From positions 1,116,001 to 1,180,000 of the forward strand of contig NZ_JBEPSD010000001.1 of NCBI RefSeq assembly GCF_040548735.1: a DNA stretch of 64,000 bases, read 5' to 3'. The translations under genes and the position numbers were made by a program. This DNA is from Rhodanobacter soli. GTDB lineage: Bacteria > Pseudomonadota > Gammaproteobacteria > Xanthomonadales > Rhodanobacteraceae. Positions 1-64,000 of this stretch are shown here, one piece after another (position 1 is the stretch's first letter; each line of letters opens with the position of its first letter). The notes under the pieces are model-generated. The model was not told the DNA's origin. It saw nothing but the letters and a program-made list of their open reading frames with translations, and ran no database searches.

Positions 1-627
1 GACCAGGCACACGCCCAGCTCGCGCTCGTCGTCGGTCAGCACCGCCTTCGCGCTGGCGACGGCCGACGGCACCAGTTCGTCCACGGTGAGGCCGCAGCGC
101 TGGATGCACTTGGTGACGTTCTGCACCGCCGCCGCCGCGCCGGTGACCAGGTGCACGTTAGCCTCCAGCCGCACGCCACTCATGCCGATCGGCGCACGGA
201 TGCCATCCTGGCCGTCGATGCGGTATTCCTGCGACTCCTTGTAGAGCACCTTGCGGTCGGCCGGGATCGCCACCGCGCTGGCCGCCTCCAGCACCTGCTC
301 CAGGTCGCTGGCGGTGACCTCGCGGTCGCGGATCGCCGCATTGCCGTGCGAATTGCGGGTTTCCAGGTGGCTGCCGGAGATCGACGCATAGACCGAGCGG
401 ATGTCGCAGCCGGCCATCAGTTCGGCCTCCTCCACCGCGCGCTGTATCGAGTGCACGGTCGATTCGATGTCGACCACCGAGCCGCGCTTCATGCCGCGCG
501 AGACGTGGGTGCCGATGCCGATCACGGTGATCGGTTCGCCCGGCTCGTACTCGCCGACGATCGCCACCACCTTCGAGGTGCCGATGTCGAGCCCGACCAC
601 CAATTGCTTGTCATTGCGCGGCTTCAT
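1..627 (-). CDS. ftsA: Cell division protein FtsA, N-terminal part (truncated by window edge)
   Basis: FtsA is the actin-like ATPase that tethers FtsZ to the inner membrane at the division site. The minus strand gives an open frame of 209 codons from an ATG at 627 that runs off the window start. Its N-terminus reads KQLVVGLDIGTSKVVAIVGE, the actin-fold phosphate-1 motif (DIGTSK) of FtsA, followed by a GMKRGSVVD stretch typical of the 1C domain entry. The ATG overlaps the ftsQ stop (ATGA), so translation is probably coupled. It is the last dcw gene visible; ftsZ would be expected beyond the edge. The C-terminal membrane-targeting helix cannot be seen. Confidence 0.95.
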   Translation of the reverse strand, partial: MKPRNDKQLVVGLDIGTSKVVAIVGEYEPGEPITVIGIGTHVSRGMKRGSVVDIESTVHSIQRAVEEAELMAGCDIRSVYASISGSHLETRNSHGNAAIRDREVTASDLEQVLEAASAVAIPADRKVLYKESQEYRIDGQDGIRAPIGMSGVRLEANVHLVTGAAAAVQNVTKCIQRCGLTVDELVPSAVASAKAVLTDDERELGVCLV

Positions 628-1358
628 GAGCGGGGCGAACCTCCAGCGTTGACGGCGGCCGTCTGCGGCCAGCGCACGGCGAATCCATTGGTGTAGCGAA
701 GATCGGCGTAGGCGAAGCCGTCGGTGTGGCCGGCGATCAGCTGCGGGTAGACGTCGAGGAAGCGACGCAGCCGGCGCCCGGCGTACTCGCGGTCGCCGAT
801 CACGATCTGCGCGCCGTCCGCCATGCTCACGCTCCAGCTGCCACGGTCGGTCAGCGCCACGCCGGTGATCTGCAGTTGAGTGCCGGCGAATGCCTTGCGG
901 GTTTCCGCATAGAAGCTGACCACCTCGGCCAGCCGTGCATCCGGGCCGTGCAGGCTCGGCAGCGCGCCGACGCCATCCATGCCCGGCGCATCGAACACCA
1001 GGCCTTGCCGGCTGATCAGCTGCTTGTCGTTCCAGCGTGCGAACGGCTGGCGCTCGTAGATGCGCAACTGCAGGGTGTCCGGCCAGCGCTTGCGCGCCTC
1101 GACAGACTCCACCCACGGCAGCGCGGCGACGGCCTTCTGCACCGCATCGAGATCCAGCGCGAAGAAGCCCTTGCCCAGGCGCGGCCGCACCGCGGCGCGG
1201 ATGTCGTCCGCGCTGACGTGCTTGAACTCGGCCTGCACCGTCAGCTGGGTCACCGGCCAGCGCCCGGCTGCAAACCACCCGCGCAGCACGCCGACGATCG
1301 GCAGCGCGACCAGCGCGATGGCGAGGCACCAGGCGACGAGGCGGATGGTTCCTTTCAC
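624..1358 (-). CDS. ftsQ: Cell division protein FtsQ
   Basis: FtsQ is a bitopic divisome protein that bridges early and late division proteins through FtsB and FtsL. The 244-residue product has a short cytoplasmic start, one hydrophobic segment (about residues 5-24, [19 protein letters not shown]), then a POTRA-like stretch beginning near [20 protein letters not shown]. The start chosen is the GTG at 1358, which overlaps the ddlB stop. An upstream in-frame extension would lie wholly inside ddlB and has no FtsQ character. The 3' end overlaps the ftsA ATG by four bases. Length and place between ddlB and ftsA fit the family. Confidence 0.93.
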
Positions 1359-2296
1359 ATGCCCTCCCGGAAACTGGTTTCCAGCACGCGCCAGCACAGT
1401 TCCTGGTAGTCGATGCCGGCCGCCTTGGCCGCCTTCGGCACCAGCGAGTGCGAGGTCATGCCCGGCGCGGTGTTCACTTCCAGCAGCCAGTTGCGGCCGG
1501 CGCGGTCGCGCATCACGTCGACGCGGCCCCAGCCGGCGCAACCCAGTGCATCGAACGCCTGCAGCGACAGCGTGCGCAGTTCCGCTTCGGCGTCGCCCTC
1601 CAGACCGGGGCACAGGTACAGGGTGTCTTCGGCGATGTACTTCGCGTTGTAGTCGTAGAACGCGCCCTTCGGCACGATGTGGATGCTGGGCAGCACCTCG
1701 CGGCCGAGGATGCTGACGGTCAGCTCGTCACCCTCGATCAGGGTTTCCATCAGCAGGTCGCCCGGATACTTCGCGGCCAGCTCCACCGCCTGGTCCAGCT
1801 GCGCCTCCTCGAACACGCGGGTGACACCCACGCTGGAACCCTCGCAGGCCGGCTTCACGATCAACGGGAAGCCGATCTGTTTCGCCGCCGCATGCACATC
1901 CGCGCCGCGCGGCAACGCCACGAACTTCGGCGTCGGCAGGCCAAGCGACTGCCACACGCGTTTCGAGCGCGTCTTGTCCATCGACAACGCCGAGCCCAGC
2001 ACGCCCGAGCCGGTGTACGGCACGTCGAGCGCCTCCAGCGCGCCCTGCAGCACGCCGTCCTCGCCACCGCCATGCTGGCCGTGCAGGATGTTGAACACGC
2101 GCGCGAAGCGGTCGGTGCGCAGTGCGTCGAGCAGCGCCGGGATGCCGTCGATCGCATGCGCGTCCACGCCGCGCGCCCTGAGCGCCTCCAGCACGTTGCG
2201 GCCGGAATCCAGCGAGACCTCGCGCTCGGCCGAGCTGCCGCCCATCGCCACGGCGACGCGACCAAACCGGGCAGGATCCGTGATCTTCATGCTCAC
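1355..2296 (-). CDS. ddlB: D-alanine--D-alanine ligase
   Basis: Joins two D-alanines with ATP to make the dipeptide that MurF adds to the peptidoglycan precursor. The 313-residue protein is an ATP-grasp enzyme. The N-terminal domain carries [19 protein letters not shown], with the Glu/Ser pair of the Ddl family. The centre has [15 protein letters not shown] (ATP-binding lysine and Gly-rich loop), and the C-terminus has [15 protein letters not shown], the metal-binding Glu/Asn and closing loop. The GTG at 2296 overlaps the murC stop (GTGA) and has GAGG eight bases upstream; an ATG two codons in is the alternative. It lies between murC and ftsQ, the classical dcw position. Confidence 0.96.
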
Positions 2297-3732
2297 TTGC
2301 TTGTCCTCAGGTTGCCGAGCTGGGCCAGCTCGACCGCCGCCGCGCCGATGTCGCCGGCACCCAGCAGCAGCAACAGATCACCGTCGCGCAGCAGCGCCGG
2401 CAGGGTTTCCTTCAGCTCGCGCGGATGCTCGACCAGCACCGGATCGACCTTGCCGCGCGCGCGCACCGCGCGCGCCAGGGCGCGGCCGTCGGCGCCGGCG
2501 ATCGGCGCCTCGCCGGCCGGGTAGACGTCGGTCAGCACCAGCACGTCGACCTCGGCCAGCACGTTGGCGAAGTCGTCCAGCAGGTCGCGCGTGCGGCTGT
2601 AGCGGTGCGGCTGGAAACCGACCACCAGGCGGCGCTCGGGCCAGCCGCCGCGGGCGGCGGCGAACACCGCGGCCAGCTCGCGTGGGTGATGGCCGTAGTC
2701 GTCGACCAGCAGCACGTGGCCCTGGTCCAGCGCAATCTCGCCGCGCCGATGGAAGCGCCGGCCGACACCCTGGAAGTTCTCCAGCGCACGCGCCAGCGCC
2801 TCCGCCTCCACGCCAAGCTGCCAGCCGATCGCGGACGCGGCCAGCGCGTTCAGCACGTTGTGCCGGCCCGGCAGGTTGAGCTTCACCGGCAGCGCTTCAT
2901 CGCGACCCGGCAGCAACAGGTCGAAGTGCATCTCGAAGCCGTGCTGGCTTACGTTCAACGCGCGCACGTCGGCGTCCGCGGTGTCGATGCCATAGGTCAT
3001 CACGCGGCGGGTGGTGGACTTCGCCAGTTCGGCCACCTCGGGGTCGTCCACGCACAGCACGGCCAGGCCGTAGAACGGGAGCCGGTGCAGGAAATCGGCG
3101 AACGCCTTCTTCACCTCGGCGAAATCGCCGTGGTAGTTCTCCAGGTGATCGGCGTCGATGTTGGTGACCGCGGCGATCACCGGCGACAGCAGCAGGAACG
3201 AGCCATCGGATTCGTCGGCTTCCGCGACCAGGTACTGGCCGGTGCCGAGTCGCGCGTTCGCGCCGGCCGCGTTGAGCTGGCCGCCGATCACGAAGGTCGG
3301 GTCGTAGCCGGCCTCGGCCAGCACGCTGGCGGTGAGGCTGGTGGTGGTGGTCTTGCCATGCGTGCCGGCGATCGCCACGCCGCGGCGGAAGCGCATCAGC
3401 TCGCCCAGCATCTCCGCGCGCGGAATCACCGGGATGCGCGCCGCGCGGGCCGCGACCAGCTCCGGGTTGTCCTGCTTGATCGCGCTCGAGGTCACCACCA
3501 CGTCGGCGTCGCCGATGTTCTCCACGGCATGGCCGACATGCACGACGATGCCCAGCTGCTGCAGCCGCTGCGCGGTCGGCGAATGCGCGCGGTCGGAACC
3601 GGACACCGCATAGCCAAGGTTGTGCAGCACTTCGGCGATGCCGCTCATGCCGACACCGCCGATACCGATGAAGTGCACCCGGCGGAACGTGCTCATCGGG
3701 TCTTCGTGTGCGTGCAACCTGCGCGGCGTCAT
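2293..3732 (-). CDS. murC: UDP-N-acetylmuramate--L-alanine ligase
   Basis: First of the Mur ligases: adds L-alanine to UDP-MurNAc in the cytoplasm. The 479-residue protein shows the Rossmann-type [17 protein letters not shown] near residues 20-36, the P-loop [10 protein letters not shown] near 122-131, and the C-terminal domain with [10 protein letters not shown]. The ATG at 3732 was chosen because a strong Shine-Dalgarno (GGAGGT, 6 bases away) precedes it and it overlaps the murG stop. A second ATG at 3696 (MSTFRRVHF) would remove a 12-residue extension and cannot be excluded. It is flanked by murG and ddlB in the dcw operon. Confidence 0.96.
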
Positions 3733-4802
3733 GCGGCCACCTCCAGGCAGGCGCGCGCGATGACCTGCGCCGCGTCGGGTTTGGCCAGCGTGCGCGCGGC
3801 TTCGGCCATCGCCAGCAGGCGGCTGCGATCACCCAGCAACGACTCCAGTCGCTGCGCCAGAATCTGTACGTCCAGCTCGTTCTCCTGCATCAGTTCGGCG
3901 GCTCCGGCCGCCATCAGTACTTCGGCATTGCGCGTCTGGTGGTCGTCCACCGCGTGCGGGAACGGCACCAGCACGGCGCCCAGCCCGGCCGCAGCCAGTT
4001 CGGCCAGGGTCAGCGCGCCGGCGCGGCAGACGGCCAGGTCGGCCCAGCCATAGGTGCCGGCCATGTCGTCGATGAAGGCAACCACCTGCGCCTCGACGCC
4101 AGCCTTCGCATACGCCGCACGCGCTTCGTCGAGACCGCGGCTGCCGCACTGGTGCAGCACCTCGGGACGTTGCACCGGGGTCAATTGCGCCAGCGCCTGC
4201 GGCAACACCAGGTTCAGCGCGCGGGCGCCGAGGCTGCCGCCCAGTACCAGCAAGCGCGGCTTGCCGTCGCGCCCGGCCATGCGCTCGGCCGGCGGCGGCA
4301 ACGCGGCGATCGCCTCGCGCACCGGATTGCCGACCCACTCGGCCCGCGGCAAGGCATCGGCGAAACCGGCCAGCACGCGCTTCGCCAGTCCGGCCAGCCT
4401 GCGGTTGGTGAACCCGGCCACGCGGTTCTGCTCGTGCACCAGCAGCGGCCGGCGCAACAGCCATGCGGCGAGGCCGCCGGGGCCGGCCACGTAGCCGCCC
4501 ATCGACAACACGCTGCGCGGCTGCACCTGGCGCAGCACGGCCAGCGAGGCGAACAACGCGCGCAGCAGCATCAGCGGCGCCAGCAGCCGGGTCCTGATGC
4601 TCTTGCCGCGCAGGCCGCCGACGGCCACGGTGTGCAGCTCGATCCGCTGCGCCGGCACCACCTTCGTCTCCATCCCGCCGACCGCGCCCAGCCACACCAC
4701 CGGCACGCCCTGCGCACGCAGGCACTCGGCTACCGCAAGGCCGGGGAAGATGTGGCCGCCGGTGCCGCCGGCCATGATCAGCACGGGCGCTTGCGTGCTC
4801 AT
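3729..4802 (-). CDS. murG: UDP-GlcNAc--undecaprenyl-pyrophosphoryl-MurNAc-pentapeptide GlcNAc transferase
   Basis: Membrane-associated GT-B glycosyltransferase that converts lipid I to lipid II. The 357-residue product starts [20 protein letters not shown], with the first glycine-rich loop GGTGGH at 12-17. It later has [23 protein letters not shown] and [31 protein letters not shown], all characteristic of MurG. The ATG at 4802 overlaps the ftsW stop by four bases. The length matches E. coli MurG (355). Confidence 0.97.
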
Positions 4803-6040
4803 GCGGCCACCGCCTCGCGCGGCTTCGCCGCAACATTCGCATCGGCGGCGACCACCGCCGCCGGCATCCGCGTGGCCATCTGCCGCGCGTCCAGCGCACG
4901 GTTGATCTCGTAGGTGGCGCGCAGCAGCACGCCGGCCATGGCGCAGGTCAGCACCATCGACGAGCCGCCGTAGCTGATCAGCGGCAGAGTGAGTCCCTTG
5001 GTCGGCAGGGCGCCCAGGTTCACGCCGACCGACACGAACGCCTGCATCGCCAGCATCAGCGAGATACCGAACGCGACGTAGCCGGCAAAGCGCTGGCCGA
5101 CCTCGACGCCCTTCAGGCCCAGGTACAGGCCGCGTCCTACCGCCAGTCCGAACAAGCCGATCACCAGCAGCACGCCGGCCAGGCCCAGTTCCTCGCCGAT
5201 CACCGCAAAGATGAAATCGGTATGCGCCTCCGGCAGGTAGGACAGCTTCAGCACGCTGGAGCCCAACCCCACCCCGGTCCATTCGCCGCGGCCGATCGCC
5301 ATCAGCGACTGGGTCAGCTGGAAGCCATCGTTGAACGGGTCCTTCCACGGATCCATGAACGAGGTCAGCCGCTTCATGCGGTAGCTCTCGCCGGTCGCCG
5401 CCACGTACAGCAGCGGCATCAGCGGCAGGCCCATCAGGAACAGGAAGATCGGCCGCGCGCCGCCCAGCCAGACCATCGCGATGGTTACCGCGATCACCAG
5501 CGTGGCCGAGCCGAAGTCCGGCTGCGCCAGCAACAGCAGCACGATCATGCCGGCGACCAGCACCGGCTTGAACAGGCCCAGGAACTTCGTCTCCACGTTC
5601 TCGCGGTGACGCACCAGGTAGCTGGCCACATAGACCACCAGAATGAGTTTTACCGCCTCGACCGGCTGGAACGTGGTGACCAGCAGGTTCAGCCAGCGCC
5701 GCGCGCCGTTGATGCGCAGGCCGAGGTGCGGCACGAACACCGCCAGCAGCATCAGGAACGCCAACGCCAGCAGCGGGAACGCATATTTTTCCAGCAGCTT
5801 CAGCTCGGTGCGCATCGCCATGCCGGCGGCGAACAGACCCAGGCCGAGGAACAGCAGGTGCTTCTTCAGGAAATAGAACGCGCCGATGTGCTGGCTGTCC
5901 GCCACCGCGATCGAGCTCGACGTCACCATCACCACGCCCACGCTGGCCAGCCCGATCAGCGCGACCAGCAGCCACAGGTCGAAGCTGCCGCGCGGTCCGG
6001 TACGGCGTTTGGCTTGGGTGGTGGCGTCGAAGATCGGCAT
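4799..6040 (-). CDS. ftsW: Lipid II polymerase / SEDS protein FtsW
   Basis: SEDS-family glycosyltransferase that polymerises lipid II at the septum together with FtsI. The 413-residue protein has a short Arg-rich cytoplasmic start, then about ten hydrophobic segments. Family signatures include RRWLNL near the middle (INGARRWLNLLVTTFQPVEAVKL), FIFAVIGEELGLAG, and LPLISYGGSSMVLT near the C-terminus. The ATG at 6040 shares one base with the mraY stop (TGATG). murD, which sits between mraY and ftsW in E. coli, is absent here. Confidence 0.96.
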   Translation of the reverse strand: MPIFDATTQAKRRTGPRGSFDLWLLVALIGLASVGVVMVTSSSIAVADSQHIGAFYFLKKHLLFLGLGLFAAGMAMRTELKLLEKYAFPLLALAFLMLLAVFVPHLGLRINGARRWLNLLVTTFQPVEAVKLILVVYVASYLVRHRENVETKFLGLFKPVLVAGMIVLLLLAQPDFGSATLVIAVTIAMVWLGGARPIFLFLMGLPLMPLLYVAATGESYRMKRLTSFMDPWKDPFNDGFQLTQSLMAIGRGEWTGVGLGSSVLKLSYLPEAHTDFIFAVIGEELGLAGVLLVIGLFGLAVGRGLYLGLKGVEVGQRFAGYVAFGISLMLAMQAFVSVGVNLGALPTKGLTLPLISYGGSSMVLTCAMAGVLLRATYEINRALDARQMATRMPAAVVAADANVAAKPREAVAA

Positions 6041-7143
6041 CAGCGCACCTTCAACGTGGCAAGACCGACCAGCACCAGCACCACGCTGATGATCCAGAAG
6101 CGCACGATCACGCGCGGTTCGGGCCAGCCCTTCAATTCGAAGTGGTGGTGGATCGGCGCCATCCGGAACACGCGCTTGCCGGTGAGCTTGAAGCTCGCCA
6201 CCTGGATCATCACCGACGCGGTTTCCATCACGAACACGCCGCCCATCACCAGCAGCACGACCTCCTGGCGCACGATCACCGCCACGCAACCGAGCGCCGC
6301 ACCCATCGCCAGCGCGCCGACGTCGCCCATGAACACCTGCGCCGGATACGTGTTGAACCACAGGAAGCCCAGCCCCGCGCCGGCCAGCGCGCCGGTGAAG
6401 ATCGCCAGCTCGCCCGCGCCGGGAATCGAGGGGATGCCCAGGTATTCGGAGAACACCTTGTTGCCGGCCAGGTAGGCGAACACGCCGAGCGCGCCGGAGA
6501 CCAGCACGGTGGGCATGATCGCCAGGCCGTCCAGCCCGTCGGTGAGGTTCACCGCGTTGGAGAAGCCCACGATCATGAAGTAGGTGATCACCACGAAGAA
6601 CAACCCCAGCGGCAACACCACGTGCTTGAACAGCGGCACGTACAGCGCGGTCTCCGCCACCGGCAGGCCGGCGGCTGCCGCATGCGGCGCGGTGTAGTAC
6701 AGGAACAGCGCCGCGCCGAGGCCGAACACGGACTGCCAGAAGTATTTCCAGCGGCTGGCCAGGCCACGGCTGTCCTTCAGCACCAGCTTGCGGTAGTCGT
6801 CGTAGAAGCCGATCGCACCGAAGCTCAGCAGCACCGCCAGCACCACCCACACGTAACGGTTGTGCAGGTCGGCCCACAGCAAGGTGGCGACGGTGACCGA
6901 AAGCAGGATCATCACGCCGCCCATGGTCGGCGTGCCGGCCTTGACCAGGTGTGTCTGCGGACCGTCGCTGCGCACCACCTGGCCGGCCTTCAGCGCGGCC
7001 AGCCGGTTGATCAGCCACGGCCCGTACAGCAGCGACAGCGACAGCGCGGTGAGCGCAGCCATGATCGTGCGGAAGGTGATGTACTGGAACAGATGCAGCG
7101 CGGTGAAATGCCGTGCCATCCAGTCGGCCAGTTCAAGCAGCAT
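6040..7143 (-). CDS. mraY: Phospho-N-acetylmuramoyl-pentapeptide-transferase MraY
   Basis: Integral membrane enzyme that transfers phospho-MurNAc-pentapeptide to undecaprenyl phosphate, forming lipid I. The 367-residue protein aligns from its N-terminus with E. coli MraY. It shows [22 protein letters not shown] near 55-76, the catalytic double Asp in FYDDYRK (about 113-119), [13 protein letters not shown], and the [11 protein letters not shown] loop near the C-terminus, with about ten membrane helices. The ATG at 7143 (MLLELADWM) matches the usual start; an ATG ten codons upstream (7173) is less likely. It overlaps murF by 11 bases. Confidence 0.97.
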
Positions 7144-8515
7144 CGGATGCGTCCCCCTTGTTCTTGTCCGCATGACCCGGATGACCGCCGAGCGCCGCCA
7201 CCACCCGCTCCATGCCAGCCGAACGCGAGCCCTTCACCAGGCAGGTGACGCCGGCGTGCAACTGCGCCTGCAGCGCGGCGATCAGCGTGGCCTTGTCGTC
7301 GAAATGCTCGCCGCCCGCGCCGAAGGCCTCGACCGTGGCCACGCCGAACGGGCCCACCGCGAACAGCTGGTCGACGCCGCGTTCGCGGGCGCGTTCACCG
7401 ATACCCGCATGCAGCGCGCGTGCGTCCGCGCCCAGCTCGGCCATGTCGCCGAGCACCAGCCAGCGTTCGCCGCCGGCCAGCAGCAAGGTGTCGATCGCCG
7501 CCGCCATCGAGCTGGGGTTCGCGTTGTAGCTGTCATCGATCAAAGTCCAGCCGCCCTCCATCGTCTCGCGGCGCAGTCGGCCGGCGACGCCGGGCACCTG
7601 CTCCAGCCCGGCCACGATGGTTTCCAGCGGCACCTCAAGCGCCAGCGCCACTGCCGTCGCAGCCAGCGCATTGGCGATGTTGTGGCGCCCAGGCAGCGGC
7701 AACGACACGTCGGCATCGCCCTGCGGCGTGCTCAGCACGAAGCGCGAGCCGTCCACGCGCTGCTCGACGATGTCGGCACCGACGTCGGCCGGCTGCTCGA
7801 GACCGAAGCGCAGTTGCCTGCGCGCGCCGGCCAGGCCGCCGAAGAAACTGGCGAACGCGTCGTCTGCGTTGATGATCGCGATGCCGTCCGCCGGCAAGGC
7901 CTGGTACAGCGCGCCCTTGGTCTCGGCCACGCCCTCGATGCTGCCCATGCGTGCAAGATGCGCCGGCGCGATGAGCGTGACGAGGCCGATATCTGGCCGT
8001 GCGATGGCAGCCAGGTAGGCGATGTCGCCCGGCTTGCCGGCGCCCATCTCGAACACCGCGTATTCGGTGTCCCGCGGCATCGAGAGCAGGCTCAGCGGCA
8101 GGCCCAGTTCGTTGTTGAAGTTGCCCGCGCTGACATGGGTGCGGCCGTGCCGCGACAGGATCGAGGCCACCAGCGTCTTCACCGTGGTCTTGCCGTTGGA
8201 ACCGGTGATGCCGACCACGCGCACGTCGCGCTGGGCGCGCACCGCGCTGGCCAGGTCGCCCAGCGCCAGCTCGGCGTCGTTCACCAGCACCTGCGGCAGT
8301 TCGCTGTCGACCTTGCGCGTGACCAGCGCGGCAACCGCGCCGCGCGCGGCGGCCTCGCCCAGGTAGTCGTGGCCGTCCGCCCGCTCGCCCTTGATCGCCA
8401 CGAACAGGTCGCCCGGCCGCAGCTTGCGCGTGTCGATGGCGACGCCGGTGATCTCGGCATCGCTGCCAAGCAGGCGGCCGTGGGTCCACACGGCGATGGC
8501 GCTCAGCGACATCAT
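7133..8515 (-). CDS. murF: UDP-MurNAc-tripeptide--D-alanyl-D-alanine ligase
   Basis: Adds D-Ala-D-Ala to UDP-MurNAc-tripeptide, the last cytoplasmic precursor step. The 460-residue protein has the N-terminal UDP-binding region ([27 protein letters not shown]), the P-loop [10 protein letters not shown] at about 102-111, and the central ligase motifs [11 protein letters not shown] and [11 protein letters not shown]. The C-terminal domain contains [11 protein letters not shown] and LGDMAELG. Two ATGs stand in tandem at 8515 and 8512; the first overlaps the murE stop. It precedes mraY, as in other dcw clusters. Confidence 0.96.
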
Positions 8516-10074
8516 GCTCGCGGCTCCTGGCTGATCCGTTCCAGCACGGCATGCGCCACCGCCAGATCGTCGAACGGACGCTTGCCGGTGGCGCCGTCCT
8601 GATAGGTTTCGTGGCCCTTGCCGGCGATCAGCACGACGTCGCCGGCGTGCGCCAGTTGCAACGCGTCGGCGATCGCCACCGCGCGATCGCGCTCCACCGC
8701 CATCGCGCGCGCCGCGGCCATGCCGGCGACGATCTGCGCCACGATCGCGTCGCCGTCTTCGCCGCGCGGGTTGTCGTCGGTGACGATGGCCACATCGGCC
8801 AGCCGCGCCGCGATTTCGCCCATCAACGGACGCTTGCCCGCATCGCGCTCGCCGCCGCAGCCGAACACGCAGATCAGCTTGCCGGCGCAATGCGCGCGCA
8901 CCGCGGTCAGCGCCTGCTCGAGCGCGTCCGGCGTATGCGCGTAATCGACCACCACCAGCGGCTGGCCACGCAGACCACCGAGCCGGCTCATCCGCCCGTT
9001 GACCGGCTGCAATTGCTCGACCGCTTCGACGATGCTCGCGAACGGCTCACCCAGCGCGCCGAGGCAACCCACCACGGCGAGCAGGTTGGCCACGTTGAAG
9101 CGGCCGATCAGATGGCTGCGGATCGCCCGCGTGCCCCACGGCGTGCGCAGCTGGAACGCCAGCCCTTCGGCCGAGGTGACGATCGCGCTGGCGGCGATCT
9201 CCGCCTCGCCGTCGTCGGCCATGCTGAAACGCAGGCGTTGCACGCCGGCGGACAGTTGCGTCGCCAGTTCGCGGCCGAACGCATCGTCGATGTTGATCAC
9301 CGCGCCGCGCAGGCCCGGCCAGGCAAACAGCTTCGCCTTGGCCGCGCCGTAGGCTTCCATGCTGCCGTGGTAGTCCAGGTGGTCGCGGGTGAGATTGGTG
9401 AACGCGGCCACCTCGAAATCCACCGCACCCACGCGGCCCTGCTCCAGCGCGTGCGACGATACCTCCATCGCCACATGGCCGACCCTGGCGTCGCGGAATT
9501 CCGCCAGCAGCGCCTGCACACTGATTGCATCCGGCGTGGTGCGCTCGCCTTCGCGCAACTGGCCATGCACGCCGGCGCCGAGCGTGCCGATCGAGGCCGC
9601 ACGATGGCCGAGCAGGGTCAGCGCCTGCGCCAGCAACTGCACGCAAGAAGTCTTGCCATTGGTGCCGGTGACGCCGACCATCCGCATCGACTCGCTGGGA
9701 CGATTGTAAAAACGCGCGGCGATTTCGCTGACCTGGCCGTGCAAGCCGTCGATCCACAGAACGGGAACCTCACCGACTGCCTGCGGCAGTCGACCCCTTC
9801 CGCCTTCGGCACCTTCCCCTGCAAGCAGGGGAAGGGATTCATTTGGCGCGGGCGCCTCGGCCAGCACCACCCGGGCACCGCGCTGCACGGCGCCGGCGGC
9901 GAAGGTGATGCCATGGGCCTGGCTGCCGCGCAAGGCGAAGAACGCGTCGCCGCGCTGCACCTGGCGCGAATCAAGGGTCAGTCCGGACACCACGATGCGG
10001 CCGGTCTCCGGCGCGGCGGCGATCGGCGCTTCGGCGATGCCCAGCAGCAACTGGTCGAGATGGCCGGTGCTCAT
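8512..10074 (-). CDS. murE: UDP-MurNAc-L-alanyl-D-glutamate--2,6-diaminopimelate ligase
   Basis: Adds meso-diaminopimelate to the peptidoglycan precursor. The 520-residue product has the N-terminal domain (GLTLDSRQVQRGDAFFALRG), a P-loop GVTGTNGKTS at about 134-143, AMEVSSHALEQGR, FTNLTRDHLDYHGSM, and DNPR at about 434-437. DNPR is the motif that marks meso-DAP rather than lysine specificity. Residues about 79-99 are an oddity: they are encoded by a palindromic repeat of the intergenic family, inserted in frame in domain 1 between the conserved VLAEAPAP and VPVLWIDGL stretches. Both ends overlap neighbours (ftsI upstream, murF downstream) by four bases. Confidence 0.95.
   Translation of the reverse strand: MSTGHLDQLLLGIAEAPIAAAPETGRIVVSGLTLDSRQVQRGDAFFALRGSQAHGITFAAGAVQRGARVVLAEAPAPNESLPLLAGEGAEGGRGRLPQAVGEVPVLWIDGLHGQVSEIAARFYNRPSESMRMVGVTGTNGKTSCVQLLAQALTLLGHRAASIGTLGAGVHGQLREGERTTPDAISVQALLAEFRDARVGHVAMEVSSHALEQGRVGAVDFEVAAFTNLTRDHLDYHGSMEAYGAAKAKLFAWPGLRGAVINIDDAFGRELATQLSAGVQRLRFSMADDGEAEIAASAIVTSAEGLAFQLRTPWGTRAIRSHLIGRFNVANLLAVVGCLGALGEPFASIVEAVEQLQPVNGRMSRLGGLRGQPLVVVDYAHTPDALEQALTAVRAHCAGKLICVFGCGGERDAGKRPLMGEIAARLADVAIVTDDNPRGEDGDAIVAQIVAGMAAARAMAVERDRAVAIADALQLAHAGDVVLIAGKGHETYQDGATGKRPFDDLAVAHAVLERISQEPRA
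9778..9840. repeat. Palindromic repeat inserted in frame in murE
   Basis: An 11-base arm CCTTCCCCTGC (9812-9822) is separated by AA from its perfect complement (9825-9835). The core CCCCTGCAAGCAGGGG is the same as that in the intergenic hairpin clusters at 47.1 and 49.9 kb. The flanking bases at 9793-9812 also resemble the repeat edges. The segment keeps the reading frame and adds about 21 residues rich in Gly, Leu and Glu. Confidence 0.8.
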
Positions 10075-11885
10075 GGCGTGTCCTCGTCGACCGGTGCATC
10101 GTCGAGCGGCGCATCGACCGGCGGCTTGCTGCCGACCAGCCCATCCGGACTCTGCAACGGGCCGCCGACATACCAGCGGCCGATGTTGTCCGGCGGCACA
10201 TCGAGCAGGCGCAGCGCACCCTCCATCACCTTGGCGAACACCGGCCCGGATACCGTGCCGCCGTAATAGCTGCCCTTCTGCGGATTGTCGATGACGACCA
10301 CGCCGACCAGGCGCGGATTGGACGCCGGCACGACGCCGGCGAATGCGGAGGTATAGCTGTTCTTGTCGTAGCCGCCGACGCTCGCCTTGTGCGCCGTGCC
10401 GGTCTTGCCGGCCACGCTGTAGTTGGCGATGCGCGCCGGTGTGCCCGTGCTGCCCGGGCCGGTCACCGTCTCCATCATCTGCACCAGCTCGTGCGCGATC
10501 TGCGGCGAGATGATCTGTTTGGCGGCGTTGTCGTTGCCCTTGATGAAGGTGGGGCTGTGCATCACGCCGCCGTCGGCGATGGTGGCGTAGGCGTTGGCCA
10601 GCTGCAGCACGGTCACGTTGAGTCCGTAGCCATAGCCCAGGATGGCCTTTTCCAGCGGCCGCCAGTCGCGCCCGATCCGCAGGTAGCCGGAGGCCTCGCC
10701 GGGGAAGCCGCTCTCGGTGCTGTTGCCGAAACCGAACGCGCGATAGGTGTCGTACATCAGGCCGGTATCGAGTGTCATCGCGATGCGCGCGGCGCCCACG
10801 TTGCTCGACTTGGTGATCACGCCGGTCGGCGTCAGCACCCCGTAATTGTGCGTGTCGTGGATGTCGTGGCCCTGGAAATACCAGTGCCCGCCGGTGGTGT
10901 CGATGAGCGGGCTGGTCGGAGTGTACTTGCCGCTGGACAGCGCCGCCGCCATCAGGATGGGTTTCACGGTGGAGCCCGGCTCGAGCACGTCGGTCATCGC
11001 CCGGTTGCGCCGCTGGCCCGGCTTGCTGCCGCTGAGCGCGTTCGGGTTGTAGGTCGGCAGGTTGGCCATCGCCAGCACTTCGCCGGTCTTCGCATCGAGC
11101 ACCACGATCGAGCCGGAGTCGGCCTGGGATTTCTCCAGCGTGTTCTTCAGCTCGCTGTAGGCGAGGAACTGGATGCGCCGGTCGATGCTGAGCGTGAGGT
11201 TCTGTCCCGGCTTCGGCGCGCGCACCTGCTCGATGTCCTCCACCACGTGGCCCATGCGATCGCGGATGACGCGCTTGGCGCCCGGCTTGCCGGCCAGCCA
11301 GTCGTCATAGGCCAGTTCCAGTCCTTCCTGGCCGCGGTCGTCGATGTTGGTGAAGCCGAGCACGTGCGCGGTCACTTCGCCGGACGGGTAGTAGCGCTTG
11401 AATTCGCGCTGGCCGTTGATGCCGGGAATGCCCAGGTCCAGCACGGCCTGCGCCGCGGCCGGCGCCATCTGCCGGCGCAGGTAGACGAACTCGCGGTCGG
11501 AACGCTGCGCCAGCTGCGCCTTCAGGCCGTCCGCATCCACGCCCAGCGCCTGCGCCAGCGCGGGGATACGCTCGTCGTTGTCGAGCACCTCGGACGGGTT
11601 CGCCCAGATCGACATCATCGGCGTCGATACCGCCAACGGCTCGCCGTTGCGGTCGAAGATGGTGCCGCGCGACACCGGGATCGGCATCTCGCGCAGGAAG
11701 CGCGCGTCGCCCTGGCGCTGGTAGAACTGCTTGCGCACCACCTGCAGGTCGAACGCGCGCGCGACCAGGCCGATCGAGGCCAGTCCGAGCAGGCCGACCA
11801 CCACCACCATGCGCCGGCGCGCGCTGGGGCCGGCGCTGCGGCGCCGACCGGACTGAGGGGGAGTGTTGTGGTTGCGCCAGCTCAT
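10071..11885 (-). CDS. ftsI: Peptidoglycan D,D-transpeptidase FtsI (PBP3)
   Basis: Class B penicillin-binding protein that crosslinks septal peptidoglycan with FtsW. The 604-residue protein has an Arg-rich cytoplasmic tail, one N-terminal membrane segment (about 26-44, MVVVVGLLGLASIGLVARAF) and a pedestal domain (RGTIFDRNGEPLAVS near 73-87). The transpeptidase motifs are S305-T-V-K308, S360-S-N362 and K494-T-G496. It overlaps ftsL upstream and murE downstream by four bases. The C-terminal tail beyond about residue 575 is acidic and Asp/Pro-rich. Confidence 0.97.
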   Translation of the reverse strand: MSWRNHNTPPQSGRRRSAGPSARRRMVVVVGLLGLASIGLVARAFDLQVVRKQFYQRQGDARFLREMPIPVSRGTIFDRNGEPLAVSTPMMSIWANPSEVLDNDERIPALAQALGVDADGLKAQLAQRSDREFVYLRRQMAPAAAQAVLDLGIPGINGQREFKRYYPSGEVTAHVLGFTNIDDRGQEGLELAYDDWLAGKPGAKRVIRDRMGHVVEDIEQVRAPKPGQNLTLSIDRRIQFLAYSELKNTLEKSQADSGSIVVLDAKTGEVLAMANLPTYNPNALSGSKPGQRRNRAMTDVLEPGSTVKPILMAAALSSGKYTPTSPLIDTTGGHWYFQGHDIHDTHNYGVLTPTGVITKSSNVGAARIAMTLDTGLMYDTYRAFGFGNSTESGFPGEASGYLRIGRDWRPLEKAILGYGYGLNVTVLQLANAYATIADGGVMHSPTFIKGNDNAAKQIISPQIAHELVQMMETVTGPGSTGTPARIANYSVAGKTGTAHKASVGGYDKNSYTSAFAGVVPASNPRLVGVVVIDNPQKGSYYGGTVSGPVFAKVMEGALRLLDVPPDNIGRWYVGGPLQSPDGLVGSKPPVDAPLDDAPVDEDTP

Positions 11886-12151
11886 CGCAGCAACCGGATG
11901 TCTTGCGGGCGCGGATCGACCATGCCCAGCTTCTGCCGGGCTTCGTCGTCGATGCGCCGCGGTTCAGCGTAGGTGGCCTGCTCCAGTTCGAGCTTGCCGT
12001 ATTCGATGTTCAGCTCGTCGCGCTGGTTCTGCAGCGCGGTCAGGTTGACGAACAGCACGCGGCTCTCGTGACGCGTCCACACCACGCCGAGCGCGCTGGC
12101 CAGCACGGCGACCAGCAGGGTCAGCAGGCACAGGGCGCCGATCGCCTTCAT
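11882..12151 (-). CDS. ftsL: Cell division protein FtsL
   Basis: Small bitopic divisome protein that forms a complex with FtsB and FtsQ and helps activate FtsWI. The 89-residue product has one membrane segment (about 5-25, [20 protein letters not shown]). A periplasmic leucine-zipper-like helix follows ([27 protein letters not shown]), ending with the [12 protein letters not shown] type of tail. The ATG at 12151 overlaps the rsmH stop (ATGA). It was identified by position as well as sequence, since FtsL diverges quickly. Confidence 0.92.
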
Positions 12152-13074
12152 GACAACTTCTCCGCCACGCGCAGCACGGCCGAGCGCGCACGCGGGTTCA
12201 CCGCCAGCTCGGCGTCGGACGGGAACTGCGCCTTGCCGACCGCTGCCAGCCGCGCCGGGGCGGCCTGCACCGGCGGCCCGCGGCGGCTGTTCTGCACGCG
12301 GCCGGAGTGATCGCGGATGAACAGCTTCACCGCGCGGTCTTCCAGCGAGTGGAAGCTGATCACCGCCAGCCGCCCACCGGGCTTGAGCCGTTCCAGCGCC
12401 GCGTCCAGCCCCTGCTGCAGGGCGTCCAGCTCGCCGTTCACGCGGATGCGCAGCGCCTGGAAGCTGCGCGTGGCCGGATGCTTGCCCGGCTCGCGCCGGC
12501 CCGCCACGCGCTCGATCAGCGCGGCCAGCTGGCCGGTACGGGTGAACGGGGTGGCGTCGCGGTCGGCCACGATGGCGCGGGCGATGCGCCGGCTGTGGCG
12601 CTCTTCGCCGTAATTCCACAGCACGTCGGCGATCTCGCGCTCGCTGGCCTGGGCCAGGAAATCCGCGGCGCTTTCGCCCTGGGTGGTGTCCATGCGCATG
12701 TCCAGCGGCGCATCGGCCATGAAACTGAAGCCGCGCGCGGCCTCGTCCAGCTGTGGCGAGGACACGCCGAGGTCGAGCAGCACGCCGTCGAGGCCGGCCG
12801 CGGTCTCGTCCCACTCGGCCAGGCTGGAGAAATTTGCATGCCGGATCGCGACGCGCGGATCGCCGGCGAATTCGGCCCGGGCTGCGGCGATCGCAGCGGG
12901 ATCGCGATCCATCAGCAGCAGGCGGCCGTCGGGGCCAAGGCGCGACAGAACCGCGCGGGCGTGACCGCCGCGACCGAAGGTTCCATCGAGATAGCGCCCG
13001 CCAGCCTGCACGGCGAGTCCCTCCACTGCTTCACCCAGCATCACCGGGATGTGCCGCAACTGCTGCTCGGCCAT
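12148..13074 (-). CDS. rsmH: 16S rRNA (cytosine(1402)-N(4))-methyltransferase RsmH
   Basis: Methylates N4 of C1402 in the 16S rRNA P-site, using SAM. The 308-residue protein begins [20 protein letters not shown] and has the SAM motif [12 protein letters not shown]. It also shows [33 protein letters not shown] and [13 protein letters not shown], all typical of the MraW/RsmH family. The ATG at 13074 was chosen over an in-frame start 14 codons upstream because GGGAG lies just before it and the family start is HIPVM-proximal. It lies 51 bases downstream of mraZ, the usual order. Confidence 0.96.
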
Positions 13075-13125
13075 GCCGCACTCCCGCTCCCGTCCCGCCA
13101 AATTCGACTGCCTCACCGTTGCCGG

Positions 13126-13572
13126 TTAAAGGCGAAGATCCGCCATGTGTTCCGTGATGTCGTCCTCGCCGATGACCTGGCGGATCTTGGCCAGGTGGGC
13201 CTGTTCGCTCCACAGCTCGAACTTGTTGCCCATGCCCAGCAACACCGCCTTCTTCTCGATGCCCGCCGCGGCGCGCTGGCTTGCCGGCAGCAGAACCCGC
13301 GCCGCGCCGTCAGGCTCGACCACCGCAGCGGCACCCACCAGCTTCATCTGCATGTCGCGATGGGCGGCCTTGACCTTGGGCAAGGCGTTCACCTGGTCGC
13401 GTACCTGCTCCCACTCGCCATGCGGAAACAGCCACAGGCAACCCGGCTCGAACGGGTTGTAGGTGATCACCAGACGATTGGCGCACTCGCCCGCCACCTG
13501 CTCCCGATATGCCGTCGGAATGGTCAGGCGACCCTTGTCGTCGATGGTGATGGCGGTTTCGCCCTGAAACAC
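13126..13572 (-). CDS. mraZ: Transcriptional regulator MraZ
   Basis: MraZ is an AbrB-fold DNA-binding protein that forms rings and represses its own dcw operon in E. coli. The 148-residue protein has two SpoVT/AbrB-like halves: [21 protein letters not shown] near 4-24, and [20 protein letters not shown] near 80-100. The start is a GTG at 13572. It is the first gene of the dcw operon. The promoter and phased GTGGG-like repeats directly upstream fit autoregulation. Confidence 0.95.
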
Positions 13573-13583
13573 GATCAGCAGAC

Positions 13584-13618
13584 TCCACTAAAACCCACAA
13601 TTTCACACTGAGGCCCAC
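13584..13618 (-). promoter_or_regulatory. MraZ-box direct repeats (putative autoregulatory operator)
   Basis: Read on the minus strand, four pentamers GTGGG, GTGTG, GTGGG and GTGGA start exactly every 10 bases (plus-strand positions 13614-13618, 13604-13608, 13594-13598, 13584-13588). E. coli MraZ binds TGGGN repeats spaced by five bases. The same geometry here lies just downstream of, and touching, the -10 element, as expected for repression. Confidence 0.8.
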
Positions 13619-13645
13619 GATAATCTCGCCCCATGAGACTGTCAA
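13617..13645 (-). promoter_or_regulatory. Sigma70 promoter of the dcw operon
   Basis: On the minus strand TTGACA (13645-13640) is followed by a 17-base spacer and TATCGT (13622-13617). The -35 is perfect and the spacing ideal; the -10 keeps TAT and the final T. Transcription would begin near 13610, about 40 bases before the mraZ GTG and inside the MraZ-box repeats. Upstream of it (13646-13899) there is an unusually AT-rich patch around 13740-13765 and no convincing gene. Confidence 0.75.
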
Positions 13646-13899
13646 GGGAATTTCGCTTGTGAATCAAGGAGTAAAGGCAGAATGCTGACCGTACATGCAG
13701 CATATTCTCAGGAACGCGGGCAAGGTGTTTGAAAGCAGGGAATTTTTTATAAATTCAAATGCGCTGCTTTGCGCCCAAACCGGGTGAAATCCGGCCGAAT
13801 CGGCGCCGTGAGGCCACTCGGGGATGAATCACCGTTCACACAGACGCCTCCCTCACCACGGCGACGACGAATCGCGGTGGTGAAGGAAGGCACGAAAGA

Positions 13900-14262
<363 letters not shown>

Positions 14263-14278
14263 TGGAGAAGAATACAGG

Positions 14279-14362
14279 AGTGAGTGAAGAGGAGTGAGAA
14301 ACGAGAGAAAAGTCGCTGCATGCATGTTTGCCTACCTCACTTCTCACTCCTCTCCACTCACT
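14279..14362. repeat. Long inverted repeat between rnpB and rsmI
   Basis: The 22-base arm at 14279-14300 (AGTGAGTGAAGAGGAGTGAG...) is matched by its complement at 14341-14362 with one mismatch, around a 40-base spacer. The right arm contains the rsmI stop codon. The left arm lies 17 bases upstream of the rnpB 5' end, next to a TATTCT -10-like hexamer. It could act as an rsmI 3' hairpin or be the footprint of a small inserted element. Confidence 0.75.
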
Positions 14363-15191
14363 TCTCGCCCTCGTAGAGAGATTTGCGCGGCGCGCCGCTG
14401 ATCGCCGCCGCCAGCTTCGCCGCCTTCGCCGGCGGCAGCTCCTCGCGCAGGATCGCGAAGACGCGTTGCCCCTCGGCCAGCTTCGCGTCCGCTTCCTCGC
14501 CGCGCCCCGCGACCAGGATCACATGCTCGCCGCGCTGCTGGTCGGGATCGGCGACGACGCGCGCCGCCAGTTCCGCCAGCGGCGCGCCCAGCACGGTCTC
14601 GAACAGCTTGGTCAGTTCGCGTGCCAGCACCGCCTCGCGGTCGGCGCCGAACACGTCGCGCATGTCGGCCAGGCTCTCGCCGACCCGATGCGACGACTCA
14701 TAGAAGATGAGCGTGCGCGCGTCGCCCGCCAGCTCCTGCAGCCGGCTGCGCCGTGCGGCGGCTTTCGGCGGCAGGAAGCCTTCGAACACGAAACGGTCGC
14801 TGGGCAGGCCGGCCACCGACAGCGCCGCAATCGCCGCGCAGGCACCCGGCACCGGAATGCAGCGGATGCCGGCCGCGCGCGCGGCACGCACCAGCCGGAA
14901 ACCCGGATCACTGATCAGCGGCGTGCCCGCATCGGAAATCAGCGCCACCGCATCACCGCCCTGCATCCGGCGCACGATCGCCTCCACCGCATCGCGCTCG
15001 TTGTAGTCGTGCAGCGCGATCAGCGGCGTGTCGATGTTGTGATGCACCAGCAGCGGCCGGCTGTGCCGGGTGTCCTCGGCGGCGATCACCGCCACCGCGC
15101 GCAAGGTTTCGATCGCGCGGGCGGACAGGTCATCACGATGACCGATGGGGGTAGCCACCACCCACAGGCAGCCTGGCTGAACAGATGACAT
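14358..15191 (-). CDS. rsmI: 16S rRNA (cytidine(1402)-2'-O)-methyltransferase RsmI
   Basis: Adds the 2'-O-methyl group to C1402, the same base that RsmH methylates on N4. The 277-residue protein is of the tetrapyrrole-methylase fold: GCLWVVATPIGHRDDLSARAIETLR near 7-31, IAAEDTRHSR, LISDAGTPLISDPG and VPGACAAIAALSVAGLPSDRFVFEGFLP. It is divergent from lpoA, the arrangement seen in E. coli (yraL and lpoA). Confidence 0.96.
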   Translation of the reverse strand: MSSVQPGCLWVVATPIGHRDDLSARAIETLRAVAVIAAEDTRHSRPLLVHHNIDTPLIALHDYNERDAVEAIVRRMQGGDAVALISDAGTPLISDPGFRLVRAARAAGIRCIPVPGACAAIAALSVAGLPSDRFVFEGFLPPKAAARRSRLQELAGDARTLIFYESSHRVGESLADMRDVFGADREAVLARELTKLFETVLGAPLAELAARVVADPDQQRGEHVILVAGRGEEADAKLAEGQRVFAILREELPPAKAAKLAAAISGAPRKSLYEGEK

Positions 15192-15272
15192 CTGAGAACT
15201 CCTGCGCCGTAAGCCGGCAAGTCGATCCGCTATGATCGCGCATTGACGACCATGACGAACAAGGGATTTCCC

Positions 15273-17189
15273 ATGCGCTTCATGCGCCTCTCGCGCGTCG
15301 CCGCGATCGGACTGCTGTTTTCACTGGCGCTGGCCGCCTGCGTGCCGGCGAATGCACCGCGCTCGCCGGCCGAACTCGCCGCCGCGCAAAGCGCCGAGGC
15401 GCTGTCCCGGCAGGGCCAGTTCGACCAGGCCGCCCAGGCATGGCTGGCACTGGCTGCACAATCGCGCGGCCACGCCGACAGCTACCGCCTGCTCGCCGCC
15501 GAGGCCTGGCGCGAGGAAGGTCAACTCGATCGCGCCGCCCCGGTGCTGGACACCATCAAGCGCCAGCGTCTGAGCGGTGACGAGCCGCTCCGCTTCGACC
15601 TGCTGCTGGCCGAGCTCGCGCTCGGTCGACACGACGCCGCCACCGCGCTGCGGCTCACCACGCAACCGAACGTGGTGGCGCCGCCCGCACTGCAACTGCG
15701 CCTGCTGGAATGGCGTGCCCGCGCCATGGCCGCCAGCGGCGACCGCTGGGGCGCCGCACGAACCCGCGTGCAGATGGACGGCCAATTGAGCGGTTTCGAC
15801 CACACCCAGAACCGCCAGCAGATCCTCGAACTGCTCAACCAGGTCGGCGTCGACTCGCTCAAGCAGCGCGCCGCCGCGATGCAACGCGGCGACCGCATGC
15901 TGCCATGGGTGAACGAAGCGCTGAGCCAGCTCGGCGTCGCCGTGGCGCAACCGCCGCCGGACCTTCAGCAGCCGGTCGGCACCCTGCTGCCCGGCGCCGA
16001 CGCGAATGTGCGCGAAGGTTACAAGGTGCCCGCCCAGGTTGCCCTGCTACTGCCCAACGACGGCAATTACGCCGCGGCAAGCACGGCGATCCGCGAAGGC
16101 TTCTTCGCGGCCTATCTCGACGCCGGGCGCAACCACGCGCCGCGTCCGTCGGTGCGCGTCTACGACAGCCAGGGCACCGCCGACGGCGCGGTCAAGGCGT
16201 ACCAGCAGGCAGTCAGCGATGGCGCCCGGCTGGTGGTCGGCCCGCTGACCCGCGGCGAAGTCGCCGCGGTGTTCAGCCAGGCGCAACTGCCGGTGCCGGT
16301 GCTGGCATTGAACCATCCCGACGACAAGCAGCTGCCGGCGACCGATGCCAGCGAATTCGGCCTGCTGCCGGAAACCGAAGGTGCCCAGGCCGCCGACCAC
16401 ATGGTCGAGCGCGGCCTGCGCCAGGTCTACGTGCTGGTCTCCACCGACGATTTTGCGCAGCGCGCGGCCGGGGCCTTCAAGGCCGAACTGGCGGCGCGTG
16501 GCGGCCAGCTCGCCGGCATGATCACCCTGCCGCCGGGTGTCACCAGCTACGCCAACATCATCACCGGGCTGAAGCTTCCTACCGCGCCCGCCGCTTCCGC
16601 ACCCGCCGCCAGCGGCACCGCCGCTCCCGCCGAAAACGGCGTCGTGAACGATGCCGGCATCTTCATCAGCATGCGTCCGGCGCAAGCGCGTGTGCTGCTG
16701 CCGCAGTTGCGCATTGCACAGGTGAACCTGCCGGTGTTCGCCACCTCGCACGTCTATGAAGGCAGCGACGACGTCGCCGCCAATCGCGACCTGGACGGCG
16801 TCGAGTTCTGCGATGCGCCGTGGCTGTTCGATGCCCAGCCGGGCCTGCCGAACCGTGACGGGGTCGCCGCACGCCTGCCGGCGGCCCGCGGAGGCGCGGC
16901 GCGGCTGTTCGCGTTCGGCATGGATGCGTGGAACCTGGTGCCCTACCTCGACTGGCTGCGCGCGCACCCGGGCAGCTACGTGCCCGGCGCCAGCGGCCAG
17001 CTCGCCGCCGACCAGTTCGGCCGCGTACGCCGCGTGCTGATCTGGGCGCAATTCCAGAACGGCCTGGCGCGCCCGCTGGGCGGCAGCCTGCAGATGGACG
17101 ACGTGCCGTCGAACGCGCCTCCGGCCACGACCGAGCCATCGCCGGCGGGCTCCTCGTCGGGCGGGACCTTCCAGCCCGCGGCGGACTGA
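15273..17189 (+). CDS. lpoA: Penicillin-binding protein activator lipoprotein LpoA (LppC family)
   Basis: Outer-membrane lipoprotein that in E. coli reaches through the periplasm to stimulate PBP1a. The 638-residue product has a lipoprotein signal with lipobox LALAAC (Cys23). A TPR-like N-terminal half follows (QSAEALSRQGQFDQAAQAWLALAA), then a periplasmic-binding-protein-like half beginning near KVPAQVALLLPNDGNYAAASTAIREGF. The ATG at 15273 was chosen because AAGGG lies 8 bases upstream; a longer start at 15243 is possible. A TATGAT -10 lies at 15231. A Pro/Ala-rich linker sits near residue 440 and the C-terminus is low-complexity. The stop shares a base with the yraN ATG. Confidence 0.93.
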   Translation: MRFMRLSRVAAIGLLFSLALAACVPANAPRSPAELAAAQSAEALSRQGQFDQAAQAWLALAAQSRGHADSYRLLAAEAWREEGQLDRAAPVLDTIKRQRLSGDEPLRFDLLLAELALGRHDAATALRLTTQPNVVAPPALQLRLLEWRARAMAASGDRWGAARTRVQMDGQLSGFDHTQNRQQILELLNQVGVDSLKQRAAAMQRGDRMLPWVNEALSQLGVAVAQPPPDLQQPVGTLLPGADANVREGYKVPAQVALLLPNDGNYAAASTAIREGFFAAYLDAGRNHAPRPSVRVYDSQGTADGAVKAYQQAVSDGARLVVGPLTRGEVAAVFSQAQLPVPVLALNHPDDKQLPATDASEFGLLPETEGAQAADHMVERGLRQVYVLVSTDDFAQRAAGAFKAELAARGGQLAGMITLPPGVTSYANIITGLKLPTAPAASAPAASGTAAPAENGVVNDAGIFISMRPAQARVLLPQLRIAQVNLPVFATSHVYEGSDDVAANRDLDGVEFCDAPWLFDAQPGLPNRDGVAARLPAARGGAARLFAFGMDAWNLVPYLDWLRAHPGSYVPGASGQLAADQFGRVRRVLIWAQFQNGLARPLGGSLQMDDVPSNAPPATTEPSPAGSSSGGTFQPAAD

Positions 17190-17545
17190 TGCGCGTCGCC
17201 GGCGACGGCTTCGAACAGCGCGCCTGCGGCGAACTCGAGCGCGCCGGCCTGAAGCTGCTGGCACGCAACTACACCACCCGCCACGGCGAGCTGGACCTGG
17301 TGATGCGCGACGGCGACAGCGTGGTGTTCGTCGAAGTGCGCTATCGCCGAAGCGCCAGCCACGGCGACGCCGCCACTTCGGTCACCGCGGCCAAGCAGGC
17401 GAAACTGATCCTCGCCGCGCAGCACTGGCTGGCCGCGCACCCGCAACACGCGCGGCGCAGTTGCCGCTTCGACGTGGTCAGCTACGACGGCCCGCCCGAT
17501 GCCATCCGGCGCGATTGGCTGCGCGGCGCATTCGAGGCCGGCTGA
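17189..17545 (+). CDS. yraN: YraN family (UPF0102) endonuclease-like protein
   Basis: Small protein of the UPF0102 family, a predicted PD-(D/E)XK nuclease fold of unknown cellular role. The 118 residues show EQRACGELERAGLKLLARNYTTRHGELDLVMRDGDSVVFVEVRYR. The Asp of GELDLV and the Glu-x-Arg of FVEVRYR form the expected active-site strand; the Lys often found in the last position (VEVK) is Arg here. It is translationally coupled to lpoA, as in E. coli. Confidence 0.93.
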   Translation: MRVAGDGFEQRACGELERAGLKLLARNYTTRHGELDLVMRDGDSVVFVEVRYRRSASHGDAATSVTAAKQAKLILAAQHWLAAHPQHARRSCRFDVVSYDGPPDAIRRDWLRGAFEAG

Positions 17546-17591
17546 GCCGACCCGGCTGATCTGGCGCAGCAAATTTTCCCCGCGAGTGGAT

Positions 17592-17603
17592 TACGCTTTG
17601 CCG
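17592..17603 (+). promoter_or_regulatory. -10 element six bases before ATG (possible leaderless start)
   Basis: TACGCT at 17592-17597 is followed by six bases and the ATG at 17604. No Shine-Dalgarno is visible. The transcription start would fall on the start codon. Confidence 0.45.
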
Positions 17604-18974
17604 ATGCACCTGCCTGCCGAACTGCTCTTCCGCCTGCGCGAGATCTTCCCCATCGACGCACTCGCCACCGGCGAAGCGGAGCGGATCGCCTACTCGTACG
17701 ACAATTCGCGCCGGCAGGCGCTGCCCGACGCGGTGGTGTTTCCCACGGAGCACGCCCAGGTCGAGGCGCTGGTGCAGGCCTGTCGTGCGCACGAGGTACC
17801 GGTGATCGCACGCGGGCGCGGCAGCAACACCACCGGCGCCACGGTGCCGGTGGCGGGTGGCGTGGTGGTGAGTTTCGAACGGATGAACCGGATCCTGCGT
17901 ATCGATCCGGACAACCGCCTCGCGGTGGTCGAGCCTGGTGTATTGAACGGCGACTTGCAGCAGGCGCTTGCCGCCCATGGCTTCTTCTGGCCACCCGATC
18001 CCTCCTCGGCGCCCTGGTGCAGCATCGGCGGCAACCTCGCCTGCAACTCGGCGGGACCACGCACGGTGAAATACGGCAGTCCGCGCGAGAACACGCTGGG
18101 CCTGCGCGCCGTGGCCGGCAGCGGCGAAGGTTTCCGCTGCGGCACTTACACCAGCAAAGGCGCGACAGGCTACGACCTGACCCGCCTGCTGATCGGTTCG
18201 GAAGGCACGCTGGCGCTGATCACCGAAGCCACCCTGAAACTCACGCCGAAACCGTCGGCGGTGCGCACGCTGCGCGCGACTTATCGCGATGTCGGCGCGG
18301 CGGCGCGCGCGGTGGCGCGGATCATGGCGCAGCCGGTGACGCCGTGCGCGCTGGAATTCATCGACGACGCGGCGCTGAAGCTCGCGCACGATCATGGCGG
18401 CGACCGCGTGCCGTTGGCCGGCGCGATGCTGATGATCGAGGTGGACGGCGAGCCGGCCACGCTGCCTTCGGCGGTCGACGCGGTGTCGGCAGCGGCGCGC
18501 GGCGACGGTCTGGAAGAACTTCGCGTCGCCGAAACCGCCGAGGAAACCCGCGCGCTGTGGGCCGCACGCAAGGCATTGTCACCGGCGCAGCGCACCATCT
18601 CGCCGCACAAGATCAACGAAGACGTGGTGGTGCCGGTCAGCCACCTGCCCGCGCTGGTCGACGGCATCAGGCTATTGTCGGCGAAACACGATGTGCTGAT
18701 CGTCAGCTTCGGCCACGCCGGCAATGGCAACCTGCACGTGAACCTGCTGCCACGCGACGACGCCGAACGCGAGCGCGCACACGCCTGCCTCGCCGACGTG
18801 TTCGCGCTGGTGCTCTCGCTTGAGGGCACGCTGTCGGGCGAACACGGCATCGGCATGGTCAAGCGCGAATTCATGCCGCTGGCACTGGAGCCGGCCACGC
18901 TGGAGCTGATGCGCAACGTCAAGGCCGCCTTCGACCCCGACGGTATCCTCAATCCGGGCAAGTTGCTGCCTTGA
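17604..18974 (+). CDS. FAD-binding oxidoreductase, GlcD/D-lactate dehydrogenase type
   Basis: Flavoenzyme of the FAD_binding_4 plus FAD-oxidase_C family, which oxidises 2-hydroxyacids such as glycolate or D-lactate. The 456-residue protein has the FAD-binding region VPVIARGRGSNTTGATVPVAGGVVVSFERM (about 65-95), DPSSAPWCSIGGNLACNSAGPRTVKYG and LLIGSEGTLALITEATL. The C-terminal cap has SFGHAGNGNLHVNLL and the closing GTLSGEHGIGMVKREF and NPGKLLP. The substrate cannot be told from sequence. It stands alone, not next to glcE or glcF. The ATG at 17604 fits the family N-terminus. Confidence 0.88.
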   Translation: MHLPAELLFRLREIFPIDALATGEAERIAYSYDNSRRQALPDAVVFPTEHAQVEALVQACRAHEVPVIARGRGSNTTGATVPVAGGVVVSFERMNRILRIDPDNRLAVVEPGVLNGDLQQALAAHGFFWPPDPSSAPWCSIGGNLACNSAGPRTVKYGSPRENTLGLRAVAGSGEGFRCGTYTSKGATGYDLTRLLIGSEGTLALITEATLKLTPKPSAVRTLRATYRDVGAAARAVARIMAQPVTPCALEFIDDAALKLAHDHGGDRVPLAGAMLMIEVDGEPATLPSAVDAVSAAARGDGLEELRVAETAEETRALWAARKALSPAQRTISPHKINEDVVVPVSHLPALVDGIRLLSAKHDVLIVSFGHAGNGNLHVNLLPRDDAERERAHACLADVFALVLSLEGTLSGEHGIGMVKREFMPLALEPATLELMRNVKAAFDPDGILNPGKLLP

Positions 18975-18996
18975 TGGACGGACATCGGAGAACGCC

Positions 18997-19599
18997 ATGA
19001 CCAAGGGTGACCGGGTGGATGAACTGCTCGGCGAGATCCGCGCGTGCCGGATCTGCGCGGCGCATCTGCCGCTGGGACCACGACCGGTGCTGCAGGCATC
19101 GGCGACGTCGCGGCTGCTGATCGTCAGCCAGGCACCGGGGCGCAAGGTGCACGAGACCGGCATTCCGTTCAACGACCCCAGCGGCGACCGGCTGCGCGAC
19201 TGGCTGGGGATCGACAAGGCCATGTTCTACGACACCGGCCGCGTCGCGATCGTGCCGATGGGTTTCTGTTTCCCCGGCACCGGTCGCGGCGGCGACCTGC
19301 CGCCGCGACCCGAATGTGCGCCGGCCTGGCATCCGCGCCTGCTGCCGCTGCTGAAGCAGGTGCAACTGACCCTGGTGATCGGCCAGTACGCGCAGGCCGG
19401 CCTGCTCGGCGTGGCGCGCGGCACGCGCCTCACCGACACCGTGCAGGCATGGCGCGACCATCTCGCCCACGGCCGCCTGCCGCTGCCGCATCCCAGCCCG
19501 CGCAATCGGCTGTGGCTGGCGCGCAACCCGTGGTTCGAGACCGAACTGCTGCCGGTGCTGCGCGAACGCGTGGCCGCGGCGCTGCATGCAGCGGACTGA
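18997..19599 (+). CDS. Uracil-DNA glycosylase superfamily protein
   Basis: The 200-residue protein belongs to the uracil-DNA glycosylase-like fold. It has LIVSQAPGRKVHETGIPFNDPSGDRLRDWL (about 41-70), the water-activating/uracil-binding loop of family 4/5-like enzymes. PHPSPRN near 163-169 resembles the HPSP motif. Four cysteines (C17, C20, C91, C107) are placed like the iron-sulfur ligands of family 4 glycosylases. The N-terminal CRIC pair is typical. Enzymatic activity is inferred, and some members of this branch have no known function. It starts 22 bases after the FAD oxidase and may share its transcript. Confidence 0.8.
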   Translation: MTKGDRVDELLGEIRACRICAAHLPLGPRPVLQASATSRLLIVSQAPGRKVHETGIPFNDPSGDRLRDWLGIDKAMFYDTGRVAIVPMGFCFPGTGRGGDLPPRPECAPAWHPRLLPLLKQVQLTLVIGQYAQAGLLGVARGTRLTDTVQAWRDHLAHGRLPLPHPSPRNRLWLARNPWFETELLPVLRERVAAALHAAD

Positions 19600-19703
19600 G
19601 CGGGCGCCGCAGCGCGCCTTGCCGCCCGCCTGCCGATTCATCTAACCTGCCCGGGCTTCACGGCCACGGGGCAGTTCCCTCGGCCTCTCCTGGGGAACCC
19701 GAC

Positions 19704-19724
19704 ATGCTGGATACCGGCCGATGA
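19704..19724 (+). other. Six-codon upstream ORF overlapping the nucleoside permease start
   Basis: ATG CTG GAT ACC GGC CGA TGA has GGGGA nine bases ahead. Its stop overlaps the permease ATG (CGATGAGC). It could couple or limit translation of the permease. It is too short to claim a peptide function. Confidence 0.35.
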
Positions 19725-20989
19725 GCATCAAGCTCCGCCTCGTGGCGATGAATTTTCTGCAGTTTTTCGTGTGGGGCGCGTGGCTGATCACCATCGGCGC
19801 CTACTGGTTCCAGTACCGGCACTGGTCCGGCGCGCAGTTCGGCGCGATCTTCTCGACCATGGGCATCGCCTCGCTGTTCATGCCCTCGCTGATGGGCGTG
19901 ATCGCGGACAAGTGGCTCAACGCGGAGAAGCTTTACGGCCTGCTGCACATCAGTGGCGCCATCGTGTTGTTCATCGTGCCGATGATCGACAATCCGGCCA
20001 CCCTGTTCTGGGTGATGCTGCTCAACATGATGTGCTACATGCCGACGATCTCGCTGGCGATCGCGGTGGCGTTCAACGCGTTGAAGACCGACGGTGCCGA
20101 CGTGGTGCTGGTATTCCCGCCGATCCGCGTGTGGGGCACGATCGGTTTCATCGCCGCGATGTGGATGGTGAGCCTGCTGCATCTGGAAACCTCCGGCGGC
20201 CAGTTCTACGTGGCCTCCGGCGCGGCGCTCCTGCTGGGCCTGTATGCGTTCACCCTGCCGAAGTGTCCGCCGCGCCTGCGTGGACAGGCCCATACCTCGT
20301 GGCTGGATACGCTGGGGCTGACCTCGTTCGCGCTGTTCAAGAACAGCAAGATGGCGATCTTCTTCATCTTCGCCATGCTGCTGGGCGCGGCGCTGCAGCT
20401 GACCAACGCCTACGGCGACACGTTCCTGCACGACTTCGCCAAGGTCGACGCGTACAAGGGCATGCTCGCCGTGCGCTACCCGGCGATCATCATGTCGATT
20501 TCGCAGGTGTCCGAAACGCTGTTCATCCTCGCCATCCCGTTCTTCTTCAAGCGCTTCGGCATCAAGACGGTGATGCTGATCAGCATGGTCGCGTGGGTGC
20601 TGCGCTTCGGCCTGTTCGCCTATGGCGACCCGGGCCCCGGCCTTTGGATGATCGTGCTGTCGTGCATCGTGTACGGCATGGCGTTCGACTTCTTCAACAT
20701 CTCCGGCCAGCTGTTCGTCGAGGAGCAGAGCGACCCGGCGATCCGCGCCAGCGCGCAGGGCCTGTTCATGCTGATGACGAACGGCATCGGCGCGATCCTG
20801 GGCAGCTCGATCAGTGGCGTGATCATCGACCTCTGGTTCACCCACGCCGACGGCAGCAAGGACTGGCACGGCATCTGGACCACCTTCGCGCTGTACTCGC
20901 TGGTGGTGGCGGTGCTGTTCGCGATCTTCTTCAAGCACAGGCACGTGCGCGTCGCGACGCTGCCGGCGGGCGGACCGCTGCACGGCTGA
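19721..20989 (+). CDS. Nucleoside:H+ symporter, NupG/XapB-type MFS permease
   Basis: Twelve-helix major facilitator predicted to import nucleosides with protons. The 422-residue protein begins KLRLVAMNFLQFFVWGAWLITIGAYW and has the NHS-family features FSTMGIASLFMPSLMGVIADKW and FNALKTDGADVVLVFPPIRVWGTIGFI. A long central loop separates the two six-helix halves, and FNISGQLFVEEQ lies in helix 10. The length matches NupG (418). The neighbours do not identify the substrate. The only visible ribosome site serves the small overlapping ORF just upstream. Confidence 0.88.
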   Translation: MSIKLRLVAMNFLQFFVWGAWLITIGAYWFQYRHWSGAQFGAIFSTMGIASLFMPSLMGVIADKWLNAEKLYGLLHISGAIVLFIVPMIDNPATLFWVMLLNMMCYMPTISLAIAVAFNALKTDGADVVLVFPPIRVWGTIGFIAAMWMVSLLHLETSGGQFYVASGAALLLGLYAFTLPKCPPRLRGQAHTSWLDTLGLTSFALFKNSKMAIFFIFAMLLGAALQLTNAYGDTFLHDFAKVDAYKGMLAVRYPAIIMSISQVSETLFILAIPFFFKRFGIKTVMLISMVAWVLRFGLFAYGDPGPGLWMIVLSCIVYGMAFDFFNISGQLFVEEQSDPAIRASAQGLFMLMTNGIGAILGSSISGVIIDLWFTHADGSKDWHGIWTTFALYSLVVAVLFAIFFKHRHVRVATLPAGGPLHG

Positions 20990-21035
20990 GCCCGGCATCG
21001 CGCTCCGCCGGGCCGGTCGGTTCGGCGGAATGATT

Positions 21036-21054
21036 GTTATTGCGAATCATTTTC
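21036..21054 (+). promoter_or_regulatory. Fur box
   Basis: The 19 bases GTTATTGCGAATCATTTTC match the Fur consensus GATAATGATAATCATTATC at 14 positions. The site is 35 bases before the TonB-dependent receptor start. It sits in a locally AT-rich stretch, in contrast to the flanking GC-rich DNA. Confidence 0.8.
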
Positions 21055-21088
21055 ATTTAACATGCGCCTCCTCAACTTGGAGGCCTTC

Positions 21089-23209
21089 ATGTCGTTCCCC
21101 GCTCGCCCGCTCGCCCTTGCCATCGTGTTCGCCTGCGCCGGCGTCGCCCATGCCGCCGACCAGAAGGACGCCGTCGAGCTCAGGCGCATCGAGGTTTCCG
21201 AAAGCACGCTGCGCATGCCGCAGAGCCAGGGCGCGCTGCCGACCACGATCACGGTGATCACCGCCGAGGACCTGCGTCAGCAGCTCGCGATCAATCCGGA
21301 CCTCTCCGACGCCATCGGCAACCTGCTGCCTTCGTTCGCCCCCTCGACGCAGAAGCTCAGCTCGCGCGGGCAGACCCTGCGCGGGCGCAACCCGCTGTAC
21401 ATGATCGACGGCGTGCCGCAATCGAGCCCGCTGCGCAACGGTTCGCGCGATGCTTACACGATCGACCCGGCAATGATCGAGCGCATCGAGATCGTCGAGG
21501 GGTCCAACTCGATGCAGGGCCTCGGCGCCGCCGGCGGCATCATCAACATCATCACCAAGCAGGCGCCGAAGCAGGACGGCGTGCGCCAGGAAGTCACGGT
21601 CAACACCAGCGCACCGACCCGCGGCGCGAACGGCCTGGGCTACGGCGCGGCGTACCTGCTGGGCCTGCGCAGCGGCGCCTTCGACTTGGTCGCCGGCGCG
21701 TCGTGGCGCAAGCGCGGCATGTACTCCGACGCGAAGGGGCGGCTGATCGGCGTCGACGGCACCCAGGGCGACCTGATGGATTCGCGCAGCACGGACGGCT
21801 TCGCCAAGCTCGGCTACGATTTCGCCGGCGCGCGCCGGCTGCAGCTGACGGTCAATCGTTTCGACCTGCAAGGCAACGGCGACTACACCGCTGTGCCGGG
21901 CGACATGGCAAGCAACCTGCCGACCACCTCGGTCCACGGCAAACAACCCGGCGATGCGCCGCGCAACCGCGTGCTGACCAGCAGCCTCGACTACCGCGAC
22001 CCGGCGCTGGCCGGCGGCGAACTGCGCGCGCAGCTGTATCACCAGAAGAACCGCGAACTGTTCGGCGGCGGCCGCTTCGCCACCTTCCAGGACCCGGCCT
22101 ACGGTCCGAACGTCTTCGACCAGTCGCAGAACGTCTCAACCAAGGACGGCGCGCGGCTGTCGTGGGCGCGGCGCGGCCTGCTCGACGGCAAGCTCACCGT
22201 GCTGGCCGGCGCCGACGGTTACCGCGACCGTACCTTCCAGGAACTGACCCACACCGGCCGCCACTGGGTGCCGGACAGTACCTACACCGGCTGGGCACCG
22301 TTCCTGCAGGCCGAGTACTGGCCGCTCGAGTCGCTGTCGCTGTCCGGCGGCCTGCGCCACGAGCACGGCACGCTGGACGTGCCCACCTTCCAGACGCTGG
22401 CCGCTTACAACGGCGTCACCGTGCAGGGCGGCTCCACCCGCTTCAGCAAGACGCTGCCGAACCTCGGCGCGGTCTGGTACCTCACCGGCCGGATCAACCT
22501 GTTCGCCAGCTACGCCGAGGGCTACACCCTGCCCGACGTGGGCCGCGTGCTGCGCGCGATCAACAAGCCGGGCCAGGACGTGGCCAGCTTCCTCGACCTG
22601 AAACCGGTGGTCTCGGACAACCGTGAAGCGGGCGCCGAGTACGCCGGCGACCGCGCGGGCGCCCGGGTGAGCTACTACGTCTCGCGCTCGCGGCTGGGCT
22701 CGGTACTGGTGTTCGACGCGCCGAACCAGGTCTACAACGTGATGCGCCAGCGCACCGCGATCAGCGGCTGGGAAGCGCGCGCGAACTGGCAGCCGTTCGA
22801 CGGCACCCGCCTGGACGCCTCCTTCGCGATCAACCGCGGCCGCTCGGACCGCAACGGCGACGGCCAGGTCGACTCCGACCTCGACGGCGCCAACATCGCG
22901 CCGAACCGGCTCAACCTGTCGTGGACGCAGCGCTGGAACGACGCCTGGTCGAGCTACCTGCAGCTGAGCCACGCCTACAGCCGCGACTTCGCCACGCTGG
23001 GCCGGCGCAGCGCGCACTTCGACGGCTACAGCACCGCCGACGCCTACCTGAAGTGGCACACCGACAGCGCCGGCGACTGGACCCTGGGCGTGCAGAACCT
23101 CGCCAACGAGCAATACATCAACTACGTCGCGCAGACCGTCGGCGACGACGATTCGTACTTCGCCGGCCGCGGCCGCGTGGTCTCGCTGACCTGGCAGCAG
23201 GCCTTCTGA
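21089..23209 (+). CDS. TonB-dependent siderophore receptor
   Basis: Outer-membrane gated channel for ferric siderophores. The 706-residue precursor has a signal peptide (about 1-23, ending VAHA). The plug domain has LPTTITVITAEDLRQQ, NPLYMIDGVPQSSPL and IERIEIVEGSNSMQGLGAAGGIINIITKQ, the FecA/FhuA-type plug signature. A long beta-barrel ends in ...VSLTWQQAF with a terminal Phe. No N-terminal signalling extension is present. The ATG at 21089 was chosen for GGAGG seven bases upstream; another ATG at 21062 lacks this. A Fur box precedes it and a PepSY protein follows by two bases, so iron-regulated uptake is likely. Confidence 0.92.
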   Translation: MSFPARPLALAIVFACAGVAHAADQKDAVELRRIEVSESTLRMPQSQGALPTTITVITAEDLRQQLAINPDLSDAIGNLLPSFAPSTQKLSSRGQTLRGRNPLYMIDGVPQSSPLRNGSRDAYTIDPAMIERIEIVEGSNSMQGLGAAGGIINIITKQAPKQDGVRQEVTVNTSAPTRGANGLGYGAAYLLGLRSGAFDLVAGASWRKRGMYSDAKGRLIGVDGTQGDLMDSRSTDGFAKLGYDFAGARRLQLTVNRFDLQGNGDYTAVPGDMASNLPTTSVHGKQPGDAPRNRVLTSSLDYRDPALAGGELRAQLYHQKNRELFGGGRFATFQDPAYGPNVFDQSQNVSTKDGARLSWARRGLLDGKLTVLAGADGYRDRTFQELTHTGRHWVPDSTYTGWAPFLQAEYWPLESLSLSGGLRHEHGTLDVPTFQTLAAYNGVTVQGGSTRFSKTLPNLGAVWYLTGRINLFASYAEGYTLPDVGRVLRAINKPGQDVASFLDLKPVVSDNREAGAEYAGDRAGARVSYYVSRSRLGSVLVFDAPNQVYNVMRQRTAISGWEARANWQPFDGTRLDASFAINRGRSDRNGDGQVDSDLDGANIAPNRLNLSWTQRWNDAWSSYLQLSHAYSRDFATLGRRSAHFDGYSTADAYLKWHTDSAGDWTLGVQNLANEQYINYVAQTVGDDDSYFAGRGRVVSLTWQQAF

Positions 23210-23210
23210 A

Positions 23211-24323
23211 GTGTCCGCCTCCGCGACCACGATCGAGGCATCCGTCCGCCGTGCCGGCGCCGTGCGGTACTGGCTCAAGCGCCTGCATCTGTGGGTCGGC
23301 CTCAGCGTGGGGCTGGTCTACGCGCTGATCGCGCTCAGCGGCAGCGTGCTGGTGCTGCAGGGTCCGCTGCTGCGCCTGCTGCACCCGCCGCTGGCCGCGC
23401 ATGCGTTGCCCGACGCCGCCGCGCACGCGGCCGTGCTGACGCGCATCACGCACGAATGGCCGTCCAGGGGACTGCGCAGCGCCGATCTGCCGACCGCCGA
23501 GCTGCCGGTATGGCAGCTGTATTTTTCCGACGGCTCACGGCGCTATCTCGATCCCTCCGACGGCAGCCTGCTGCTGACGCGCGCACCCGGCAGCGACCTG
23601 TTGCTGACCCTGCGCGACTGGCACACCCACCTGCTCGCGGGGAAAACCGGCGAGGCCGTGCTGGGCGTGCTCGGCTGGCTCACGCTGGGACTGCTGCTTT
23701 CCGGCGTGTGGCTGTGGTGGCCGGGCCGGCGGAATCTGCGCGGCAGCCTGCGCATCCATACGCAGCCACCGGCACGGCGCTGGGTCAGCTGGCATCGCAG
23801 CATCGGCGCGCTCAGCCTGCCGTTGCTGCTGCTGGTGACCTTGACCGGCACCTTGATGGTCTACAGCGCAGGCACCCGACACGTCTTGCAGACGCTGTTC
23901 GCGGACGCGCCGGCCACGCCGACGCCGGCCCGCATCGCACCGCGCCCGCAGGCGATCGACTGGGCGGCGGTACTCGACGCCGCGCAGCACGCGCTGCCGG
24001 GCGCCGAGTTGCGCCGCATCGCGCTGCCCTCGGCCAACGACGGCCGCGTGACGATCCGCGCACGGGCGCCGGGCGAATGGCATCCGGTCGGGCGCAGCCA
24101 GGTGTGGCTCGATCCTTACCAGGCCCAGGTGCTGGGCGCCGTCGACGCCACCGCCGAGGGCACCGGCGCGCGCATCAGCAACGCGGTTTATCCGCTGCAC
24201 GCCGGCAGCGTGGGCGGCCTGGCCGGGAAGCTGCTGGTGCTGCTGTGCGGCCTGCTGCCGCCATTCTTCCTGGTGACCGGGTTCCTGTTCTGGCGCACGC
24301 GCCAACGGCGCCACCGCCGATAA
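23211..24323 (+). CDS. PepSY-associated transmembrane protein
   Basis: PepSY-TM family inner-membrane protein, often coupled to TonB receptors. Several members act as siderophore or ferric reductases. The 370 residues contain four main membrane segments: about 28-50 (GLSVGLVYALIALSGSVLVL), 149-168, 202-222 and 335-356. A periplasmic PepSY-like part with LYFSDGSRRYLDPSDGSLL lies between them. The first cytoplasmic edge has YWLKRLHLWVGL, with the conserved histidine, and HTHLLAG and SWHRSIG follow. The start is a GTG at 23211, two bases after the receptor stop, so the pair forms an operon under the Fur box. Confidence 0.87.
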   Translation: MSASATTIEASVRRAGAVRYWLKRLHLWVGLSVGLVYALIALSGSVLVLQGPLLRLLHPPLAAHALPDAAAHAAVLTRITHEWPSRGLRSADLPTAELPVWQLYFSDGSRRYLDPSDGSLLLTRAPGSDLLLTLRDWHTHLLAGKTGEAVLGVLGWLTLGLLLSGVWLWWPGRRNLRGSLRIHTQPPARRWVSWHRSIGALSLPLLLLVTLTGTLMVYSAGTRHVLQTLFADAPATPTPARIAPRPQAIDWAAVLDAAQHALPGAELRRIALPSANDGRVTIRARAPGEWHPVGRSQVWLDPYQAQVLGAVDATAEGTGARISNAVYPLHAGSVGGLAGKLLVLLCGLLPPFFLVTGFLFWRTRQRRHRR

Positions 24324-24366
24324 GCGATCCCGGAAGCCGACGGCACGTCGGTTCCCGCGATTCACT

Positions 24367-24378
24367 TACAATGGGCGG
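24367..24378 (+). promoter_or_regulatory. -10 element six bases before dusB ATG (possible leaderless start)
   Basis: TACAAT (24367-24372) plus GGGCGG then ATG. The same 15 bases precede the ABC-F gene at 26827. There is no Shine-Dalgarno between the hexamer and the ATG. Confidence 0.55.
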
Positions 24379-25365
24379 ATGCAAATCGGCCCTTACCTGA
24401 TCGACCCGCCGCTGGTGCTCGCCCCGATGGCGGGTGTCACCGACAAGCCGTTCCGCCTGCTGTGCAAGCGGCTCGGCGCGGGCCTGGCCGTGTCCGAGAT
24501 GACCACCGCCGACCCGACCCTGTGGCAGACGCGCAAGTCGCTGCGCCGGATGGACCACGCCGGCGAACCCGAGCCGGTCAGCGTGCAGATCGCCGGCTAC
24601 GATCCCGCGATGCTGGCCGAGGCGGCACGCTTCAACGTCGCCAACGGCGCGCAGCTCATCGACATCAACATGGGTTGCCCGGCCAAGAAGGTGTGCAACG
24701 TGTGGTCCGGCTCCGCGCTGCTGCAGGACGAGCCGCTGGTGGCACGCATCGTGAAGGCGGTGGTGGACGCGGTGGACGTGCCGGTGACGCTGAAGATCCG
24801 CACCGGCTGGAACCGCGACAACAGGAATGCGCTGAACATCGCGCGCATCGCCGAGGACGCCGGCATCGCCGCGCTGGCCGTGCACGGCCGTACCCGCGCC
24901 GACAAGTACGAAGGCGAGGCCGAGTACGCCACCATCGCCGCGGTGAAGGCCGCCGTGCGCATCCCGGTGCTGGCCAACGGCGACGTCTGCACCCCGCAGC
25001 AGGCGAAGCACGTGCTTGCCGTCACCGGCGCCGACGCGGTGATGATCGGCCGCGGCGCCCAGGGCCGGCCGTGGATCTTCCGCGAGATCGCCCACTACCT
25101 CGCCACCGGCGAACTGCTGCCCGAACCGGAACCGGCCGAAGTCGCCGCGATCCTGCTCGGCCACCTCGAACACCTGCACGCGTTCTACGGCGAACCGGCC
25201 GGCGTGCGCATCGCGCGCAAGCACCTGGGCTGGTACGCGAAGGACCGTCCCGAGAACGCCGCGTTCCGGCAGGTGGTCAACCGCGCCGAAACCGCCAGCG
25301 AACAGTTGCGCCTGACCCGCGACTATTTCGCCGCGCTGGCCAGCGGCGAGCGCCTGGCCGCCTGA
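24379..25365 (+). CDS. dusB: tRNA-dihydrouridine synthase DusB
   Basis: FMN enzyme that reduces specific uridines in the tRNA D-loop. The 328-residue protein shows LVLAPMAGVTDKPFRLLCKRLGAGLAVSEM, the catalytic Cys in NMGCPAKKVCN (about 95-105), LKIRTGWN, AVHGRTRADKYEGEAEY and IPVLANGDVCTPQQA, then DAVMIGRGAQGRPWIF. This pattern is DusB rather than DusA or DusC. In many gammaproteobacteria dusB is followed by fis; here metK follows and no fis is seen. A TACAAT hexamer sits six bases before the ATG. Confidence 0.94.
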   Translation: MQIGPYLIDPPLVLAPMAGVTDKPFRLLCKRLGAGLAVSEMTTADPTLWQTRKSLRRMDHAGEPEPVSVQIAGYDPAMLAEAARFNVANGAQLIDINMGCPAKKVCNVWSGSALLQDEPLVARIVKAVVDAVDVPVTLKIRTGWNRDNRNALNIARIAEDAGIAALAVHGRTRADKYEGEAEYATIAAVKAAVRIPVLANGDVCTPQQAKHVLAVTGADAVMIGRGAQGRPWIFREIAHYLATGELLPEPEPAEVAAILLGHLEHLHAFYGEPAGVRIARKHLGWYAKDRPENAAFRQVVNRAETASEQLRLTRDYFAALASGERLAA

Positions 25366-25384
25366 TGCAGGCGAAAACCGGAAC

Positions 25385-25517
25385 AGCCGTCCATACGGCT
25401 GAATGCGCGGCAACCCCCGGGCAAGCTGAACGACGGCGGGCTGCAAAACCGGGGGCGGGGATGTATGATGCCCGACTTCATTTATCTTTCTATCCGTACG
25501 AAGGGATATAAACCGCG
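25385..25517 (+). promoter_or_regulatory. metK leader: two hairpins, TATGAT promoter and short 5' UTR
   Basis: A perfect 6-bp hairpin (AGCCGT CCAT ACGGCT, 25385-25400) and a second helix CCCCCGG (25414-25420) with CCGGGGG (25449-25455) lie downstream of dusB. TATGAT at 25464-25469 is a strong -10 with a weak -35 (CTGCAA). It would give a UTR of about 40 bases, in which TATCC (25491-25495) can pair with GGATA (25504-25508) next to the ribosome site. No known SAM riboswitch class is recognised. Confidence 0.45.
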
Positions 25518-26717
25518 ATGTCCAACTACCTGTTCACCTCCGAATCGGTCTCCGAAGGCCATCCGGACAAAGTCGCCGACCAGATCTCCGATGCCGTGCT
25601 CGACGCGATCATCGCGCAGGATCCGCGCGCCCGCGTGGCCTGCGAAACCATGGTCAAGACCGGCGTGGCGATCGTCGCCGGCGAAATCACCACCAATGCG
25701 TGGATCGACCTCGAGGCGATCACCCGCAAGGTGATCCTCGACATCGGTTACGACTCCAGCGACGTCGGCTTCGACGGCGCCACCTGCGGCGTGATCAACC
25801 TGATCGGCAAGCAGTCGCCGGACATCAACCAGGGCGTGGACCGCAAGAAGCCGGAAGAACAGGGCGCGGGCGACCAGGGCCTGATGTTCGGCTACGCCAC
25901 CAACGAGACGAAGGACTTCATGCCGGCGGCGATCTACTACTCGCACCGCCTGGTCGAGCAGCAGGCGAAGGTCCGCAAGCGGAAGAACTCGCCGCTGCCG
26001 TGGCTGCGCCCGGATGCCAAGAGCCAGGTCACCCTGCGCTACGAGCACGGTGTGGCAACGGCGATCGACGCCGTGGTGCTGTCGACCCAGCACGATCCGG
26101 ACGTGAAGCAGAAAGACCTGATCGAGGCCGTGCGCGAGACCATCCTCAAGCCGGTGCTGCCGGCCAAGCTGCTGCACAAGGGCACCAAGTTCCACATCAA
26201 CCCGACCGGCAAGTTCGTGATCGGCGGCCCGGTGGGCGACTGCGGCCTGACCGGCCGCAAGATCATCGTGGACACCTACGGCGGCTGGGCCCGTCACGGT
26301 GGCGGTGCGTTCTCCGGCAAGGACCCGTCCAAGGTCGACCGTTCGGCCGCCTACGCCGCGCGCTACGTGGCCAAGAACATCGTGGCCGCCGGCATCGCCG
26401 ACCGCTGCGAGGTGCAGGTGAGCTACGCGATCGGCGTGGCCCATCCCACCTCGATCTCGGTCACCACCTTCGGCACCGGCAAGATCAGCGACGAGAAGAT
26501 CGAGAAGCTGATCCGCAAGCACTTCGACCTGCGTCCGTACGGCATCCTGCAGATGCTCGACCTGATCCACCCGATGTACCAGCAGACCGCCAGCTACGGC
26601 CACTTCGGCCGCACCCCGCACCAGATGAAGGGTCCGGACGACAAGGCCTTCACCGCGTTCTCGTGGGAAAAGACCGACCGCGCCGAGGCGCTGCGCAAGG
26701 ATGCGAAGCTGAAGTAA
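25518..26717 (+). CDS. metK: S-adenosylmethionine synthetase
   Basis: Makes SAM from methionine and ATP in the cytoplasm. The 399-residue protein has [24 protein letters not shown] near the N-terminus. It also has [15 protein letters not shown] (about 115-129), the ATP-phosphate loop [21 protein letters not shown], and [21 protein letters not shown]. The C-terminus GHFGRTP fits the family. The weak, possibly sequestered ribosome site (GAAGGGA about 14 bases before ATG) is unusual for a highly expressed gene. An intrinsic terminator follows. Confidence 0.97.
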
Positions 26718-26742
26718 GCCGGCGTCACAACGCCGCAAGCGA

Positions 26743-26775
26743 AACGGGCCGCCCTGTGCGGCCCGTTTTGTTTTT
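26743..26775 (+). terminator. Intrinsic terminator of metK
   Basis: A perfect 10-bp stem AACGGGCCGC / GCGGCCCGTT with loop CCTGT is followed by TTGTTTTT, 25 bases after the metK stop. Confidence 0.93.
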
Positions 26776-26826
26776 CACCCGTCTTGCGAAGCGGACTCCA
26801 GACGCAGCGATACCTGCCGCACCAGC

Positions 26827-26838
26827 TACAATGGGCGG
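26827..26838 (+). promoter_or_regulatory. -10 element six bases before the ABC-F gene ATG
   Basis: TACAAT (26827-26832), GGGCGG, ATG: identical to the arrangement before dusB. There is no ribosome site, so a leaderless transcript is likely. Confidence 0.55.
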
Positions 26839-28701
<1,863 letters not shown>

Positions 28702-28775
28702 CCTTCGGCCGTCGCGTCGCCGGGATGCCGACATGGCGGCGTATCATCCGTGGATTGCCCTTGCGGATGATCGCC

Positions 28776-29405
28776 ATGTACACGCTCTACTACGCCCCCG
28801 GTTCGGCCAACCTGCTGGTGCACCTGGCCCTGCTCGAGATCGGCGCGCCGCACACGCTGGAGCGGGTCGACCTGGACGCCGGCCAGCAACGCAGCGCGGC
28901 CTACCTGACGCTGAATCCGAACGGCGTGGTGCCGACCCTGGTGATCGACGGCGTGCCGCACGGCGAGGCGGCGGCACTGGCGATGCTGCTGGCCGAGCGG
29001 CACGCCGAAGCCGCGTTGGCACCCGCCACCGGCAGCGCGCAACGCGCCGATTACCTGCAGTGGATGCTGTACCTGGCCAACTCGCTGCAGCCGCTGTTCC
29101 GCCAGTGGTTCTATCCCGGCGACCACCTGCCCGGCGCCGCCGACAGCATCAAGGAAGCGGCGCGCATCGGCATCGAGAAGTGCTGGTCGCACATCGATGC
29201 GCAGCTGGCCGCGCACGGCCCGTACATGCTGGGCGACACGTTCGGCATGGTGGACCTGTACGCGCTGATGCTGATGCGCTGGTCGCGCAACATGCCGCGC
29301 CCGGCGACGGCATGGCCGCAGCTGGCCGCGCTGGCCGCGCGACTGAAGGCGCGCCCGTCGTGGAAACGCGTGTGCGAGGCCGAAGGCCTGGTCGAGTGGG
29401 CCTGA
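28776..29405 (+). CDS. Glutathione S-transferase family protein
   Basis: The thioredoxin-like N-terminal domain (MYTLYYAPGSANLLVHLALLEIGAPHTLERVDL) is followed by the NPNGVVPTLVIDG cis-Pro segment. The all-alpha C-terminal domain has a N-capping-like HGPYMLGDTFGMVDLYALMLMRW. The 209-residue length is usual for bacterial GSTs. The substrate is unknown. The ATG at 28776 was chosen as closest to the first beta-strand; 28767 is also possible. A TATCAT hexamer lies upstream at 28743. It is followed by the GIY-YIG gene after four bases. Confidence 0.87.
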   Translation: MYTLYYAPGSANLLVHLALLEIGAPHTLERVDLDAGQQRSAAYLTLNPNGVVPTLVIDGVPHGEAAALAMLLAERHAEAALAPATGSAQRADYLQWMLYLANSLQPLFRQWFYPGDHLPGAADSIKEAARIGIEKCWSHIDAQLAAHGPYMLGDTFGMVDLYALMLMRWSRNMPRPATAWPQLAALAARLKARPSWKRVCEAEGLVEWA

Positions 29406-29409
29406 GCCC

Positions 29410-29682
29410 ATGAGCGACGTCGGCGCCGACGCCTGGGCCGTCTACCTGCTGGAATGCGCCGACGGCCGCGTCTACACCGGCATCACCCGCGACCCCGAAC
29501 AGCGCTACGCGAAACACCTCGCCGGCAAGGGCGCCCGTTTCACCCGCTCCAACCCGCCGCGGCAACTGCTGGGCTGGGTCTGGGTCGCCGACCGCAGCGC
29601 GGCGCTCAAGCTGGAGATGGCGTGGAAACGACTGCCGCGCGATGAACGCATCGCCGCATTGCACGAAAACATGGCGCCCTGA
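29410..29682 (+). CDS. GIY-YIG nuclease domain protein (YhbQ/UPF0213-like)
   Basis: A 90-residue single-domain GIY-YIG protein of the UPF0213 type. Residues about 10-24 (AVYLLECADGRVYTG) carry the two signature strands in variant form. They are followed by ITRDPEQRYAKHLAGKGARFTRSNPP, where the Arg and His are usual, and by ALKLEMAWKRLPR, where the Glu is the metal ligand position. Homologues have reported nuclease activity on nucleic acids, but the biological role is unsettled. It lies four bases behind the GST gene and convergent with the histidine kinase. Confidence 0.9.
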   Translation: MSDVGADAWAVYLLECADGRVYTGITRDPEQRYAKHLAGKGARFTRSNPPRQLLGWVWVADRSAALKLEMAWKRLPRDERIAALHENMAP

Positions 29683-29703
29683 CCCGACGCCGTGGGAGCG
29701 GCG

Positions 29704-31033
29704 TCACGGGGACTCCAGCGGCAGCCAGAGTTGGGCCACGGCGCCGGGGGTGTCGCCGCGTGCACTCAGGCTGACACCGCCTTCATGCGCTTCGGCGATC
29801 TGTCGCACCAGGGCGAGACCGATGCCGGAGCCGCCCGGCTTGGTCGTGAAGAACGGCACGAACAGGTTGTCGCTGCCGGGCAGGCCTGGACCATCGTCGA
29901 GCACGTCGATCACAGCGCGTTCGCCTTCGATGCGCCAGCGCATGATGACCTGGCCGGCGGTCGCAAGGCTCGCCTCGACGGCATTGCGCAGCAGGTTGAT
30001 CAGCGCCTGTTCGAGCTGGTCGGGGTCGGCCTGCACCTGCAGCGGTGCGCCCGCCTCCACCTGCACGGCCAGGCGCTGTTCCAGCCGCGCCACCGCTGGC
30101 ACCAGCGTAGCCAGGTCGAGCTCGCGTTTTTGCGGCGGCGGCAGCGCGGCGAGCCGGCTGTAGCCGGCCAGGAAGCGCGCCAGCGACTCGGCACGATTGC
30201 CGATCACCTGCAGGCCGCCGCGCGCATCCTCGCGCCAGTCCTCGGCCAACGGCTCGCGCGCAATCACGGTGGCCAGCGTACCGGCCAGCGAGTGGATCGA
30301 GGCCAGCGAGTTGTTGACCTCGTGGCCGAGCACGCGCAGCAGGCGTTGCCAGGCCTGACGCTCTTCCTCGCGCAGCACGCGGCCGACGTCGTTGATCACC
30401 AGCAAGCGGCCACTGCGGCCTTCGTTGCGCAGCGGCGCATGGCGTATGTCGAAACGGCCGCTGCGGCCGGGGAATGTGTGCCGAACCACCTGTGCCGACG
30501 GCGCGGCCAGCAGCGCGTCGAGTTCCAGCTCGCCGGCACGGCGGCCGATCAGCGCGTGCCGCTCGCCGGCGAGCAGGCGCTGCGCGGCGGGATTGAGCAG
30601 GCGCAACCGCGCGTCGTGGTCGAACACCAGCACGGCGCTGTCCAGCGCAGCCAGCGTCTTGCCGAGCAGGCGCGCGGAATCCTCGAACTGCAAACGCTCC
30701 TTCTGCAAGCGGTCGGCCAGTGCGTTGATGTCGTAGATCGCATCGCCGAGCACGCCGCCCTGCACGCCGCGCATGCTGTAGTCGCCCTCGCGCAGCGCTT
30801 CCAGCAAGCCGGCCAGGGTGTACAGCGGATACACCACGCGCCGATGCTGCCAGCGCGCGATCAACGCGGTGGGCACGACGACCGCGACGGCCAGCAGCCA
30901 GCACAGCGCGCGCTCGGGCACGCCGGCCAGCAACAGCCCGCCCACGCCAAGCAGCGCCGGCAAGGCCACCAGCCAATTACCCAGCAGCACGCGCCGCTCG
31001 AAGGCGGGCATGCGGCCGCTGCGGCGGGCGGAA

Positions 31034-31044
<11 letters not shown>
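29704..31044 (-). CDS. Sensor histidine kinase, NtrY/NtrB-like
   Basis: Membrane histidine kinase paired with the NtrC-type regulator directly upstream. Two membrane segments (about 20-41 and 45-63) enclose almost no periplasmic loop, so it probably senses a membrane or cytoplasmic cue. A HAMP-like and a PAS-like stretch (DSAVLVFDHDARLRLLNPAAQRLL) follow. The H-box is RVLGHEVNNSLASIHSL with His241, the N-box LINLLRNAVEAS, and the G-boxes DDGPGLPG and TTKPGGSGIGLALV. The start at 31044 overlaps the regulator stop; MPAFERRV at 31011 is an alternative. It is probably cotranscribed with the exporter genes upstream. Confidence 0.9.
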
Positions 31045-32429
<1,385 letters not shown>

Positions 32430-32463
32430 ATGGTTCCGTCTGTCCATGCAGCCATCGCAGCAT

Positions 32464-32529
32464 AGTAGGAGCCCGCTCGCGGGCGATGCTTTCGCTTTCT
32501 CATTGGCCTCAAACGAGCGGGCTCCTACT
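32464..32529. repeat. REP-like inverted repeat (AGTAGGAGC family)
   Basis: Arms AGTAGGAGCCCGCTC (32464-32478) and its perfect complement (32515-32529) surround 36 bases. The left unit continues GCGGGCGATGC, a pattern known from Pseudomonas and Xanthomonadales REP sequences (GTAGGAGCG...GCGATGC). It lies between the remnant permease and the regulator, and the right arm contains the permease stop codon. Confidence 0.8.
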
Positions 32530-32809
32530 CGTAGCGCAAGGCAATCGCGGGATCGACGCGCAGTGCACGGGCCAGCGGCATCAGCGAGGCGATCAGCGCC
32601 ACCAGCAACACTGTCAGCAGTACCGGCGCGAATACCCGCATGTCGTGCGCCTGCGTATGCAAGCCGGGATCGGCCAGCAGGCCCGACCACGGCCACGCCA
32701 GCAGGAGGCCGATGCCCAGCCCCACGCCCAGCACCGCCACCGACAGCAGCGCATAGCCACGCCGCCGCGCCAGCCGCCGCCACGCTTCGCGAAATTCGCG
32801 CACGACCAT
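32525..32809 (-). pseudogene. Remnant ABC permease (94 residues, internal deletion)
   Basis: The product starts like the neighbouring permeases (FREAWRRLARRRGYALLSVAVLGVGLGIGLLLAWPW). It then passes directly into a C-terminal FtsX-type helix and tail (FAPVLLTVLLVALIASLMPLARALRVDPAIALRYE). The about 700 residues in between are missing. It keeps a good ribosome site (GGGAGAG) and an intact frame, so a two-helix mini-protein may still be made. It lies last in the row of permease genes, three bases after permease A. Confidence 0.75.
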
Positions 32810-32811
32810 CG

Positions 32812-35253
32812 TCACTCTCCCTTCAAGGCACGCATCGGCGCCACGTTCGCCGCGCGCAGCGCCGGCAGCAGGCAGGCAAGCAACCCGGCGGCAACCAGCA
32901 CCACCGCCACGCCCACCATCACCAGCGGATCGAGCGCACCACTGCGACCAATCAGCGTCATCAGTACCTGCGACACCGCGCGTGCCATCAGCCACGCCAT
33001 CGCAACACCCAGCGCCAACCCCAGCGCGATCTGCCACAAGCCGCCGCGCAGCACCAGCCGCAACAGCCGCGACGGTGCGGCACCCAAGGCCATGCGCACG
33101 CCGAATTCGCGCTCGCGCGCGGCGACCGCCACCGCCATCACCGCGTACAAGCCGGCCGCGGCCAGCAGCACGGCCAATGCGGCGAACACGCCGATCAGGA
33201 GCAGGTTGAGGCGCGCGTCGGCGGTAGTCCGCTCGACGATGCTGCGCATGCTGCGCAGCTTGGCGATGGGTTGCTCGGGCGCCACTTCGGCCACCGCCGC
33301 GCGCACGCCGGCACGCCAATCGTCCGGATTGCCGTGGCCGCGCAGGGCGAAGCGCAGAGGCTCCAGATCGCGGAAGATCGCCATCGTCGGCGCGGGCAGT
33401 TGTACCAGCGGCAGGTACACCACCGGCAGCAGCGGATGCAAAGGCCCACGCTGCCAAGTGCTGGCCACCACGCCGACGATGCGCGCGGGCAGGTGCGGCG
33501 CATCGTTCACTTCCACATCCAGCTCTTTGCCCAGCGCATGCCCGCCATACCATCGGTCGGCCAGATCCTGGCTGACGATCACCACCGGCGCGCCGCCCTG
33601 TCTGTCTTCGCGCGTGAAACCGCGCCCCTCGCGCAGGGCCATGCCGAACACCGTGAAGTAATCCGCGTCGATGCCCTTCATCTGCGCTTCGAATTCATTG
33701 CCCTCGGGCGTGTGCATGCCGTTGTTGAACGAGCCGAAGAGGTCGTCGCTGGTGGGCAGGTTGGTAGTCACGGCGGCATCGGTCACACCGGGGATCATGC
33801 GCAGGCGTTCGACCAGTTGCCGGGTCATGGCCAGCATCGAGGCCGTGTCCGGGTAGTGGCCTTTCACGGGCGCCAACTCGAAGGTGAGCACTCCGGCTTC
33901 CGTGTAGCCAAGCGGTTGGCGCGAGGCCTCGCCGATGGCGTGCATGAACACCCCCGCGGCGCACAGCAGCATCGCCGCCAGGCTCACCTGCGCCACCACC
34001 AGGCTGCGGCTCAGGCGACCGCCGCGGACGCCGGCGCCGCTGCGCCCGCCTTCGCGCAAGGCCTCCGCCCCCGCCGCGCCACGACTGCGCAGCAGGCCGA
34101 ACACGGCCGCCAGCACCGCGCCCAGCAAGCCCATGCCGAAGGCCAGTTGCCACGCCATGGCGCCCGTCTGCACGCGCCCGCCCCACAGCCACAACGAGGG
34201 GATGGACCCCCGCAACAAGGCCAGTCCTGCAGCGGCCAGCGCCATGCCGGCCAGTGCCGCCACGGCGCCGATGAGCAGGCCCTCGGCCAGCGCCGGCAGC
34301 AGGATCCGCCACTGCGACGCGCCCAACGCATGCCGCACCGCGACATCGTGCTGGCGCGCCAGCGCACGCAACAGCATCAGGTTGGCCAGGTTGACCAGGG
34401 CGATCAGCGACACCAGCACCGCGCTGGTGAGGAACAGCAGCAGCATCGGCCGTGTGTCCTGCTGGAAGGCCGAGGCGTAGCCTTCCGCCCCGAAGCGCGG
34501 CTTCTTCCAGTTGCCGCCCATGCCCATGTCGCGGAACATCGTGCGCTCGGCCGCATCCGCCTGCGCCGATGCGGTGGCGATGTCCACACCCTCCGCCAGT
34601 CGCGCGATCGCCTCATGCCCGTTGTGGTAGTAATCGCGGCTCACCGCCGGCAGCGCGGTCGGCAGCACCACGTCGCCCGGCCCCAGCAGGATGCTGAACG
34701 CCGCCGGCAACACGCCCACGATGGTGTGCGTCACGCCTTCCACCTTCAGCGTGCGACCGACCACGCCGGGGTCGCCGCCGTAGGCGCGCTGCCACAGGCC
34801 ATGGCCCAGCAGCACCGCCTTCGGTCCGTCCGAGCGATCCTCCTGTGCGCTGAAGTTGCGCCCCAGCACGGGCCGCAGTGCCAGCGTGGGCAGCAGGCCG
34901 CGATCCATTTCGATCAACGGCACCTGCGCCGGCGCACCCGCTCCCGCGATGTTCACTACCGTACCGAAATGCACCAGCCCCATCGACGCCAGCCCCGCCG
35001 GAGAGCCCAGCGACTGGTACTCGTGCGGCGAGATGCCACCGACGTGGCCGTTGTCGTGCAGCGCACCGATCACCACCAGCCGATCCGCCCGCGGTGCCGG
35101 CAGCGGTCGCCACAAGGTGTTCGCGATCAGCACGAACACCGCCACGCTGGCGCCGATGCCCAGCGCCAGCACGCCGCCGGCGAGCAGCAGGAAGCCGGGG
35201 CGACGCAGGCTGGCGCGCCAGGCACGAAGGATTTCGGCAAGCCAGATGCTCAT
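32812..35253 (-). CDS. ABC transporter permease A, MacB/FtsX type
   Basis: A large 813-residue permease with one N-terminal helix (WRASLRRPGFLLLAGGVLALGIGASVAVFVLI) and a MacB-type periplasmic core domain. Three central helices start near LLLFLTSAVLVSLIALVNLANLMLLRALARQHDVAVRHALGAS. A second helix and periplasmic domain and a final FtsX bundle (LLIGVFAALAVLLAAAGLYAVMAVAVAAREREFGVRMALGA) follow. This duplicated layout is the ADOP type ('acidobacterial duplicated orphan permease'), an established family name. Substrates are unknown, and peptides or lipids are possible. It starts with ATG at 35253 and is the third of three paralogues in the operon. Confidence 0.88.
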   Translation of the reverse strand: MSIWLAEILRAWRASLRRPGFLLLAGGVLALGIGASVAVFVLIANTLWRPLPAPRADRLVVIGALHDNGHVGGISPHEYQSLGSPAGLASMGLVHFGTVVNIAGAGAPAQVPLIEMDRGLLPTLALRPVLGRNFSAQEDRSDGPKAVLLGHGLWQRAYGGDPGVVGRTLKVEGVTHTIVGVLPAAFSILLGPGDVVLPTALPAVSRDYYHNGHEAIARLAEGVDIATASAQADAAERTMFRDMGMGGNWKKPRFGAEGYASAFQQDTRPMLLLFLTSAVLVSLIALVNLANLMLLRALARQHDVAVRHALGASQWRILLPALAEGLLIGAVAALAGMALAAAGLALLRGSIPSLWLWGGRVQTGAMAWQLAFGMGLLGAVLAAVFGLLRSRGAAGAEALREGGRSGAGVRGGRLSRSLVVAQVSLAAMLLCAAGVFMHAIGEASRQPLGYTEAGVLTFELAPVKGHYPDTASMLAMTRQLVERLRMIPGVTDAAVTTNLPTSDDLFGSFNNGMHTPEGNEFEAQMKGIDADYFTVFGMALREGRGFTREDRQGGAPVVIVSQDLADRWYGGHALGKELDVEVNDAPHLPARIVGVVASTWQRGPLHPLLPVVYLPLVQLPAPTMAIFRDLEPLRFALRGHGNPDDWRAGVRAAVAEVAPEQPIAKLRSMRSIVERTTADARLNLLLIGVFAALAVLLAAAGLYAVMAVAVAAREREFGVRMALGAAPSRLLRLVLRGGLWQIALGLALGVAMAWLMARAVSQVLMTLIGRSGALDPLVMVGVAVVLVAAGLLACLLPALRAANVAPMRALKGE

Positions 35254-35330
35254 GCGGCCACCTTGCTGTGCAAGCCGTCGGCGACTTGCCGGCGAAAGAG
35301 CTTCCCGTCTTGCGGCATGACAACCATGGA

Positions 35331-37763
35331 CTAATCTCCCTGCAGGACGCGCATCGGTTGGACCCGGCCCGCGCGCACGGCGGGCGCGAGACAGGCAAGC
35401 AGGCCGAAGGCCAGCAACAGCACGCAGACACCGCCCGCGACCCACGGTCCGAACATCGCATGCGACCCGAGCTGCGCGAACGAGGCCGCGAACACCCGCG
35501 GGAAGGCAGCCGCCAAGGCCAGCCCCAGCGCCAGGCCGACCGCGATCTGGGCCATCCCGCCGCGCAGCACCAGCGCGGCCAGTCGTGCAGGCGATGCGCC
35601 CAAGGCGGAGCGCACGCCCAGCTCGTGCTCGCGCGCCGCCACCGCGACCGACATCACCGCGTAGAGGCCGGCTCCAGCGAGCAGCAAGGCCATCGTCGCG
35701 AACACGCCGCAGATCCAGATGCCGGTCCGCGCGCCACCCGATGCCTCGGCGACGATCGAGCGCATGCTGCGCACCTGCGCGACCGGTTGCTGCGGCGCCA
35801 CCGCGGCGACGATCTCGCTCAGCGCCTTGCCATAGCCGGCAACATCGCCGTGCACGCGCAAGGCGAAATGCATCGATTCGATGCTGCGGAAGCCGGCCAT
35901 GAGCGCATCGGGCATCTGCGCCAGCGGCACGTAAAGTTCCGCGGGCCTCGAACCAGAGGCCTGCCTCGGGTAGGTGTCGTCGACCACGCCCACGATGCGC
36001 GCCGTCCACGGCTTGCCCGGATGGGCCGTATCGTCCATCTGCACCTGCCGGCCCAGCGCCTGCCCGCCATACATCCGCTCGGCCATGGTCCGGCCGATGA
36101 CCGCCACCGCTTCGCTGCCGCGTCCGTCCTCCGGCGTGAACAGCCGACCACGCTGCGGGCGGATGCCGAACAGCCGGAAATAATCCGCGCCCACGGCGCG
36201 ATAGAGAACGAACGTCGGCTCGTCACCCTGCGCGTGCGCGGCGACGCCGAAGGAGCCGAGGAAACCGTCCAGCGGCAGGCTGGTGGACGCTGCGGCGTCA
36301 AGCACGCCGGGCAGCTGGCGCATGCGCTCGACGAGCCGTTGCGACAGGGCCGTCACCGCCTGCACGTCCGGGTAGTCGGCCTGCACCGGGGCGAGCGCGA
36401 CCGTCGCCACGTCGGCATAGTCGAAACCCCACTGCGCGCGCGCATCGTCCCAGGACTTGCGCAGGAAGATCCCGCAGGCGCACAGCAGCACCACCGTCAG
36501 CGTCACTTGCGCGGTCACCAGCACGCGGCTGAGCCGGCCCTGGTAACGCGTGCCACCGCTGCGGCCGCCCTCGCGCAACTCGTCGAAGGAAACGATGGCG
36601 CGGGCCCGCCACAGGCCCAGCACCGCGGACCCCAGCGTCGCCAGCAGCGACACCAGCACCACCAGCAGCAAGGTGTGCGTCCCCAGATGCAGCTCGCCGC
36701 CGATGGCCTCGGGCGGAATGATGCTGCGCAGTACCGCCACGCCTGCCAGCGCCAGCAGGATGCCGAAGCCGGCGCCGAGCAGGCCCACCAGCAGGCTTTC
36801 TGCGAGCAGCGGCGCACCGGGGCGCCAGCGCTGCGCGCCCAGCGCCGTGCGCACCGCAGTGTCGCGCTGCCGCGCCAGTGCTCGCAGCAGCAACAGGTTC
36901 GCCTCGTTGACCAGGGCGATCAGCAACACCAGCAGCGCGCTGGCCTGGAACAGCACCAGCACACGGGCGCCCTGCACATGCAAGGCGGCGTGGTAGTCGC
37001 TGGCACCGTAGCGGGCGTGGTTGTCGCGGTTTGCAGCGGAACGGGCGGCGTCCGCCTGCAGTCGCGCTTCCACCTGCGCACCCACCGCGTCGGGAGTTGC
37101 GCTATCGGCGAGGCGTGCGATCGCGAGGTAGAGGGGCTGGCCGTCGGCACCATCGGGCGTCAGCATGGCCGGCAGCACGATGTCGCCGCCTGTGCCCGCC
37201 GCAACGAATGCCTCGGGCAACACGCCGACGATAGTGTGCGGCGTGCCTTCGACTTTCAGCGTCCGACCGATTGCGGCCGGATTGCCCGCGTACTGGCGCT
37301 GCCAGAAATCGTGGGTGAGCATGACGACCGGCGGCCCGTGCGGACTGTCCTCGCCCGCAGCGAAGTTGCGCCCGAGCTGCGGCCGCATGCCGAGCGTGGG
37401 CAGCAGGTTGTGGTCGGCGTAGGTCGCCTCCACCCGCTGCGGCACGCCGTCGCGCTCGATATTGACGATCGGCGTGGCGAATGCAAGCAGGCCGATCGAG
37501 CGCACGCCATCCAGGTCCTGCAGCGCCGCGTACTGCCGCGTGGAAACCCGCGGCGGCCACCTGGGGACCAGCTTGCCCACGGCCACCAGGCGCGATGCCT
37601 GCGGCAGCGGCAAGGGCTTGAGCAGCACCTGGTCGATCAGGTTGAACGCCACCGCGCTGGCCCCCACGCCCAGCGCCAGTACGCCGCTCGCCAGCAGCAG
37701 GAAGCCGGGCCTGCGCAAGCTGGTACGCCATGCGCGCCAGATTTCGGCGAGCCAGATGTTCAT
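35331..37763 (-). CDS. ABC transporter permease B, MacB/FtsX type
   Basis: An 810-residue paralogue of the permeases on either side, with the same N-terminus (NIWLAEIWRAWRTSLRRPGFLLLASGVLALGVGASA). The central block is ASALLVLLIALVNEANLLLLRALARQRDTAVRTALGAQ, and the final FtsX bundle contains GLYAVMSVAVAAREHELGVRSALGASPARL. Two periplasmic MacB-like domains lie between. The ATG at 37763 lies in the same sequence context (SQIWLAEI after a Shine-Dalgarno-poor leader) as the start of permease A. The 77 bases between its stop and permease A carry no gene. Confidence 0.88.
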   Translation of the reverse strand: MNIWLAEIWRAWRTSLRRPGFLLLASGVLALGVGASAVAFNLIDQVLLKPLPLPQASRLVAVGKLVPRWPPRVSTRQYAALQDLDGVRSIGLLAFATPIVNIERDGVPQRVEATYADHNLLPTLGMRPQLGRNFAAGEDSPHGPPVVMLTHDFWQRQYAGNPAAIGRTLKVEGTPHTIVGVLPEAFVAAGTGGDIVLPAMLTPDGADGQPLYLAIARLADSATPDAVGAQVEARLQADAARSAANRDNHARYGASDYHAALHVQGARVLVLFQASALLVLLIALVNEANLLLLRALARQRDTAVRTALGAQRWRPGAPLLAESLLVGLLGAGFGILLALAGVAVLRSIIPPEAIGGELHLGTHTLLLVVLVSLLATLGSAVLGLWRARAIVSFDELREGGRSGGTRYQGRLSRVLVTAQVTLTVVLLCACGIFLRKSWDDARAQWGFDYADVATVALAPVQADYPDVQAVTALSQRLVERMRQLPGVLDAAASTSLPLDGFLGSFGVAAHAQGDEPTFVLYRAVGADYFRLFGIRPQRGRLFTPEDGRGSEAVAVIGRTMAERMYGGQALGRQVQMDDTAHPGKPWTARIVGVVDDTYPRQASGSRPAELYVPLAQMPDALMAGFRSIESMHFALRVHGDVAGYGKALSEIVAAVAPQQPVAQVRSMRSIVAEASGGARTGIWICGVFATMALLLAGAGLYAVMSVAVAAREHELGVRSALGASPARLAALVLRGGMAQIAVGLALGLALAAAFPRVFAASFAQLGSHAMFGPWVAGGVCVLLLAFGLLACLAPAVRAGRVQPMRVLQGD

Positions 37764-37796
37764 GGGAAACTCCCGCATGAAATCCTCTCCATCGCC

Positions 37797-40283
37797 CTAC
37801 TCCCCGCGCAAGGCGCGCATCGGCGGCACGCGTGCCGCGCGCAGCGCCGGCAGCAGGCAGGCCAGCAGGCCGGCGGCGGCCAGCACCAGGCATACGCCAG
37901 CCATGGCGAAAGGATCGAAGACGCTGCGGTCGATCTCCTCCATCACGGCACCAAGCACGCGCGACAGAGCCAGCGTGATGCCCATGCCGAGGAACAGCCC
38001 CATCGCGATCTGCCGCAACCCTCCCTGCAGCACCATGCGCACCAGGCCCGGCGACGATGCGCCCAGTGCCATGCGCACGCCGAATTCGCGCTGGCGCGCC
38101 GCGACTGCCACCGTCATCACGGCGTACATCCCGGCGGCAGCCAACCCCAGCGCCAGCAGCGCGAACAAGCCAACCAGGAACAGGTTGCGCCGCGTGTCGT
38201 CGGTGGTCGCGTGCACGATCCCAGCCATTGTCTGCAGGTTGGCGATGGGTTGTTGCGGCGCCACGTCGGCGACTGCTGCGCGGACGGCCTGACGATAATT
38301 GTCGGGGTTGCCTTGCACGCGCAGCGCAAAGCGCAGCGGCTGGAAGGAACGAAACACCCGCACGACGTGCTCGGGCATCTGCACAAGAGGGAGATAGAGG
38401 AACGCGCGCTTCTGGTCATCCAGCGGACCGAATTGCCGCGTATCGCCGGCCACGCCGACGATGCGCGCCGTCACCGGGCGAAAGGTCGGGTCGCCAGAGA
38501 GCTTCTTGCCGGCGGAGTATCCGCTGTAATCGTTGACGACGATGCCCTTGCCCAGCGCGTGGCCACCGTATTCCCGCTCGGCCAGCGTCCGGTTCACGAT
38601 GGCCACCGGCTCGCTGCCCGCGGTGTCGGTGGCGTCAAAGGAGCGCCCTTCGCGCATGGGGATGCGAAACACGGAGAAAAAGTCGGCGTTCACTCCGCGA
38701 ATCTGCGGATTCGGATCGAAATAGTCCTTGCCTGGGGCGTGCACGCCGCCCATGTTGAACTGCTGCCCGAAGTCTCCCGCCGGCAGGCCGTTGGTGACGG
38801 CGACGTGCTCGACGCCGGGCAATGCACGCAGGCGCCGCAGCAGTCCCCGGACCAGGGTTTGCGTCGACGCGGCATCAGGGTTGCTGGCCCGCACCGGCGC
38901 CAGGTCGAAGGTCAGGATGTGGTCGCTGGCGAAACCCAGCGGCGTGCGCGCGGCATCGTAGAGCGCATGCAGGAACAGGCCGGTGCCGCACATCAGGCAG
39001 GTCGCCAGGCTCATTTGCGCCACCACCAGCACCCGCCCCAGGCGGCCGCCATGGCGCCCCGGCGTGCGGCCCCCTTCATGCAACGCCTCCTGCACCGACG
39101 CCGAGGAGAGCCCGCGCCACGCACCGAACATCGCCGCCAGCAGCGCCCCCGGCACGGCGATCGCCAGCGTCAACAGCACCAGCCCGGCCGACATGCGCGC
39201 CGCTTCACCATGCATCCATGCCGTCGGGACGTAATGACTGAACAGGGACAACCCCGCCGCCGCCAGCCCCGCGCCGACGAGGGCGCCGCTGGTGCCGACC
39301 AGCACGCCCTCGGCGCAGGCCGGCAGCGCCAGCCGCCACACCGGCGCGCCCAAGGCATGGCGCACGGTCGCATCGTGGTGGCGCGACAAGGTGCGCAGCA
39401 GCATGAGATTGCCGAGATTGACCAGTGCGATCAGCAGCACGCCCAGCGCGCTGGCCAGGAACAGCAGCATGACCGGGCGCTGCTGCTGGTGCAGCGCCGC
39501 CGACAGCGGCACGCTGCCGAAACGCACGTGCTTCCAGTAGTCGGCGTTCGCATCGGCGAGGCCCGCATACATGGCCTGCATGGCGGCGTTCGCCCGGGCA
39601 TCGACTACCGCGGCGCTGGCCCCCGGCGCCAATCGCGCGACCGCGATGAAGTTGGTGCCGTCGTCGTAAGTGTTCGGTTGCAACGCCAGCGGCAACATGA
39701 TGTCGCCCTGGCCGAACTGATCGAAACTGGCAGGCAGCACACCGACGATGGTATGCGCCACGCCCTCGACCCGCAGGTTGCGGCCGATCACCGCCGACGC
39801 GCCGCCATAGCGGCGGCGCCAGTAGCCCTCGGCGAGAATCACCGCCTTCGGGCCGCCCGGGCGGTCCTCCTGTTCCGAGAAGCCTCGCCCGAGCCGCATC
39901 CGTACGCCGAGCGTGGGCAGCAGGCCGCGATCGGCGAAGAAGGCGTTCACCTGCTCCGGCTCGCCGTCGCCGGCCACATTGACGGCCGTGAACTCGCCCT
40001 TGATCAGGCCCATCGACGTCATGCCGCCGACGGGCTGCATGTGCTGGTATTGCTGGGGCGTAATGCCATTGAACCGATGTCCCTCGTCCAGCGAGCCCAG
40101 CGCGACCAATTGCTCGGGCGAGGCATAAGGCAAGGGCCGCAACAGCACGTCGTCGACCAGCACGCATACCGCCGCGCTGGCGCCGACGCCCAGCGCCAGC
40201 ACACCGCTGGCCAGCAGAAAAAAACCCGGCCGGCGCAGGCAGGTGCGCCAGGCGCGCCAGACTTCGGCCAGCCAGACGTTCAT
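37797..40283 (-). CDS. ABC transporter permease C, MacB/FtsX type
   Basis: An 828-residue protein, first of the three tandem paralogues after the ATPase. It has the shared N-terminal block (NVWLAEVWRAWRTCLRRPGFFLLASGVLALGVGASA), a MacB core domain, and the central helices LLFLASALGVLLIALVNLGNLMLLRTLSRHHDATVRHALGAP. A second periplasmic domain and a C-terminal FtsX bundle end in LLACLLPALRAARVPPMRALRGE. The ATG at 40283 overlaps the ATPase stop by four bases, so the two are coupled. It differs enough in the periplasmic regions from A and B that these may bind different cargo or form hetero-pairs. Confidence 0.88.
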   Translation of the reverse strand: MNVWLAEVWRAWRTCLRRPGFFLLASGVLALGVGASAAVCVLVDDVLLRPLPYASPEQLVALGSLDEGHRFNGITPQQYQHMQPVGGMTSMGLIKGEFTAVNVAGDGEPEQVNAFFADRGLLPTLGVRMRLGRGFSEQEDRPGGPKAVILAEGYWRRRYGGASAVIGRNLRVEGVAHTIVGVLPASFDQFGQGDIMLPLALQPNTYDDGTNFIAVARLAPGASAAVVDARANAAMQAMYAGLADANADYWKHVRFGSVPLSAALHQQQRPVMLLFLASALGVLLIALVNLGNLMLLRTLSRHHDATVRHALGAPVWRLALPACAEGVLVGTSGALVGAGLAAAGLSLFSHYVPTAWMHGEAARMSAGLVLLTLAIAVPGALLAAMFGAWRGLSSASVQEALHEGGRTPGRHGGRLGRVLVVAQMSLATCLMCGTGLFLHALYDAARTPLGFASDHILTFDLAPVRASNPDAASTQTLVRGLLRRLRALPGVEHVAVTNGLPAGDFGQQFNMGGVHAPGKDYFDPNPQIRGVNADFFSVFRIPMREGRSFDATDTAGSEPVAIVNRTLAEREYGGHALGKGIVVNDYSGYSAGKKLSGDPTFRPVTARIVGVAGDTRQFGPLDDQKRAFLYLPLVQMPEHVVRVFRSFQPLRFALRVQGNPDNYRQAVRAAVADVAPQQPIANLQTMAGIVHATTDDTRRNLFLVGLFALLALGLAAAGMYAVMTVAVAARQREFGVRMALGASSPGLVRMVLQGGLRQIAMGLFLGMGITLALSRVLGAVMEEIDRSVFDPFAMAGVCLVLAAAGLLACLLPALRAARVPPMRALRGE

Positions 40284-41044
40284 GCATCGACCTCGACATG
40301 GCCACCGATCAGCGCATCCAGCCGCTGCTCGTCTTCGCGGCGCAGGCGGTCGTAGGTTTCCTCGTCGACCACGCGGCCGTCGAACAGGCGGATCTTGCGC
40401 TGGGCCAGTTCGGCGTAGCGGGCGTCGTGGGTGACCATGCAGATGGTGGCGCCGCCCTTGTGCAGTTCGTCCAACAGGGCCATCACCGCCTCGCCGTTGC
40501 GCGAATCGAGATTGCCGGTGGGTTCGTCGGCGAGCAGGATCGCCGGCTTGCCGACCAGCGCACGCGCCACCGCCACGCGCTGCTGCTGGCCGCCGGAAAG
40601 CTGCGCCGGGTAGTGCCGCATGCGGTGCGCCATGCCGACGCGTTCCAACGCCTCCTGCACCCGCTCGCGTCGCTCGCCGGCGCCGATGCCGCTGCGATAG
40701 GTCAGCGGCAGTTCCACGTTCTCCTGCACGCTCAGGTCGCCGATCAGGTTGAACGCCTGGAAAATGAAACCGATCTCGGCGTTGCGGATGCGCGCGCGCT
40801 CGGCGGCGTTGAGCGCGGCCACGTCGTGCCCGTTCAGTACGTAGCTGCCGGCGCTGGCGGTATCGAGTAGGCCGAGGATCGACAGCAGCGTGGTCTTGCC
40901 GCAACCGGACGGGCCGGAGATGGACACGTATTCGCCGCGGCGGATGTCAAGGTGCACGTCGGCCAGTGCGTGTGTTTCCACCTCGTCGGTCTGGAATACC
41001 TTGCGGATGCCGCCGAGGGCGATGACGGAAGTCGGTTCGTTCAT
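40280..41044 (-). CDS. ABC transporter ATP-binding protein, MacB/LolD type
   Basis: Nucleotide-binding subunit that powers the three permeases. The 254-residue protein has Walker A GPSGCGKTT (44-52), Q-loop FIFQAFNLIGDLSVQENVELPL, signature LSGGQQQR (149-156), Walker B ILLADEPTGNLD (169-180) and the H-loop MVTHDARYA. The FQAFNL/ENVELPL pattern is characteristic of the MacB/LolD branch. The C-terminus has an extra charged tail (YDRLRREDEQRLDALIGGHVEVDA). The ATG at 41044 has AGGGA upstream; the in-frame extension to 41095 lacks family similarity. Confidence 0.94.
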   Translation of the reverse strand: MNEPTSVIALGGIRKVFQTDEVETHALADVHLDIRRGEYVSISGPSGCGKTTLLSILGLLDTASAGSYVLNGHDVAALNAAERARIRNAEIGFIFQAFNLIGDLSVQENVELPLTYRSGIGAGERRERVQEALERVGMAHRMRHYPAQLSGGQQQRVAVARALVGKPAILLADEPTGNLDSRNGEAVMALLDELHKGGATICMVTHDARYAELAQRKIRLFDGRVVDEETYDRLRREDEQRLDALIGGHVEVDA

Positions 41045-41083
41045 GCGGTTGTCCCTGTTCGAAGTGGTCCGGTGGATCTGCGT

Positions 41084-41157
41084 GCAGGAGCGCATCCTGT
41101 GCGCGATGCTTTTGGGTGGCCATCAGCAAGAGCATCGCGCACAGGGCGCGCTCCTGC
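41084..41157. repeat. REP-like inverted repeat (GCAGGAGCGC family)
   Basis: The 27-base arm at 41084-41110 (GCAGGAGCGCATCCTGTGCG...) and its complement at 41131-41157 match at 25 positions around a 20-base loop. It lies between hlyD and the ATPase, inside the operon. It is of the same type as the repeat at 32464 (xxAGGAGCxC...GCGATGC). Confidence 0.85.
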
Positions 41158-41173
41158 AGTGGGTCGGCGGGGG

Positions 41174-42427
41174 TCAGCGCAGGCGCAGGCGGTCATATTT
41201 GTCCCATTGGCTGGTGTCGGAAAGGATCACACGGTCGCCCGGCTGCAGACCTTGCAGCAATTGCACGCGGTCGACCGAGGTAGCGCCCACACGCACCTTC
41301 ACGCGAGTGGCGGTGTCGCCGGAGGCATCGAGGCGGAACAGGCTCACCTCGCTGTTCGCCTCGACCTGGGCGGGCCGTCCCAGCGACAGCACCTGGTCGA
41401 GTTTCGCAATGCGGATGCGGCTGTCGACCGACAGATCCGGGCGTGCGCCAGCCGGCAGCGCGCCGATCGGCGTCACGTCCACCTGCACGCTGCCGTCGAC
41501 CACCGCCGGATCGATGCGCGTGACGGTGCCGTCGATCATGCCGTTGTAGGTGTTCACCTGTGCGGACATGCCCAGCGCCACGTCCTTGGCCTGCACCTCG
41601 GGCACGCGCAGCCGCGCGATCAGCACGTCGCCGCGCGCGACCCGCGCCAGGTCGGTACCGGCAGCGACCTGCTGGCCTTCCTGCACGGCGACCTGCTGCA
41701 GCGTGCCGGCGATGCCGGCGCGCACGTCCAGTGCATCGGACTGGCGTTGGCGCAAGGTCAGGTTGCTGCGCTGCAATTGCAGTTGGGCGCGCATCGCAGC
41801 CATCTGCGCGGCGATGCCGGCGCCGAACGTCTGCACGCGCTGCTGCTCGACTTCGGCGCGATGCATGAGCTGGTTCAGCGCGATCAGTTCCTGCTCGTAC
41901 TGCACGCGGGGAATCAGGTTCTTCGCCACCGCCTTGGCGTCGGCGTCGCTGCGGACCTTGGCCGAGGCGTAGTCGGCCTGGGCCTGGGCCAGCGAGGAAC
42001 GTTCGTCGAGCAACTGCGATTGCAGTTCGGCGTGCTTGGCGACGACCTGCGCCTCCGCCGCCGCGACCTGCGCCTCGGCGTTACGCAGGTCGTTCTCCAC
42101 CTGCGGGCTGCTCAGGCGCAGCAGCACCGTGTCCGGCTCCACATGGGTGCCTGGCCACATTTCGATCTTCGCTACCTGCGCGCTGGTCTGCGCCGCCAGC
42201 CAGTGGATATCGCGCGGCACCAGGGTGCCCGGCGCACGCACCTCGCGCAGCATGTCGCCGCGCTGCACGCTGTCGATCCACAGGCTCGAGCGCTCCGCCG
42301 TGGGCAGGGCCGGGCCGAGACTGGCCGCGCCGACGGCAATGCCGGTGAGCAGCAACGCACTGGCACCGATGGCGATCCGTTTGCGGCGGCGCTTGCGCTG
42401 GGCGGCGAGGGGGTTGGCGATATCCAT
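41174..42427 (-). CDS. Periplasmic adaptor (membrane fusion) protein, HlyD/MacA family
   Basis: Links the inner-membrane ABC complex to an outer-membrane TolC-type channel. The 417-residue protein has a basic N-terminus (AAQRKRRRKR), one membrane helix (about 19-38), and a lipoyl/barrel half (GDMLREVRAPGTLVPRDI...VAKIEMWPGTHVEPDTVLLRL). A long coiled coil follows (about 108-205, QVENDLRNAEAQVAAAEAQVVAKHAELQ), then the second barrel half (VRAGIAGTLQQVAVQEGQQVAAGT) and a C-terminal membrane-proximal domain. The ATG at 42427 was chosen because the sigma54 promoter occupies the in-frame extension upstream. No tolC gene lies nearby. Confidence 0.9.
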   Translation of the reverse strand: MDIANPLAAQRKRRRKRIAIGASALLLTGIAVGAASLGPALPTAERSSLWIDSVQRGDMLREVRAPGTLVPRDIHWLAAQTSAQVAKIEMWPGTHVEPDTVLLRLSSPQVENDLRNAEAQVAAAEAQVVAKHAELQSQLLDERSSLAQAQADYASAKVRSDADAKAVAKNLIPRVQYEQELIALNQLMHRAEVEQQRVQTFGAGIAAQMAAMRAQLQLQRSNLTLRQRQSDALDVRAGIAGTLQQVAVQEGQQVAAGTDLARVARGDVLIARLRVPEVQAKDVALGMSAQVNTYNGMIDGTVTRIDPAVVDGSVQVDVTPIGALPAGARPDLSVDSRIRIAKLDQVLSLGRPAQVEANSEVSLFRLDASGDTATRVKVRVGATSVDRVQLLQGLQPGDRVILSDTSQWDKYDRLRLR

Positions 42428-42438
42428 GAGCCGGTCAG

Positions 42439-42454
42439 AGCAAGGCCCGTGCCA
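42439..42454 (-). promoter_or_regulatory. Sigma54 (-24/-12) promoter of the exporter operon
   Basis: The minus strand reads TGGCACGGGCCTTGCT, an exact fit to the consensus TGGCACG-N4-TTGCW. Counting from the GC at -12, transcription would begin one base before or at the hlyD ATG (42427). The linked regulator is of the NtrC family. Confidence 0.8.
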
Positions 42455-42518
42455 TGCGTGCAAGCCATTGTCGCGCAAGGGATCAGGCCAGTGCCGAGGG
42501 CGATGCCGCCGTTCGCTG

Positions 42519-42536
42519 CCGGGCAGTGCTGTCCGG
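42519..42536 (-). promoter_or_regulatory. Candidate enhancer dyad for the NtrC-type regulator
   Basis: CCGGGCAG-TG-CTGTCCGG is an 18-base dyad with 7 of 8 pairs matched. It is centred about 100 bases upstream of the predicted sigma54 start, the usual distance for an NtrC-family enhancer site. Confidence 0.5.
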
Positions 42537-42559
42537 AGTCGTACGCTTGCAGGAGACGG

Positions 42560-45265
42560 TCAGCCGGTGTTCTGCAAACCCTGCGCCACGCCATTGACGC
42601 AGGCGACCAGGGCTTGCAGCACGGCATCGTCGCTGCGCTCGCCGGCGCGCCAGCGCTGCAGCAGGTCGACCTGCAGCAGGCTCATCGGGTCGACGTAGGG
42701 GTTGCGCAGGCGGATCGAAGCGGCCAGGCGCGGCTCGCCGGGCAGCAGGACGTCGCTGCCCTTCAACTGCAGCAGCCAGTGGCGGGTGCGCGCGAACTCG
42801 TCGCGGATCAGGCCGAAGAATTCGTCGTGCAGCGGGCCGGACAGTTTCGAGAACGCCTCGGCGATGTCCAGGTCGCACTTGGCCAACACCATCTCCACGT
42901 CGTCCAGCAGGTTGCAGAAGAACGGCCAGTCGCGCGCCATCTCCGCCAGCGCTTCTTCGCCGAACTGCTGCACGCCCTGCTCCAGCGCGCTGCCAAGGCC
43001 GTACCAGCCGGGCAGGATCGAGCGGCACTGGGTCCAGGCGAACACCCACGGGATCGCGCGCAGGTCCTGCACGCCGCGCATGCTGCGGCGGCTGGCCGGG
43101 CGCGAACCCAGGGTCATCTGCTCGATCACGTCGACCGGCGTGGCGCTGCGGAAGTAGTCGACGAAGCCCGCGCGCTCGACGAAGTCGCGGTAGCTGCGCC
43201 GGCTGGTCGCCGACAGTGTGTCCATCAGTTCGCGCCAGCGCGCCTCGCGCGGCTCGTCTTCGCGCGGACGCAGCGACGCGCGCAGCACCGCGCCCACGGT
43301 CTGCTCCAGGTTGCGCAGCGCCAGCGCGCGGATGCCGTACTTGCGATGGATCACCTCGCCCTGCTCGGTCACCCGCAGCACGCCAGCCACCGCGCCGCGT
43401 GGCGAGGACATCAGCGCCGGCGTGATGCGCGCGCCGCCACGGCTGGCCGAACCGCCGCGGCCATGGAAGAACGCGAGATGGATGCCGGCGGCATTCGCCA
43501 CGTCCAGCAGTTCCACCTGGGCGCGCTGCAGGCCCCAGCGCGAGGCCAGCGTGCCGCCGTCCTTGCCGCTGTCGGAGTAGCCCAGCATCACCCATTGCTG
43601 GTCGTGGCGCGCAGCCAGATGGCGGCGATAGACCGGGTCGTCGAGCAGCGCGCGCAAGGTGGCCGGCGCGTTCTTCAGGTCGTCGACGGTTTCGAACAGC
43701 GGGGCGATATTGAGCGGCACGTGCTGCGCCTCGTCGACCATCCCGCCGCGCCGCGCCAGCGCCAGCACCGCCAGCACGTCGGCGGCCGAACGCGCCATGC
43801 TGATGATGTACAGGCCGGTGGCGTCGTGGCCGTGGCTCTGGCGACTGTCGCGCAAGGTGGTGAACACCGCCTGCAGGGCTTCGGCATTCGCGTCGCCGCT
43901 GTGCGCAAACGCGGCTTCGCCGCTGGCGTAGGGGCGCAGCCGGTCGGCACGTGCGGCGCCGTCGCGGGAGGACCAATCCGGATCGGCCAGCAGGGCCGCC
44001 AGCGCGTCGTCGTGCACGCGCGAATCCTGCCGCACGTCCAGCCGCGCCAGGTGGAAGCCGAAGCTGCGCACGCGGCACAGCAGGCGTTCCACCGCGTAGG
44101 CGCCGGCGTGCACGCCGCGATGCTGGAACAGGCTGTCGGCGATCAGCTGCAGGTCGTCCAGCAATTCGTCACTGGACGGATAGCCGTCCGAAGATTCGTC
44201 ACCGGTCAGCGCCAGCCGCGCGCCGACCAGTTGCAGCAGGCAGCGGTACGGCATGTCGGCGTGGCGCGGACGGATCTGCGCCGCGGCTGCAGGAAAACGC
44301 TCGCGGTAGTCCGCCAGCCGTGCGCGCAGCGCCGCCGATGCGGCAACCCGACCCTCGGTCTGGCTGAGCTGGCGCGCCAGCGTCGCCACGTCCTCGCGGT
44401 AGCGCTCCAGCACCAGCGCGCGCTGCGAGTCGAGGCAGGCGGCGATGGTGTCGGCGCCCACGTTGGGATTGCCGTCCATGTCGCCGCCGACCCAGCTGGC
44501 GAAGCGCAGCAGTCGCGGCAGCTTGATCGCCACGCCGTAGGTGGCCTGCAGCGCCTGCGCCAGCGATTCGTACAGCGCCGGCACGATCCGGTACAGCGGG
44601 TTGGCCAGGTAGAAGTCGACGTGTTCGCGCTCGTCCTGCACGCTGGGCCGCACCGGCGAGGCCTCGGCGGTCTGCCAGCCGGCGGACAGGGCCATGTAGA
44701 TGCGGTCGTCGTCCTCCTTGCGCTCCTGCGGCGTACGTTGCTGGTCGAAGCCGTCGATCAGCGAACGCACGATCGCCTGTTCCTTCTCCAGCAGCGAGCG
44801 GCGCACCGCCTCGGTCGGATGCGCAGTGAACACCGGCTCGATCCACAGCCGGTCGAGCCAGCCCACCAGTTCGTCGGCGCCCACGCCCGCGGCCTTCAGC
44901 CGGCCCAGCACGTCGAGCAGCGATTCCGGCTGCGGTGCGCTGCCCTCGCGCTGGTAGTCGCGGCGACGGCGGATGCGGTGCACCCGCTCGGCGGTGTTCA
45001 CCGCCTGGAAATAAGTGGCGAACGCACGCGCCAGCGCCTCCGCGTCGTGGGCGTCGAGACCGGCCAGCGAGGCGGCCAGATCGTCCACCGTGGCGCCCTC
45101 GCGGCGGCGGCGGATCGCCGCGGTGCGCACCTGCTCGACCCGCTCGAAAAACGCCGTGCCGCCCTGCTCGGCCAGCATCCGCCCGACCATCGCGCCGAGC
45201 CGGCTGACGTCCTCGCGCAGCGGGCCGTCGGGCGGCAGGAATTCGGGTTCGCGGCTTGATTCCAT
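42560..45265 (-). CDS. ppc: Phosphoenolpyruvate carboxylase
   Basis: Carboxylates PEP to oxaloacetate, replenishing the TCA cycle. The 901-residue enzyme has the catalytic His in [13 protein letters not shown] (about 145-157), [26 protein letters not shown] (the Lys region) and [13 protein letters not shown]. The C-terminus ends in QNTG, the conserved tail that closes the active site. Start ATG at 45265. It is transcribed away from ahcY, and its downstream end is close to the hlyD promoter region. Confidence 0.97.
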
Positions 45266-45339
45266 GCGGGGCTCCGGGCTGGATGAATGGCCAGCCTAAA
45301 CGAATTGCGGCGGCGGCGGCATCCGCCGGCGTCTGCCGC

Positions 45340-45453
45340 TACAATACCGGGCTTGTACTGCCCGCCGAGGGGCGCTGCGACCGTTCAACTGCGGATCCGT
45401 CCGTGGTCAGAACCGGCCAGGCTCGGCGCGGCACGTTCCACAACGGCGCCCGG
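45340..45453 (+). promoter_or_regulatory. SAH riboswitch with upstream -10 element
   Basis: The aptamer lies at 45361-45453. The P1 strands GCCGAG (45364-45369) and CTCGGC (45422-45427), the conserved GGGCGCTGCGACC and CCAGGCTCGG blocks, and AACGGCGCCCG (45442-45452) match the S-adenosylhomocysteine riboswitch family. That family turns on ahcY when SAH accumulates. A TACAAT hexamer at 45340-45345 would start transcription near 45352. Between aptamer and ahcY lie small hairpins (GGCCATCCATGGCC, CTCTTCGAAAGAG) but no T-run, so control by translation is more likely than by termination. Confidence 0.92.
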
Positions 45454-45537
45454 TTGTTTGCACGCGAGTCCCTTCGCGGAAACCGGCCATCCATGGCCGA
45501 ACTCTTCGAAAGAGCCTCGCACTAACCGGAGATACGC

Positions 45538-46977
<1,440 letters not shown>

Positions 46978-47030
46978 TTGCCGGAGAGGGAAGTCGGGAA
47001 TCACGACCCGGCTTCTCACCCGGGCACGGA

Positions 47031-47059
47031 CGGGGCGCAGCGATGCGCCCCGTTTTTTT
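47031..47059 (+). terminator. Intrinsic terminator of ahcY
   Basis: The stem CGGGGCGCA / TGCGCCCCG with a four-base loop is followed by seven T. It separates ahcY from metF. Confidence 0.93.
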
Positions 47060-47102
47060 GTGCCTGTTGTGCTCGGGATGGTTGGCTCCTCGCCGCAAAG
47101 TC

Positions 47103-47263
47103 AAAAGCGAACCCTCTCCCCACCTCCCCCTGCAAGCAGGGGGAGGAGCAAAGCCGTGCCCTCCTTAGTTGCAGAAGGGTGCAAAGCCGTGCTCCTCCCT
47201 GTTTGCAGGAGGAGCAAAGCCGTGCTCCCTCCCCTGCAGGCAGGGGAGGGTTGGGGTGGGGCC
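47103..47263. repeat. Palindromic repeat cluster, four tandem units (ahcY-metF)
   Basis: Hairpins of the CCTCCCCCTGC/GCAGGGGGAGG type recur with the linker AGCAAAGCCGTG at about 35-base intervals. The second unit is decayed and the other three are near-perfect palindromes. The cluster ends with GGTTGGGGTGGGGC, the outer edge sequence seen in other clusters. It lies between the ahcY terminator and the metF promoter (TATACT near 47302). Confidence 0.9.
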
Positions 47264-47335
47264 CGCTCTCGATCTATCGCTCCATCGCGACACAAAGATA
47301 TATACTCGCCGACATCCCGACCAGGAACCCGTGCG

Positions 47336-48160
47336 ATGCCTTCGATCAGCTTCGAATTCTTCCCGCCCAAGACCGACGAGCAGCGCACGCAGCTGGACCG
47401 GGCGGCGCAGGTGCTGAAGGCGCACCGGCCGGAATACGCCTCGGTTACCTTTGGTGCAGGCGGCTCCACGCTCAGCTACACCGGCGACACCGTGGCGCGG
47501 CTGCACACGCGGCACGGGCTCAACGTGGCGCCGCACCTGTCGTGCATGGGCGGCACCCGGGCGGAGATCGCCGAGCTGCTGGACGGCTACCGCGCGGCGG
47601 GCTACCGGCGCATCGTGGCGCTGCGTGGCGACATGCCTTCGGGCATGGCCACCGCGGGCGACTTCCGCTACGCCGCCGAACTGGTGCGCTTCATCCGCGA
47701 GCACTGCGGCGACCACTTCCACATCGAGGTGGCGGCGTATCCGGAAACCCATCCGCAGGCCGACGACGCGCTGCGCGACCTGCAGCACTTCAAGGCAAAG
47801 GTCGACGCCGGCGCGAACGGCGCGATCACCCAGTACTTCTTCAATCCCGACGCGTATTTCCGCTTCGTCGACGACGTGCGCCGACTCGGCGTCAGCGTGC
47901 CGATCGTGCCGGGCATCATGCCGATCGCGAACTACAGCCAGCTGAAACGTTTCTCCGACATGTGCGGCGCGGAGATCCCGCGCTGGATCGCCAAACGCAT
48001 GCAGGCGCACGGCGACGACGCCGACTCGGTGCGCGCGCTTGGCGCCGAAGTGGTGGCGCAACTGTGCCGGCGCCTGCTCGACGGCGGCGCGCCGGGCCTG
48101 CACTTCTACACGCTGAACCGGGCTCGTGCCACGCAGGCGGTGCTGCAGCAACTTTTCTGA
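47336..48160 (+). CDS. metF: Methylenetetrahydrofolate reductase
   Basis: FAD enzyme that reduces 5,10-methylene-THF to 5-methyl-THF for methionine synthesis. The 274-residue TIM barrel begins ISFEFFPPKTDEQR, with the catalytic Glu. It contains YASVTFGAGGSTLSYT, HLSCMGGTRAEI, IVALRGDMPSG and AAYPETHPQA, then ITQYFFNPDAYFRF and VPGIMPIANYSQLKRF. The ATG at 47336 follows AGGAAC 8-13 bases upstream. Together with ahcY and metK it covers part of the methyl cycle, but it has its own promoter. Confidence 0.96.
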   Translation: MPSISFEFFPPKTDEQRTQLDRAAQVLKAHRPEYASVTFGAGGSTLSYTGDTVARLHTRHGLNVAPHLSCMGGTRAEIAELLDGYRAAGYRRIVALRGDMPSGMATAGDFRYAAELVRFIREHCGDHFHIEVAAYPETHPQADDALRDLQHFKAKVDAGANGAITQYFFNPDAYFRFVDDVRRLGVSVPIVPGIMPIANYSQLKRFSDMCGAEIPRWIAKRMQAHGDDADSVRALGAEVVAQLCRRLLDGGAPGLHFYTLNRARATQAVLQQLF

Positions 48161-48173
48161 TTCGCACGGCGGG

Positions 48174-48185
48174 TATGCTGGTGCG
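48174..48185 (+). promoter_or_regulatory. -10 element six bases before ATG (possible leaderless start)
   Basis: TATGCT (48174-48179), six bases, ATG at 48186. There is no ribosome site. The hexamer lies just after the metF stop. Confidence 0.45.
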
Positions 48186-48764
48186 ATGCACCGGTTGCCC
48201 ACCCTGCTTTGCCTGATCCTGCTCGCCTGTGCCGCGCCCGCTGCGGCGCAGACGGAAATCCATCGCTGCATCGGCGCGAACGGCGGCGCGGTGTTCACCG
48301 ACCAGCCCTGCGCCGCGCTGCAGGCCACCCCAATCAGTCCCGGCACCCAGCCTGGCAATGCCACCGCCCCGCTGGCCGCGCCGCCGCCGATCCTGTGCGC
48401 TGCCAGCACCGGCGAACTGCGCCAGAGCGTGATCGACGCCTTCGCCAGCCGCGACGCCAACCGCATGGCCGGCCTGATGCTGTGGGACGGCTACGGTCGC
48501 GGCGCGGCGATCGCGGACATCCGCTCGCTGGCCGAACTGATGAGGCAACCGCTGCTGGACGTGGACATCCCGAACGGCAGCGCGCCGGCGCAAGCCGCGA
48601 GCATCGACGACCCGTTCGCCCCGCCCGCCCCGCCCGCTCCGCCATCGGCCGGCAACCAGCTGGTATTGCATATCGCCGGCAACGACGGCAGCGGCGCCCC
48701 GCGCGAACTGCGATTCGACATCGTGCGCCAGGCCGGCTGCCTGTGGTTGCGCAACGCGAATTGA
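48186..48764 (+). CDS. Exported DUF4124-like protein
   Basis: A 192-residue protein with a signal peptide (about 1-21, LLCLILLACAAPAAAQ). A short DUF4124-type motif follows (TEIHRCIGANGGAVFTDQPC), which in this family contains two Cys that may form a disulfide. The middle has an Ala/Pro-rich stretch (FAPPAPPAPPSA) and the C-terminus two further Cys-containing beta-like segments. Function is unknown and a periplasmic location is likely. It lies 25 bases after metF, with a TATGCT hexamer spaced for a leaderless transcript. Confidence 0.8.
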   Translation: MHRLPTLLCLILLACAAPAAAQTEIHRCIGANGGAVFTDQPCAALQATPISPGTQPGNATAPLAAPPPILCAASTGELRQSVIDAFASRDANRMAGLMLWDGYGRGAAIADIRSLAELMRQPLLDVDIPNGSAPAQAASIDDPFAPPAPPAPPSAGNQLVLHIAGNDGSGAPRELRFDIVRQAGCLWLRNAN

Positions 48765-48817
48765 CGCCGACCCGGTGCCCAGCAGTTATCATGGGCGGTC
48801 CCCATTGGAGAATCGAC

Positions 48818-49735
48818 ATGGCGCAGCAATACCCCGAATGGATTTGGCAGAACGGCAGCATCAAGCCCTGGGCCGAAGCGACCACCCACGTGATGTCGCA
48901 CGCACTGCATTACGGCTCATCGGTGTTCGAGGGTATCCGCAGCTACGCCACGCCCGACGGCGCCGCGATCTTCCGCCTCACCGACCACCTGAACCGGCTG
49001 TACCAGTCCGCCAAGATCTACGACATGGTGCTGCCGTACTCGGCCGACGAACTGGCAGTGGCGTGTCGTGAAGTGATCCGCAAGAACGGCCTGGGTGCCT
49101 CCTACCTGCGCCCGGTCGCCTACCGCGGCCTGGGCGGTTTCGGCCTGTCCGCCGAAACCCCGATCGACGTCGCCGTCGCGGCGTGGCCGATGGGTCCGTA
49201 CCTCGGCGCCGAGGCGCTGCAGAACGGCATCGACGCCTGCGTGTCGAGTTGGCAGCGTTTCGCGCCGAACACCATTCCGGCCGGCGCCAAGGCCGGCGGC
49301 AATTACCTGTCCGGCCAGCTGATTGCGCGTGAAGCGCGCCGCCTCGGCTTCGGCGAGGGCATCGCGCTGGCCTCCACCGGCTTGCTCAGCGAAGGCGCCG
49401 GCGAGAACCTGTTCCTGGTCTTCGACGGCGTGCTGCACACCCCGCCGGCCAGCGCCTCGCTGCTCACCGGCATCACCCGCAACACGCTGATGACGCTGGC
49501 CCGCGAGGACGGCATTGAGGTGGTCGAGCGCGACATCCCGCGCGAATACCTGTACCTCGCCGAGGAAGTGCTGATGTGCGGCACCGCTGCCGAGATCACC
49601 CCGATCCGCTCGGTCGACGGCAAGCAGGTCGGCACCGGCAAGGCCGGCCGCGTGACCCTGCGCCTGCAGGAATTGTTCTTCGGTCTGTTCGACGGCCGCA
49701 CCCACGACAAGTGGGGCTGGCTGGAGCAGGTGTGA
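48818..49735 (+). CDS. ilvE: Branched-chain amino acid aminotransferase
   Basis: PLP enzyme of fold type IV that makes or degrades Leu, Ile and Val. The 305-residue protein has HALHYGSSVFEGIRSY near 28-43, the Schiff-base Lys158 in AGAKAGGNYLSGQL, and EGAGENLFLV. The PLP-phosphate loop is SLLTGITRNTLMTLA, and EEVLMCGTAAEITPI is the IlvE class signature. Group I BCAT length is typical. The ribosome site TTGGAG lies 8 bases before the ATG, with TATCAT upstream at 48787. A terminator follows. Confidence 0.96.
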   Translation: MAQQYPEWIWQNGSIKPWAEATTHVMSHALHYGSSVFEGIRSYATPDGAAIFRLTDHLNRLYQSAKIYDMVLPYSADELAVACREVIRKNGLGASYLRPVAYRGLGGFGLSAETPIDVAVAAWPMGPYLGAEALQNGIDACVSSWQRFAPNTIPAGAKAGGNYLSGQLIAREARRLGFGEGIALASTGLLSEGAGENLFLVFDGVLHTPPASASLLTGITRNTLMTLAREDGIEVVERDIPREYLYLAEEVLMCGTAAEITPIRSVDGKQVGTGKAGRVTLRLQELFFGLFDGRTHDKWGWLEQV

Positions 49736-49751
49736 AGCCACGGCCACTCGC

Positions 49752-49792
49752 GGAAACGAAAACGCCCCGCGATGCGGGGCGTTTTCGTTTCC
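49752..49792. terminator. Bidirectional intrinsic terminator after ilvE
   Basis: A perfect 19-bp stem GGAAACGAAAACGCCCCGC and its complement around the loop GAT. It is A-rich on one side and T-rich on the other, so it serves ilvE and the convergent histidine kinase operon. Confidence 0.92.
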
Positions 49793-49800
49793 GTCCTGCT

Positions 49801-49915
49801 TTGCTCCCTCCCCTGCTTGCAGGGGAGGGCCGGGGTAGGGTCAGCTCTTGATCTTCCCGCAAGCTCGGGCAACCCCCTCCCAACCTCCCTGCAAGCAGGG
49901 GGAGGAGTCATAGGC
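49801..49915. repeat. Palindromic repeat cluster, two units (ilvE and kinase 3' ends)
   Basis: One unit is CTCCCTCCCCTGC-TT-GCAGGGGAGGG at 49804-49829. A second, CCTCCCTGC-AA-GCAGGGGGAGG, ends near 49905. Edge sequences GGGTAGGGTCAGCTCTTGATC and CAACCCCCTCCCAACC are present. The cluster ends two bases before the kinase stop codon. Confidence 0.9.
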
Positions 49916-49916
49916 G

Positions 49917-51200
49917 TCAGCTGAACTTGATGCTGGCGATCGCACCATTCGCATCGCTGCGCGGACGCATCGAGACATCCCAGCCGTACAACTCGCACAA
50001 GCGACGCACAATCGCCAGGCCGAGGCCGGCGCCGCTGCCGCCGGCGCCTTCGCCGCGCACGCCGCGCTGGAACAGCCGCTCGGCGTCTTCCGGCTTGATC
50101 CCGGGGCCGGTGTCGATCACCTCGATGCGGCCGTCGCCCACTTCGACGCGCACGCTGCCTTCGAGCGTGTACTTGATCGCGTTGCCGACCAGGTTGGTCA
50201 GCGCCACCGACAGCACCGAGGCCGGCGCGTTGACGTTGACCGGTTCGTTGACGGCAAGCTCGATGCTCAGCGGCTTGCCGCGCATCTGCGGGCGCTGGCT
50301 CTCGATCACGTCGGCGGCGACCTTGCCCACCTCGGTGGTCTCTCCGCGGGTGGGGCCGCGCCGCTCGGCGCGCGACAACAGCAGCAGCGCCTCGATCAGC
50401 TCGGTGGCCTGGCGCGAGGCGCGCTCGATCCGCTTCAACCGCTCGCTCAGCTTCTCGGTGAGATCGGGCGAACCCTGCAGCAGCTCGGTGGTGCTGGAGA
50501 TCACCGCCAGCGGCGTGCGCAGTTCGTGACTGACGTCGGAGTTGAATTCGCGATCGCGCTCGACCATCGCGGTGAGCCGCGCCGAATACTCGTCGAGCGC
50601 GTGCGCCAGCTCGCCCACCTCGTCGTCGGCGAAATGCGGCGCCAGCGGCTCGGCCTTGCCCGCCTTGCGGAAATCGCGCAGGCGGTTGGCCAGCTCGCTG
50701 ACCGGCTTCAGTACCTTGCGCGAAAGCCACAAGCCCAACACCAATGAGAGCAGGCCGAACAGGAATACCGCGCCGATCACGCTGAACAACAACTGCTGCT
50801 TGCCGAGTTCGTCACGGGTAACGTCATAGCGGATGAACCCGATCAGCCCGTACTTCTTGCGTACGGCAAGCTTGTAGTGGTGCCTCGTGCCGTCTGCCCC
50901 CGTCTCATAAATGTCGTGCACGCCGCTGTCGAGCCCCTGCCAGGAAAGCGGCATGTTGTAGAGCGTGCGATCGCTGCGCATCCAGGCCTCGATGAGGTCG
51001 GAACCCGCTGGCTTGGTGGGATCCCTGTGCACTTTCTCGACAGCCTGATCCACGTCCTGCTGCAAGGATGCGGTAACCAGCTGGCTTTCGACTTTGGCGC
51101 GAATGTTCAGCGCAGCCACAGCAAACAACGCGCTGAGGCCGAAGCCGAACAGCGCGAACGAGACGATGAGGCGGAACCGCAGCTTACGCCTGGACTGCAT
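49917..51200 (-). CDS. Sensor histidine kinase, EnvZ/PhoQ class
   Basis: A 427-residue sensor with helices at about 13-33 and 137-160 enclosing a periplasmic domain of about 100 residues, so an extracytoplasmic signal is likely. HAMP follows (SRKVLKPVSELANRLRDF), then the H-box FNSDVSHELRTPLAVI with His225, N-box ALTNLVGNAIKYT, G1 DTGPGI and G2 GAGLGLAIV. The ATG at 51200 lies inside the 3' end of the regulator gene (17-base overlap). The ligand is unknown. The 3' end abuts a repeat cluster. Confidence 0.92.
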   Translation of the reverse strand: MQSRRKLRFRLIVSFALFGFGLSALFAVAALNIRAKVESQLVTASLQQDVDQAVEKVHRDPTKPAGSDLIEAWMRSDRTLYNMPLSWQGLDSGVHDIYETGADGTRHHYKLAVRKKYGLIGFIRYDVTRDELGKQQLLFSVIGAVFLFGLLSLVLGLWLSRKVLKPVSELANRLRDFRKAGKAEPLAPHFADDEVGELAHALDEYSARLTAMVERDREFNSDVSHELRTPLAVISSTTELLQGSPDLTEKLSERLKRIERASRQATELIEALLLLSRAERRGPTRGETTEVGKVAADVIESQRPQMRGKPLSIELAVNEPVNVNAPASVLSVALTNLVGNAIKYTLEGSVRVEVGDGRIEVIDTGPGIKPEDAERLFQRGVRGEGAGGSGAGLGLAIVRRLCELYGWDVSMRPRSDANGAIASIKFS

Positions 51201-51870
51201 CCGGCTCGACCATCCGATAGCCAATGCCGTGCCGCGTGTGGATCAGCGGCTTGTCGAACGGTTTGTCGATCGCCGCGCGCAGGCCATGGATATGCACACG
51301 CAGCGAATCGCTGTCGGGCAGCTCCTCGCCCCACACGCGCTGTTCCAGGTCCTGCCGGGTGACCACCGACGGGCTCGCTTCCATCAGCGCCTGCAGCAGC
51401 TTCAGGCCGATCGGGTTCAGCTGGATCGACTTGCCCTCGCGGTTCACCGTGAGCGTGTCGAGATTGAACGTGAGATCGGCCACCTTCAGCACGCGGCTCT
51501 GCGGGCCCTTGCCGCGCCGCGCCAGCACTTCCAGCCGCGCGGCCAGTTCCTGCAGCGCGAACGGCTTGGTCATGTAGTCGTCGGCACCGGACTCGAAGCC
51601 GGTCAGCTTCTGCTCCAGCGCATCGCGCGCGGTCAGCATCAGGATCGGCGTCTGCTTGTGCGCCTCGTGGCGCAGCTTGCGCGCCACTTCCAGGCCATCC
51701 ATGCCGGGCAGCGTGAGATCGAGCACGATCACGTCGAAGTCGTGCACCACCGCCAGGTGCAGGCCGGTCACGCCGTCGCCCGCGAAATCGACCACGTTGC
51801 CCCGGTCTTCCAGATAATCGCCGATGTTGGTCGCGATATCGCTGTTGTCTTCGATCACCAGTACGCGCAT
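51184..51870 (-). CDS. OmpR/PhoB-family response regulator
   Basis: The 228-residue receiver plus winged-helix regulator is the partner of the overlapping kinase. Acidic residues are in VLVIEDNSD, phospho-Asp51 lies in VIVLDLTLPGMDG, and the Thr/Lys switch residues are in MLTARD and MTKPF. The effector domain runs from LKVADLTFNLDTL to the recognition helix SDSLRVHIHGLRAAIDK and the wing THRHGIGY. The ribosome site CAGGAG lies 7 bases before ATG. Upstream are repeats of GTGCGCCGGCT around TTCACACAAGATTGTTAAGC, a possible binding region. Confidence 0.93.
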   Translation of the reverse strand: MRVLVIEDNSDIATNIGDYLEDRGNVVDFAGDGVTGLHLAVVHDFDVIVLDLTLPGMDGLEVARKLRHEAHKQTPILMLTARDALEQKLTGFESGADDYMTKPFALQELAARLEVLARRGKGPQSRVLKVADLTFNLDTLTVNREGKSIQLNPIGLKLLQALMEASPSVVTRQDLEQRVWGEELPDSDSLRVHIHGLRAAIDKPFDKPLIHTRHGIGYRMVEPDAVQA

Positions 51871-51986
51871 GTGTCACTCCTGCGCAGCCGGCGCACGGGC
51901 CGGCTGGAGTTGCAAGCTTAACAATCTTGTGTGAAGCCGGCGCACCGGCCGCGCCGTGAAACTGAACGAGAGATCGCCCGGGCAAG

Positions 51987-52098
51987 AAAAAGGCCCAGAT
52001 GCGCGACTCGCCGTCGCCCACCTGGGCCCAAACTACTGCCCCGATACCATCGTCTGCCGTCACCCGGCCGTTCAGGCCAACGTGCCGCAAAAAACAGT
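51987..52098 (-). ncRNA. Candidate small RNA with intrinsic terminator
   Basis: Between rimK and the response regulator (331 bases without a gene), the minus strand has TATAAA (52110-52105) as a -10. About 70 bases downstream a hairpin GGCCCAG (52028-52022) / CTGGGCC (51998-51992) is followed by five T. Transcription from about 52098 would give an RNA of about 110 bases with an inner hairpin (GGCCTGAACGGCC). The -35 is poor. The hairpin could instead be the rimK terminator, 174 bases past its stop. Confidence 0.45.
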
Positions 52099-52201
52099 GA
52101 CTGCTTTATAGGGGGTCGGTGGTTACGCTGCAGTTAACCCGTTCTCACCTGGCTGAATGCTGCCCTTACCCTGGAAAGCCGCCGCATGGAAGGCTGGCGA
52201 C

Positions 52202-53122
52202 TCAGGCCTTGGCGGGTTTGCGGCGCGGGCGGGTTTCGGCGTGGGAATCGTGGGCCTGCGCTTGCAGCAGGTCCATGATCGCGCCGGCCACGTCGACGCC
52301 GGTGGCGGCCTCGATGCCTTCCAGGCCGGGCGAGGCGTTCACTTCCAGCAGCAAGGGGCCACGGTTGGAGCGCAACAGATCGACGCCGGCGATGCCGAGC
52401 CCCAGCGCACCGGCCGCACGCACGGCGATGCGCCTTTCCTCGGTGCTCAGCGTGGCCGCCATCGCGGTGCCGCCGCGGTGCAGGTTCGCGCGGAAGTCGC
52501 CCGGGCTGGAGTCGCGCTGCATCGCCGCCACCACCTTCTTGCCGACCACGAAGCAACGCAGGTCGCTGCCCTTCGCCTCGGCCACGAACTCCTGCACCAG
52601 GAAGTTCGCGTACAGGCCGCGGAACGCCTCGATCACGCTCTGCGATGCGGCGCGCTTCTCCGCCAGCACCACACCGGTGCCCTGGCTGCCCTCGTTGAGC
52701 TTGATCACGTGCGGCGGATCGCCGAGCAGGCCCAGCACATCCTCGGTGTCGTCCGGGTTGTCGCCGAACACCGTCACCGGCATGTCGATGCCCTGCGCGG
52801 CGAGGATCTGCAGGCAGCGCAGCTTGTCGCGCGCGCGCAGCACCGCATCGGACGGGTTCGGCGTGTAGACGCCCATCATCTCCAGCTGGCGCAGCACGGC
52901 GGTGCCGTAGAACGTGCTGGTGGTGCCGATGCGCGGGATCACCGCATCGATGTCGCGCAGCTCCTTGCCCTTGTAGCGGATCGACGATGCGCCCGGCGCG
53001 ATGCGCACGTAGCAGCGCAGCGGATCGAACACGCGCACCACGTGTCCGCGCACGCGCGCGGCCTCGACCAGGCGCTTGGTCGAATAGAGTCGGGTATTGC
53101 GCGATAGGATCGCGATCTTCAT
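52202..53122 (-). CDS. rimK: Ribosomal protein S6--L-glutamate ligase RimK-like
   Basis: ATP-grasp ligase that in E. coli and Pseudomonas adds glutamates to the C-terminus of ribosomal protein S6. The 306-residue protein has [22 protein letters not shown], the invariant [36 protein letters not shown] (ATP-grasp Lys and Gly loop), [17 protein letters not shown], and [15 protein letters not shown] (Mg ligands). The C-terminal tail is basic (RPRRKPAKA). Its neighbour upstream is the RimB-like protease gene, 10 bases away. Confidence 0.93.
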
Positions 53123-53132
53123 GGAATGGCCG

Positions 53133-53585
53133 TCATCGAAGGTCCGTGGCCGCCGTCAGCGGCCGCGGCTGGGTGTAGGAACGTGCCGGGTCCACCGCAA
53201 AGCGCCCGCTCAGCGCGCTGCGGCCCAGCAACAGCGGAAACAGCATATGCCGACGATCGGTCAGATTGATGTCGACGCTGAACCGCTGCCCGGCCAGTTG
53301 TACTTCACTGCGGATGAACCAGCGCTCGGTGCGCCGTCCCCCGGTGTCGGTCACCGCGCGGCGGTCCAGCGCCGGCGCCTCGCAGCAGATCTCCAACGGC
53401 TGGCGACGGCCCGCATGCATGGTGAACCGCAGCCAGGTCGCACCGGCGCGCTGGAAGGTCTCGAGGGTGTCCACGTGCAGCGAACTGCTGCGCGCACCGG
53501 TATCGAGCTTCGCCTTGAGCACGCCGATACCCAGCTGCGGCAACGCCAGCCGCTCCCGCCAGCCGAGGGTGATCAGATCCGCCAT
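53133..53585 (-). CDS. rimB: RimB-like retropepsin-fold protease (ATP-dependent zinc protease family)
   Basis: A 150-residue protein of the family that partners RimK. In Pseudomonas, RimB works against RimK-type glutamylation. It has the aspartic-protease-like motif [12 protein letters not shown] (Asp28) and the second flap-type strand [14 protein letters not shown]. The name 'ATP-dependent zinc protease' is historical; the active-site Asp of DTGA indicates a retropepsin fold. It is immediately upstream of rimK and likely cotranscribed. A rimA homologue is not seen. Confidence 0.85.
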
Positions 53586-53617
53586 AAGGATTCGGGATTG
53601 CTCGGGGGACCGGGGAG

Positions 53618-53691
53618 TGGAGCGGGTGAAGGGAATCGAACCCTCGTCAGTAGCTTGGGAAGCTACAGCTCTACCATTGAGCTACACCCGC
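53618..53691 (-). tRNA. tRNA-Gly (anticodon TCC)
   Basis: The 74-base cloverleaf on the minus strand begins GCGGGTGTAGCTCAATGGTA. The anticodon loop is CTTCCCA (TCC), the T-loop GGTTCGATTCC, and the acceptor GCGGGTG/CACCCGC with discriminator T and an encoded CCA. It lies 32 bases upstream of rimB on the same strand. No integration-site duplication is seen. Confidence 0.97.
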
Positions 53692-53762
53692 CTTGGCCGG
53701 CGGATGGTAACCCGGGATTCGCGTGGTTGAAAAGCTTGACCCTCGCCGGCGACCGCACGCCA

Positions 53763-53878
53763 GGTCCCTCCCCCTGCGCAGCAGGGGAGGTCAGGAGGGG
53801 GTGAGCTTTTGATCCTGCCTTGGCGAAGAGCACCCCCTCCCCAACCCTCTGCCTGCAGGGGAGGGAGCAGAGCCGAAG
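53763..53878. repeat. Palindromic repeat cluster, two units (upstream of the DUF6600 gene)
   Basis: Units CCTCCCCCTGC-GCA-GCAGGGGAGG and CCCTCTGCCTGCAGGGGAGGG are joined by GGAGGGGGTGAGCTTTTGATCCTGCC and TTGGCGAAGAGCACCCCC. The same joining sequence is seen at 59.8 and 61.4 kb. The 330 bases between tRNA-Gly and the next gene hold only this cluster and a weak CATAAT hexamer near 53920. Confidence 0.9.
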
Positions 53879-54021
53879 CCGGGCCGCGCGGCCCAACGCG
53901 TGCTGAACAAGCGCCTGCGCATAATCCGGCGACGGTCATCGCCGGCCTGACAATGCACGTTGAGGCGAGGGTGTCGAACGGAAGCCCCGTGCCACCCGCG
54001 CTCACTCCCAAGGAGAGCACC

Positions 54022-56244
54022 ATGCCCAGGTTTGTCGAGTTGTCCACGTCGTGGCGCCGTCACTGGCGAGCATTGGCCATCACCTTGCTGTGCATGGCGG
54101 CGGGGTTGGCGCAGGCGCAGTCCGGCGTCGACGACAGCGCCGATCCGCCGAGCCGGGTGGCGCGGCTGTCGTACATCGCCGGCGACCTCGGCTTCCTGCC
54201 CGCCGGCGCGAAGGACTGGAGCGACGCCAACATCAACCGTCCGCTGACCACCGGCGACAAGCTGTCCACCGCCCAGGGCGCCCGCGCCGAGCTGGAGTTC
54301 GGCGGCGGCACCCTGCGCATCGACGGGCGGACCGACTTCGGCCTGCTCGATCTCAACGACCAGCTGGCCCAGATCGAGCTGACCCAGGGCACGCTCAGCC
54401 TCACCGTACGCCGCCTCGACGACGGCCAGAGCTACGAGATCGACACCCCGGCCGTGGCGCTGGTGGTCGACCAGCCCGGCACGTTCCGCGTCGACATCGA
54501 CGAGCGCGACGGCAGCACACGCGTCACCGCGTTTGACGGCGGCGCCACCGTGTTCGGCGAGAACAATGCGCAGCGCTCGATCAACCCCGGGCGCAGCTAC
54601 CGCTTCGTCGACCCCAGCCTGGACATGGTGACGATCACCGACATCGATGGCGGCGACGCGTTCGACGCCTGGGCCAGCGAACGCGACCGCCGCTACGCAC
54701 AATCGGACAGCAGCCAGTACGTTTCCGACGACGTGGTCGGCTACCAGGACCTCGACCAGTACGGCGCCTGGCAGGACACCAGCGAGTACGGCGCGGTGTG
54801 GTTCCCGCGCGACGTCGGCGCCAACTGGGCGCCATACCGCGACGGCCACTGGGCGTACATCGCGCCATGGGGCTGGACCTGGGTGGACGATGCGCCGTGG
54901 GGTTTCGCGCCGTACCACTACGGCCGCTGGGCCTACGTACGCGGCGGCTGGGGCTGGATCCCGGGGCCGCGCGACGTGCGTCCGATCTACGCGCCGGCGC
55001 TGGTCGCCTTCGTCGGCGGCGGTGGCTGGTCGGTCGGCATCGGCGGTGCGCCGGTGGGCTGGTTCCCGCTCGGCCCAGGCGAGTTCTACAACCCCTGGTA
55101 CCGCTGCGGCCGCAACTACTACGCCAACGTCAACATCCGCAATATCCGCGGGCGCCGCGGCTACGATCCGCGCCGCGACATCGACGACCACTACAACCGT
55201 TACCGCCGTGGTCAGCCCGGTCGCGGCGACCGCTACGTCAACCGCGACGCACCGCGCGGCTTCACCGCCGTGCCCGGCCGCAGCTTCGCCGGCGGCCGCC
55301 ACGTGCAGCGCGACATGATGCGGATCGACCCACGCAAACTCGCCGATGCGCCGGTGCTGCCGCGTGGCGTCGATCGAGCGCGCCCGATCGCCGACGCCGC
55401 AAGGCCGCCGCGCAACACGCACGCACGCGACCTGCCTGCCGGCGGCTTCAACCGCCAGGTGGTGGCGCGCCGTGCGCCACCCGTGATCCACGACCTGCCC
55501 GTTCCCGGCCGCAGCGACAGGTTCGCCGCCAAGCCGCGCAGCAACGTGCGCGTGCTGGATAACCAGGGCGGCCAAGGCCGCGGCGAACGCCCGTCCATGG
55601 CGGACCGCAACGACAACGTCCCGCGTCGGCCAGTCACCGCGGCCGGGCAGCTCCCTGCCGTTCCACGCATCGCACCGGCCACGCCCAGCCGCAGGCCGGA
55701 CATGGTGCGTGACGACGGCGAACTGCGCTCCGCCCGCTTCGCCCACCCGCGCGGCCGCGATGACACGGACCGCCGCGTGGCGACGCCACGTCCGGGTGTC
55801 AGCTACATCGCTCCCGCCGCCGAAGACAGGTCGCGTGCGATCCCCGGCAACCGTCCGATGCCGTCGGAGGTCCCGCAGATCCGCCGTGCCGAACCTCGCC
55901 GCATGCCGGCCGACGACAACCGCTTCCAGCGCTACCAGCCCGACCGCGTCGTGCAGCGGGAACGGCCGCAGCCAACCGCACCGGCACGCGAGCCGGCCGC
56001 GCCTCGCTTCCAGCGACCCGAACCCGCGCCGCGCGCGTACGTGCGCGAGCAGCCACGGCCGATGCCCAATCCGGACCGCGGCGAACCGATGCCGCAACGC
56101 TACCAGCCACCGCCGCGCGCGATGCCGCAGCCGCGCGCCGCGCCACCACCGCGCGCCGAAACGCCACGGCCGCAGCGCAGCGAAGCGCGGCCGTCCAACC
56201 GCAAGAATGCGGAGCGTGTGCGCGAGGACGAGAGGCAGCACTGA
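54022..56244 (+). CDS. Exported FecR-domain / DUF6600 protein with Arg/Pro-rich tail
   Basis: A 740-residue protein with a signal peptide (about 1-33, ending LAQAQ). A FecR-like beta domain follows (about 45-215: VARLSYIAGDLGFLPAGAKDW, TGDKLSTAQGARAELEFGGGTLRI, DQPGTFRVDIDERDGSTRV). DUF6600 occupies about 235-385, with repeated Trp/Tyr-rich strands such as YGRWAYVRGGWGWIPGP. The remaining 350 residues are low-complexity, rich in Arg, Pro and Ala. The ATG at 54022 follows AAGGAG. The function is unknown; the exported basic tail could bind envelope polymers. A repeat cluster starts nine bases after its stop. Confidence 0.88.
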   Translation: MPRFVELSTSWRRHWRALAITLLCMAAGLAQAQSGVDDSADPPSRVARLSYIAGDLGFLPAGAKDWSDANINRPLTTGDKLSTAQGARAELEFGGGTLRIDGRTDFGLLDLNDQLAQIELTQGTLSLTVRRLDDGQSYEIDTPAVALVVDQPGTFRVDIDERDGSTRVTAFDGGATVFGENNAQRSINPGRSYRFVDPSLDMVTITDIDGGDAFDAWASERDRRYAQSDSSQYVSDDVVGYQDLDQYGAWQDTSEYGAVWFPRDVGANWAPYRDGHWAYIAPWGWTWVDDAPWGFAPYHYGRWAYVRGGWGWIPGPRDVRPIYAPALVAFVGGGGWSVGIGGAPVGWFPLGPGEFYNPWYRCGRNYYANVNIRNIRGRRGYDPRRDIDDHYNRYRRGQPGRGDRYVNRDAPRGFTAVPGRSFAGGRHVQRDMMRIDPRKLADAPVLPRGVDRARPIADAARPPRNTHARDLPAGGFNRQVVARRAPPVIHDLPVPGRSDRFAAKPRSNVRVLDNQGGQGRGERPSMADRNDNVPRRPVTAAGQLPAVPRIAPATPSRRPDMVRDDGELRSARFAHPRGRDDTDRRVATPRPGVSYIAPAAEDRSRAIPGNRPMPSEVPQIRRAEPRRMPADDNRFQRYQPDRVVQRERPQPTAPAREPAAPRFQRPEPAPRAYVREQPRPMPNPDRGEPMPQRYQPPPRAMPQPRAAPPPRAETPRPQRSEARPSNRKNAERVREDERQH

Positions 56245-56252
56245 GGCGAGAG

Positions 56253-56360
56253 CCTGACCCCACCCCCACCCTCCCCTGCGTGCAGGGGAGGCAGCAGAGC
56301 GTAAGCCGACTAGCTGTTCTCCATCCCCTGCACGCAGGGGAGGGCCGGGGTGGGGTAAAG
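56253..56360. repeat. Palindromic repeat cluster, two units (DUF6600 gene to trmB)
   Basis: Units ACCCTCCCCTGCGTGCAGGGGAGG and CATCCCCTGCACGCAGGGGAGGG are separated by CAGCAGAGCGTAAGCCG. The left edge is GAGCCTGACCCCACCCCC and the right edge GGCCGGGGTGGGGTAAAGCTC, near-complements of each other. The trmB -10 hexamer lies immediately to the right. Confidence 0.9.
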
Positions 56361-56363
56361 CTC

Positions 56364-56375
56364 TACAATACGCAG
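56364..56375 (+). promoter_or_regulatory. -10 element six bases before trmB ATG (possible leaderless start)
   Basis: TACAAT (56364-56369), ACGCAG, ATG. It sits at the very edge of the repeat cluster, whose G-rich border takes the place of a -35. Confidence 0.5.
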
Positions 56376-57077
56376 ATGCCCACGACCGATTCCCCTGCCC
56401 CCGAATACATGCGCCGTATCCGCAGCTTCGTATTGCGCGAAGGACGCATGACGCCGGCGCAGCAACGTGCGTTCGACACGCTGTGGTCGCGCTTCGGCAT
56501 CGACTACCAGGGCACCCCGCACGACTTCGCGGCGAGCTTCGGCCGCTCGGCGCCGCTGGTGCTGGAGATCGGCTTCGGCAACGGCGAGGCGCTGGCCTGG
56601 GCCAGCGAGCATGACCAGGCGCGCGACTTCATCGGCGTTGAAGTGCACGGCCCCGGCGTGGGCCGGCTGATGAACGCGCTGGCAGCACGCGACGCCGGCA
56701 ATGTGCAGTTGTACAAGCACGACGCGGTGGAAGTGCTGCAGCACGAGATCGCCCCTGCCGCCTTGTCCGAAGCGCGCATCTGGTTCCCCGACCCGTGGCA
56801 CAAGAAGCGCCACAACAAGCGCCGCCTGATCCAGCCCGAGTTCGTCGCCCTGCTCGCCTCGCGCATGGTTCCGAACGGCCTGCTGCACCTGGCCACCGAC
56901 TGGCAACCGTATGCCGAGCACATGCTCGAGGTGATGGAATCCGCCCCCGCCTGGCGCAACCAGCTCGGCCCCGGGCAGTACGCCGAGAAGCCGGAGTGGC
57001 GCATCGAGACGCACTTCGAGCGGCGCGGGCTGAAGCTGGGGCACGGGGTTTGGGATCTGCTTTACCGCAAGGTTTGA
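56376..57077 (+). CDS. trmB: tRNA (guanine-N7-)-methyltransferase TrmB
   Basis: SAM-dependent enzyme that makes m7G46 in the tRNA variable loop. The 233-residue protein has LVLEIGFGNGEALAWA (SAM motif I, about 66-81), FIGVEVHGPGVGRLM, ARIWFPDPWHKKRHNKRRLIQPEF (TrmB catalytic signature) and HLATDWQPYAEHMLEVM. The start at 56376 is set by the family N-terminus and the hexamer upstream. Its stop runs directly into the next repeat cluster. Confidence 0.96.
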   Translation: MPTTDSPAPEYMRRIRSFVLREGRMTPAQQRAFDTLWSRFGIDYQGTPHDFAASFGRSAPLVLEIGFGNGEALAWASEHDQARDFIGVEVHGPGVGRLMNALAARDAGNVQLYKHDAVEVLQHEIAPAALSEARIWFPDPWHKKRHNKRRLIQPEFVALLASRMVPNGLLHLATDWQPYAEHMLEVMESAPAWRNQLGPGQYAEKPEWRIETHFERRGLKLGHGVWDLLYRKV

Positions 57078-57236
57078 GCGAAGAGCGACCCCACCCCAGC
57101 CCTCCCCTACTTCGCAGGGGAGGGAGCAGAGCTCGCTTCACTCCTTCCCCTGCTCGCAGGGGAGGGAGAAAGCTTGCAGCTCTTTGCTCCTCCCCCTGCT
57201 TGCAGGGGGAGGCTGGGAGGGGGTTAGCTCTTCGCC
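57077..57236. repeat. Palindromic repeat cluster, three units (trmB to DUF559 gene)
   Basis: Hairpins CCCTCCCCTAC-TTC-GCAGGGGAGGG, CCTTCCCCTGCTCGCAGGGGAGGG and CCTCCCCCTGC-TT-GCAGGGGGAGG stand in a row. The whole cluster is bounded by inverted ends: GCGAAGAGCGACCCC on the left and GGGGGTTAGCTCTTCGC on the right. It begins within one to three bases of the trmB stop. Confidence 0.92.
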
Positions 57237-57259
57237 CAAGCCAAGCGAAAGGACTCGCC

Positions 57260-57607
57260 ATGCAGCGCATATGGATCCGCGCCCGCCAGCTCCGCAACGA
57301 AAGCACTGATGCCGAGCGCCGCTTGTGGTATTTCCTGCGCCGGCAGCAATTGGACGGCCACAAGTTTCGCCGCCAATATCCGCTGGCCGGCTATATCGCG
57401 GATTTCGTTTGCGTGCCGGCGAAGCTCGTGATCGAGCTGGATGGCGGCCAGCATCTCGATGCATTGGCGTACGACCGGCGGCGCACCGAGGCCTTGCAGC
57501 GCGCGGGTTATCGCGTGCTGCGGTTCTGGAACGACGATGTGCTGTTGCGCACGGATGACGTGTTGGCAGAGATTTTTCGGGCGCTGGAAGAAGAGTCAAA
57601 AGCCTGA
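57260..57607 (+). CDS. DUF559 endonuclease-like protein flanked by repeats
   Basis: A 115-residue DUF559 protein, a predicted PD-(D/E)XK/Vsr-like nuclease fold. The N-terminal ARQLRNESTDAERRLWYFLRRQQLDGHKFRRQYPLAGYIADFVC supplies the Glu and Asp (YIADF). VIELDGGQH gives the E-x-D/H metal-binding strand, and the conserved RVLRFWNDDVL follows. Codon choice is less GC-biased than in neighbours (several TTG, TAT, GAT, TTT). The ribosome site AAAGGA lies 7 bases before ATG. Repeat clusters lie on both sides, 23 bases before the ATG and overlapping the stop. Its biological role is unknown. Confidence 0.9.
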   Translation: MQRIWIRARQLRNESTDAERRLWYFLRRQQLDGHKFRRQYPLAGYIADFVCVPAKLVIELDGGQHLDALAYDRRRTEALQRAGYRVLRFWNDDVLLRTDDVLAEIFRALEEESKA

Positions 57608-57692
57608 CCCCCTCCCAACCTCCCCCTGCCAGCAGGGGGAGGAGCAAAGCCGGCTACGCTCCCTCCCCTGCGAAGTAGGGGAGGGGCTGAAC
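57605..57692. repeat. Palindromic repeat cluster, two units (after DUF559 gene)
   Basis: The left edge TGACCCCCTCCCAACC begins with the DUF559 stop codon. The units are CCTCCCCCTGC-CA-GCAGGGGGAGG and CTCCCTCCCCTGC-GAA-GTAGGGGAGGGG. The linker AGCAAAGCCGG matches the ahcY-metF cluster. The 174 bases from here to the transporter contain a TATACT hexamer at 57765 and no gene. Confidence 0.9.
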
Positions 57693-57866
57693 GACTGAAG
57701 GGACTCCTTTAGGCGCGAGTGGCGCTCTTGGCCTGCGGTTCACCAGCAACCATGCTCAGCCGCTTATACTCACGCCCATCCACCCAGGGACGAATCGTCG
57801 CAGCGTGAAGCTTCCACTGCCCCATCGTATCCACCGCAGCCAGCTGTTCCGCAGGGACGTCAGCTA

Positions 57867-59708
57867 GTGGCACTCTCGCTCACCCCCGAAATGATCCTGG
57901 TACTCGGGCTGGTGGGCTTCACCATGCTGATGCTGGTGCTGGAGTGGATCCGCGCCGACATGGTGGCGCTGCTGGTGGTGGTGGTGATCGGGCTGACCGG
58001 GCTGATCCCGTCCGAGCGGGTGTTCAACGGCTTCGCCGGCAACGCGGTGATCGCGATCATCGCGATCATGATCATGGGCGAGGGACTGGACCGCGCCGGC
58101 GTGCTCAACCTCACCGCGAACTTCGTGATGCGCATGGCGCGTGGTGCGGAGTCGCGCCTGGGCGTGGTGATCAACCTGGTTGCCAGCCTGTTCAGCGCGG
58201 TGATCCCGAGCCAGGCGCTGGCGGCGCTGATGATCCCGGTCAGCAGCCGGCTGGCCGCGCGCACCGGCGTGCCGCTGTCGAAGCTGCTGCTGCCGATGGC
58301 GTTCTGCATCCTCACCGCCACCAACACCACGCTGATCGCGAATTCGCCGTTGATCGTGCTGAACGACCTGATCGCCAGCGCCAACGTGAACCTGCCGCCG
58401 GGCGCGCACACGATCCCGAAGTTCGGCCTGTTCAGCGTCACGCCGGTCGGCCTGACCCTGGCACTGCTGGGCGTGGGCTACTTCTACTTCTTCGGCCGCA
58501 AGCTGCTGCCCGGGCACGAGGACGAGCGGCTGAAGGTGACGCCGGGACGCACCGAGAGCTACTTCGCCGAAACCTATGGCATCGTCGGCGAGACCGCCGA
58601 GCTCACCGTCACCGCGGAAAGCCCGCTGGTCGGCATGAGCATCGGCGAGGTCGAGCAGCTGTATGAGGCACCGCTGATCCTGGCGATCAAGAGTGGCAAC
58701 GACGCGCGCATGGCGCCGCCGGCCGACCATGTGATCTGGGTCGGCTCGGTGCTCGGCGTGCTCGGCCCGCGCGAGCAGCTCAACCAGTTCGCCAACAACC
58801 AGCTGTGCCGGCTGTCCACCCGCATGCGCCAGCTCGGCGAGTTGTTCAATCCCACCCGCGCCGGCATTTCCGAAGTGGTGATTCCGCCGGTGTCGCGCTT
58901 CATCAAGCACACCGTGGGCGAGCTGCGCCTGCGCAAGCGCTTCGGCATCTCGGTGCTGGCGGTGAACCGCGGCGACCAGGTGTTGCGCGACGACGTGCGC
59001 TCGGTCAGCCTGCGCGCCGGCGACACCGTGGTGCTGCACAGCAACTGGCGCGACCTGTCGCTGGCCGCGGAAGAGCGTGACCTGGTCGTCGTCACCGACA
59101 TTCCGAAGGAACAGCAGCGCCCGGGCAAGATATGGCAGGCGGTGGGCTTCTTCCTGCTGGCGAAGTGCCTGGCGCTGTTCACCAACCTCGACCTGTCGGT
59201 GGCGATGATGACCGGCGCGATCGGCATGCTGCTGTCCGGCGTGCTGAACATGGACGAGGCGTACAAGGCGATCAACTGGAAGACGATCTTCGTCACCGCC
59301 TGCCTGATCCCGCTGGGCTGGTCGATGGACGCCACCGGCACCGCCGCGTGGATCGCGCAGGTGGTGCTGGACCACCTGGGCAGCGCGTCGCCGTGGCTGC
59401 TGCAGCTGTGCCTGGCCATCCTCACCTTGCTGTTCTCGCAGGTGATGTCCAACGTGGGCGCCACCGTGATGATGGTGCCGATCGCGATCAGCGTGGCCGT
59501 CGCCACCGGCGGCAACCCGTCGGCCTACGCGCTGATCGTGGCGGTGTCCTCGTCCAACACCTTCCTGCTCAGCTCCGGCCACCCGGCGCTGATGATGGTC
59601 ACCGGCCCCGGCGGCTACAAGGGCAAGGATTTCCTGCGCGTGGGCCTGCCGCTGACCTTCCTGGTGCTTGTCGTCACCCTGCTCGCGATCAACCTGCTGT
59701 TCCATTGA
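57867..59708 (+). CDS. SLC13/DASS-type transporter with two TrkA-C domains
   Basis: A 613-residue membrane transporter of the CitMHS/DASS group (sodium or proton coupled, for anions such as sulfate or carboxylates). N-terminal helices (about 8-195) include the family motifs SLFSAVIPSQALAALMIPVSSRLA and ILTATNTTLIANSPLIVLND. A soluble middle part (about 240-415) consists of two TrkA-C/RCK-C-like repeats (SPLVGMSIGEVEQLYEAPLILAI and KHTVGELRLRKRFGISVLAVNRG). A second helix bundle contains FSQVMSNVGATVMMVPIA and SSSNTFLLSSGHPALMMVTG. The start is a GTG at 57867 with AGGGA upstream. The substrate is not determinable. Confidence 0.88.
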   Translation: MALSLTPEMILVLGLVGFTMLMLVLEWIRADMVALLVVVVIGLTGLIPSERVFNGFAGNAVIAIIAIMIMGEGLDRAGVLNLTANFVMRMARGAESRLGVVINLVASLFSAVIPSQALAALMIPVSSRLAARTGVPLSKLLLPMAFCILTATNTTLIANSPLIVLNDLIASANVNLPPGAHTIPKFGLFSVTPVGLTLALLGVGYFYFFGRKLLPGHEDERLKVTPGRTESYFAETYGIVGETAELTVTAESPLVGMSIGEVEQLYEAPLILAIKSGNDARMAPPADHVIWVGSVLGVLGPREQLNQFANNQLCRLSTRMRQLGELFNPTRAGISEVVIPPVSRFIKHTVGELRLRKRFGISVLAVNRGDQVLRDDVRSVSLRAGDTVVLHSNWRDLSLAAEERDLVVVTDIPKEQQRPGKIWQAVGFFLLAKCLALFTNLDLSVAMMTGAIGMLLSGVLNMDEAYKAINWKTIFVTACLIPLGWSMDATGTAAWIAQVVLDHLGSASPWLLQLCLAILTLLFSQVMSNVGATVMMVPIAISVAVATGGNPSAYALIVAVSSSNTFLLSSGHPALMMVTGPGGYKGKDFLRVGLPLTFLVLVVTLLAINLLFH

Positions 59709-59812
59709 AGCGAAGAGCGACCCCTCACCCCCTGCTTGCAGGGGGAGCATGCGGATTCAGTTCGGTCCCTCCCTCTGCGCAGCAGGGGGAGGTCAGGAGG
59801 GGGTAAGGCTTC
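59708..59812. repeat. Palindromic repeat cluster, two units (transporter to xanA)
   Basis: GCGAAGAGCGACCCC begins three bases after the stop codon. The units are CCCCTGC-TT-GCAGGGGG (left half decayed) and CCTCCCTCTGC-GCA-GCAGGGGGAGG, followed by GGAGGGGGTAAGGCTTCTGATCC. The edge resembles the clusters at 53.8 and 61.4 kb. Confidence 0.88.
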
Positions 59813-59869
59813 TGATCCCCGCCTGCCCGCTATCATTCACGGTTTACCGCATGAACCAGGAACACCCCG

Positions 59870-61219
59870 ATGCCCCCACTCCCCTGCTTCAAGGCCTACG
59901 ACATTCGCGGGCGCGTGCCCGACGAGCTCGATGAAACCCTCGCCCGCAAGATCGGCCTGGGCATGGCCGGCCTGCTCGGCCCGGGACCGGTGGTGGTGGG
60001 GCGTGACGTACGCCTGAGCAGCCCCGCACTGCAGGCGGCGTTGACCGAAGGCTTCCAGGCGGCCGGGCGCGAGGTGATCGACATCGGCATGGGCGGCACC
60101 GAGGAAGTCTATTTCCAGACCGACCATCTCGGCGCAGCCGGCGGCGTGATGGTCACGGCCAGCCACAACCCGATGGACTACAACGGCATGAAGCTGGTGC
60201 GCGAGGGCTCCCGGCCGATCAGCGGCGACAGCGGACTGTTCGCGATCCGCGATTTCGCCGCCAGCCACGACGCACCGATCCCGACCGCCAGCGCAACGCC
60301 CCGTCGGATGACGGACAAGTCCGCGTACGTCGCGCACCTGCTTGGCTACGTCGATCGCGACCGGCTGCAGCCGCTGAAGATCGTGGTCAACGCCGGCAAC
60401 GGCGGCGCCGGCCTCGTGGTCGACCAACTGGCCCCGCACCTGCCGTTCCAGTTCATCCGCATCCAGCACGAGGCGGACGGCAACTTCCCCAACGGCATCC
60501 CCAACCCGCTGCTGCCCGAATGCCGCGCCGCCACCGCCGATGCGGTGCGCGCACATGGCGCCGACTTCGGCGTGGCCTGGGACGGTGACTTCGACCGCTG
60601 TTTCTTCTTCGACGCCGACGGCCGCTTCATCGAGGGTTATTACCTGGTTGGCCTGCTGGCCAGGGCGCTGCTGGCGCGGCACCCGGGCGGCAAGATCATC
60701 CACGACCCGCGGCTCACTTGGAACACCATCGAGATGGTGCGCGAAGCCGGCGGCATCCCGGTGCTGAGCAAGACCGGCCACGCCTTCATCAAGGAACGCA
60801 TGCGCGCCGAGAATGCCATCTACGGCGGCGAGATGAGCGCCCACCATTACTTCCGCGACTTCGCCTACTGCGACTCCGGCATGATCCCGTGGTTGCTGAT
60901 CGCCGACCTGATCTCCGCCAGCGGACTGTCGCTGGCCGAAATGGTGGAAGACCGCATGCGCGCCTTCCCGTGCAGCGGCGAGATCAACTTCAAGGTCGCC
61001 GACGCCCGCGCCGCCACCGAACGCGTGCTGGCGCACTACGCCCACCTCGCCCCCGCACTCGACCATACCGACGGCATCAGCGCCGACTTCGGCCACTGGC
61101 GCTTCAACCTGCGCAGCTCCAACACCGAACCGCTGCTGCGGCTCAACGTGGAATCGCGCGGCGACAGCGCATTGATGCGGGAACGCACGGCCGAGATAGC
61201 GGCGCTGATCGAGGGCTGA
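59870..61219 (+). CDS. xanA: Phosphomannomutase/phosphoglucomutase (XanA-like)
   Basis: Phosphohexose mutase that interconverts mannose or glucose 6- and 1-phosphates for GDP-mannose, UDP-glucose and polysaccharide synthesis. The 449-residue protein closely resembles Xanthomonas XanA along its length. It begins [16 protein letters not shown], has the phosphoserine Ser98 in [16 protein letters not shown] and the metal loop [13 protein letters not shown]. The sugar-binding [13 protein letters not shown] and the phosphate-binding [16 protein letters not shown] follow. The ribosome site AGGAAC precedes the ATG by about 8 bases. The adjacent UDP-sugar dehydrogenase fits an envelope-polysaccharide role. 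Confidence 0.93.
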
Positions 61220-61221
61220 GG

Positions 61222-61462
61222 CGAGCGAAGAGCAACCCCACCCCAACCCTCCCCTGCGATGCAGGGGAGGGAGCAGAGCGTGCGGCTTCGGTTCGTCCCT
61301 CCCCCCAGCTCCGCAGAGCGCGCGGCGCAGGTTCGGTCCCTCCCCCTGCTTGCAGGGGGAGGTCAGGAGGGGGTGCGCTTTTGACTCTGTGGCGAAGAGC
61401 CCCCTCACCCGAAGGACTCCCTCCGGTCGCCGCCCCTCGCCTGCTGTGCAGGAGAAGGAGAG
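61222..61462. repeat. Palindromic repeat cluster, three to four units (xanA to UDP-sugar dehydrogenase)
   Basis: Units are ACCCTCCCCTGC-GAT-GCAGGGGAGGG (61245-61270), a decayed copy (CCTCCCCCCAGCTCCGCAGAGCG) and CCTCCCCCTGC-TT-GCAGGGGGAGG. A divergent CTCGCCTGCTGTGCAGGAGAAGG unit lies near 61435-61460. GCGAAGAGC appears twice (61224, 61391). The 313 bases between the genes hold little else; TAGACT at 61498 may be a -10. Confidence 0.88.
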
Positions 61463-61533
61463 CACGGCGCGCTATATGCAACCCATACCAGCCCATTAGA
61501 CTGTCGGCCACCCGGGGGAATCCAGACAGGCTC

Positions 61534-62817
61534 ATGCAGATACCTACGTTGCCATCCACGAAAATTGCGGTTGTCGGGCTCGGCTACGTGGGACTGCCGC
61601 TGGCGGTGGAATTCGGCAGGCAGTTCGATACCACCGGCTTCGACATCAGCGGCGAGCGCGTCGATGAGCTGCGCGCGGGGCGCGACCACACGCAGGAAAC
61701 CCCGCCGGAGGAACTGGCTGCCGCCAGCCAGCTGCGCTTCACCACCGACATCGGCGACCTTGCCGGGTGCAACGTCTTCATCGTCACCGTGCCCACCCCG
61801 GTCGACGAGGCGAACCGGCCGGACATGCGCCCGCTGGAAAGCGCCAGCGCCAGCATCGGCAGCGTGCTCAAGCGCGGCGACGTGGTGATCTACGAATCCA
61901 CCGTCTACCCCGGCACCACCGAGGAGATCTGCGTGCCGGTGCTGGAGCGGGTCTCGGGGCTGCGCTTCAACCACGATTTCAGCTGCGGCTACAGCCCGGA
62001 GCGGATCAACCCCGGCGACAAGCAGCACCGGCTGCCCACGATCACCAAGATCACCTCCGGCTCCACGCCCGAAACCGCCGACTTCGTCGACGCGCTGTAC
62101 CGCCGCATCATCACCGCGGGCACGCACAAGGCGTCCAGCATCAAGGTGGCCGAGGCGGCCAAGGTGATCGAGAACACCCAGCGCGACGTCAACATCGCGC
62201 TGGTCAACGAGCTGGCGATGATCTTCAACACCATGGGCATCGACACCCAGGACGTGCTGGACGCCGCCGCCACCAAGTGGAACTTCCTGCCGTTCAAGCC
62301 GGGCCTGGTCGGCGGCCACTGCATCGGCGTGGATCCGTACTACCTCACGCACAAGGCCACCGTGCTCGGCTACCACCCCGAGCTGATCCTCGCCGCGCGC
62401 CGCATCAACAGCCGCATGGGGCTGTACGTGGCGCACCAGGTGATCCGCCTGATGGCGAACAAGCGCATCCACGTGGTCGGCTCGCGCATCCTGGTGCTGG
62501 GCCTGGCCTTCAAGGAAAACTGCCCCGACCTGCGCAACACCCGCGTGGTGGAAATCGTCCGCGAACTCGAAGCCACGCACGCGCAGGTGGACGTGTACGA
62601 CCCCTGGGCCGATCCGCTCGAGAGCCGCCAGAAACTCGGCGTCACCCTGGTCGATGCGCCCGCCGAACACGCCTACGACGCCATCGTGCTGGCCGTGGCG
62701 CACAGGGATTTCCTCGGCCGCGGCGACGCAGACATCCGCCGCTACGGCCGCGAGAACTGCGCCGTGTTCGACATCAAGAGCCTGCTGCCCGTGGCCGCTG
62801 TTGACGGGCGACTGTAG
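61534..62817 (+). CDS. tviB: UDP-N-acetylhexosamine 6-dehydrogenase (TviB/WbpO-like)
   Basis: NAD-dependent dehydrogenase that oxidises UDP-GlcNAc or UDP-GalNAc to the uronic acid for capsule, O-antigen or exopolysaccharide. The 427-residue protein matches Vi-antigen TviB in its motifs. These are the Rossmann loop KIAVVGLGYVGLPLAVEFG, TVPTPVDEANRPDM, ESTVYPGTTEE, GYSPERINPGDKQHRL, EAAKVIENTQRDVNIALVNEL, and catalytic Cys263 in GGHCIGVDPYYL. The C-terminal domain has LGLAFKENCPDLRNTRV. UDP-glucose dehydrogenase is less likely because the VYEST/ENTQRD pattern is TviB-type. No other glycan cluster genes follow. Confidence 0.9.
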   Translation: MQIPTLPSTKIAVVGLGYVGLPLAVEFGRQFDTTGFDISGERVDELRAGRDHTQETPPEELAAASQLRFTTDIGDLAGCNVFIVTVPTPVDEANRPDMRPLESASASIGSVLKRGDVVIYESTVYPGTTEEICVPVLERVSGLRFNHDFSCGYSPERINPGDKQHRLPTITKITSGSTPETADFVDALYRRIITAGTHKASSIKVAEAAKVIENTQRDVNIALVNELAMIFNTMGIDTQDVLDAAATKWNFLPFKPGLVGGHCIGVDPYYLTHKATVLGYHPELILAARRINSRMGLYVAHQVIRLMANKRIHVVGSRILVLGLAFKENCPDLRNTRVVEIVRELEATHAQVDVYDPWADPLESRQKLGVTLVDAPAEHAYDAIVLAVAHRDFLGRGDADIRRYGRENCAVFDIKSLLPVAAVDGRL

Positions 62818-62884
62818 GAACAACCCGCTGCATCTGGCACGGTCGGCGTGAATGGGGAGGCGTGCTTGCTGCCGTCCACTCGCA

Positions 62885-63250
62885 TCATGCTTCCTGCGCC
62901 AGCTTTACCTCGCCTGCTTCCACCTGCACCGCCACCGCGCGCAGATGTTCGCCGCGGCACGGGCCGGCGATGCACAGGCCGTCGTCCCGGTTGAAGGTGG
63001 CGCCGTGCACGGCGCAGATCAAAGTTTCGTTCTTCAGCAGGAATTTGCCCGGGGCATAGTCGAGGCGACGGCCCGCGTGCGGGCAGACGTTGAGGTAGCC
63101 GCGCACGTGGTCGCCGCGGCGCAGCAGGATCAGGCTTTCGTCACCGTCGGCCAGGCTGGCGTCGACGGCGGTGGCGCCGCCGTCGGGGATATCGTCCAGC
63201 CGGCACAGCGACTGCCGGTCCAGCGATTCGACGGGGATAAATGTATCCAT
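62885..63250 (-). CDS. Small Rieske [2Fe-2S] protein
   Basis: A 121-residue stand-alone Rieske domain of the ferredoxin-like type. Cys/His pairs are present in NVCPHAGRRLDYAPGKFLL (C-x-H) and LICAVHGATFNRDDGLCIAGP (C-x2-H), giving a two-His two-Cys cluster. It has no signal peptide or catalytic domain, so it probably serves as an electron carrier or assembly partner. The ATG at 63250 follows GAGG; a GTG two codons earlier (63256) is possible. No oxygenase partner is nearby. Confidence 0.9.
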   Translation of the reverse strand: MDTFIPVESLDRQSLCRLDDIPDGGATAVDASLADGDESLILLRRGDHVRGYLNVCPHAGRRLDYAPGKFLLKNETLICAVHGATFNRDDGLCIAGPCRGEHLRAVAVQVEAGEVKLAQEA

Positions 63251-63327
63251 CGGCACTTGCCTCGTGGGCCGGATGGCCCCATGGTTGCGGCGTAAGTTGT
63301 TGATTTTACCACACGGATTTTTAACAC

Positions 63328-63597
63328 ATGTATTTCGCCATGCCTTCCATGCGTCGTCCTCGTCATCCGCTGGCCCGTGCCCTGTCGCTGCTGCTCGGCG
63401 TGGCGGTGCTTGGCGTGCTGTTGGTGTTCGGGCTGGTGGTGGCCGGCGTGCTGCTGGTCGGCGGCGTCGTGCTGCTGGCCGTGCGCCAGTGGAAGCAGGG
63501 GCGCGCGCCGGCGAAGCCGATGGCGCCCAACGCGCAGCCGGCCGTGCTGGAAGGCGAGTTCGTGGTGATCCGCCAGGGCCGGCCCGTCGCGCACTGA
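63328..63597 (+). CDS. Small membrane protein of unknown function
   Basis: An 89-residue protein with a basic N-terminus (RRPRHPLAR), then one long or two short helices (about 18-52, LLLGVAVLGVLLVFGLVVAGVLLVGGVVLLAV) in a continuous hydrophobic stretch. The hydrophilic tail ends VLEGEFVVIRQGRPVAH, a pattern common in small Xanthomonadales hypothetical proteins. Internal ATGs at 63340 and 63349 are alternative starts, as no good ribosome site is visible. It is divergent from the Rieske gene. Confidence 0.65.
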   Translation: MYFAMPSMRRPRHPLARALSLLLGVAVLGVLLVFGLVVAGVLLVGGVVLLAVRQWKQGRAPAKPMAPNAQPAVLEGEFVVIRQGRPVAH

Positions 63598-63673
63598 TCG
63601 TCTCTTCGGCAACCCGCTGCGGACAACCTGGACGGACGCGCGATAATGCGCCGTCCCCACACGATCCACCCCC

Positions 63674-64000
63674 ATGTCCGATATCCCTGCCTCCGTCGCG
63701 GTCGAAACGCCGCGCAGCCTGACTGATCCCCGCTTCCTGATCCCGCTGGCGCTGCTCGCGCTGTACGTGATCTGGGGTTCGACGTACCTGGGTATCCGCT
63801 TCGCGCTGGAAAGCTACCCGCCGTTCCTGCTCGCCGGCATGCGTTTCCTGTGCGCCGGCGTGGCGCTGTACGGCTTCCTGCGCCTGCGCGGGGTCGCCCC
63901 GCCGACGCCACTGCAGTGGCGTAATGCCGCATTCACCAGCGTGTTCCTGCTTGGCCTCGGCAATGGCCTGGTGTGTTTTGCCGAACAGCAGGTGAGCTCG
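63674..64000 (+). CDS. EamA-family transporter, N-terminal part (truncated by window edge)
   Basis: Drug/metabolite exporter-type membrane protein; 109 codons are visible. The first helices carry LIPLALLALYVIWGSTYLGIRFALESYPPFLLAGMRFLCAGVALYGFLRLRG, the EamA signature (WGSTYLGIRF, PPFLLAGMRF). It resembles YedA/RhtA-type exporters but the substrate is unknown. A GATAAT hexamer lies at 63642, about 26 bases before the ATG. The C-terminus lies outside the window. Confidence 0.9.
   Translation, partial: MSDIPASVAVETPRSLTDPRFLIPLALLALYVIWGSTYLGIRFALESYPPFLLAGMRFLCAGVALYGFLRLRGVAPPTPLQWRNAAFTSVFLLGLGNGLVCFAEQQVSS

Follow-up and report, generated by a model that had tools for sequence, protein, structure and literature searches.

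A conserved sigma-54 promoter and a predicted leaderless transcript at a multi-permease ABC exporter operon of Rhodanobacter soli

The usual picture of a sigma-54 promoter includes an ordinary leader, and leaderless genes are commonly associated with −10 elements of the sigma-70 type. Transcription from a sigma-54 promoter usually starts about 12 bases past the −12 element. Where such promoters are activated by NtrC-type regulators they combine a −24/−12 element, tandem upstream palindromes and a regulator with receiver, AAA+ and helix-turn-helix parts, features in common with the locus described here; an IHF-like site likewise occurs in many relatives of this operon. With the leaderless messages recorded in proteobacterial transcription start maps (Sinorhizobium, Bradyrhizobium) the locus shares a start at the AUG, here predicted, and the absence of a Shine-Dalgarno sequence. 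In the accessible text of the Bradyrhizobium study the motif reported for leaderless genes is of the extended −10 type, not −24/−12 (PMC4842269), and the portions of PMC3616915 consulted treat leaderless starts and sigma-54 promoters separately.

Three groups of transport systems are relevant to the gene products. MacB/ADOP exporters and the darobactin exporter DarBCD resemble the present system in their duplicated MacB_PCD/FtsX permease, HlyD-type adaptor and DarD/MacB-like ATPase. In BceRSAB-type modules of Firmicutes, likewise, an ABC transporter whose extracytoplasmic domains are large stands beside a kinase that has two membrane segments joined by a tiny loop, the loops of Bce-type kinases being given as 3–11 residues in the text available (PMC3023708). 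For Opitutia, a 2025 survey, as far as its accessible sections go, predicts sigma-54 control of COG1136 antimicrobial-peptide-type ABC systems (PMC12316311), that is, a sigma-54 promoter before a MacB/LolD-type ABC system, as here.

The window, the 64 kb stretch of R. soli DNA that was analysed, contains an operon that shares features with each of these. Taken as a whole it is probably a signal-induced exporter operon, read from a single sigma-54 promoter into a leaderless transcript, a reading built on sequence comparison.

Gene content and layout

The genes lie on the minus strand in the order adaptor, ATPase, three permeases, a 94-residue remnant, NtrC-type regulator and kinase (Table 1). 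The nearest NCBIfam equivalog of the adaptor is DarC, with a score far under the DarC cut-off, and the best match of the ATPase is DarD, again under the cut-off. All three large permeases carry the MacB_PCD and FtsX domains in duplicate. The curated cut-off of TIGR03434 (ADOP) is 622.3 bits; permease 1 scores above this value and permeases 2 and 3 slightly under it. The gene upstream of the adaptor is, to judge from its translation, presumably ppc, and the 132-bp gap between its stop codon and the adaptor ATG holds the sigma-54 element.

Table 1. Features of the operon and of its upstream region, in window coordinates.
Feature	Coordinates	Strand	Evidence or remark
Periplasmic adaptor (membrane fusion protein), first gene	41174..42427	-	Pfam HlyD_3, HlyD_D23
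ABC ATPase	40280..41044	-	Pfam ABC_tran
Duplicated permease 1 (ADOP)	37797..40283	-	TIGR03434, 625.4 bits
Duplicated permease 2 (ADOP-like)	35331..37763	-	TIGR03434, 598.2 bits; MacB_PCD and FtsX, twice each
Duplicated permease 3 (ADOP-like)	32812..35253	-	TIGR03434, 613.1 bits; MacB_PCD and FtsX, twice each
94-aa remnant of another permease	32525..32809	-	Weak FtsX match
NtrC-type regulator (receiver, AAA+ with GAYTDA, lid)	31219..32429	-	Response_reg, Sigma54_activat, AAA_lid_14
Stretch coding for the Fis-type helix-turn-helix of the regulator, different frame	31034..31218	-	
Histidine kinase, two membrane segments, very short loop	29704..31011	-	PAS_4, HATPase_c
Sigma-54 −24/−12 promoter, TGGCACGGGCCTTGCT	42439..42454	-	Same element 12–14 bases before ATG in 73 of 82 relatives
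Predicted transcript start, at the ATG (42427–42425) or no more than about 2 bases away	42426..42430	-	Usual sigma-54 spacing
Palindrome A, CGTACGACTCCGGACA, half of tandem pair	42530..42545	-	
Palindrome B, TGCCCGGCAGCGAACG, 20 bp from A	42510..42525	-	
18-base dyad	42519..42536	-	Inner half-sites of A and B

Relatives were sought by an adaptor search of 299 genomes of the order, 90 of which gave a match. The 95 adaptor matches led to 94 fetched loci, the partial G090 being omitted. Main counts refer to the 82 loci with an adaptor identity of at least 39%, a cut-off chosen after inspection of the data; the 12 loci below it were excluded from these counts, and two of them (L147 and L149) carry the promoter element at 13 bases. 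Motif counts refer to 78 loci, the promoterless L126, L128, L132 and L137 having been set aside. Adaptor starts were assigned to the nearest codon giving Met-Asp, hence this dipeptide is not independent evidence for the starts.

The initial annotation had proposed a self-contained export operon with its own regulator and kinase, preceded by a sigma-54 promoter and upstream sites, and the comparison supports this layout. The order adaptor, ATPase, permeases, regulator, kinase is recurrent, with the regulator downstream on the same strand in 46 of the 82 loci and regulator and kinase both there in 43. The regulator is divergent and upstream in six loci and the kinase directly upstream in five. 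No regulator was found in the fetched stretch at 25 of the 82 loci, nine of these stretches being shorter than 14 kb. The permease complement is variable; across the operons L064–L157 the number of full-length copies runs from one to at least five, and the identity between copies is often near 30%. The remnant in the window, between permease 3 and the regulator, occupies the slot of an extra full-length permease in relatives.

The sigma-54 element and its distance from the start codon

The sigma-54 consensus site of the initial annotation is present at 42454–42439 on the minus strand, with GG at −24 and GC at −12 in the correct spacing. Within the window alone it is unremarkable, as a search allowing one mismatch returns one site where shuffles lead one to expect 1.24; it is retention in relatives that argues against a chance match. 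The pattern TGGCA[CT]-N6-TGC occurs 12–14 bases before the adaptor ATG in 73 of the 82 loci (55 at 13, 10 at 14 and eight at 12), and an element with one mismatch in four more (L101, L127, L129 and L130), giving 77. The other five (L104, L126, L128, L132 and L137) have no element near the ATG even at one mismatch, and at four of them another gene abuts. Shuffled upstream stretches gave the exact pattern in none of 24,600 cases and the one-mismatch form in 14 of 24,600. Positive loci are spread over eight family-level groups and include every one of the 29 loci of the window's family. Over the whole genome the exact pattern TGGCACGNNNNTTGCW is found 12 times and its reversed control not at all. 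One of the 12 sites precedes a gene that we take to encode glutamine synthetase (L007), and the glutamine synthetase gene is a familiar sigma-54 target. The genome has one RpoN (a single Sigma54_DBD match), and the sigma-54 activator domain is matched 12 times, eight of these matches being strong. On these comparative grounds the sigma-54 site is real and conserved.

What the initial annotation missed is that the promoter abuts the start codon, so that the message should be leaderless. The C of the −12 element, at 42440, lies 13 bases from the A of the adaptor ATG. With an element 12–14 bases before the ATG and the usual sigma-54 spacing, the RNA should start no more than about two bases from the AUG. 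Between element and ATG the sequence differs from locus to locus and the length of the stretch is constant. Shine-Dalgarno-like words occur at one of 78 adaptor starts as against 36 of 73 ATPase starts in the same operons, and predicted pairing with the 16S tail is −6 kcal/mol or stronger at 0% of adaptor starts and 32% of ATPase starts. The base at −1 is a pyrimidine at 76 of 78 adaptor starts (55 of 73 in the ATPase control), which agrees with a transcript beginning at the A of the ATG. The promoter set against the start codon and the missing ribosome-binding words together point to a conserved, predicted leaderless sigma-54 transcript of the adaptor operon.

Could the promoter be real and the message nonetheless have a leader? 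Another promoter might supply it, or translation might begin at an upstream in-frame TTG, GTG or ATG, the spacing of the element being then simply inherited by descent. Upstream in-frame starts are indeed present at 51 of 78 loci (ATG at 25, GTG or TTG at 26 more), including a TTG at 42460–42462 in the window, 12 codons ahead of the adaptor ATG, and at such loci a longer adaptor protein may formally be made. In addition three distant adaptor loci outside the order (L169, L170 and L171, 35–38% identity) have the same −24/−12 element and a predicted leader of about 25 bases. However, 27 of the 78 loci have no upstream start ahead of an in-frame stop, and at 14 the stop falls within nine codons. 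An upstream start would also fall inside or before the promoter and therefore be absent from the sigma-54 message. Together with the constant length of a stretch of varying bases and the near absence of Shine-Dalgarno-like words, this makes a message with a leader unlikely, and the predicted leaderless transcript is the reading we follow.

The arrangement appears specific, since a paralogous operon in the same genome (C1:1008000-1031000; L164, L165) has a sigma-54 site from which a leader of 35 bases is predicted. Its adaptor is 28% identical to that of the window and the comparable regulator part 46%. This distant operon has a similar plan and carries TGTCCGCGGACA repeats upstream; elsewhere in the genome, L006 and L012 are sigma-54 sites with TGTCCGCGGACA upstream and with similar short downstream genes starting MKFE. 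In scans of 369 genomes of the class by pattern and by protein the leaderless form was not found to be widespread beyond the order. The pattern with the window's spacing occurs at two places, the window itself and an unrelated gene (L162), and with the spacing of distance 14 at three, one of which is a true relative (L159). The adaptor protein search gave a match in five genomes, its own included. Of the other four, which lie outside the order, L168 has the predicted leaderless form, with the element at distance 14, and L169–L171 have the element with a leader.

Upstream palindromes and the regulatory pair

Upstream of the promoter the initial annotation had recognized an 18-base dyad as enhancer. 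The sequence is present and is no better than chance: when the 132 bp between the genes are shuffled 2000 times, arms matching at seven of eight positions arise in 41% of shuffles with gaps of 0–8 allowed, and in 9% with a gap of exactly two. Its placement about 100 bases upstream holds when measured from the predicted transcript start; from edge to edge, dyad and sigma-54 site are 65 bases apart. The true units are, from conservation, two tandem palindromes of the 16-bp type TGTCCG-N4-CGGACA, predicted to be regulator sites.

When perfect inverted repeats are counted without a seed over 73 non-redundant upstream regions, TCCG-N4-CGGA ranks first (28 regions, shuffle mean 0.8), GTCC-N6-GGAC second (24 regions, shuffle mean 0.35) and CGGA-N8-TCCG, the type of the dyad in the initial annotation, third (14 regions, shuffle mean 0.7). 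The dyad type does recur, less commonly than the leading repeat, and as the unit of regulator binding the 18-base dyad was rejected on this ranking and on the tandem pairs described below. With a matrix for the 16-bp palindrome, 71 of 78 loci have a site exceeding the 95% shuffle level and 66 have one exceeding the 99% level; the matrix was seeded from a consensus that had already been viewed, the controls being the unseeded count and a held-out test. In that test a matrix from the 57 distant loci recovered 21 of 21 near loci (gene-internal control 0 of 21), and one from the 21 near loci recovered 42 of 57 distant loci (control two of 57).

Pairs of palindromes 19–23 bp apart are found at 44 of 78 loci. 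The spacing is 20 bp in 19 pairs and 21 bp in 11, and the full tandem pair 20 bp apart occurs at 19 loci. Distances between palindrome and promoter at the 66 loci with a good site show helical clustering (R 0.67 at 10.5 bp, equalled by none of 5000 jittered sets), a significance that is overstated as the loci are related. An IHF-like site (WATCAANNNNTTR, with no more than one mismatch) is present at 39 of 78 loci where 2.8 are expected; these sites lie between palindromes and promoter, mostly 54–57 bases ahead of the ATG. The window has no such site, its best candidate having three mismatches. A genome-wide search for a wider regulon, allowing one mismatch to TGTCCG-N4-CGGACA, gave five places and the reversed control six, hence no sign of such a regulon.

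With these data a further alternative can be assessed, namely that sigma-54 match and dyad are both accidental. Neither exceeds shuffles within the window alone. Conservation refutes the idea, and the excess of exact sites in the genome over the reversed control, the unseeded repeat count, the held-out motif test and the promoter spacing in relatives are all contrary to it. We regard coincidence as almost inconceivable, and a conserved promoter with upstream palindromes as the reading to pursue.

The regulator and its kinase had been placed at the end of the operon, and their domains confirm this; the reading frame of the regulator, not remarked before, is broken at a run of nine G (31219–31227), which leaves the helix-turn-helix in another frame. 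By its receiver and Sigma54_activat domains the protein is still a member of the NtrC type, with the Fis-type helix-turn-helix out of the shared reading frame and with GAYTDA in place of the canonical GAFTGA loop. Of 52 regulator matches, 51 could be read, and all 51 have GA[FY]TDA (GAYTDA 29, GAFTDA 22). In NorR the same Gly to Asp substitution (G266D) releases the protein from its repressing domain and leaves it able to activate transcription, according to the accessible text of PMC2941729, and the part of PMC4641369 consulted lists GAFTDA and GAYTDA among the variants expected to activate in Desulfovibrio vulgaris.

The kinase has the appearance of an intramembrane-sensing enzyme, with two hydrophobic membrane segments joined by a loop of a few residues, almost no periplasmic part and transporter genes alongside. 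The two-segment reading was made by eye from the hydropathy of the 44 kinases whose N-terminus was present; the first segment alone is over the threshold in L076 and L080.

Is the operon still active in this strain, or are promoter and enhancer relics left since the regulator lost its DNA-binding end? The helix-turn-helix is in frame in all 45 relatives whose C-terminus is visible, where the longest G or C run is five. The shrinkage of one permease to a remnant and the imperfect match of palindromes A and B in the window are also in keeping with decay. Against this, promoter, adaptor, ATPase, three permeases and kinase are all open, the closest relative (93% adaptor identity) is intact, and homopolymer runs are a common site of assembly errors. 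The G9 interruption is possibly a sequencing or assembly error, a switchable run or a true loss. A silent operon is an alternative that we hold to be rather improbable, and the working model remains an inducible one.

Proposed mechanism and comparison with known systems

The model has six steps. The kinase, almost without a periplasmic part, would sense the membrane or how the exporter is working and, as the gene pairing suggests, phosphorylate the neighbouring NtrC-type regulator. The regulator would bind the tandem palindromes, identified by conservation, some 100–120 bases upstream of the start and on one face of the DNA; this step is doubtful in the present genome, where the frame break cuts off the regulator's DNA-binding end. 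Bending of the DNA, for which many relatives would use IHF, would help the regulator to open sigma-54 polymerase at −24/−12. The RNA would begin at the adaptor AUG or within about two bases of it and be translated without a Shine-Dalgarno sequence, as the spacing and the missing ribosome-binding words strongly imply. Expression would then yield adaptor, ATPase and permeases together with more regulator and kinase. The positive feedback that this gene order suggests, already part of the initial annotation, is a prediction that the same frame break weakens for this strain.

Why should a sigma-54 promoter be set against a start codon? A −24/−12 element that keeps its distance from the AUG in eight family-level groups represents a clear and testable lock between promoter and start codon. 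Conceivably the leaderless start was selected so that a sigma-54-induced exporter stays translated when Shine-Dalgarno-led initiation is impaired, for example by the compounds exported, a suggestion we consider speculative and probably wrong. If true, the operon would be an emergency export module that is leaderless, transporter-sensing and driven by sigma-54. Its promoter would belong to a class for which the accessible parts of the papers listed hold no description, and no paper on RpoN in Rhodanobacter was found in the literature searched.

Several differences from the described systems are apparent. Compared with other NtrC-activated sigma-54 promoters the predicted leader is 0–2 bases, order-wide, and GA[FY]TDA replaces GAFTGA. 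Whereas the Bce module has a 10-TM BceB permease and an OmpR-type regulator, neither is found here; an NtrC-type regulator and sigma-54 are combined with an adaptor, a separate ATPase and duplicated ADOP permeases of unrelated architecture. Unlike MacB/ADOP exporters and DarBCD, the operons have several non-identical permeases each, and the adaptor and ATPase score under the DarC and DarD cut-offs. The Opitutia systems belong to another phylum, and the accessible text of PMC12316311 describes no leaderless spacing, enhancer or regulator for them. The operon ties an NtrC-type activator, with GAFTGA altered at the very glycine studied in NorR, and a kinase devoid of a sensor domain to a multi-permease exporter. 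Promoter, regulator and permeases are thus of known types, and the new element is the conserved, predicted leaderless start at a sigma-54 promoter.
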